The notes under the pieces: model-generated
Told to the model about the DNA's origin: nothing
Databases searched by the model: none
Seen by the model: only the letters and a program-made list of their open reading frames with translations
From: Armatimonadota bacterium
GTDB lineage: Bacteria; Armatimonadota; DTGP01; JAKQQT01
Direction: 5' to 3'
Assembly: GCA_029564025.1 (NCBI GenBank)
Contig: JAKQQT010000212.1
Span: forward strand, 1-35,011
Length of the DNA stretch: 35,011 nt
Position numbers and translations under genes: made by a program
Shown: one piece after another, positions 1-35,011 of the stretch
How positions within the stretch are numbered: position 1 is the stretch's first letter
Layout of the letters: each line of letters starts with the position of its first letter

Positions 1-1845
1 GTAGCCCTTGTCCTGGATGGCGGCAATCGTCGGCGTGGCGCTGGGAAGGCCCAGCCGGCTCGCGCCGGGCAACGGTTGCGCCCCGCCGGAAGGCTGGGTG
101 CCGTCCGGGAACTGCCACAACGTTTTCAATGTGACGGGGTCGATTTCCGCAACCGCGCCGATGCCCTGGGTGGTCGCGTCCTGCGTCTTGCTTCGCTTGC
201 CGACCACGAACAACCGCCCGGAGTAATACACAGGAGCAGGGATACGGAAAGCGGCATCCTCATTCGGTACGTAACCATTCGCAATGCGGCCTTTCAACCA
301 CTGCGGGTATGCCGCGAAGCCGTCGATATCCACCGATTTGGCGGTCGAGGAAACGTTTGAAGACAACCGCCCGCCGTTCCTCGGAAGCGCCGAGAGCGAG
401 AGGATTCTGGCCTTGTTGCCGCCGTTAACCGTCAGGAACAGGCGCGTTTCTCCGGACACGTCTCCCACCACAACCGACGAGCACGGCCCCGGCAGGTTGT
501 AAACCCACAGCACGTCACTGCTCGGGTGATCCGGGTTCGGCAGTCCGTCGTCGGGATTGCTGTCACCGTCGATGTCGCGGCCCGGGTCCATATCAAACGC
601 GTAGAGTTTGCCGTCGGAACCGGCGACAAACGCGACGCCGTTCCACACCGCCGGTTCGGAAACGAAGTGAACACCCGCGAAACTGAAGCCGCCGGGTTCG
701 TTGACGAAGTTCTCGGGGAATTGCCACTTGCGGCCGAGCGGGGTGTTCATGTCCTGCCGCGTTCCCGAAGCGTGGCGCGGACCGCCGCCCGGTTGCGGGT
801 TCTGGAACTTGTACGCAATCAGGTTCACCAGGAATTTCAATTCCGGCGTCTGCACAAGGCGGGCGTCACTGCCGCTCACGGGGCCCGTGTTGCCGCCCCG
901 GTACATCGCCCCGTCCACTCCCGCGACCGGCCGGAAACCTTCGCTCAGCGCGCGCCCGACGCCCCGCGACGTTATCACGATGCCGCCCTGGCCGTACGGT
1001 GTGACGGCGATGAGCGTGCCGCGTGTGTTCACGGCAACCTGCCTCCAGGACGCGACGAAACTGCCCGGCGAGGGATTGCGCGGGCTTCCGTCGATCGGGA
1101 CGCCTGCGGGAACCTCAAAATAGGTATCCGGCGGCGTGCCGAGCGACCGGATTTCCCGTGCCGAGAGGGTATTCGGCGTGCTCAACAGCGCTTCCAGCGG
1201 ATCGCCTACGCGCGGAGCAGAGCCGCCCACGCGGAATGTCGGCTGTACGAAAAGCTTGCGCCCCAAGTCGTCACCGGGCGTATAGGCACTGCTGTTGGGA
1301 TTGTCGATCCAAAGCAGAACGCCCCCATCCACCGCGCGCCGCAATTTTTCGCGGTCCTCGATGGTCAGAGCGCTTGCGCCGGCACCGTCGTTCAACGGCA
1401 GGGGCATATAAAGTACATCGTAGTTCGCCAACTGGTCGGCGGTGGCTTCCTTGAGAAACACTTCCCAGTACGCGCCCATGTTCTTGTTCAGGCGCGGCGG
1501 ATTGGCGACGTTGAACTGCGTGGCCGTAAGCCCCCAGCGTTTTGCCGACGAACTGTCCATGTACGGCGGCGCGTTCGGATTCACGATTTCCCAGGCGTAC
1601 GGACGGATATCCGGGCGGGCATTCAGGGCGTGAAACACGTAGGAGAACGTGTGGTTCATGTCCAGCGCCTGAGTGGTTACCGGCTGGGCATTGGCCCAGG
1701 CACTGCGATTCGCCAACAGGACGCCACAGCGTATCGTCTCGGTGCGCGTGTTGTATGTGCTTGCCTCGGAGCGGGCCGAAGGGGTCACTGCCTGAATTGC
1801 CAGTGCCGTGACGGCGGCCATCCGAAACCATTTATTTGCTCTCAT
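1..1845 (-). CDS. Exported protein, N-terminal Rossmann/GATase-like region plus C-terminal PQQ/PilY1-like beta-propeller with DxDxDxNxD loop; C-terminus beyond window edge
   Basis: Hand translation from ATG at 1845 (MRANKWFRMAAVTALAIQAVTPSARSEAS...) stays open to base 1. Contains ...LTIEDREKLRRAVDGGVLLWIDNPN... and ...VWNGVAFVAGSDGKLYAFDMDPGRDIDGDSNPDDGLPNP... Absent from the ORF track because it is edge-truncated. Last gene of the pilus operon. Confidence 0.85.
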   Translation of the reverse strand, partial: MRANKWFRMAAVTALAIQAVTPSARSEASTYNTRTETIRCGVLLANRSAWANAQPVTTQALDMNHTFSYVFHALNARPDIRPYAWEIVNPNAPPYMDSSSAKRWGLTATQFNVANPPRLNKNMGAYWEVFLKEATADQLANYDVLYMPLPLNDGAGASALTIEDREKLRRAVDGGVLLWIDNPNSSAYTPGDDLGRKLFVQPTFRVGGSAPRVGDPLEALLSTPNTLSAREIRSLGTPPDTYFEVPAGVPIDGSPRNPSPGSFVASWRQVAVNTRGTLIAVTPYGQGGIVITSRGVGRALSEGFRPVAGVDGAMYRGGNTGPVSGSDARLVQTPELKFLVNLIAYKFQNPQPGGGPRHASGTRQDMNTPLGRKWQFPENFVNEPGGFSFAGVHFVSEPAVWNGVAFVAGSDGKLYAFDMDPGRDIDGDSNPDDGLPNPDHPSSDVLWVYNLPGPCSSVVVGDVSGETRLFLTVNGGNKARILSLSALPRNGGRLSSNVSSTAKSVDIDGFAAYPQWLKGRIANGYVPNEDAAFRIPAPVYYSGRLFVVGKRSKTQDATTQGIGAVAEIDPVTLKTLWQFPDGTQPSGGAQPLPGASRLGLPSATPTIAAIQDKGY

Positions 1846-1928
1846 TGTTGGCTTCTCTCGCGTGTTCCCGAATCTTTTTGTGGCGGCGAGGAAGGCATTC
1901 CGCCTCCCCGGATCACCGGCGCGGACGC

Positions 1929-4793
1929 TCAGGACGCCTCGCCGAAGAAGATCAGGTCCGGACTGACCGGAAGGGCCGGCATCGGCGGTAACGGACGATT
2001 GTACCTGTCTCGCCGAATCGGCAGGCGCAAGTTGTGGTCGTACGTATACACGAGGCCTTCGCCGCCGTGCGGGCTGTTCGAGCCGTCCGGACGGACCTTC
2101 GGGGTCCATCCCCAATGCTTCGCCCAGGCCGTCTGGTATTCCTTCGACGCCGGCATGTTTTCGGTTACGGCGCCGTTGATTACGACGCGGATGTCCGGCG
2201 GTTCCTGATGGAACGGATACGATGACCTGCCGTTTGCCAGGTCCTGCAGGCGCCATCCGGCCTGCATCGGATTCTGATATCGCAGTGAATTGTTCAGATT
2301 GTCGCCGCGCAGATCCATCTTGTTTCCGTTGGCCCACTCGCCCGGAATCACGAAGAATGAACCTTCCTGGGCGTACAGCACGGCTTCGATGCGCACGTCC
2401 ATCGGCGATACGATGGTCCGGCTGATCCAGATCGGTTGCGCGTAATTCTGCGCGAACTGCGTCCCGGGGCTGGAATTGTCGTACTGGGACGGCCCGAAAA
2501 ACGGGCGATACGTCAGCACAAACCAGTCCGGCGCGGCTGTCCCAAGCGCGGACCACGATGTCTGATATCCGTTGTGCAGGGTCGGCGACAGCGGAATCGC
2601 GTGGTGTTGCCACACGTTTTCAGCCGGTGACAGCGAACTCATTCCCGGCGACACAAGCATCGGGACGGGACTCCCGCCCTGGCGGTAGATACTGCCCCAG
2701 CTGAACAGGTTTCCGCCGCCGTACCACTGCATCGTCACGTCCGCCGCTCCGCCGGGGAAACTCTCGGCGGTCTGCAGGAAGTGCAGGCACTGCCGCGCGC
2801 CGCGGGAATCTTCCGGGTAGCGGGCGGGATCGACCGCGCTGTATCCGGACGTCACATAGGTCTGCCCCGCGCTTCCGAGTTCGGTGAACGGATTGCCGAT
2901 GGCATACGACCAGCCTGCCGCGTCCGGTTGTTTCATAAAGTAGGCCGTGCTGTTGACACACACATAATCCTTCGCCAGGATTGCGATGGAGCCCATCTGC
3001 AGGCCCGAACTGCCGGAACCTCCGACGGCGTCTCCCTTGAGCAGGTTGCCCTCGATATAGGCAGTGCCGTTCGTGATAATTGTCAGATGCGCGCCGACGG
3101 GTTGCCCCGAGGATCCTTGCCAGTCGGCCGGCAACTTGCCCTGGATGCGAACGTTGCCCTCGAAGTACATCACGCCGTTCTGGAACGTCTTGTAGGCGCC
3201 GGTGCGGTCGCGGAACTGGTCGCCGCCGTCGTAGGTTTCGCTGTCCCGTTTCTGGCCGGTGTTATCGTACACGGCGCGAAGCGGATAGCGGTATCTGCGG
3301 CTGAAACCTTCGTCCCGACCATTCTCATCGCGCCACTGCCGGCCATCATGTCGCGTAATGATGATGGTACCCTGGCTCTGCCCGTTGGGAAAAGCCGAGT
3401 TCAGCAACTTGCCGGGCGATGGATCAAGATACACTTCCGCTCCGGGCGGCGTGTACAAATGCTGTCGCCAAGCGCTTTGCGGATCGGCTTCTGAACCGCG
3501 GCCCGTGCCGGTCCGCGCCCATTCGTCCGTCAATTTGCGGAACACCGTGTCGCGCTGAATTTCGTTGCCGTTATCGACATAAATGCCCTGCCCCAGTCCG
3601 TACTGGCCGATATTGTAGTTCTTGCCTTTCGGGATGTAACCCGAATTGCGGGTCAGCAGGCGGTAGCGAAGGATACCGGTAGCCGGGTCAGTCTGGTCGA
3701 CATTGGGGGGTTCCACGCGAGTTACGCCGCGCACGCGGCCCGTGGCGCTTCCGGCCGCGGAACCGTCGCGATAAGTTCCTGTTGCCGTGTCAAAGTTCGG
3801 ATTTTCGTTGCCGTTCGGCAGAATCGACGGCTCGCAATCGACGGTTTTGGTTACGGCATCGGGGCTCGCGTTGATCAGGCGAATTTGGTCGTTCGACGAA
3901 ATCCCGTCCGGCAGGCCGTCGTGGAAAATCCGTCCGGCCACTTCCACGGCGTCATCGCGGACGATTCCGGTCGTCTGGAGCGTCGGGCTGTAGAAATTGC
4001 CGACATCGCCGCCGTAGTTTTCCATCCCGTTCAGGTTGATGGTATTCAGTCCGGACCACATCAGGTCGCCGTTTACGCGAATCGGACCGTTCCAGTACGT
4101 GCGGAACGGTTTGCCGTCTTCCAATGGAAACGGTGTGGCGCCCAGCACGATGGTATTGGACGACCGGTCTTTGTTCGTCACGAAGCGCACGTAATCGGTG
4201 ATGCCGATGGGCTTGTAGGCCACCAGCATGCGTCGCAGGGGGTCCTTGCTTCGCCAGGTGGTCGGATCGTTGGAGTCCACCACGCCCCGGCGCCCGATGG
4301 CCTCGATCTTGATGTAGCGTCCCAGCGCGGGATAGCCCATGCGGGTTACATCGTCGGTCGGATTGCCGTTCACGTCCACCGGTTCGCCGTTGTCGTTCAC
4401 CACCACGGGTTGATAAGAAACGCGCAGAAGGAAACGCCCGTTGCCCTGATTGAAGCGGGTATAGCCGGCCTTCAGAAACGCATAGTCGGGATCCTCAGGA
4501 TTCGGATTCAGGTGGGGTTCCGGTCGCCAGTCCGCACCCTCGGCGCTGTTGGTCAGCAGGGAATCCGCGTAGCGGATACCCGCTTCGGCCAGATACTGCG
4601 CTTGGGTGACATCGGAGCCTCGTCCCGCGCGGTTCAGGTTGCGCGAGATGAGCACCAGAAAGATGCTCGCGATGAACGCGAGCAGGAAGAGAATGGCGAT
4701 AGCCGCAACTATGACCTGGCCCCGCTGGCCGGCTCTGTTTGGGTTCGTGCGCATGATTCCTCGCCGAGGCTTCCGGGATAATGTCTTCGGCAT
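1929..4793 (-). CDS. PilX-like (PilX N-terminal type) very large pilus assembly protein, 954 aa; alternative start at 4754 (MRTNPNRAGQRGQV)
   Basis: RGQVIVAAIAILFLLAFIASIFLVLISRNLNRAGRGSDVTQAQYLAEAGIRYADSLL: hydrophobic N-terminus with AEAGI motif typical of PilX-type proteins; operon context. Confidence 0.8.
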   Translation of the reverse strand: MPKTLSRKPRRGIMRTNPNRAGQRGQVIVAAIAILFLLAFIASIFLVLISRNLNRAGRGSDVTQAQYLAEAGIRYADSLLTNSAEGADWRPEPHLNPNPEDPDYAFLKAGYTRFNQGNGRFLLRVSYQPVVVNDNGEPVDVNGNPTDDVTRMGYPALGRYIKIEAIGRRGVVDSNDPTTWRSKDPLRRMLVAYKPIGITDYVRFVTNKDRSSNTIVLGATPFPLEDGKPFRTYWNGPIRVNGDLMWSGLNTINLNGMENYGGDVGNFYSPTLQTTGIVRDDAVEVAGRIFHDGLPDGISSNDQIRLINASPDAVTKTVDCEPSILPNGNENPNFDTATGTYRDGSAAGSATGRVRGVTRVEPPNVDQTDPATGILRYRLLTRNSGYIPKGKNYNIGQYGLGQGIYVDNGNEIQRDTVFRKLTDEWARTGTGRGSEADPQSAWRQHLYTPPGAEVYLDPSPGKLLNSAFPNGQSQGTIIITRHDGRQWRDENGRDEGFSRRYRYPLRAVYDNTGQKRDSETYDGGDQFRDRTGAYKTFQNGVMYFEGNVRIQGKLPADWQGSSGQPVGAHLTIITNGTAYIEGNLLKGDAVGGSGSSGLQMGSIAILAKDYVCVNSTAYFMKQPDAAGWSYAIGNPFTELGSAGQTYVTSGYSAVDPARYPEDSRGARQCLHFLQTAESFPGGAADVTMQWYGGGNLFSWGSIYRQGGSPVPMLVSPGMSSLSPAENVWQHHAIPLSPTLHNGYQTSWSALGTAAPDWFVLTYRPFFGPSQYDNSSPGTQFAQNYAQPIWISRTIVSPMDVRIEAVLYAQEGSFFVIPGEWANGNKMDLRGDNLNNSLRYQNPMQAGWRLQDLANGRSSYPFHQEPPDIRVVINGAVTENMPASKEYQTAWAKHWGWTPKVRPDGSNSPHGGEGLVYTYDHNLRLPIRRDRYNRPLPPMPALPVSPDLIFFGEAS

Positions 4794-4808
4794 GGGTATG
4801 ACAAATTC

Positions 4809-6530
4809 CTAGCGTTGTATGTTCCGAAGGCGAACGCGGTTGGACACCGTGGCCGTCAGGGCGGACCGGTCATTCGGATCATATTCGCGCGCTGTGATGG
4901 TAACGCTGATCAGCGTGCGGGTCTGGTAATCCACCTTCACCATATCCGTCGGATTGTTGTTCTGATAGAAACTGGAGATGCGAACCTTGTGCCCTTGCGG
5001 TATCGGCGCGGGCTGGACCGGGTTCTGTTCGCTCGGATACGGATAGCCGATGATGATCTCGTTGTATTCCGTCAGAATGTAGGTCCGGGGTGCCGGCAAT
5101 TGCGCGGGCTGACCGTTCTGCCCGGCCAGTTCCACCGGGGTTTCGTACACATCTCTTGTGTCGGACCGGCTGTAGGTCACCCACCGGCGGTTGTTTCCGT
5201 CGTTCTCCTCCACCTGCACCACTTCACTGCCCGGCGAGATATACGCTCCCGGCGGCAGGGCGGCTCCCATCGCTTCCAATGGACGGAACATGGCCGTCAC
5301 CCCGTCGCCGGTTGCCTCGAAGTCCTTCGCGGGCATGGAGAACTCGACCGTGCCCTTCTGCGAGTTCCACGCCAGCACGCGGTTCTTTTTGGCCGGGTCC
5401 GACGCATGTCCGCTTTCCGCGGCCGTGTCGAAAACGGGTGTCAGGCGGATAGCCTCGTCATCGTCTTCCGTGCGTTCATACACCACGATGCGCGGCAACA
5501 TATTCCTTGGCGGCTGAGGTTTGTACCCGTGATATGGAACCGTGCCGTCGTTCTGAAGGCCGGTCCAGTGCCCGTGCTGTGTCTTGAAGGTTTGCGGATA
5601 CTGACCGCCGCCCACGGGATTGGCCGTATCGGAGGCCATCACCAGCGGGGCGAACGACACGAGGCACCGGGCCTGCGTGTAGACCGAGTTCTGATCCTTC
5701 GGATTAGTGCGGACAAAATCCACCAGGTCGGTCGCCGACGACGGCATCACCGCGACGGCTTTTTTTCGCCACCAGTAGGCATAGGAATGGCCGTCCACCT
5801 GGGCCGGATCGTAGAAGAAGTCCGGATTCAGGCGCCAGACCTCGCGTCCGTCCGGCGACGACTCGCCGGGGGCGGGAATGGCCCAGTTCGCAAAATGCGG
5901 GTCGTACGGATTGAACTCCACGCGGTACAGCGTGTAAAGATTCTCCCTGCCGCGCGGCCTGGTGATGATATTGTTCTGCCACGATGGGTAACCGTTCCGG
6001 ATGTCGTCCGGCCGGCTGAGGCCGACAAAGTAGCGGACGATGATCGGGTGCTGGCTTCCGTTTATGGTGACGTGTTCGTACGCGAGCGGTTGCTGGATGC
6101 CGCCGCCCTCCAGGCCGAGGGTGTCGTGCGGCAGTATGATGTCGATCGACGCGCCGGAGACAATCCACGGATCGTGGCCGTTGTCCACGTTGCCCCGGTT
6201 GTCCCACACGCCCAGGTATCCGGAACCGCGCACCGCCACGGTGTCACCCTTGCCGGGTTCTCCGCCCGTGTAGTACAGGAACGGGAAGTAATCGCCCTGG
6301 TTGACAACAACGTGCATCGCATCGCCCAGTTCCCGTGTCACGAGTTCCGAGGCGTAGCGGGCGGCGTCCTGCACTTCCACCGTGCGCCGGGCGCGGGTGG
6401 TGATGTTGAAGGTGCCGATAAGCGGAGTAAAGATGAGCGTCATCAGGATGGCCAGGATGGCGAGCACCACCAGCATCTCGATGAGGCTGAATCCGCGTCC
6501 GGTTCTTTGTTGTTGTCGTGTCAATTGCAT
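4809..6530 (-). CDS. PilW/PulJ-like minor pseudopilin with large C-terminal domain
   Basis: Class III prepilin motif G|FSLIEMLVVLAILAILMTLIFTPL after the short leader MQLTRQQQRTGRG. ATG at 6530 fits better than the ORF-track start 6656, which overlaps the upstream gene. Confidence 0.82.
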   Translation of the reverse strand: MQLTRQQQRTGRGFSLIEMLVVLAILAILMTLIFTPLIGTFNITTRARRTVEVQDAARYASELVTRELGDAMHVVVNQGDYFPFLYYTGGEPGKGDTVAVRGSGYLGVWDNRGNVDNGHDPWIVSGASIDIILPHDTLGLEGGGIQQPLAYEHVTINGSQHPIIVRYFVGLSRPDDIRNGYPSWQNNIITRPRGRENLYTLYRVEFNPYDPHFANWAIPAPGESSPDGREVWRLNPDFFYDPAQVDGHSYAYWWRKKAVAVMPSSATDLVDFVRTNPKDQNSVYTQARCLVSFAPLVMASDTANPVGGGQYPQTFKTQHGHWTGLQNDGTVPYHGYKPQPPRNMLPRIVVYERTEDDDEAIRLTPVFDTAAESGHASDPAKKNRVLAWNSQKGTVEFSMPAKDFEATGDGVTAMFRPLEAMGAALPPGAYISPGSEVVQVEENDGNNRRWVTYSRSDTRDVYETPVELAGQNGQPAQLPAPRTYILTEYNEIIIGYPYPSEQNPVQPAPIPQGHKVRISSFYQNNNPTDMVKVDYQTRTLISVTITAREYDPNDRSALTATVSNRVRLRNIQR

Positions 6531-6535
6531 GGCTT

Positions 6536-8446
6536 TTACTGGCGCTTCAGCGTCGTTTCCAGGGTTCGCATTTCCCATCGTTGCGGCTTCTCGCGCCATA
6601 TGGCGCGCACCTTGATGCTTGCGCCCTGTACGAACGTGAAATACGGATTCTTCCATACTTCGTCATCGCCCGGGTAGGTGTACTCGTCCGATCGCGCGAA
6701 TGGCACGTCAATGGACGGATGACCGGCGCCCAACTGGCCGAACTTCGGCAACTGGAACTGCCGGCCGTTGATCGTGTGCGTTGCTCCGTCGTTGTCGGTC
6801 CAGTTCAGGGACACCTCAATCGATTTGCCCGCATCACTGCGCGGGAAAGTCAGGGTCGCCACCCAGTCGCCGCCCTTTTTCTGGATGCGCGCGTCAAACT
6901 GGTTGTACTGAAGATTCTCGAACGAATTTCCCGGCACGTCGCGACGCTGATAATTGGACCAGGCTTTCGATGTCTGCACCGCCCAGTCGTCCACGGCCTG
7001 ATAGAAAATCCTTACGTCGTGGCCGCGCACATCCTGGTTCGTCAATGTGCCGCCGAACGGCGTGTACTTGGTGATGGAACCCGGGAACCGGACGATGCCG
7101 GCGGCGTAGTCAACCTGCAGGCCGCCGGGGCCGTTGTTATCCACCATCAGCGTGTTGTCGGTCAAGTCGAGCGCCACAACGCTGTACCCGTCCATAGCCG
7201 GAGTGATGCCCTTGTACTTCTTTCTAACATTGCGCGTTCCGGGAGGCGCGTTCACCGTCTCGATCCCGTCCACGGTGGTCACCCTCGCTATCTTCACGTT
7301 CGGCAGGGTCAGGCGAACCGAATAGTTAGGCGCAACGTTGGCCGGCGCGGGAATGGTGCGCTCCTCGCGCAGTACGTGCCAGTCCAGCACTTCGTAGTCG
7401 ATGTGAGCCGTCAGCGGGCGCTGGCCCAGGCTGGTTCGGACTACCACATTGCGACCAATCGGATTGAAACCGATGGTCGGCGCGAAGTCGAGTTGCGCGT
7501 AACCGTTCAGCAGGGTGAACTGGTACGGATTGCGGTCATCGAAGTTGCCGGGTTGCACGTACTGGAACTTGCGCGCCAGGCGGTCCGAGTAATCATCGAT
7601 GTTACCGTGCTCCAGTTGCAGTTCCACAATTTCACCGCGGTCGGATTGTCCGGGCACGATAAGAATCTCGGTCGAATTGCCGAGTTTGTTGTTTTCCCAG
7701 TAGGCGTAATCGATCTTGTACCGCCGCGTCCACCATGTGCTGTACAGGTACACCTTGCCCGAATCGTAATCGATGGCGTAATTGTTCCGGTTGACGCTCG
7801 CCAGGGTGTTGTCCCGATCGTCCGAGGACAGGCCGGTCACGTTCACGCGTGTCAGGGGATCCCCGTAAATCAGCACGTGCTGGTCCGGCCACTCGAATCC
7901 CTGCGGAAGATTCTGCCCCTTGTCGCTCTCCGAAAACTGCACCGGCGCGAACTTGAGGTTGTAGATCGAATACGCGTAGTTTTTCTGGTCACCCTCAGCG
8001 TAAGGCAACAGTGTGGGCGCGGGAATCACGGTGGTTTCGCCCTTGACCAGGCGCACTCGGTTCACGTTCGACCAGTACCACGAATCCTGCCCTTCCGGCA
8101 TTTCGGCTGGGTTGGCGCTGTTCGCGGTGCGCATATCGTCCGGATTGAAGTCGGTTCGCACTTTCAGCGCGGTTCCGGGATCCTCGGCGAGGATTCCGTC
8201 CGGCACGTTGGCGGACGCGGCCTTCCAGCGCTCCAATTCGGCCTGGGCCAGCCGCGATGCGGCGGTCATATTGCGGGCATGATTCAGACTCTGAAGACCG
8301 AGCGGAAAGATGCGGACGATACCGAAGATGCCGATGACGAGGATCACCGTCACCACCAGCAATTCGACGAGTGTCAGCGCCCGTGTGGAACGCCTGCTTG
8401 CGGCGGTCGATACGGTTGTTGATTGCCTCTTCACGTTTGGTGTCAT
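6536..8446 (-). CDS. PilV-like minor pseudopilin with large C-terminal domain
   Basis: RALTLVELLVVTVILVIGIFGIVRIFPLGLQSLNHARNMTAASRLAQAELERW. Start at 8446 forms an ATGA overlap with the upstream stop. Confidence 0.82.
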   Translation of the reverse strand: MTPNVKRQSTTVSTAASRRSTRALTLVELLVVTVILVIGIFGIVRIFPLGLQSLNHARNMTAASRLAQAELERWKAASANVPDGILAEDPGTALKVRTDFNPDDMRTANSANPAEMPEGQDSWYWSNVNRVRLVKGETTVIPAPTLLPYAEGDQKNYAYSIYNLKFAPVQFSESDKGQNLPQGFEWPDQHVLIYGDPLTRVNVTGLSSDDRDNTLASVNRNNYAIDYDSGKVYLYSTWWTRRYKIDYAYWENNKLGNSTEILIVPGQSDRGEIVELQLEHGNIDDYSDRLARKFQYVQPGNFDDRNPYQFTLLNGYAQLDFAPTIGFNPIGRNVVVRTSLGQRPLTAHIDYEVLDWHVLREERTIPAPANVAPNYSVRLTLPNVKIARVTTVDGIETVNAPPGTRNVRKKYKGITPAMDGYSVVALDLTDNTLMVDNNGPGGLQVDYAAGIVRFPGSITKYTPFGGTLTNQDVRGHDVRIFYQAVDDWAVQTSKAWSNYQRRDVPGNSFENLQYNQFDARIQKKGGDWVATLTFPRSDAGKSIEVSLNWTDNDGATHTINGRQFQLPKFGQLGAGHPSIDVPFARSDEYTYPGDDEVWKNPYFTFVQGASIKVRAIWREKPQRWEMRTLETTLKRQ

Positions 8447-9351
8447 TGTGACCACGTCTGCCATCCTGCCCAGCCGGCGGCGTCGTAACGGCCGGTTATG
8501 TTGCTTTCGCGATTCTCCACGTGACCGTCCACAAAAAGTACCGGGTCCCGACTGCTGGACGGATACGGCGTTCCCGGATTCCAGCCGTTGGGATACTTGC
8601 GGTGATAGGTGCAAATCGTTACCACCGTTTCATCGTCCGGTTGACGGAAGATCAACTGGCGCGCATAAACCTCGCGGCGCTGTTTCGGCGTCATACCCGA
8701 AACCCAATGATTCCGGTCCGCCGGATCCTGGTCGGGATTGCTGAGGTCGGACAGCGGAAGCCACTGCCGGGAATAATGCCGTTCCCACATACCGGAACCG
8801 GGGCCGAACGGGCGCGTGGGCAGGAAACTGAGGTCGTATGAGTCGCCCACGGCGTAACGCACGCCGTTCGGGTACTTCAACTTGCCCATTCCGTCGGAAA
8901 GTGTCCACGGAGTCTCGCCGACTTCCGGCACGGGCATTGTATCCCACGTCAGGGCATTCGATGGTTCCCAGTTCGAGCCGTTTTGCTTCAACAGGGTAAT
9001 GGCCGCGCGTTCCGACAGTTTGCTGAGCGCCGGATTGTTGGGGCAAACGAATGCCTCCTGGCGGCGCACCCACAGGGGGTACAGGCCGTATACAGCGGCT
9101 GATCGGTTCGGCAGGTCCGCTTCGTTCACAAAACCATAGAGGACGATTGGGTAACCGCCTTCATCCAGCCGGTACACCTTCAGCGCCGCGCCGATCTCGT
9201 TGAGGTTGGAGATGCAGGCGCCCCTGCGGGCATTCTGCTGGGTAGCCGTGACGACCGGGAAAATCAGGCTCATCAGGACGCTCATGATGGCAATCACCAC
9301 CAGCATCTCGATCAGGCTGAAACCGCCGTTATGTTTGCGTTGGTTATTCAC
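8443..9351 (-). CDS. Type IV pilin/pseudopilin (DUF1559-like, H-x-DG-like C-terminus)
   Basis: GGFSLIEMLVVIAIMSVLMSLIFPVVTATQQNARRGACISNLNEIGAALKVY ... CTYHR ... FVDGHVENR; GTG start. Confidence 0.85.
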   Translation of the reverse strand: MNNQRKHNGGFSLIEMLVVIAIMSVLMSLIFPVVTATQQNARRGACISNLNEIGAALKVYRLDEGGYPIVLYGFVNEADLPNRSAAVYGLYPLWVRRQEAFVCPNNPALSKLSERAAITLLKQNGSNWEPSNALTWDTMPVPEVGETPWTLSDGMGKLKYPNGVRYAVGDSYDLSFLPTRPFGPGSGMWERHYSRQWLPLSDLSNPDQDPADRNHWVSGMTPKQRREVYARQLIFRQPDDETVVTICTYHRKYPNGWNPGTPYPSSSRDPVLFVDGHVENRESNITGRYDAAGWAGWQTWSQ

Positions 9352-10141
9352 GAGGAGTCACCGCCCAGTTGAACAATCCCGTTACTATCATCTCGCTGGA
9401 AAAGCGCTTTTCCACGTGTCCGTCCTGGAACAGAACCATGTCCTGGCTGGACCGCGCGGGCGTTCCGTTCGCTTCGTACGTACGGTGGTAGGTACACGCC
9501 GTTACGTAAGTGCTGTCCTCGGGGTTGCGGTCCAGAAGTTCGCGCCCTGTCTTGTCCGACGCTCCGTAAAGGCTGGCCCAGTCACGCCGGTAATGCAGTT
9601 CCCAACGCGAGGGATCGGTGTCCTGTTTCGGCGGTACAAAGCCTCCGTCGTACGAATCGAACACGAAATAGTGAATCCGTCTCCCGGTCACCGGAACCAG
9701 TTCATACCCGCCGCCCTTGAGCGGAGATTTGCGTAACGGACCTGCCGACTGCGGTTCCCTGCTGTCCGGATCGAAGATGCGCGTGGCCGCTTCGGTGTCG
9801 GCGGTCTTGCGGTTGTTGGGACACTTGAATTCGCGCTTGGCTCGCACGTAATGCGGGTAAAGAAATGTTGTCGGCTCCAGTTCACCGTCCTGGTTTTTGT
9901 TGCCTTCCTCCTGGTAGCCGTAAAGGGCGGGAGGATACTCGCGCTCGTCCATGCGGTACAGGCGCAGGGCCTGACCGATGCTTTGGAGATTGCTGAGGCA
10001 GGACATCTGGTTGCCCTTCTGTCGGCTGGACTGGGCAACGGGGAAGGTGAGGCCCGCGACCACCGCGATGATGGCAATGACCACCAGAAGTTCCAGCAGT
10101 GTGAATGCCATGTGTCGGGGGTGTATAGGTGTGTCTCTCAC
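9344..10141 (-). CDS. Type IV pilin/pseudopilin, paralog of the preceding gene; alternative ATG start at 10111
   Basis: AFTLLELLVVIAIIAVVAGLTFPVAQSSRQKGNQMSCLSNLQSIGQALRLYRMDE ... CTYHR ... FQDGHVEKR. Confidence 0.85.
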   Translation of the reverse strand: MRDTPIHPRHMAFTLLELLVVIAIIAVVAGLTFPVAQSSRQKGNQMSCLSNLQSIGQALRLYRMDEREYPPALYGYQEEGNKNQDGELEPTTFLYPHYVRAKREFKCPNNRKTADTEAATRIFDPDSREPQSAGPLRKSPLKGGGYELVPVTGRRIHYFVFDSYDGGFVPPKQDTDPSRWELHYRRDWASLYGASDKTGRELLDRNPEDSTYVTACTYHRTYEANGTPARSSQDMVLFQDGHVEKRFSSEMIVTGLFNWAVTPRE

Positions 10142-10271
10142 AGGTTGTTACCTCGCGTGCGAACCGGTCGCCCCACAGGCGCCATGATTTGGGACGCGAA
10201 CCCACTTCGGCTTGTTCCCGGCGAAGCCATTTCAGTATAAACCGTCTTCTCAATCTCGTCGGGCCGCAATA

Positions 10272-11138
10272 TCAACCTCCCGCCAGCAGGTTCAGATACC
10301 ATCGAATCACGTCTCCACCCACAAAGACGGAAACGGAGAATCCGATGATCAACGCGGGTCCGAACGGGATGGCATGGCCTTCAAGCCGTTTCATCGCCTT
10401 CAGGGCAAGCCCGAAAACGGCGCCGATGAACACGCCTGTCAGCAATGCCACCAGGCCGCCCGCAATGCCCAGGTTCGCGCCCATCACGGCGGCCAGCTTC
10501 ACATCGCCCATTCCCATGGCATCCAGCCGTTCGCCTTCTTCCAGGATGCCCTCGTTCGCCCACTGCGATTCCTGCTCCGCAATCTGTCTGCGGAACATCA
10601 CGTTCCCCAGTAGAATCATCAGATACAACAACCCGGGCAGAACCGCCGCGCCGGCCAGGGCGCCCAGAACCGTCACCGGTTGCACCCCCGGCTCCGACAG
10701 CCAACGGGTGCTGAAGGCGTCCGGGCCGGCCACCGCCCGAGCAAAGCCGATGATCAACCCGGCGGCATTCAGCGAGTCCGGAATGATGTACTGATCGACG
10801 TCCGTGAAAAACGCGGCAATCAGGCACGCGAAAAGGACGCACAGCAAGCCTGCGTCCACCGTGGCCCCGAACCGGTAATAAACCAGCGCGAACACGGCGC
10901 CGGTCAACGCTTCCACGCCAAAATACCGCCACGATACAGGCGCGCAGCAGTACCGGCACTTGTGGCCGAGCCACAAGTAGGACAGCAGGGGAACCAGGTC
11001 CATCGGTTCCAGCCGGTGGCCGCAGGCAGGGCAATGCGAGGGCGGCGCCACAACCGAAATGCCCTTCGGCAACCGGTAGATAAGCACATTCACAAAACTG
11101 CCGACCACCGTGCCGAATATAAAAGCGATGAAAGCCAT
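10272..11138 (-). CDS. pilD: Prepilin peptidase / leader peptidase (PilD family)
   Basis: CPACGH...CRYC zinc motif, TDVDQYIIPD and GMGDVKLAAVMGA aspartyl protease motifs. Confidence 0.95.
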   Translation of the reverse strand: MAFIAFIFGTVVGSFVNVLIYRLPKGISVVAPPSHCPACGHRLEPMDLVPLLSYLWLGHKCRYCCAPVSWRYFGVEALTGAVFALVYYRFGATVDAGLLCVLFACLIAAFFTDVDQYIIPDSLNAAGLIIGFARAVAGPDAFSTRWLSEPGVQPVTVLGALAGAAVLPGLLYLMILLGNVMFRRQIAEQESQWANEGILEEGERLDAMGMGDVKLAAVMGANLGIAGGLVALLTGVFIGAVFGLALKAMKRLEGHAIPFGPALIIGFSVSVFVGGDVIRWYLNLLAGG

Positions 11139-11269
11139 TTCAGGATTCAGGATTCAGGATATGGGATTCAGGCGAATGGGCAACGCCGCAACAGCCCTTC
11201 TAGTCGTGTTTCAGGTTTCCGCTTCCGGCCCTGAATCCTGAATCCCGAATTCTGAATCCTTCTGAATCA
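11139..11269. repeat. Inverted pair of TTCAGGA/TCCTGAA heptamer arrays filling the pilC-pilD gap
   Basis: TTCAGGATTCAGGATTCAGGATATGGGATTCAGG (11139-11172) and CTGAATCCTGAATCCCGAATTCTGAATCCTTCTGAATCA (11231-11269). Confidence 0.9.
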
Positions 11270-12574
11270 CTCTCCCCCGCCGGTATCCGTGCCGCCGCCG
11301 GACAGGCCCGAGATGATGGCCGTCATCGGCATCATGGTCGCGATGACGATGAAGCCAACCGATCCGCCCAGGAACACGATCAGCAACGGTTCGATGGCCG
11401 ACGTGAGGCTTTCAATCGCCGAGTCCACTTCGTCCTCGTAGAACTCCGCCACCTTCGTCAGCATCGAGTCCAGCGCGCCGGATTCCTCGCCGATGGAAAT
11501 CATCTGAACAACCATGGGCGGAAACATTTTGGAGCGTTGCAGGGGGTCGCCGATACGGTCGCCTTCTCGGATACTGGCCCGGGCGTCCATGATGGCATCG
11601 CTGATGATGGCGTTATCAACTGTGCCCGCCACCGTTTCCATCGCCTGCAGGATGGGAACACCGCTTACCAGCAACGTCGCCAGGGTACGCGCAAAACGCG
11701 AAAGCGCAATCTTGTGGTTCAAGCTTCCGAGCACGGGCGCCTTCAACTTCAGCCGGTCGGCAAACCGACGCCCGAACCGGGTGCGCGTAAAGGCTTTCCA
11801 CGCTGAGAATGCGGCAAACAGAATAATACCGATGATGATGTGGCGCATCGGGAAGCCGTTCCGCAGAAACGCGGAGACGTCCATCATAAACACCGTCATC
11901 GCCGGCATGGTGTCGCGGCCCAATCCCAACTGGGTGAACGTGTCAAAAAAGCTCGGAAGGATGAAGGTCGTCAATCCAAGCACTGCGGTGATGGACAGGA
12001 TGATGACGATGACAGGATACGTCATCGCGCCTTTTACCTTCCGCCGCAGTTCCAGGTCCTTTTCAAGGAAGGAGCTTAATCTCTGCAGGGATTCCTCAAG
12101 AACGCCACCGACCTCGCCGGCCTTGATGAGACCGATGAACAACTGGTTGAAGATCTTGGGGTACTTCGCCATCGCCCGGCTGAGCGTGTTACCGGACTCG
12201 ACTTCCACCTGGATGTCCGACAGGATATTGCGGAAACGCGGATTCGGGCTCTGCTCCTGAAGAACCGCGAGGCACCGAACCAGGGACACGCCGGCGTCGA
12301 TCATCGTGGAGAACTGCCGGCAGAAGACCGTCAGTTCGGCAACCTTGATGCCGCCTCCGAACGAGAAGGTCTTTTTCTCCTTCGGTTTTGTGACCACTGC
12401 CTTGGCGGCGGCCTTTTTCGCTCCGCCTTCCTTGCCCCTCGTGCGTCGAAGAGACTGAACGAAGTATCCTTGTTCCCTCAATCGGGACTGGGCCAGGGCT
12501 TCGGTGTCGGCCTCGATGGTCCCGTTCTGTGTCGCGCCGTTGGCGTCTCGTGCGGTGTAAGTGTAGGTGGCCAT
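11267..12574 (-). CDS. pilC: Type II/IV secretion inner-membrane platform protein PilC/GspF
   Basis: MATYTYTARDANGATQNGTIEADTEALAQSRLREQGYFV; FCRQFSTMIDAGVSLVRCL; SIGEESGALDSMLTKVAEFYEDEVD. Confidence 0.95.
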   Translation of the reverse strand: MATYTYTARDANGATQNGTIEADTEALAQSRLREQGYFVQSLRRTRGKEGGAKKAAAKAVVTKPKEKKTFSFGGGIKVAELTVFCRQFSTMIDAGVSLVRCLAVLQEQSPNPRFRNILSDIQVEVESGNTLSRAMAKYPKIFNQLFIGLIKAGEVGGVLEESLQRLSSFLEKDLELRRKVKGAMTYPVIVIILSITAVLGLTTFILPSFFDTFTQLGLGRDTMPAMTVFMMDVSAFLRNGFPMRHIIIGIILFAAFSAWKAFTRTRFGRRFADRLKLKAPVLGSLNHKIALSRFARTLATLLVSGVPILQAMETVAGTVDNAIISDAIMDARASIREGDRIGDPLQRSKMFPPMVVQMISIGEESGALDSMLTKVAEFYEDEVDSAIESLTSAIEPLLIVFLGGSVGFIVIATMMPMTAIISGLSGGGTDTGGGE

Positions 12575-12627
12575 TCTTTCCCCTTGTGCCTGCGCCTGTC
12601 TTCCTTGATGCGTCAGGCTCCGCGATC

Positions 12628-13812
12628 TCAGTCTTCTGATGAATCCGGCCGGCGTTCGCCCTTGTCACGGGCGGTGGAGCCGTCCAGCATGCGTTCAAAC
12701 TCGCCCGGGCTCACGGCGCGGCTGATTGCCAGGTCCCGGTCCACAATTCCTCTCAGCACGAGATCCCGGAGCGATTGGTCCATCGTCTGCATGCTGGTTT
12801 CGTAAGTCTTCTTGTCTCCACTCGTCTGGATGCTGGTCGTCAACTGGTGCGCTTTCTTGTCCCGTATCAGGTTGCGTATGGAAGTCGAAACAATCATCAC
12901 TTCCGTGGCGCACACCCGGCCGTGTCCGTCCTTGCGCGATAGCAACTGCTGGCACAGCACCGCTTCCAGGACGTTGCTCAACTGGTACCGAATCTGTTCC
13001 TGCTGGCCCGGAGGAAACACGTCCACCACCCGGTCCACGGTCTGCGCCGCACTGTTGGTGTGCAGTGTTGCCAGCACAAGGTGTCCGGTTTCCGCGCAAG
13101 TAATGGCCGTGGCGATCGTTTCCAGGTCCCGCATCTCGCCCACAAGAATCACGTCCGGGTCTTCGCGCAAGGCGGCGCGCAGGGCATTCGAGAAGGAGCG
13201 CGTATCCTGACCCAGTTCCCGCTGGTTGATGATGCTCATCTTGTGCGTGTGCAGGTACTCGATCGGGTCCTCGATCGTGATGATGTGCACACTGCGCTCA
13301 CTGTTGATCTGGTTGATCATCGCGGCCAGCGTGGTGGACTTGCCGCTTCCGGTCGGCCCGGTCACCAGAATCAAGCCCCTGGGCTTGCGGGCCATTTCCT
13401 TCAGAACGGGCGGAAGGCCGAGTTCCTCAAGGTGTGGAATCCGCGCCGGAATCAGCCTCAGCGTCGCCGCCACCGTGCCCTTGTCCCGATACACGTTCAC
13501 CCGCAACCGGGCGCGCGTTCCGAAAGCATACGAAAAGTCCAGTTCCAGCGTGCTTTCATACCGCTGAACCTGATCGGAGGTCATGATGTCGTAAATCAGG
13601 CGCTGAGCGTCCGGGGCTGATACGGGTTCGAACTCGACCAGGGGAACGAGGTCGCCGTCCACCCGCAGTGTGGGCGGAACACCGGCGGTGATATGCAGGT
13701 CGGATGCACGCATCTCGATAGCCGCGTTGAGCAGGTCGTCCATATGGACTTCCCTCAACTCCCGCGCGCCAAGATGGCTGATCGCCTCAAAATCTGTCAG
13801 AGTATCGTTCAC
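12628..13812 (-). CDS. pilT: Twitching motility / pilus retraction ATPase PilT
   Basis: Walker A VTGPTGSGKSTT, RELGQDTRSF, ALREDPDVILVGEMRD, CAETGHLVLATLHTNSAAQTVDRVVDVFP, and C-terminal SIRNLIRD (PilT AIRNLIRE-type motif). Confidence 0.95.
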   Translation of the reverse strand: MNDTLTDFEAISHLGARELREVHMDDLLNAAIEMRASDLHITAGVPPTLRVDGDLVPLVEFEPVSAPDAQRLIYDIMTSDQVQRYESTLELDFSYAFGTRARLRVNVYRDKGTVAATLRLIPARIPHLEELGLPPVLKEMARKPRGLILVTGPTGSGKSTTLAAMINQINSERSVHIITIEDPIEYLHTHKMSIINQRELGQDTRSFSNALRAALREDPDVILVGEMRDLETIATAITCAETGHLVLATLHTNSAAQTVDRVVDVFPPGQQEQIRYQLSNVLEAVLCQQLLSRKDGHGRVCATEVMIVSTSIRNLIRDKKAHQLTTSIQTSGDKKTYETSMQTMDQSLRDLVLRGIVDRDLAISRAVSPGEFERMLDGSTARDKGERRPDSSED

Positions 13813-13938
13813 AACGTATCCTTATCAATGGAATGCTTGACGCTCCATTGGACGCCCCCTCAACCTGCACGGTTCCCGTCCGCGCTACCCGTTCATCATG
13901 TTACATCGAGGGCCTTCACGCCAAAGGCCGCGGTGTAC

Positions 13939-15387
13939 TTATGTGCGCCAGTATATCTTTCGCCGCGAGCACACCGCCACAACAAGCGCTCCAAGCAACA
14001 CCACCGCGATCGAATGCAACAACGCCTGCCACGGTTCGCGGACCAGTGTGTTGATCCACGGATTGATTCCCGTCAGGAAGAGTATCGGTTGAATCAACGC
14101 TCCGGTGGCGATGTAGGCAATCATGGGATTCTGTCCGTTCAGCGATAGAAGCGCCAGCCACCGTTTCCTCGCGAGATCGCCGATGATGGTGAATGTGATG
14201 AGCAGGCCGATCGCCAGGCCGGAGCATACGAAGTAGTAACTGAGCGTGGCCGGATCCTTCTTGATGCCCCCTTCGTAAGGTTCCAGCAACAAGCCCAGCA
14301 TAAGGCAGTAAACGCCCCACTGGGTCAGACTGCGCAGAAGGCGCTCCGAGGCGGTCTTCGGGCCGCGAACCAGCCACAGCATAAGAGCCAGAATCAAGGC
14401 CGACACAACGAAGGTCTCGGCGACGTGCCGGTTCAGCAAACCCACCAGCGACACAACCGTCAGGTACACCCCGAAAAGGCCCAACAGCAACAGACGTTCC
14501 GGTCCGAATGCGGGGTGTTTCTCGTCGCCCGCAGGTTCGCGCATCCACGCCAGCAGGAGGTCGCCGATCAGCGTTCCGACCAGCGCGACGAACAGGGGAC
14601 CGGCCAGGCCCGAGCGGTAGATAAAGTCAACGGGCGTCCATGACCAGGCTGTTTGAAGCCATGAAGGACCGGCCGCGGTGGAAAGCCGGATGGCGAGGAA
14701 CAGGCCCATCGCGCCGACCCTCATCATCGGGCTCTTGCGCGTTGCCAGCCAGATCAGCGTGCCGAACAGCGCCACATGGGCCAGAATCATGATGATGATG
14801 TCGCTGTCGACGCTGATCCTGCCGTCGGCGGCGGTCTTCACAAATCCGGTTCCGTCGGCCAGGCGAACACTCCACATCAGATAAATCACCAGTGCCCAGC
14901 CGGCTGTGCGTACGGCGTAACGTATCAGCGGGTGCCATTTGTCCGGCAGGCGCGCCAGGACCGGGAACAGAGCGGCGAAAGCCAGGATGGAGCGCAGGAA
15001 GTGCTGTGTCTGCGGTGGATCGCCCAGCGAGTACGGCCTGATGTGAACCACGTACATCGCAAAGCCTACCAGCAAGAAGAACCTCTGGAAAGCCGCGAGC
15101 GACGCCTGCCACCACGGCATCCCCTTCTCCAGCCTCCTCGTCAACGCCAGAGGAATAGCCGCGCCCAGACAGAAGAGGAAAATCGGGAAAACCAGATCAA
15201 CCCACGTAATGCCCGGTATATTGGGATTGAATTTGCCGGTCGGCGGAGGGCACTGAGCGTGGAACATCCAGGCCGGCATACCGGCGGGGATCAGGCCGGA
15301 GAACACCATCATCAGGATGGACAAACCGCGCAGGGCATCGAGACCGTCAACCCGGCGCACGGAATCGATGCGTGGTTCGGACTTCAT
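13939..15387 (-). CDS. DUF5009 / heparan-alpha-glucosaminide N-acetyltransferase-like membrane protein
   Basis: RVDGLDALRGLSILMMVFSGLIP... multi-TM with ITWVDLVFPIFLFCLGAAIPLAL and C-terminal LNGQNPMIAYI. ATG at 15387 preferred over the ORF-track start 15495. Confidence 0.8.
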   Translation of the reverse strand: MKSEPRIDSVRRVDGLDALRGLSILMMVFSGLIPAGMPAWMFHAQCPPPTGKFNPNIPGITWVDLVFPIFLFCLGAAIPLALTRRLEKGMPWWQASLAAFQRFFLLVGFAMYVVHIRPYSLGDPPQTQHFLRSILAFAALFPVLARLPDKWHPLIRYAVRTAGWALVIYLMWSVRLADGTGFVKTAADGRISVDSDIIIMILAHVALFGTLIWLATRKSPMMRVGAMGLFLAIRLSTAAGPSWLQTAWSWTPVDFIYRSGLAGPLFVALVGTLIGDLLLAWMREPAGDEKHPAFGPERLLLLGLFGVYLTVVSLVGLLNRHVAETFVVSALILALMLWLVRGPKTASERLLRSLTQWGVYCLMLGLLLEPYEGGIKKDPATLSYYFVCSGLAIGLLITFTIIGDLARKRWLALLSLNGQNPMIAYIATGALIQPILFLTGINPWINTLVREPWQALLHSIAVVLLGALVVAVCSRRKIYWRT

Positions 15388-15668
15388 CGGACCGCGTCCT
15401 TTGCTTTCGTGGGATATTGAGGCGAACTGAAACAACCGAGGGGCCGGGAAGGACAGGGTCCCTCCCGACCCCTGGCGATCGCCTGTTGGATTCATTTTAG
15501 CACACCCTGCCCCTCCGCAACCGCCGACACCGGACTTCCGTCCAAACCGCTGATGGAACGCGATGGGCCTGAAGTAAAGCAGGCTCGCTATCCGGCCGGA
15601 ACGCGAAACGTCACCTCATTTCACCTTGGCCAAGCCAAGAACCGCTTCACATAGAGGAGAGTCGACAG

Positions 15669-16328
15669 ATGAAAATCGGCAAATGGACAGGTATCGCCCT
15701 TTTAGGCGCGGTAATTGTTCTGGCATCAACCGGCGCCGGCACGGCCGGACCGGTGAAGGGAACTCCGCCAAGGCCCGTCAACAGGATCGGCGCACCGTTG
15801 CTTCAGCCGCTCAGAAACGCTTTGGCGCAACTGAACCTCACCCAGGCCCAACAGGCGCAGATCCGCGTGTTCTTCGCGCAGGCTGAAACCGCGCTTAAAG
15901 CCATACGGGAAAACACATCGCTGACACCTGAGCAGAAACGCTCGGCCGTGCAGGAAGCCATGAAAACGCTGAAAACGAACGTCCTCGGCGTGCTGACTGC
16001 CGAACAGAAAGAACGTCTGAAGGAGATCATGACAGAACGGCGCGACGATCTGCGCGAGTTTCTGGAAACACTGAATCTGACACAGGCACAGAAACGCCAG
16101 ATTCAGGCGTTCTTCCAGGAAGCCCGCACGAAACTGGAGGCCATCCGGGCGAACCAGAAGATGACTCCCCCGGAAAAGCGCGCGGCCTCCATGCGTGTAC
16201 GACACGAACTTGAAGCGAAAATCATGCGCGTTCTGACGCCAGAGCAACGAGAGAAGTTGCGGCAGTGGCTTCAAACCCACAGGCCCCTTCAGCCGGGAAC
16301 AGCGAAACCATCGGCTTCGGACCTGTAG
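15669..16328 (+). CDS. Spy/CpxP (LTxxQ) family-like periplasmic protein with two tandem helical repeats
   Basis: Signal peptide; LNLTQAQQAQIRVFFAQAETALKAIRENTSLTPEQKR...VLTAEQKERLKEI repeated as LNLTQAQKRQIQAFFQEARTKLEAIRANQKMTPPEKR...VLTPEQREKLRQW. RBS AGAGGAGAG upstream. Confidence 0.8.
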   Translation: MKIGKWTGIALLGAVIVLASTGAGTAGPVKGTPPRPVNRIGAPLLQPLRNALAQLNLTQAQQAQIRVFFAQAETALKAIRENTSLTPEQKRSAVQEAMKTLKTNVLGVLTAEQKERLKEIMTERRDDLREFLETLNLTQAQKRQIQAFFQEARTKLEAIRANQKMTPPEKRAASMRVRHELEAKIMRVLTPEQREKLRQWLQTHRPLQPGTAKPSASDL

Positions 16329-16339
16329 GATTCCTGGAT

Positions 16340-16370
16340 GGGGACTGGAGAGTGCTCCGGTCCCCTTCTA
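16340..16370 (+). terminator. Rho-independent-like terminator after the Spy-like gene
   Basis: GGGGACTGGAG AGTG CTCCGGTCCCC 11-bp stem followed by TTCTA. Confidence 0.65.
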
Positions 16371-16423
16371 CCACAATTTCTGAATATTCACGCTAAAGAA
16401 CGGTCGAAAATCACGTATGATAG

Positions 16424-16645
16424 ATATGGACGACCTCTTGAGCGTCGTTGGCACCGGCGTGCTGGAGAGAAAATCGGCTTTCTCTTCGTGACGCGGCAAC
16501 GAAGTCCGTCCCTCGTCGGTCGTGGGACTGCGGAGTCGTGCGGGGTAATCGAGGCCCGCGCACGTTCCGGGATTCCCGGCTTCCGGCAGTATCCATGTGC
16601 AAAGGCCGCTCCTGCTGTCCCCGGGGGGCGGCTGTTTGCCATTTG
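16424..16645 (+). ncRNA. Candidate structured non-coding RNA upstream of secG (family unknown)
   Basis: Between a terminator and the secG promoter; hand-visible hairpins GCAC-CGGC-GTGC, AGAGAAA-ATCGGC-TTTCTCT, CTTCGT...ACGAAG, GTCCC...GGGAC, CCGGG-ATT-CCCGG, and a terminator-like GCAAAGGCCGC...GCGGCTGTTTGC. No convincing ORF. Confidence 0.3.
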
Positions 16646-16653
16646 ATTGATGT

Positions 16654-16683
16654 TTGACACGACTCGTCGCGGCAGGGTAGTAT
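16654..16683 (+). promoter_or_regulatory. Sigma70-like promoter for secG
   Basis: TTGACA, 18-nt spacer, TAGTAT. Confidence 0.55.
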
Positions 16684-16738
16684 GATAAGGCGTCCGTCGC
16701 ACTCTTTGCGTCGTGCACGCATTGCTGAATCACAAACT

Positions 16739-16990
16739 ATGAATATCTTTCACATACTACTGCAAGTCGTACAATTTGCCTGTGCCATCGGTCTCATTGT
16801 GGCCGTCACGTCCCAGACGAGCAAGGAATCCGGAATGGGCGCCGCTTTCGGCGGCGGTGGTGACAACAGCGGTAACACCCGTTTCACGGGCGGCGCCGAA
16901 GAGAAGATCGAGAATCTGACGAGAAACCTGGCCTACGGTTTCGTCGTTCTCTCCCTGCTTGTCGCCATCGTGGCTTCGAAACTCAGCTGA
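16739..16990 (+). CDS. secG: Preprotein translocase subunit SecG
   Basis: MNIFHILLQVVQFACAIGLIVAVTSQTSKESGMGAAFGGG...TRNLAYGFVVLSLLVAIVASKLS: two TM segments with the SecG GMGAAFGGG loop. Confidence 0.88.
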   Translation: MNIFHILLQVVQFACAIGLIVAVTSQTSKESGMGAAFGGGGDNSGNTRFTGGAEEKIENLTRNLAYGFVVLSLLVAIVASKLS

Positions 16991-17020
16991 CAGATTCGAA
17001 GGTGCGCCTCATTCACGGAT

Positions 17021-17049
17021 TTGACACGCCGCGCCTGGTCCGGTAAAAT
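17021..17049 (+). promoter_or_regulatory. Sigma70-like promoter for tRNA-Leu(GAG)
   Basis: TTGACA, 17-nt spacer, TAAAAT, 11 nt upstream of the tRNA. Confidence 0.75.
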
Positions 17050-17060
17050 CAGAATTGCCT

Positions 17061-17145
17061 GGGGATATGGTGAAACTGGCAGACACGCTGTCTTGAGGGG
17101 GCAGTGCCGCAAGGCTTGGGAGTTCAAATCTCCCTATCCCCACCA
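17061..17145 (+). tRNA. tRNA-Leu (anticodon GAG), class II, CCA encoded
   Basis: Acceptor GGGGATA/TATCCCC; anticodon stem CTGTC/GGCAG with loop TTGAGGG; variable arm GCC-GCAA-GGC; T arm GGGAG TTCAAAT CTCCC; 3' ACCA. Confidence 0.95.
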
Positions 17146-17164
17146 ACAAAGGAGTGATACCGCG

Positions 17165-18682
17165 ATGACCAACCGCAAACTCCGCCACGCATGCGCCGCT
17201 TGCGTGGCTTTCGTTGTTTTGGCAGGCACCGCCGCACTCGCGGCCAACTGGCCTCAACACCGGGGCAACTCGCCGCACACCGCGGCGATCACAGCGCCTA
17301 CCCCCAATATGCTGGTGCCGCTCTGGTCGGTTCGTTTTTACCAACAGGTCATCGATGACACCACCTACAAGCCCGGCATCACATCGTCGCCGGCGGTTGT
17401 CAACGGCGTGGTGTATATCGGTTGCCAGAACACGAAGTTCTATGCACTGGACGCATCCACCGGAAGCCAGTTGTGGGAATATCCCGCCAATTCGCCCATC
17501 GAGTCTTCGCCGATGGTTCGCGACGGAGTGGTGTATTTTGTTTCCGATAACGGAAACCTCACCGCACTGAACACCGCCAACGGCGCCGAAATCTGGAAAT
17601 TCAACAGCGGTGGCTGGCAGGACCGCGTGTCGCCCAACATTTCCGGTACGAACGTTGTGTGCGGCGCGGCCTACCCGAAAACCCACATCTATGCGGTTCC
17701 AGTCAACTCATCGGGCTCGGCTGCGGAAGCGTGGCGCGTCACCACGTCCCAATTCGTTCACTCGTCACCCGCCGTTGATCCGGCAACAGGCAATATCTTC
17801 TGCGGTTCCAACGACGGCAAGATTTACGCCATCAAGCCCGACGGAACGAATCTCTGGCCCGGACCGTTCAGCACCATCGGCGGTATCCTGCGCGCATCGC
17901 CCACCATCGCCAACGACAAGGTGTACATCAGCGGCGGTGATTACGACTGGGCCCTGCACGCCATCGACGCGGTCACCGGAACACTGGTGTGGAACGCCCC
18001 GATGGTTCCGAAGCCGGACTACCCGTCATATTACTACCGCGGCATCCAGGTGTCCAGCCCCGCCGTGGATAACGATTTTATCGCCATCATCGGCGGATAC
18101 GGCAAGAAGGATATGGGCCCCTCCACGCTGTACGCCTTCCGCGATAACGGAACCAGCGCAACCCAGTTGTGGACCCTCAGTCTGCCGAACTCCGTGGGCG
18201 TCAACTATGTGTCGTCGCCGGCTCTCACGCCTTCCTCTGTTGTGGTAGGCGTGGCTGAAAACGTCGGCTATACGCCTACTCAAGGCCATATCTACGTGGC
18301 TGACCGGGAGACCGGACAAGCGCACTGGTATCAGTCCGGTCTTCCGACACTGGTCGGCGGCCCGATTCTGTCATCGGTCGCCATCGCGGACGACCTGCTG
18401 GTCGCGGCAGACATCAACGGGCAGGTCACTGCCTACCGCCTGGCAGTTCCCGGCGATATGGATTCGGACCTGATGAACACCGTACGCGATGTGGTCGTGA
18501 TGGGCGCTTACTCTTCAGACACCGGAATCGCCAATCAGCAGACCACGGACCGGGCCGATGTGGAACCCGCCAATACGCCGCGAACGGACGGCACACGCTC
18601 GTTCGGCAACAGCCTGATCACCCCCGCGGACGCGGACCGCGTGCTGAAACGCGCACTGGGCCTGGAAACCCGCTGGCCGTAG
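17165..18682 (+). CDS. Exported PQQ/BamB-like beta-propeller protein with C-terminal degenerate dockerin-like module
   Basis: Signal peptide, ANWPQHRGN, repeated SSPAVVNGVVYIGCQNTKFYALDASTGSQLWEYP units; C-terminus GDMDSDLMNTVRDVVVMG...ITPADADRVLKRALGLE. RBS AAAGGAG. Confidence 0.85.
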   Translation: MTNRKLRHACAACVAFVVLAGTAALAANWPQHRGNSPHTAAITAPTPNMLVPLWSVRFYQQVIDDTTYKPGITSSPAVVNGVVYIGCQNTKFYALDASTGSQLWEYPANSPIESSPMVRDGVVYFVSDNGNLTALNTANGAEIWKFNSGGWQDRVSPNISGTNVVCGAAYPKTHIYAVPVNSSGSAAEAWRVTTSQFVHSSPAVDPATGNIFCGSNDGKIYAIKPDGTNLWPGPFSTIGGILRASPTIANDKVYISGGDYDWALHAIDAVTGTLVWNAPMVPKPDYPSYYYRGIQVSSPAVDNDFIAIIGGYGKKDMGPSTLYAFRDNGTSATQLWTLSLPNSVGVNYVSSPALTPSSVVVGVAENVGYTPTQGHIYVADRETGQAHWYQSGLPTLVGGPILSSVAIADDLLVAADINGQVTAYRLAVPGDMDSDLMNTVRDVVVMGAYSSDTGIANQQTTDRADVEPANTPRTDGTRSFGNSLITPADADRVLKRALGLETRWP

Positions 18683-18690
18683 GAATACGC

Positions 18691-18719
18691 TTGCCGGCTG
18701 TCGCGGGCCGTGCTATACT
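18691..18719 (+). promoter_or_regulatory. Sigma70-like promoter for tRNA-Leu(CAG)
   Basis: TTGCCG, 17-nt spacer, TATACT, 16 nt upstream of the tRNA. Confidence 0.7.
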
Positions 18720-18735
18720 TGTTTTGCCCGCGCGC

Positions 18736-18821
18736 GCAGATGTGGCGAAACGGCAGACGCGCATGCCTCAGGAGCATGTGTCCGAAAGGACGTGGAGGTT
18801 CAAATCCTCTCATCTGCACCA
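18736..18821 (+). tRNA. tRNA-Leu (anticodon CAG), CCA encoded
   Basis: Acceptor GCAGATG/CATCTGC; anticodon stem CATGC/GCATG with loop CTCAGGA; variable arm TGTCC-GAAA-GGACG; T arm GGAGG TTCAAAT CCTCT; 3' ACCA. Confidence 0.95.
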
Positions 18822-18828
18822 GAAAAAC

Positions 18829-18870
18829 GACCCGGTTACCTTTCGGTAGCCGGGTCATTCTCATTTGTTC
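18829..18870. terminator. Terminator between tRNA-Leu and the convergent dehydrogenase gene, possibly bidirectional
   Basis: GACCCGGTTACC TTTC GGTAGCCGGGTC (12-bp stem with one G-T pair) then ATTCTCATTTGTT. Confidence 0.75.
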
Positions 18871-18885
18871 AGCCTGAGGAGGCGC

Positions 18886-20523
18886 TTACTGCTTGCGCAC
18901 CGATTCCTTGATGCGCTGGATGTGGCCCCTTCCGAGGCCCTTCACCTCGCAACCCAGTTCGAAGTATCTCTTGATTTGATCGTCGTTCAGGATGCCGAAG
19001 CAGTCCACCACGGCGATCGGCCCGCCTGCCTGCTTCACAATCTCGTCCGGGTCCAGGTTCAGGTACTGCGAATGCCGGACCGCCAGAATCAGCGCAACTG
19101 CGCCTTTCAGCGCGCCCGGCAGGTCCTTTTGGACGCGGATGTTCACAAGATTGTCCTGGTTACGGAAGAACCGGCTCCAACTGAGTCCCGGCGCGGGATA
19201 GGTGTCCTGCGTCTCCAGTTCGTACCAGTGCTCCACGTAGGGGTCGTGGATGCGCATATCGGCGCCCATCTCGGTCAGTTTACGCACCACCAGCTCCGAA
19301 CCGCTGTAGCGCGTGTCGCCCACGTCTTCGCGATAACTGGCTCCGCACAACAGAATCGGCGCGCCCGCAACGTTCCTGCCCATATTGCGCAGAGCGTCGC
19401 GTGTCAGTTCCGCGACGTGCAGACCGCGCGTGTCGTTGGTGTTGATCGCCTCACTGGTGATCTTGAAGATATCGTCATCGTTGAAGCCGAGGATGTGCTT
19501 GTACGCCCAGCGCCCAAGTCCGCCGTCCTTCGGCAGGCAGTAGCCGCCGATGCCTGGACCCGGGAAGATGATATTGCTGTGCGTGGGCCGCGTTTTGATG
19601 GCGGCGATGACCTTGGTCAGGTCCACCCCGTTGCGTTCGGCGAACAGGCTCCATTCGTGCAGGAACGCCAGGATGGTCGCGCGGTACGAGTTCTCCACGA
19701 TTTTCGTCGTTTCGGACTCAATCGGCTTGTCCATCACGGTCAGCGGGAACTTCTCGACGTTCAGCACTTCCGACAGGAACTTCACCACGCGCTCGCGAGC
19801 CTCGGGCGTGCAACCGGCGCACACGCGCCAGAAGTCGCGGATGCTGGCCACGTAGTTGCGGCCCGGCATAACGCGCTCGAAGGAATGGGCCAGCAGAGGC
19901 GCCGTCGGAATGCCCCTCCGGGCGAAAGCGGCCTGAAGGATCGGGAAGGCGACGTGTTCCGTCGTTCCGGGCGCCACGGTTGTCTCGATGAGCGTCAGGC
20001 AGTTCGCGGGGATGCGGTCGCCGATCGTTTTCATCGTGGCTTCCAGCGCGGCCATATCGGCCTCGCCGGTGGCCATATTGCCCAGATCCTTCTTGATGTA
20101 ATCGCACTGGACGTCCACAACCACGCAGTCCGCCAGGGTCAGACACTCGCTGTTGTATGTGGCGATGAGTGTTTTCTTATCTTTCACGCACCGCGAAATC
20201 ATCGGATCGACTTCGGGATCTTCGGATTTTACGGGCGACTCGCCCCTGTTTAGCATCGGGATCTTCCAGTAACTCCGACTGCTGGGGCGCTGACAGCCGA
20301 TGACGAACTTGTTCGGCTTGCCGGTGGTTTTGTCCACGGTATCGGCAATGATGGCCGCCATCACGGCGCCCACGAAACCGACGCCCATAACAACAACCAC
20401 TTCCTGTCCCGACGCGCGAGCGGCGTCGGCCAGGGATTTCACTCGTTCAAATTCGGCCTGGTATTCTTCAGGTGCCGGGAGAGGAAACGATTCTCCGGTT
20501 GGGCTCAATGATACATCCGCCAT
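18886..20523 (-). CDS. UDP-glucose/GDP-mannose dehydrogenase family (nucleotide-sugar dehydrogenase, WecC-like)
   Basis: VVVVMGVGFVGAVMAAIIAD NAD-binding motif; LIETTVAPGTTEHV; SFERVMPGRNY; IIFPGPGIGGYCLPKDGG; GASYREDVGDTRYSGSELVVRKL. Confidence 0.88.
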   Translation of the reverse strand: MADVSLSPTGESFPLPAPEEYQAEFERVKSLADAARASGQEVVVVMGVGFVGAVMAAIIADTVDKTTGKPNKFVIGCQRPSSRSYWKIPMLNRGESPVKSEDPEVDPMISRCVKDKKTLIATYNSECLTLADCVVVDVQCDYIKKDLGNMATGEADMAALEATMKTIGDRIPANCLTLIETTVAPGTTEHVAFPILQAAFARRGIPTAPLLAHSFERVMPGRNYVASIRDFWRVCAGCTPEARERVVKFLSEVLNVEKFPLTVMDKPIESETTKIVENSYRATILAFLHEWSLFAERNGVDLTKVIAAIKTRPTHSNIIFPGPGIGGYCLPKDGGLGRWAYKHILGFNDDDIFKITSEAINTNDTRGLHVAELTRDALRNMGRNVAGAPILLCGASYREDVGDTRYSGSELVVRKLTEMGADMRIHDPYVEHWYELETQDTYPAPGLSWSRFFRNQDNLVNIRVQKDLPGALKGAVALILAVRHSQYLNLDPDEIVKQAGGPIAVVDCFGILNDDQIKRYFELGCEVKGLGRGHIQRIKESVRKQ

Positions 20524-20757
20524 CGGAACCTCCATTCATCGGGGAAAAGCGACAAAAACCAGTTGCCGCCGAGTTCAACATGACCCGTACCCGGAAGTTG
20601 TGTCAAGCAGACCCGCTTCGGCTCAAATCTGAACGAGCCCCAGCAACCCTCAACGAGCAGGCATATCGATTTCGGTTGGCTCAACAATCCACTATGAACT
20701 GGAGCAGTCGACCAATTCCTTACGATTCACCACCGGCAGGGAAAGCAGGACACGAAT

Positions 20758-22539
20758 ATGCCGCCTGACAATCCAGACAATCTTCCGAACGAACGGACTG
20801 CCCTTCATTCGATAGACCGCATAGCGCACCAGGCCGTTACCGGCAGTTCGCTCGATGACGTGTTGCAGGCGGTGACATCCGGCCTGACGGACGAACTGCA
20901 CGCGGCGCTGGCTAGAATCTGGCTTCTTCAGCCGGACAGCAAATGCCCGATCTGCTCGGTGAAACAGGGCGCTCCAGACTCGCTGTCGCTCCACCTGGTC
21001 GCCAGCTCCGGCCTGTCCCTGGGAATCGACTGCGAACACCACCGCATTCCGTTCGGCAACCACCCGATGGCAGTGGTGGCGCGAGACCGCACACCTCTGT
21101 TGATGGACGATCTGGACACCCGACCGGACGCTCCTGAAACGTGCTGGATTGAGTGGCCGGGCATCCGCAGTATGGCCGTCTATCCGCTCGTCTTTCGCGG
21201 AAAGGCTCTGGGCATCGTCGCGGTGCTCAGCACACGGGCGCTTTCGGAGTACGAGTTCGACACCCTCCGCGCGTTCGCCGCCCAAGCCACAATCACCATT
21301 CAGAATGCCTTCCTGCTGGACGAAGCGGAAGCCGCCCGTGCCGACCTTCAGAAACTCGTGGATGAACGCACCGCCGATCTGCGCCGGAAGGCCGCTGAAG
21401 CAGAGGATCGCGCACGCGAACTTACCGCCCTTAACAACGTGACCGGCGCCTTGTCGCGTTCCTCCGACTCGTATGAAATTGCCCGCAACGTTGTTCAAAC
21501 GCTGATCTGCTCCACCGGCATCGAAGTCGCGTCCATTCACCTGAAGGCCCGGACACATCCGAGGCTGGCGGCATGCGGCAGGAAAACCGCCGAAGGTGGT
21601 TTCGAGTGGTCGGATTCGGCGCCGCTCAGTCCTCCACCCGACTGCTGTGTTGTGCGCGTGATGGAATCGGGCGAGGAAATCATTTTGCGCGATGCAAGCG
21701 ATGCGGCACTTTGCAAAAGCATCGGATGCGCATTGGGATCTCCGGTCAATAGCGCGATGTGCCTGCCCATCGACTCGCGCGAGACCAGGCTGGGCGTGCT
21801 GACGGTTGCGGGCACCAAACCGCGAGCCATCAACAATCGCGATATGGACCTCGTGCGGGCCATCGCGCACCAGATCGGCCTGGCGCTTGAAAACGCGAAC
21901 CTGCTGGAATCGGCGCAGGAACGGACAGAGATGCTCTCCCTGGCCATCCAGGAAACGCACCACCGCGTGAAGAACAACCTGCAGGCCATATCGTCCCTGC
22001 TGGAGATGCAACAGATGCAACCGGGCGACCTGCGGGAAGGCCTGCGGCGCGTTCGTAACCAGGTCCGCGCCATCGCCCTGGTGCACGACTACCTCAGCCA
22101 GGATGCCGACCTGCGCGGCGTGAACGTGCGTCCGGTTCTGGAAGCCCTCGCGCCGATGGTCATCTCTTCCCATACGCGACTGGACCAGGATATCCGGCTT
22201 TCCATCGACGCGGAACCGCTGTCCATTCCCAGCCGCGAGGCAACGTCGCTGGCGCTCATCGTTTCGGAACTTGTCGCAAATGCCGTCGTCCACGGATTGA
22301 ACGACCGCGATCGCGGTACCATAACATTATCCGTACACCGGGTCGGCGGAACGTTGACGCTTGAGGTGAGCGACGACGGGAAGGGAATTCCGGAAGGATT
22401 CCATGTGGATCGCGACGGGAACCTGGGCACCGAACTCGTCCAGCGCCTTGTCCGCCGCCACCTGAAGGGCTCTGTGGAGTTTATCCGCGATGCCGGCACC
22501 CGTGTCAGGGTGACCGTGCCGGAGGTCGGATTCCTGTGA
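20758..22539 (+). CDS. Sensor histidine kinase with two GAF regions and HisKA_2/HATPase domains
   Basis: ETHHRVKNNLQAISSLLEMQQ (HisKA_2), IVSELVANAVVHG, VSDDGKGIPEGF; two GAF-like segments with CSVKQG...HHRIPFGN and CLPI motifs. Confidence 0.9.
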   Translation: MPPDNPDNLPNERTALHSIDRIAHQAVTGSSLDDVLQAVTSGLTDELHAALARIWLLQPDSKCPICSVKQGAPDSLSLHLVASSGLSLGIDCEHHRIPFGNHPMAVVARDRTPLLMDDLDTRPDAPETCWIEWPGIRSMAVYPLVFRGKALGIVAVLSTRALSEYEFDTLRAFAAQATITIQNAFLLDEAEAARADLQKLVDERTADLRRKAAEAEDRARELTALNNVTGALSRSSDSYEIARNVVQTLICSTGIEVASIHLKARTHPRLAACGRKTAEGGFEWSDSAPLSPPPDCCVVRVMESGEEIILRDASDAALCKSIGCALGSPVNSAMCLPIDSRETRLGVLTVAGTKPRAINNRDMDLVRAIAHQIGLALENANLLESAQERTEMLSLAIQETHHRVKNNLQAISSLLEMQQMQPGDLREGLRRVRNQVRAIALVHDYLSQDADLRGVNVRPVLEALAPMVISSHTRLDQDIRLSIDAEPLSIPSREATSLALIVSELVANAVVHGLNDRDRGTITLSVHRVGGTLTLEVSDDGKGIPEGFHVDRDGNLGTELVQRLVRRHLKGSVEFIRDAGTRVRVTVPEVGFL

Positions 22540-23168
22540 AAACGGTACGAGTGAATGCCACAAACGATCCGCCCGCGCCAATTCGTGTGTTGATTTGCGA
22601 AGACGAAGAAATCACGGCGATGCACCTGCTGAAAGCGCTTGAGTCGGCGGGATATGACGTCGTCGGCGAGGCATCCGACGGAGAGGAAGCCATACGCCTG
22701 GCGGACGAAACACAACCGGACTTCATCCTGATGGACATCAACATGCCGAAGGTGTCCGGTCTCATCGCTACTCAGAAAATCACCGAAAAACGCCCGGTGC
22801 CGGTCATCATCGTCACCGCCTACAGCAGTGACGAAACCGTTCAGGCGGCGCTGGACGCCGGCGCGGCGGCCTACCTCGTCAAACCCGTCACCCGCGAGCA
22901 ATTATTGCCGGCCGTGCGCATTGCCCAGGCCCGGTTCGCCATGCTCCAGGAAGCGCAAGCCGAAGCCGGCAACCTGCGCGAGGCCATGGAAAGCCGGAAA
23001 CTCATCGAACGCGCCAAGGGCATCGTCCAGCAACGCCTGCAACTCTCCGAACCCGACGCCTTCGCCCACCTCCAAAGCCTCAGCCGCAACAAACGAAAAA
23101 CCCTGAAGGACACCGCCGAGGACATCATCCGCGCCGACGACGCGTTCCGCCAGGAAATGGGAATCTGA
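22536..23168 (+). CDS. Response regulator with ANTAR RNA-binding output domain
   Basis: REC: VLICEDEEITAMHLLKALESAGYDVVGEASDGEEA, LMDINMP, VTAYS, YLVKPV. ANTAR: AMESRKLIERAKGIVQQRLQLSEPDAFAHLQSLSRNKRKTLKDTAEDII. ATGA overlap with the kinase gene. Confidence 0.93.
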   Translation: MKTVRVNATNDPPAPIRVLICEDEEITAMHLLKALESAGYDVVGEASDGEEAIRLADETQPDFILMDINMPKVSGLIATQKITEKRPVPVIIVTAYSSDETVQAALDAGAAAYLVKPVTREQLLPAVRIAQARFAMLQEAQAEAGNLREAMESRKLIERAKGIVQQRLQLSEPDAFAHLQSLSRNKRKTLKDTAEDIIRADDAFRQEMGI

Positions 23169-23181
23169 GGCGGGAACTATC

Positions 23182-23214
23182 ACCACAGAGACACAGAGGC
23201 ACAGAGAAAAAGAG
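23182..23214 (+). repeat. CACAGAG-type intergenic repeat
   Basis: ACCACAGAGACACAGAGGCACAGAGAAAAAGAG. Confidence 0.85.
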
Positions 23215-23251
23215 AATAGTGCGGAACCGTACGGGGCGGTACGGATCCCCG

Positions 23252-23290
23252 CCTAAATCCTAAATCCTGAATCCTGAATCCTGAATCCTG
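23252..23290 (+). repeat. CCTRAAT heptamer tandem array (5.5 copies)
   Basis: CCTAAAT CCTAAAT CCTGAAT CCTGAAT CCTGAAT CCTG. Confidence 0.92.
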
Positions 23291-23358
23291 CTTTCCCTTA
23301 CGGGAATCCCTGCCCCCACCATCTCCACCACCATCCGCGCGGCGAGGACCACGGTACC
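23285..23358 (-). pseudogene. Remnant matching the C-terminus of the downstream Asp/Glu racemase gene
   Basis: Minus-strand reading TVVLAARMVVEMVGAGIPVRESRIQDSGFRI* versus racemase DPMLLAARRIVDMAGARIPDSGFRI*. Shared 15-nt exact block TCCGCGCGGCGAGGA and the same heptamer tail. Confidence 0.55.
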
Positions 23359-23371
23359 TAGAGCGGGTTCT

Positions 23372-23704
23372 TCAGCCTACAATGTCTTGCCAACTGGGAA
23401 TCAGTTCTGCTAGAAACACTTCGCAGTGACAACTCGGACATACGTATCCGTAGTTCCTTCTAATCATCGTCGGATTCATCCGCTCACGGCATTCCGGGCA
23501 TTCGACCCACAGGTCGATTTCCATGAATACGTCTTCCGGTAAGGTGTCTTTCTCTCCGCACTTGGAACAGTTTCTGGTCACAAATCCGCCTTCCATGCTC
23601 TGTACAAGGAAGGTTGGCACGCGGCAACAAGGCGAACGACTCCGACCGGAGATGCGTATCGGGGTGGTTTTCCATTGCTTCCGCAGTTCGGGTTCGGCAG
23701 GCAT
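23372..23704 (-). CDS. Small zinc-ribbon-like protein with three CxxC motifs
   Basis: CSKCGEKD...CPECRERM...CPSCHCEVF. ATG at 23704 preceded by a strong AGGAGG RBS. Confidence 0.7.
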   Translation of the reverse strand: MPAEPELRKQWKTTPIRISGRSRSPCCRVPTFLVQSMEGGFVTRNCSKCGEKDTLPEDVFMEIDLWVECPECRERMNPTMIRRNYGYVCPSCHCEVFLAELIPSWQDIVG

Positions 23705-23820
23705 GGGATTCCTCCTTTCTGACCCCTCTGACGCAGAGTGGTCACCAAGCAAGGATAGCCAAGACGGCCATTACGGATCACAAACTAACCAACGAAACCC
23801 GGTAACTGAGCGTAAATCGT

Positions 23821-23920
23821 GTCATTCCGAACGAATGTGAGGAATCTGCGGTTGCTTGGCTCCCCGCGCGCGGGGAGGCAGGAATTTACCCGCAGATCCC
23901 TCGCTGGCGCTCGGGATGAC
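23821..23920. repeat. Long imperfect inverted repeat (GTCATTCCGA...TCGGGATGAC) with internal GC palindrome
   Basis: Left GTCATTCCGAACGAATGTGAGGAATCTGCGG (23821-23851), right CCGCAGATCCCTCGCTGGCGCTCGGGATGAC (23890-23920), centre CTCCCCGCGCGCGGGGAG (23860-23877). Confidence 0.88.
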
Positions 23921-23972
23921 GGCCCAACAAACGTCGGACGCGCACTTCGACTGACCCCACCAGCCCCGTCGT

Positions 23973-24002
23973 CCTAAATCCTAAATCCTGAATCCGGAAT
24001 CC
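23973..24002 (+). repeat. CCTRAAT heptamer array overlapping the racemase 3' end
   Basis: CCTAAAT CCTAAAT CCTGAAT CCGGAAT CC. Confidence 0.9.
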
Positions 24003-24708
24003 TTGCCCCCGCCATGTCGACGATCCTCCGCGCGGCGAGGAGCATCGGGTCGATGAAAACGTCTCCGAAGCGCTCGACCAACCGTTCACGGTAAATGGAC
24101 AACTCCGTGCAACCAAGCACGATGCGGGCGCAACCCGGTGCCTGCATCGATAACACGATTGCCTCCAACCGATTCACAATATCACCCGAGGGCAGACCGG
24201 CCTTGATGTCGCGGATAATCTGCATCACCCGGGTTTGAACCTTTGTCGGAGGCGTGATAATCGCAGAGGATCGCTCCGGAACCGCGAACAATCCGGACGC
24301 GATCGTTCCGTCGGTCGCGAGTATCCCAACCATGTCGTCCTTCGCCAGAATCTCGGCTTTTGCCAGTTCCACGATGTGGATCATCGGCGTCGTTACGCTC
24401 GCTTGAATTTCGGCGAACCGGGCATGCGCGGTGTTGCAGGCAATCACCAGCACATCCACCCCAACACCCTCCAGCAATTTCAGCGAATCAATCACTGCGG
24501 CAAGGTACGACGCCCCGCCGTCGTTCTTCAGCGACTCCGTTCGGTCAGGCACGTGCGGATTGGTGTACGCGACGACCTCGATGTGATCCTGGTCGGTCGC
24601 GGCAGGGGTCTCGCGGATGATCAACTGCTGTAGCAGGACACCGGCCTCCGGGCCCATGCCTCCCAGCACTCCGGCGCGAAAATATTTCCGTTCAGGGGAT
24701 GACGACAA
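23974..24708 (-). CDS. Aspartate/glutamate racemase family protein
   Basis: AGVLGGMGPEAGVLLQQLI, DVLVIACNTAHARF, ARIVLGCTELSIY. C-terminal residues encoded by the heptamer repeat. Confidence 0.9.
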   Translation of the reverse strand: MSSSPERKYFRAGVLGGMGPEAGVLLQQLIIRETPAATDQDHIEVVAYTNPHVPDRTESLKNDGGASYLAAVIDSLKLLEGVGVDVLVIACNTAHARFAEIQASVTTPMIHIVELAKAEILAKDDMVGILATDGTIASGLFAVPERSSAIITPPTKVQTRVMQIIRDIKAGLPSGDIVNRLEAIVLSMQAPGCARIVLGCTELSIYRERLVERFGDVFIDPMLLAARRIVDMAGARIPDSGFRI

Positions 24709-25783
24709 CGTGCTTCCTCAGAATCTCCACAACCTCACGAACCGGAATCTGTTCCACGGTCGTTTCGTCCCGTCCGGTCACCGTTTCGGCGCAGAACATG
24801 GAATCGTACACGCTTTCTTCCACGGCTTCCACGGTCGCCAGAAAGAATGGGTTGAGCGCGCTGTCCGGCAGGCACCGGTCCGGATTCGTTCCCTCCACGC
24901 CGGCCCTGTTCGTGCTCAAGGCTATCGCGTAATCCCCGCTTCCATGCCCCATCACACTTCCTGCGCGGGCCAATCCGAGCGGACAGCGGCGGGCGATGCG
25001 TCCCAACTGCCGGGAGGACAGTGGCGCGTCCGTGGCCACGACCATCATGCACGATCCGTCGCCGAACGAGGGCAGAAACCGGGAGAAACTCGTCTTGCCA
25101 AGCAAGGCGCCGACCGGCACGCCCATGATGGTCAGGGCTCCGCCGAAGTTGGTCTGCAGAATTGCTCCGACTGTATAGCCCTTGCCATCGACGCAAACGA
25201 TGCGCGAAGCGGAGCCGATACCGCCCTTCCACGCGAAGGCGCACGTGCCGGTTCCCGCGCCAACCGCGCCCAACTCAAAATCGGCGGTTCGGTATTCCCA
25301 GGCTCTCGTCACATCGTCCGGCCGGATAACGATATCGTGGATGTCGTTCAGCACACCGTCGCACGTCTCGCCAACCACGGCGTTCACCGTCACCCTGGAC
25401 GGTATTTTGGGAGTGTTCCGAATCACCAGTTCGACGAGACCTTGCAGAACCGGCCCGACCGCCAGCGTGTTCGTCAGCGCGATCGGTGTTTCCAGCGTAC
25501 CCAGTTCGTCAATCTGCGTCGTCCCGGCTATCTTGCCAAAGCCGTTGCCCACGGCCACAGCCGCCGGCAGTTTGTTGTGGAACAGGTCATCCACGCCCGG
25601 ATCGATCACCGTCACGCCGGTCCGTATGCAGTCGCCTTCCCGCAGGGTGAGGTGGCCGACCGTCACACCCGGCACATCGCTGATGCGGTTCAGCGCCCCC
25701 ACCGGCAGAAATCCCGGCGTGAAACCGTAATCCCGAATTCTCTTCTCGGTGCCTTTGTGTCTTTGTGGTAAAATGTCCGGCAA
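24692..25783 (-). CDS. P1 family (DmpA/S58) aminopeptidase
   Basis: RIRDYGFTPGFLPVGALNRISDVPGVTVGHLTL; AVGNGFGKIAGTTQIDELGTLETPIALTNTLAVG; VVATDAPLSSRQLGRIARR. TTG start; N-terminus partly encoded by the CACAGAG repeat. Confidence 0.9.
   Translation of the reverse strand: MPDILPQRHKGTEKRIRDYGFTPGFLPVGALNRISDVPGVTVGHLTLREGDCIRTGVTVIDPGVDDLFHNKLPAAVAVGNGFGKIAGTTQIDELGTLETPIALTNTLAVGPVLQGLVELVIRNTPKIPSRVTVNAVVGETCDGVLNDIHDIVIRPDDVTRAWEYRTADFELGAVGAGTGTCAFAWKGGIGSASRIVCVDGKGYTVGAILQTNFGGALTIMGVPVGALLGKTSFSRFLPSFGDGSCMMVVATDAPLSSRQLGRIARRCPLGLARAGSVMGHGSGDYAIALSTNRAGVEGTNPDRCLPDSALNPFFLATVEAVEESVYDSMFCAETVTGRDETTVEQIPVREVVEILRKHVVVIP
25737..25769 (-). repeat. CACAGAG-type repeat, translated as part of the DmpA N-terminus
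   Basis: Minus strand ACCACAAAGACACAAAGGCACCGAGAAGAGAAT aligns to 23182 ACCACAGAGACACAGAGGCACAGAGAAAAAGAGAAT. Confidence 0.8.
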
Positions 25784-25784
25784 T

Positions 25785-25807
25785 TCCTAATCCTTCATCC
25801 TTAATCC
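25785..25807. repeat. Degenerate CCTNAAT heptamer array filling the MFS-DmpA gap
   Basis: TCCTAATCCTTCATCCTTAATCC. Confidence 0.6.
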
Positions 25808-25808
25808 A

Positions 25809-27059
25809 CTAGATCTCCCGAACGTGCTTCATCCTCAGCATAACCCACAACGTCGCGGTGCCGGCGATGGCGGCGCCAACCGTAAGGGCAATCGGCGCGC
25901 CCCAGCGCTGGGCTGACCACCCCATAAGGATCGATCCGATCGGCGTGAGGCCCATCGAAACGAAAACGAACACGCCCATCAACCGTCCGCGCATGTGGTC
26001 CGGCACCAGCAACTGCATCGAGGTGTTCGCCGAGGTCATAAAGCCCACCATCGACGCGCCGCACCCCATGAGAGCGATCAGGCTGACCGGCAGTCGGCTG
26101 GATGTGGCGAATATGGCGACGCTGATGGCCAGCACAATCTGCGAGTAAAGCATCTTGCGCCCCCACCCGCCCTCGGTCCGGTCCACGGCCTGCATCAGCG
26201 CCGCCATCAGGGCGCCGACACCGATGGCGGTCAGCAGATACGACTGGGTACGCGCGTCTCCATTCAGGATATCCTTGGCATACACGGGAAGCATGGTGAA
26301 GTACGGGAGGGCGAAAACGGTGACGCCGGCCGCCATGCCGACGATTGCTTTCAACGCCGGCCTGCGGCGCAGGTATCGCATACCGAGGACGAAATTCATA
26401 TACGCGTTCGTGCGCGATGCCTTTGGTGACGGCGGCCTGATGCCCAACTGCATCAGCGAGTACAGGCCGAATCCCAGCATCAGCGCGTTGATGCCGAAAC
26501 ACCAGGAGGGCCCGACGAAATCATACAGCATCCCGCCGGCCAGTCCACCCACGATGCGCCCCATATTGAACTGCATCGAGTTCAGGGCGATGGCGTTCAT
26601 CAGGTCTTCCTCGCCCACGAACTCCACGGTCAACGACTGCCATGCCGGACTTTGGAACGCCTGCGCAAGTCCGTCAATCAGCGCCAGAATGACCATATAC
26701 TCGAATCGGATATGCCCGGTGGCGATGAGCAGGGCCATCACGATGTTGGTAACCAGGAAGGTCGACTGCGTCATCGCCATCAACGGTTTGCGGTGGACCC
26801 GGTCCACAATCACCCCGGTGAACGGCACCAGGAACATAGTGGGGAGCGTGCTGGCGAAGGCGATGGTTCCAAGCAACAACTTGCTACCGGTCAGTTCGTA
26901 AACCAGGTAGCCGCGCGCGATGCCGGCCAGCCAACCGCCGATGTTGGCCAGGAATGCGCCGGTGAAAAACCACCGGTAGTTGCGGTGCCGGAATGCGCGA
27001 ACCGCCTGCCACGAAGCAACTCGGTCGGCTGTTGTAATGGATGCAAACATACCTACCAT
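25809..27059 (-). CDS. MFS transporter (EntS/MFS_3-like)
   Basis: FRHRNYRWFFTGAFLANIGGWLAGIARGYLVYELTGS; PFTGVIVDRVHRKPLM; LVPDHMRGRLMGVFVFVSMGLTPIGSILMG. Confidence 0.88.
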   Translation of the reverse strand: MVGMFASITTADRVASWQAVRAFRHRNYRWFFTGAFLANIGGWLAGIARGYLVYELTGSKLLLGTIAFASTLPTMFLVPFTGVIVDRVHRKPLMAMTQSTFLVTNIVMALLIATGHIRFEYMVILALIDGLAQAFQSPAWQSLTVEFVGEEDLMNAIALNSMQFNMGRIVGGLAGGMLYDFVGPSWCFGINALMLGFGLYSLMQLGIRPPSPKASRTNAYMNFVLGMRYLRRRPALKAIVGMAAGVTVFALPYFTMLPVYAKDILNGDARTQSYLLTAIGVGALMAALMQAVDRTEGGWGRKMLYSQIVLAISVAIFATSSRLPVSLIALMGCGASMVGFMTSANTSMQLLVPDHMRGRLMGVFVFVSMGLTPIGSILMGWSAQRWGAPIALTVGAAIAGTATLWVMLRMKHVREI

Positions 27060-27087
27060 TAACTATAACGAAGGTCCGACTCGCGGC

Positions 27088-27143
27088 AGGGGCACGTTGC
27101 ACGTGCCCTGCCTCTGTGTCTCTGTGCCTCTGTGGTTAAAAAG
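27088..27143. repeat. Composite repeat: CAGGGGCACGTTGCACGTGCCCTG hairpin plus CTCTGTG-type repeat overlapping the queG start
   Basis: GGCACGT-TGC-ACGTGCC palindrome followed by CCTCTGTGTCTCTGTGCCTCTGTGGTTAAAAAG. Confidence 0.85.
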
Positions 27144-28127
27144 TTGAAAGACTCTATCCGACAACATGCCTTGAGCCTTGGTTTTGCCAGGGCCGGTTTC
27201 GCCCCTTTGGACGAGGCGGAGCACGCCGACGCTTTCCGGCGCTGGCTCGCCAACGGACACTATGCCGACATGGCGTGGATGGCACACGATCCCGAAACGC
27301 GCGTGAATCCCTCCGCGTACGTTCCCCTGGCGCGGACCGCCGTCGTGACAGCCTGGCCGTACGGCGCTCCTTCGACGGTTGATAGTCCGTCGGTGGCGGC
27401 CTATGCTGTCGGGCTGGATTACCACGATGTCCTGCGCGAAAAACTGAACGATCTGCTGGCATTCGTCCGCCGGATTTCATCGCCCAACACCCGAGGGTGG
27501 GTGTGCGTGGATACGTCGCCGGTCCTCGAACGGGACTTGGCCATGCGCGCCGGCATCGGCTGGATCGGAAAGAACACCTGCCTCATCGTCCCAGGCGCCG
27601 GTTCGTGGTTCCTGCTGGGCGTGCTGTTTCTCGACCTGGAACAGGAACCCGATTCTCCCTCTCCGTCGCCCGGGCACTGCGGAACCTGCACCCGGTGTCT
27701 CGATGCCTGCCCGACGCGCGCGTTTCCGGTACCTTACGTCCTGGACGCGCGCAAGTGTATTTCCTACCTGACGATCGAGAACAAGGGCGAAATTCCGGAG
27801 GAACTGCGGACTGATCTCGGTCTGAATGTCTTCGGGTGCGACGTCTGCCAGGCGGTCTGCCCGCACAACACGAAGGTAAGCATTCGGGTCGACAACTCCA
27901 TTGATCCGCTGGAACTGCTGGAAATGGACGAAGCAACTTTTCGCCGGCGGTTTCGCGGCACCCCATTTTTCCGCACCAAGCGCCGCGGCATGATCCGCAA
28001 CGCCTGCGTCGCGTTGGGAAACAGCGGGAATCCGGAAGCCGTTCCCGCGCTGAAACGCCTGCTATCCGACCACGATCCCATCATCCGGGAGCACGCGCAA
28101 TGGGCGTTGGAACGCATCGACCGATAA
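27132..28127 (+). CDS. queG: Epoxyqueuosine reductase QueG
   Basis: LKDSIRQHALSLGFARAGFAPL; YHDVLREKL; GWIGKNTCLIVPGAGSWFLLG; two 4Fe-4S motifs CGTCTRCLDACP and CDVCQAVCPHN; C-terminal HEAT-like region. GTG start lies in the repeat. Confidence 0.93.
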   Translation: MVKKLKDSIRQHALSLGFARAGFAPLDEAEHADAFRRWLANGHYADMAWMAHDPETRVNPSAYVPLARTAVVTAWPYGAPSTVDSPSVAAYAVGLDYHDVLREKLNDLLAFVRRISSPNTRGWVCVDTSPVLERDLAMRAGIGWIGKNTCLIVPGAGSWFLLGVLFLDLEQEPDSPSPSPGHCGTCTRCLDACPTRAFPVPYVLDARKCISYLTIENKGEIPEELRTDLGLNVFGCDVCQAVCPHNTKVSIRVDNSIDPLELLEMDEATFRRRFRGTPFFRTKRRGMIRNACVALGNSGNPEAVPALKRLLSDHDPIIREHAQWALERIDR

Positions 28128-28148
28128 CTCCAACATCCCGAGGTTGCA

Positions 28149-28234
28149 CCCTGGGCTATGGTTGGGTTGCCCCTTTGGGGCAATCGGAAGCGCCAAAGGC
28201 GCGCCCCAACCGTAACCCAAGGCAACGCCCTGGG
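28149..28234. repeat. Large imperfect inverted repeat with two internal hairpins
   Basis: CCCTGGGCTATGGTTGGG ... CCCAACCGTAACCCAAGG plus internal GCCCCTTTGGGGC and GCGCCAAAGGCGC, between queG and the M16 gene. Confidence 0.8.
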
Positions 28235-28328
28235 AACTCGCCCACCCGCGCGTTGTTCTTCATCTGGTTGCCATAATACCATGCCGCTGAATGTGTGCGG
28301 CTCAACAACTACGAACAGGAAATTGCCT

Positions 28329-29696
28329 ATGAAACCATTCACCACTGCCCGGCGGGCATTGGCGGCGTTGCTTGTCGCCGTCATCCCGGTTCTGGCTCTC
28401 GCGGCGCCGAAAACGGCCACGCCGAAGGTCAACTTCACGAAATACAAACTTAAGAACGGTCTGACGGTTCTTTATTCGCGCGACGTTAGCGCTCCGGTGG
28501 TCAGCGTCGCCGTCACCTACAACGTTGGTTCCTTTGTTGAGCCTGTGGGACGCACCGGCTTCGCCCACCTGTTCGAGCACATGATGTTCCAGGGCTCGGC
28601 CAACGTCGGCAAGGGCGAGTACATGGGCATCATCCAGGACATCGGCGGCTCGCTGAACGGGACAACGGGGCAGGATCGCACCAACTATTTTTCCACCGTG
28701 CCGGCCAACCAGTTGGAACTGCCGCTGTTTCTGGAAGCCGACCGGATGGCGACACTGGATGTCTCCCAGGTGAACCTCGACAACCAGCGTGCCGTGGTGC
28801 AGGAAGAGCGCCGGCAGAGTTACGACAACCGGCCGTATGGACAGGTATTCGAAACCCTGTTGAAGAACACAAGCTCCATCCAGCCCTACACCCACGCTCC
28901 GATCGGTTCGATGGAAGACCTGAACAAGGCCACCCTCCAGGACGTGCAGACCTTCTTCGCCAACTGGTATGGTCCGAGCAACGCGGTGCTTTCCGTGGTG
29001 GGAGACTTCGAGGAAGCGAAGCTGAAGGCGCTCATCGACAAGCATTTCGGCCCGATTCCGGCGCGGTCCGTGCCCCCGTTGCCGTCGCTGAAGGAACCGT
29101 TCCAGAAGGAAGAGAAGCGGGTCGCTCTGAAGGATCCGCTGGCTCCACTGCCATCTTACACGGCCGCCTGGCAGATTCCGCACAACAATCACAAGGACAT
29201 CCCTGCGCTGGATATGCTGTGCACCGTCCTTTCCGGCGGGAAGTCCACACGCCTCTACCAGTCGCTGGTGGAGGAACAGCAGGTGGCGACCTCCGCGATG
29301 GTGGGCGTGATGCCGCGCCGCGGTATGGGGCTTCTGCTTGCGATGATGTCGTTCGCGCCCGGCCAGTCCGTTGAGAAAGCCGAGCAGGCGCTGGAAGCCG
29401 AAGTTGAACGCGTAAAAACCTCCGGCGTCACAGATGCCGAGATGGAAACTGCCCGCCGGCAGGCCCGACAGGCCCAGATCCGCGGTCTTCGGACCGTGGA
29501 AGACCGGGCCACCAACCTGGGCGAATACGCCGTGGTGTTCGGCAATCCGAACCGCATCAACACCTATCTGCCCGACCTTTACAAGGTAACCCCCGCCGAT
29601 GTACAGCGCGTGGCGAAGGAGTACCTGGTCAAGAACAGGCGAACGGTCGTCATCACCGAACCGGCTCCGTCGCCAACCACGGAGGAGAAGTCCTGA
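28329..29696 (+). CDS. M16 family zinc peptidase, catalytic type (HxxEH)
   Basis: TGFAHLFEHMMFQGSANVGKGEY HxxEH motif; signal peptide MKPFTTARRALAALLVAVIPVLALAAPK; PYTHAPIGSMEDLNKATLQDVQTFFANWYGPSNA. Confidence 0.92.
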   Translation: MKPFTTARRALAALLVAVIPVLALAAPKTATPKVNFTKYKLKNGLTVLYSRDVSAPVVSVAVTYNVGSFVEPVGRTGFAHLFEHMMFQGSANVGKGEYMGIIQDIGGSLNGTTGQDRTNYFSTVPANQLELPLFLEADRMATLDVSQVNLDNQRAVVQEERRQSYDNRPYGQVFETLLKNTSSIQPYTHAPIGSMEDLNKATLQDVQTFFANWYGPSNAVLSVVGDFEEAKLKALIDKHFGPIPARSVPPLPSLKEPFQKEEKRVALKDPLAPLPSYTAAWQIPHNNHKDIPALDMLCTVLSGGKSTRLYQSLVEEQQVATSAMVGVMPRRGMGLLLAMMSFAPGQSVEKAEQALEAEVERVKTSGVTDAEMETARRQARQAQIRGLRTVEDRATNLGEYAVVFGNPNRINTYLPDLYKVTPADVQRVAKEYLVKNRRTVVITEPAPSPTTEEKS

Positions 29697-31162
29697 TGAA
29701 AACCACCACACGAAACCTGATCCTCCTGGCGGCCGGGGCATTCCTGCTTCCGGTTCCATCCCGGGCACAGGACGCGGCCCAGATGGTGCCGCCCAAGTCC
29801 GCCATGGAGCGGAAAAACCGCGCCCCGGTGGCGAAAGAAACCTTGCGCGTCCGGTTCCCGAAACCGCAGGAGTTCACCCTGCCGAACGGCATGAAGGTGA
29901 TGATTCTGGAGGACCACAAACTGCCCACCGTGTCGATGTCCATGCGCATCGCGGCCGGGTCGTTCTTTGAACCGGCGGAGAAGCAGGGCTTGGCGTCGAT
30001 GGTCGCCTCCATGCTCAGCGAAGGCACCACGTCGCGAACGTCCCAGAAACTGGCCGCTGAAGTGGACAGCCTCGGCGCGGACCTGAACGCCTCGGCGGAC
30101 CAGGGAGGCGAGTTCGCCGTGATCGGCGCGGGCGGATTCGCGGAGGACTTCAACACACTCGTTACCCTGATGGCGGACATCGCGCGCAATCCGGTGTTCC
30201 CGGAAGACCAGTTCGCGAAAATCAAGGTTCAAACTTCCGCCGGTCTGACGCAGGCCGCCAGGAATCCCCGCTCACTGACCCGGTGGCTGGCCCTGCAAAG
30301 TGTGTACGGCGATTCGGCGCCTGCGCGGGTGATGCCCACCCCGGAACACGTAGATGCCCTGACGCGGCAGGACCTGGTGGCTTTCCACGAAACGTATTAC
30401 CGGCCGGACCGCGTGATCCTCGGCATCAGCGGTGACGTGAATCCCGATGAAGCTCTCAAGACCATCCGCGACGCCTTCGGAACGTGGCAGAAGGGCTCCG
30501 CGCCTCTTCGGGCCGAACTTCCCGAATACAAGCGGAACACCGAAACCCGCTCACTGGTGCTTGACCGCCCGGGTTCGGTGCAAACCATCCTCCGCATCGG
30601 CAACCTCGGGCTCAACCGGAAGAATCCGGACTACTTCCCGGCCTTCGTGATGAACTTCATACTCGGCGGCACAGGAAGCAGTCGCCTGGAATTCAACCTG
30701 CGCGAGATGAACAGCCTGACCTACGTCGCCCGCTCCCTGTTCAGCGCGCCGCGCTATCCGGGCTACATCGGCGCGACCACCGAGGTACGCAACGCCGTGA
30801 CCGCCAAGGCCGTGGAGGAGATCTTCAACGAGTTCAAGCGGATGCAGACCGAGCCCGTCTCCGATGAGGAACTGAACAACACGAAGCGCTCGCTGGTCGG
30901 CTCCTTCGCGCTGGAACTGGAATCACCGGAATCCCTGCTGTCCTACGCCATGATGGTGGAGGAACAGGGCCTTCCAAAGGACTACTGGGACCGGTATCCG
31001 GAGCACATCGAAGCTGTGACGCAGACCCAAATTATGGAAGTCGCCAGAAAGTACCTGGGCGACAAGGGATATCAGATCGTGGCTGTCGGCGAACGCGCCT
31101 CCATAGAACCGGCGCTGAAGCCGTACGGGGAGATAACTTTCGTACCCGATCCTTCAAAGTAA
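29696..31162 (+). CDS. M16 family peptidase-like protein lacking HxxEH (putative non-catalytic partner)
   Basis: EFTLPNGMKVMILEDHKLPTVSMSMRIAAGSFFEPAEKQGLASMVASMLSEGT: HxxEH position replaced by ASMVAS. TGATG overlap with upstream gene. Confidence 0.9.
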   Translation: MKTTTRNLILLAAGAFLLPVPSRAQDAAQMVPPKSAMERKNRAPVAKETLRVRFPKPQEFTLPNGMKVMILEDHKLPTVSMSMRIAAGSFFEPAEKQGLASMVASMLSEGTTSRTSQKLAAEVDSLGADLNASADQGGEFAVIGAGGFAEDFNTLVTLMADIARNPVFPEDQFAKIKVQTSAGLTQAARNPRSLTRWLALQSVYGDSAPARVMPTPEHVDALTRQDLVAFHETYYRPDRVILGISGDVNPDEALKTIRDAFGTWQKGSAPLRAELPEYKRNTETRSLVLDRPGSVQTILRIGNLGLNRKNPDYFPAFVMNFILGGTGSSRLEFNLREMNSLTYVARSLFSAPRYPGYIGATTEVRNAVTAKAVEEIFNEFKRMQTEPVSDEELNNTKRSLVGSFALELESPESLLSYAMMVEEQGLPKDYWDRYPEHIEAVTQTQIMEVARKYLGDKGYQIVAVGERASIEPALKPYGEITFVPDPSK

Positions 31163-31164
31163 GT

Positions 31165-32388
31165 TCAGCGGCGTGAGAGACCCCATCGGGCGGCGGCGCG
31201 GCCTGCAACCGCGCCGCCGCTCCACGCCCACTGAAAGTTGTAGCCGCCCAGTTCCCCGTCCACGTTCAACACCTCCCCCGCGAAAAACAGGCCCGGAACG
31301 ATGCGTGACATCATTGTAGCCGGATCCACCTCATCGAGCCGCACGCCGCCTGCCGTGACCTCGGCGGTCCGGTAGCCGGCAGGTGTCAACGGCGGTAACA
31401 CCAGGTCGGCGCAGGCGGACCACAACCGCTGGCATGCGTTCCGGCTGAGCGCGCGCGAGACTGTATCGGCTTCCACTCCGGCGTACCGGCACACCCACTG
31501 CGCCACCCGCCTCGGCAAAACCTCGGATAGCGCATTGACCCCCGACCGCCTCCCCGCGAAGGCCTTTCGTAAAGAGGACAGATCACCAAACTCCCTCTCC
31601 GGTAGAATCCGAAGGGACATCGTGAAATCGCGCCTTTCGATCTGCGCGCGCGCCGCGTGCCGGCTGATATTCAAAGCGCATGGGCCGGAGTAGCCCTCGT
31701 GCGTGAAGAGAAGACTGCCCCGGCTTTGCGCGATCGTCTTTGCGCCTTCGCGCAGAGTGAGAACCGCCGGCAAGGAAATGCCGGAGAGTTCCGCGTGTAT
31801 CGGAGGATCGGCAATCAGAGGCGTCAGCGCCGGAGTGGTGGCGACCATCGTGTGCCCCAGGCGCGAAGCCAGTACGTACCCCGCGCCCGTGCTTCCGGAC
31901 TTCGGCAAGGCAAGTCCGCCGCAACATATGATGACCGAGCGTGCCGGGAACTCACCGGACTTCGTAACAATCTGGAAGGGATTTCCGGGGCGGATGCCGG
32001 TCACATTCTGTCCTGTCAGGAGGCGCACTCCAGCCGACTCGGCGCCGCGTTGCAGGGCATCCAGCACGGTTCGAGACGAGTTGGTTTTGGGGAACATCCG
32101 CCCGTCCGCTTCCGCAAGCAGAGGCACGCCGAGGTCGCTGAACCAACGGACGGTGTCGGCCAACGGAAAGGCGTCCAGCACCCGAGCCACAAACTCGCGC
32201 GCGCCGGAGTTGAAACGCTCCGCGCTCATATTCGCGTTTGTTACGTTGCACCGCCCGCCGCCGGAGACCAGTATCTTCGCGCCCGGCTTCACCTGGGAAT
32301 CGAGAACCAACGTATCCGCGCCGGACCGCCCCGCCCATATCGCCGATGCCAGGCCCGCCGCTCCCGCCCCAATCACCACAACGTCCAT
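31165..32388 (-). CDS. HI0933/YhiN-type NAD(P)/FAD-dependent flavoprotein
   Basis: DVVVIGAGAAGLASAIWAGRSGADTLVLDSQVKPGAKILVSGGGRCNVTNAN; C-terminal GLFFAGEVLNVDGELGGYNFQWAWSGG. Confidence 0.92.
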   Translation of the reverse strand: MDVVVIGAGAAGLASAIWAGRSGADTLVLDSQVKPGAKILVSGGGRCNVTNANMSAERFNSGAREFVARVLDAFPLADTVRWFSDLGVPLLAEADGRMFPKTNSSRTVLDALQRGAESAGVRLLTGQNVTGIRPGNPFQIVTKSGEFPARSVIICCGGLALPKSGSTGAGYVLASRLGHTMVATTPALTPLIADPPIHAELSGISLPAVLTLREGAKTIAQSRGSLLFTHEGYSGPCALNISRHAARAQIERRDFTMSLRILPEREFGDLSSLRKAFAGRRSGVNALSEVLPRRVAQWVCRYAGVEADTVSRALSRNACQRLWSACADLVLPPLTPAGYRTAEVTAGGVRLDEVDPATMMSRIVPGLFFAGEVLNVDGELGGYNFQWAWSGGAVAGRAAARWGLSRR

Positions 32389-32400
32389 ACACGTATGATA

Positions 32401-32428
32401 GGTTTCAGGATTCAGCCTTCAGAAGGCT
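32401..32428. repeat. TTCAGGA heptamer pair plus 15-bp palindrome AGCCTTCAGAAGGCT in a 43-bp divergent gap
   Basis: GGTTTCAGGATTCAGCCTTCAGAAGGCT. Confidence 0.7.
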
Positions 32429-32431
32429 ACC

Positions 32432-33739
32432 ATGCCTTGGGCCATCCGTATGCGACGATTCCTTAGACAACCTGCCGACGCCGACGCACGCGACGACCGC
32501 CACAATTTCGCGGCGTTCCTCTCCGATATGTTTTCGTATTTCAGCGCCAGCGCCCTTCTGTCGCCGGTTACGATTCTGCCGTTGTTCGCCCTGAAACTGA
32601 CCGACAGCAAGCTGATCATCGCGTTGATTCCGACCCTCTTCAGCTTCGGAATGGTCCTTCCCCAGGCGCTCGGAGCGCGCCTTGTGCACGGGTTGACGCG
32701 ATACCGGCCGTTCGTCATCAAGTTCGTGATTGTCGAACGGGTGGCGGTTGTGCTGGCCGCGGTTTCTTTCGTCGTGTTCGCTCAATCTCCAAAGTGGTTG
32801 CTTCTGAGCATGCCTCTGTTGTTCTTGAGCATCTGGTACTTCACGATGGGCATCAATGGTCCGGCGTATTCGGCGATGCTGACCAACGCTGTTGCGCCGC
32901 AACGCAGAGGGCGGCTTCACGGCATCGGGGCGGCTGTCGGAGCGGCACTGGGGCTGGCGTCCACAGCCTGGGCGCTTCATATGCTGAAAACCATGCGGTT
33001 TCCCTACGGCTTCGCCGCTCTGACCTTTCTGGGCGCTGTAATCCTGATTATTGGCGTCATTCCGCTGGGATTCGTCCGGGAAAAACCGCACGTGCCGGTA
33101 GAGGAGCATCCGACGGAACGCGGAGACGGGATATTCGCCATATGGAAGCGCGACCGCCAGTACAGGCTGTACCTCGTCTTCCAGATTGTTTTTGCCCTGA
33201 CCGGTGCACAGACGGCAATCTGGACGGGTTATGCCGTGTCCAGCCTTCGCGCCGGCGACGCGGATGTGGTTCGCTTGCAGATGATTATTACCCTTGCGGG
33301 AGGAATCTCCTACCTCGCCTCGGGATGGCTGGCCGATCACCTCGGCAACCGCATCGTTATCCTGACCAGTATCATCCTGACCGCGGTGGCGGCTCTGTGG
33401 GCTGGTCTCGCGCCGACACTGCACTGGTATATGCTCAGTTTCATCCCGTCGGCAATGGCCGTAAGCGCATACGGATTGGCCAGTTTCAACATACTGATGG
33501 AGATGGCGCCACCCGGAAAAGTTCCGGCTTATACCGCCGCGGGAGCCCTGATATCAGGCCCGTGGCGTGTGATGTCGCCGATGCTGGGAGGATTCATCGC
33601 CCTGCGCGTCGGGTACGGCGCGGTGTTTTTCACGGTGGTCACAGCCGCTCTGATGGCCGCCTGTCTGTTCTTCTTTGTGCGCGAACCCCGGCGCCGAATC
33701 GGGGTGGAAAGAGTTCATGCGAGTCCTGCTCACGAATGA
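32432..33739 (+). CDS. MFS transporter; start may be downstream (ATG 32450)
   Basis: Twelve-TM-like protein: FSYFSASALLSPVTILPLFALKLTDSKLIIALIPTLFSFGMVLPQ... Confidence 0.85.
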   Translation: MPWAIRMRRFLRQPADADARDDRHNFAAFLSDMFSYFSASALLSPVTILPLFALKLTDSKLIIALIPTLFSFGMVLPQALGARLVHGLTRYRPFVIKFVIVERVAVVLAAVSFVVFAQSPKWLLLSMPLLFLSIWYFTMGINGPAYSAMLTNAVAPQRRGRLHGIGAAVGAALGLASTAWALHMLKTMRFPYGFAALTFLGAVILIIGVIPLGFVREKPHVPVEEHPTERGDGIFAIWKRDRQYRLYLVFQIVFALTGAQTAIWTGYAVSSLRAGDADVVRLQMIITLAGGISYLASGWLADHLGNRIVILTSIILTAVAALWAGLAPTLHWYMLSFIPSAMAVSAYGLASFNILMEMAPPGKVPAYTAAGALISGPWRVMSPMLGGFIALRVGYGAVFFTVVTAALMAACLFFFVREPRRRIGVERVHASPAHE

Positions 33740-34529
33740 CGACGGAGTCCAGGCGGAAGGCCTGCTGGTCCTGCGGCAGGTGCTTTCCCGTTCCGCGGAA
33801 GTCACGGTCCTGGCGCCGGACCGTCCGCGTTCGGCTTGCGGACACTCCGTGACGCTCCACAAGCCCCTGCGGGTGTCTCACGTGACCATGGCGGACGGCT
33901 CACCCGCGATGGCCGCGACCGGCACGCCCACCGACTGCGTGATGCTGGCACTGCGCACAGATCTTCTGCCCGAACCGCCGGACCTGGTCATCTCGGGCAT
34001 CAACAACGGCCCGAATCTCGGCTGGGACCTGACCTATTCCGGCACCGTCAGTGGAGCCATGGAAGCGGCAATCAGCAACGTCCCGGCGATCTCTGTGTCG
34101 TCTGTGCGCCTCGACGTGGCGCCGTACACATCGGATGCCCAGGCGTTCCTGTCCGGCAAGGCAAAGATGAATTACGAAGTCGCGGCCGAGTTCATCGCCG
34201 ACCTGGCGGTGAAACTGCTGTCGAATTCTCTGCCGAAGCATACATTCCTGAACGTGAATGTGCCAAGCGTTCCGAAGGAAGTATTAAGGGGTGTGCAAGT
34301 AACTCGGCAGGGCATCCGCCGGTACTCGGGCATGGCTGATACGCGCACCGACCCGATGGGAAATACCTACTACTGGCTGGGCGGCGACCTGCCCGAGGAC
34401 GTTCTGGAACCGGGCGCCGACGTGCACGCCGTCGCCAACGGCTACATCAGCGTCACACCGATCCAGATGGACCTGACGGCTCACGCATCTCTTGATACGT
34501 TGCGCGATTGGGATTTCGCCGCCTGGTAA
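33717..34529 (+). CDS. surE: 5'/3'-nucleotidase SurE
   Basis: MRVLLTNDDGVQAEGLLVLRQ; VLAPDRPRSACGHSVTLHKPLRV; SGTPTDCV-like GTPTDCVMLA; VISGINNGPNLGWDLTYSGTVSGAMEAA. Confidence 0.96.
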   Translation: MRVLLTNDDGVQAEGLLVLRQVLSRSAEVTVLAPDRPRSACGHSVTLHKPLRVSHVTMADGSPAMAATGTPTDCVMLALRTDLLPEPPDLVISGINNGPNLGWDLTYSGTVSGAMEAAISNVPAISVSSVRLDVAPYTSDAQAFLSGKAKMNYEVAAEFIADLAVKLLSNSLPKHTFLNVNVPSVPKEVLRGVQVTRQGIRRYSGMADTRTDPMGNTYYWLGGDLPEDVLEPGADVHAVANGYISVTPIQMDLTAHASLDTLRDWDFAAW

Positions 34530-34538
34530 ACACACATC

Positions 34539-34729
34539 AGCCCGGGATGGAATCCCCGGCCAATTGGGCGGTCCACCGTATCCCGGGATTGCATCCCGGG
34601 CCATTTCTGGTGCCCCAACGGGGCAACCCAACCGTAGCCCGGGATGGAATCCCGGGCCATTTCGTCATCCCATCATCTGGTGCCCCATCGGGGCAACCCA
34701 ACTGTAGCCCGGGATGGAATCCCGGGCCA
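34539..34729. repeat. Array of two interleaved palindromes (A-A-B-A-B-A)
   Basis: A = GTAGCCCGGGATGGAATCCCGGGCCA (34539, 34578, 34634, 34704; first two diverged). B = TGGTGCCCCAWCGGGGCAACCCAAC (34608, 34678). Confidence 0.93.
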
Positions 34730-34745
34730 ACACGCCACGGGCGAA

Positions 34746-35011
34746 TCAGAGTTTCCCGGCCTTTGCCAGTGCAACCGCATCGGCAATGTCAATCACGGTG
34801 GCCGAACCTCCCGTTGTCACGGTGTTCAACGATCCGAACTCTCCGGCGGTCGGCGCTACCTCGAGACCCGCGGCTATCCGCAACGCCCGACGCGCCGAGG
34901 CCGCTACCGTCTGTGTCAGGACAAACGCGTCCCAATCCGAGGAGGAATAACTTCCCGGATTCTGAGCGTTGTCCAACGACTCGATCCGGATGATGTTGCG
35001 TCCCGCCTTCA
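34746..35011 (-). CDS. C-terminus of a putative exported protein with degenerate dockerin-like module; N-terminus beyond window
   Basis: Open frame from the edge: KAGRNIIRIESLDNAQNPGSYSSSDWDAFVLTQTVAASARRALRIAAGLEVAPTAGEFGSLNTVTTGGSATVIDIADAVALAKAGKL*. Confidence 0.65.
   Translation of the reverse strand, partial: KAGRNIIRIESLDNAQNPGSYSSSDWDAFVLTQTVAASARRALRIAAGLEVAPTAGEFGSLNTVTTGGSATVIDIADAVALAKAGKL

Follow-up and report, generated by a model that had tools for sequence, protein, structure and literature searches.

A phylum-wide gene run in Armatimonadota encoding giant minor pilins and a propeller protein in the place of PilY1

A nine-gene pilus run

The window analysed here, a stretch of 35,011 nucleotides, is the start of a contig (C23) of an Armatimonadota genome comprising 3.87 Mb in 756 contigs. 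It contains a minus-strand run of nine genes that overlap or are separated by gaps of at most 130 nt, encoding PilT, PilC and PilD, two small pseudopilins, PilV-, PilW- and PilX-like proteins and an exported propeller protein. The features, beginning with the first gene of the run, are as follows.

12628 to 13812, minus strand: PilT/PilU family retraction ATPase, 394 aa, first gene of the run (TIGR01420 pilT_fam, E 4e-145, above cut-off)
11267 to 12574, minus strand: PilC inner-membrane platform protein, 435 aa (T2SSF, E 1e-65; PilC model, E 1e-123)
10272 to 11138, minus strand: PilD prepilin peptidase, 288 aa (A24_N_bact, E 5e-33; Peptidase_A24, E 3e-15)
9344 to 10141, minus strand: small pseudopilin/pilin, 265 aa, cleavage motif A/FTLLE (TIGR01710 gspG, partial, E 3e-11; SBP_bac_10/DUF1559, E 0.01)
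8443 to 9351, minus strand: small pseudopilin/pilin, 302 aa, cleavage motif G/FSLIE (N_methyl, E 1e-8; TIGR01710, partial, E 1e-12)
6536 to 8464, minus strand: PilV-like giant minor pilin, ORF of 642 aa, about 613 aa mature, cleavage motif A/LTLVE (TIGR02523 type_IV_pilV, E 3e-5)
4809 to 6656, minus strand: PilW-like giant minor pilin, ORF of 615 aa, about 561 aa mature, cleavage motif G/FSLIE (N_methyl, E 2e-7)
1929 to 4793, minus strand: PilX/GspK-like giant minor pilin, predicted to be at the tip, ORF of 954 aa, about 929 aa mature, cleavage motif G/QVIVAA, lacking Glu5
1 to 1845, minus strand: exported propeller protein (putative PilY1 analogue), N-terminal 615 aa, cut by the contig end (ATG at 1845, Sec-type signal)
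544 to 576, minus strand: DIDGDSNPDDG, an EF-hand-like calcium-loop motif at residue 424 of the propeller protein, within its first propeller

The pilus gene set is real, and a run of nine such genes is far beyond chance because their order is found again across the phylum. The preliminary description had reported minus-strand pilus genes here, which was confirmed in the sequence; its proposed operon (positions 1 to 10141) does hold the pilin genes, but the run extends upstream into PilD, PilC and PilT. It had also counted six prepilin-type N-termini and regarded all the proteins as greatly enlarged. Five such N-termini were found, the sixth gene (1 to 1845) encoding instead a propeller protein with a Sec-type signal, and the enlargement holds for the PilV-, PilW- and PilX-like proteins (642, 615 and 954 aa) but not for the two upstream pilins (265 and 302 aa). 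A genome search placed N_methyl above its cut-off for the genes at 9344-10141, 8443-9351, 6536-8464 and 4809-6656, and TIGR02532/TIGR02523 supported all four; prepilin-motif matches in this genome numbered 41 in total. The likely start of the PilW-like gene lies near 6530.

The rest of the cut propeller gene was found by genome search on another contig of the same genome (C74). An exact 141-nt overlap joins the two contigs and gives a propeller protein of 1542 aa, downstream of which C74 encodes a further exported protein, 1904 aa or more in length.

Conservation of the run and the pilus machine

The PilX-like protein was identified in all 31 relatives. In a phylum-wide sample of 151 genomes it was present, mostly in one copy, in 143 (114 of the 116 of high quality), and the propeller protein in 117 (98 of the 116). 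Synteny was scored over 98 distinct loci, with the testable cases as denominators. PilW lay directly upstream of PilX at 82 of 84 loci and PilV upstream at 73 of 74, and the propeller protein was directly downstream of PilX at 74 of 84, where the two genes frequently share 4 nt. Median ORF lengths in these loci were 301 aa for the small pilins, 656 aa for PilV, 698 aa for PilW, 1048 aa for PilX and 1614 aa for the propeller protein. Conservation of gene order in relatives had been set beforehand as a refutation test, and the order was indeed kept; the pilus-tip type arrangement suggested earlier (pseudopilin-PilV-PilW-PilX-propeller) is thus supported by conserved synteny.

The propeller protein was not found downstream of PilX in Hebobacteria, some Zipacnadia and several others, a count of absences that is slightly too high, as one locus scored propeller-less (L076) has a 1539-aa exported protein there. 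As read by eye, PilM/PilN-like genes and a secretin-like gene directly follow PilX in Hebobacteria and some Zipacnadia; at one locus (L146) the gene immediately after PilX is PilM-like, and small membrane proteins and a secretin-like protein come next; two others (L098 and L065) are alike. In some lineages without the propeller protein PilW is of ordinary size (315-354 aa) and PilX still measures 880-1330 aa. The giant PilX is therefore the most constant part of the set. The proposal that much of the tip could be built from pilins gains indirect support from these propeller-less lineages and from the higher occurrence of PilX than of the propeller protein in high-quality genomes.

The genomic context also bears on the type of machine. 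In a sister genus of the same family (G001), the order continues with exported proteins of 1526 aa and 2780 aa, PilM, three inner proteins that are PilN/PilO-like in size, a small STN-domain protein and a secretin; Pfam gave no confirmation of PilN, PilO or PilP in this genus. Family searches detected a secretin in 31 of 31 genomes and PilM in 30 of 31. PilM was near PilX, on the same strand and contig, in eight of the 31 genomes, and far from PilX in some complete ones; the search did not find PilM in the window genome, which is fragmented. Of the components that define type IVa membership, PilT, PilC and PilD are thus present in the window, and PilM and secretin across the genomes. Because PilT belongs to the run and PilM and secretin occur in relatives, a retractable type IVa pilus is by far the likeliest machine.

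Identity of the minor pilins

The two small pilins had been described as PilE/FimU-like. Both window proteins gave best matches of the GspG/DUF1559 type, and no specific FimU or PilE match was obtained for either. All 99 small pilins carried the canonical motif with Glu5, although this count is not independent, since members were partly recognised by their N-termini. The same Glu5-bearing motif was present in 66 of 71 PilV and 73 of 76 PilW proteins.

For the PilV-like protein, the earlier assignment found statistical support: TIGR02523 was matched at E <= 1e-3 by 18 of 22 members (best 1e-8). The window protein itself scored 24.6 bits against this model (curated cut-off 52.2), in a match limited to the N-terminal ~110 residues. 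Among the PilW-like members, only general prepilin and N-terminal matches were obtained, with no PilW model among them; the N-terminal matches included Verru_Chthon cassette C (15 of 22) and HpsC (13 of 22). The PilW assignment is accordingly a putative one, based on position and general pilin signals. Profile searches of PDB sequences with PilV and PilW gave a credible match for the N-terminal pilin helix only.

Residue +5 of the PilX-like protein was I, V, L, M or A in 63 of 63 aligned members, and Glu5 was absent. The lack of Glu5 is common to PilX and GspK, the top pilins (PMC7541494). The GspK model was matched by three of 22 members (best E 3e-5); the window protein scored 15.6 bits (cut-off 130), with no PilX_N or GspK match above cut-off and no Pfam match. 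Position, the missing Glu5 and the weak GspK matches together support the PilX-type identity proposed earlier.

Consideration was given to the possibility that the run encodes a type II secretion-like pseudopilus, in which large pilins and propeller proteins would belong to a piston for secretion instead of a retractable pilus. The small pilins score best with GspG and the PilX relatives with GspK, and the missing Glu5 fits GspK equally. On the other hand, a PilT retraction ATPase heads the run, with PilM and secretin following in relatives, and type II secretion systems are not known to have PilT. Moreover, most PilV members matched the PilV model rather than GspI (18 versus 4 of 22). We therefore consider a secretion piston very unlikely.

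No Pfam family covers the large modules of these pilins. An AF2 model of the PilX-like protein was fairly confident (pLDDT 77.8, pTM 0.84) and consisted of a 57-residue N-terminal helix, a few adjoining strands and a long, mainly beta part. Foldseek with this model returned nothing at E <= 1e-3, and ComZ and GspK were both missing from the top 50 matches listed. The expected structural likeness to a known minor pilin, examined by Foldseek for the PilX big domain only, was thus not seen among the matches listed, and the PilX profile matched no PDB sequence at E <= 10. Among the weak Foldseek matches, those of higher probability were to jelly-roll/carbohydrate-binding and MAM-type domains (probability up to 0.90, E about 0.01-0.1), and they were not taken as homology. 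These matches may be a hint of a beta-sandwich module, and would be compatible with, although they do not prove, a predicted adhesive or glycan-binding function of PilX.

A DNA-uptake tip like that of Thermus ComZ-PilA2, in which the enlarged PilX would bind DNA and the pilus would serve natural transformation, was also evaluated. ComZ, a GspK-like pilin of 554 aa into which a large beta-solenoid is inserted, is argued to lie at the tip (PMC6561018); like ComZ, the Armatimonadota PilX is a GspK-like, putative tip pilin with a large beta domain beside other minor pilins, and ComEC was detected in 30 of 31 genomes. However, the PilX-like profile matched no PDB chain and ComZ was not among the top 50 folds listed for the model, and the downstream propeller proteins resemble adhesins, not DNA receptors. 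The acidity of the five pilins and the propeller protein (pI 5.5-6.3) is a further, weak argument. DNA uptake therefore appears an improbable role for the tip.

The propeller protein and the proposed tip complex

The propeller protein comprises a Sec-type signal, an N-terminal domain and a PQQ/BamB-type followed by an NHL-type propeller region. Its N-terminal domain bears a weak resemblance to DUF4159 (GATase-like), with E 5e-5 in one relative. An AF2 model of the C-terminal 1182 residues of the sister-genus protein matched multi-propeller proteins and BamB. PilY1/PilC adhesins depend for their function on a calcium site in the propeller. A DxDGDGNxDDG-type motif occurred at a similar place in the first propeller of most relatives, and could represent an often-present, putative calcium site.

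PilY1 N-termini vary. The defining test of PilY1 is its C-terminal PF05567 propeller (PMC13190605). PF05567 (T4P_PilY1) was matched neither by the window protein nor by the four relatives tested, and it exceeded its cut-off in 0 of 151 Armatimonadota genomes, a count to be read without a positive control, as the control genomes also gave no match. Adjacency to PilX together with minor pilins does apply to the propeller protein, given its position directly downstream at most loci. Thus, the operon place of PilY1 is taken by a protein that fails the defining test of PilY1. The preliminary description, which had called it PilY1-like, found support for export, propellers and position but not for homology, as PF05567 is absent and the propeller architecture differs. 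Could it nevertheless be a true, very diverged PilY1? Position after PilX, export, propellers, the calcium-loop-like motif and a separate N-terminal domain would all agree with this, but the PF05567 results speak against it, and the propellers match BamB/PQQ and NHL, with no PilY1 structure among the matches listed for the model. We consider such divergence improbable.

On the basis of these data, we propose, with a probability of roughly 80%, that these genes specify the complex that primes the Armatimonadota type IVa pilus and forms its tip. In this complex, prepilins would be cleaved by PilD, and the Glu5-less PilX-like protein would be the outermost pilin, with the PilV-like and PilW-like proteins beneath it and the small pilins beneath those. 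The large modules of PilV, PilW and PilX would form a bulky tip touching surfaces or polysaccharides, and are predicted probably to serve adhesion. In most lineages, the GATase-like plus tandem-propeller protein would be held by PilX, in the manner of PilY1 in other systems, and act as the main adhesin, to which the second exported propeller protein (1900-2800 aa) may add. If they act like their counterparts in Myxococcus and Pseudomonas (PMC7541494; PMC13190605), the minor pilins would prime pilus assembly, stay at the tip and stop retraction.

A more specific version has, in our view, about even odds: the tip would consist mainly of the three giant minor pilins with their modules; in place of PilY1 there would be a GATase-like and two-propeller protein not homologous to it, plus a second giant propeller protein, and some lineages would rely on the pilins alone. 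If true, an independent replacement has occurred at the PilY1 position, and a tip complex of ~395 kDa (PilV/W/X and the propeller protein) must pass the secretin, raising the question of how so massive a tip exits. The operon would also allow the constants of a type IVa pilus tip (a top pilin without Glu5, together with PilV and the machine) to be told apart from a replaceable PilY1.

Relation to known systems and phyletic distribution

Compared with PilV, PilW and PilX of Pseudomonas, whose sizes served as the basis of comparison, the Armatimonadota proteins are about two to five times larger. The closest parallel is the FimU-PilV-PilW-PilX-PilY1 complex of Pseudomonas and of Myxococcus clusters 1-3 (PMC7541494; PMC13190605), which shares the gene order, the types of pilin including a Glu5-less PilX, an exported propeller protein after PilX and a type IVa machine. 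In contrast to that complex, the Armatimonadota exported protein lacks PF05567 and is followed by a further exported protein of 1900-2800 aa, and pilTCD form part of the run, as do pilM and the secretin gene in some genomes. Modular pilins are known and widespread (for example, Streptococcus sanguinis PilB and PilC, and CofB), with large functional modules on pilins expected at the tip (PMC8179133). Armatimonadota differ in that a single conserved operon encodes three oversized pilins together, and the modules belong to no known family; PilX-like ORFs are up to 1355 aa long, against 860 aa for the extreme example highlighted in that survey. At their N-termini, the PilV- and PilW-like proteins match Verru_Chthon cassettes B, C and D and the cyanobacterial HpsC pseudopilin (NCBIfam), but the matches of the window proteins end after the pilin N-terminus and lie far below the cut-offs; the PilX-like protein had no match of this kind.

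What is new is that three oversized minor pilins in a phylum-wide operon are combined with a protein that is not homologous to PilY1 but occupies its position, and that some lineages lack this protein. Ordinary annotation misses this operon: in the window, neither the largest pilin nor the candidate adhesin matches any Pfam family. A literature search on Armatimonadota pili, the Verru_Chthon cassette and HpsA retrieved no description of it, and the Fimbriimonas genome paper mentions only fimbriae and 79 pseudopilin genes (PMC4072686).

The operon is likely to be phylum-restricted, judging from a scan of one conserved motif over a genome collection outside the phylum. No PilX-like protein was found in plasmids, and its named relatives were nearly all from Armatimonadota or allied groups (for example, Chthonomonadaceae, Fimbriimonadales, Abditibacteriota, Zipacnadia and WS1). 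It should be noted that two hit records (L085 and L103) are named as other phyla. L085 has this operon too, and its PilC is Armatimonadota-like (56% identity); its phylum name is therefore probably wrong.

Propeller gene and the gene that follows it

The assembly breaks inside the propeller gene, at the contig end of the window, and positions 1-141 of the window overlap exactly (141 nt) with positions 1-141 of L150 (contig C74 of the same genome), which carries the rest of the gene. In three relatives, the propeller protein is followed by a second exported giant protein (2386-2780 aa), in which PQQ propeller matches were short at most:

L151:9597-17939
L152:6987-15098
L153:544-7704

Golvesin_C, NEW3 or DUF11 domains were found at this position in other lineages.

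Additional genes in the window

15669-16328, +, exported 219-aa protein
16682-16990, +, 102-aa frame
17061-17145, tRNA-Leu gene
17165-18682, +, exported PQQ/BamB-type propeller protein (505 aa)
18736-18821, tRNA-Leu gene

The 505-aa protein, whose gene is flanked by the two tRNA-Leu genes, is additional to the propeller protein of the operon and appeared by eye to end in a dockerin-like stretch. Also by eye, the 219-aa protein, which consists of two similar halves with LTxxQ-type repeats, looked Spy/CpxP-like, and the 102-aa frame, with its glycine-rich middle and hydrophobic ends, looked SecG-like.

Possible competence locus

Another contig of this genome, C112, contains a ComEC-type gene and two prepilin-motif proteins, and might represent a competence locus:

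107-175, prepilin-motif protein
1026-1100, prepilin-motif protein
8746-9546, ComEC-type gene
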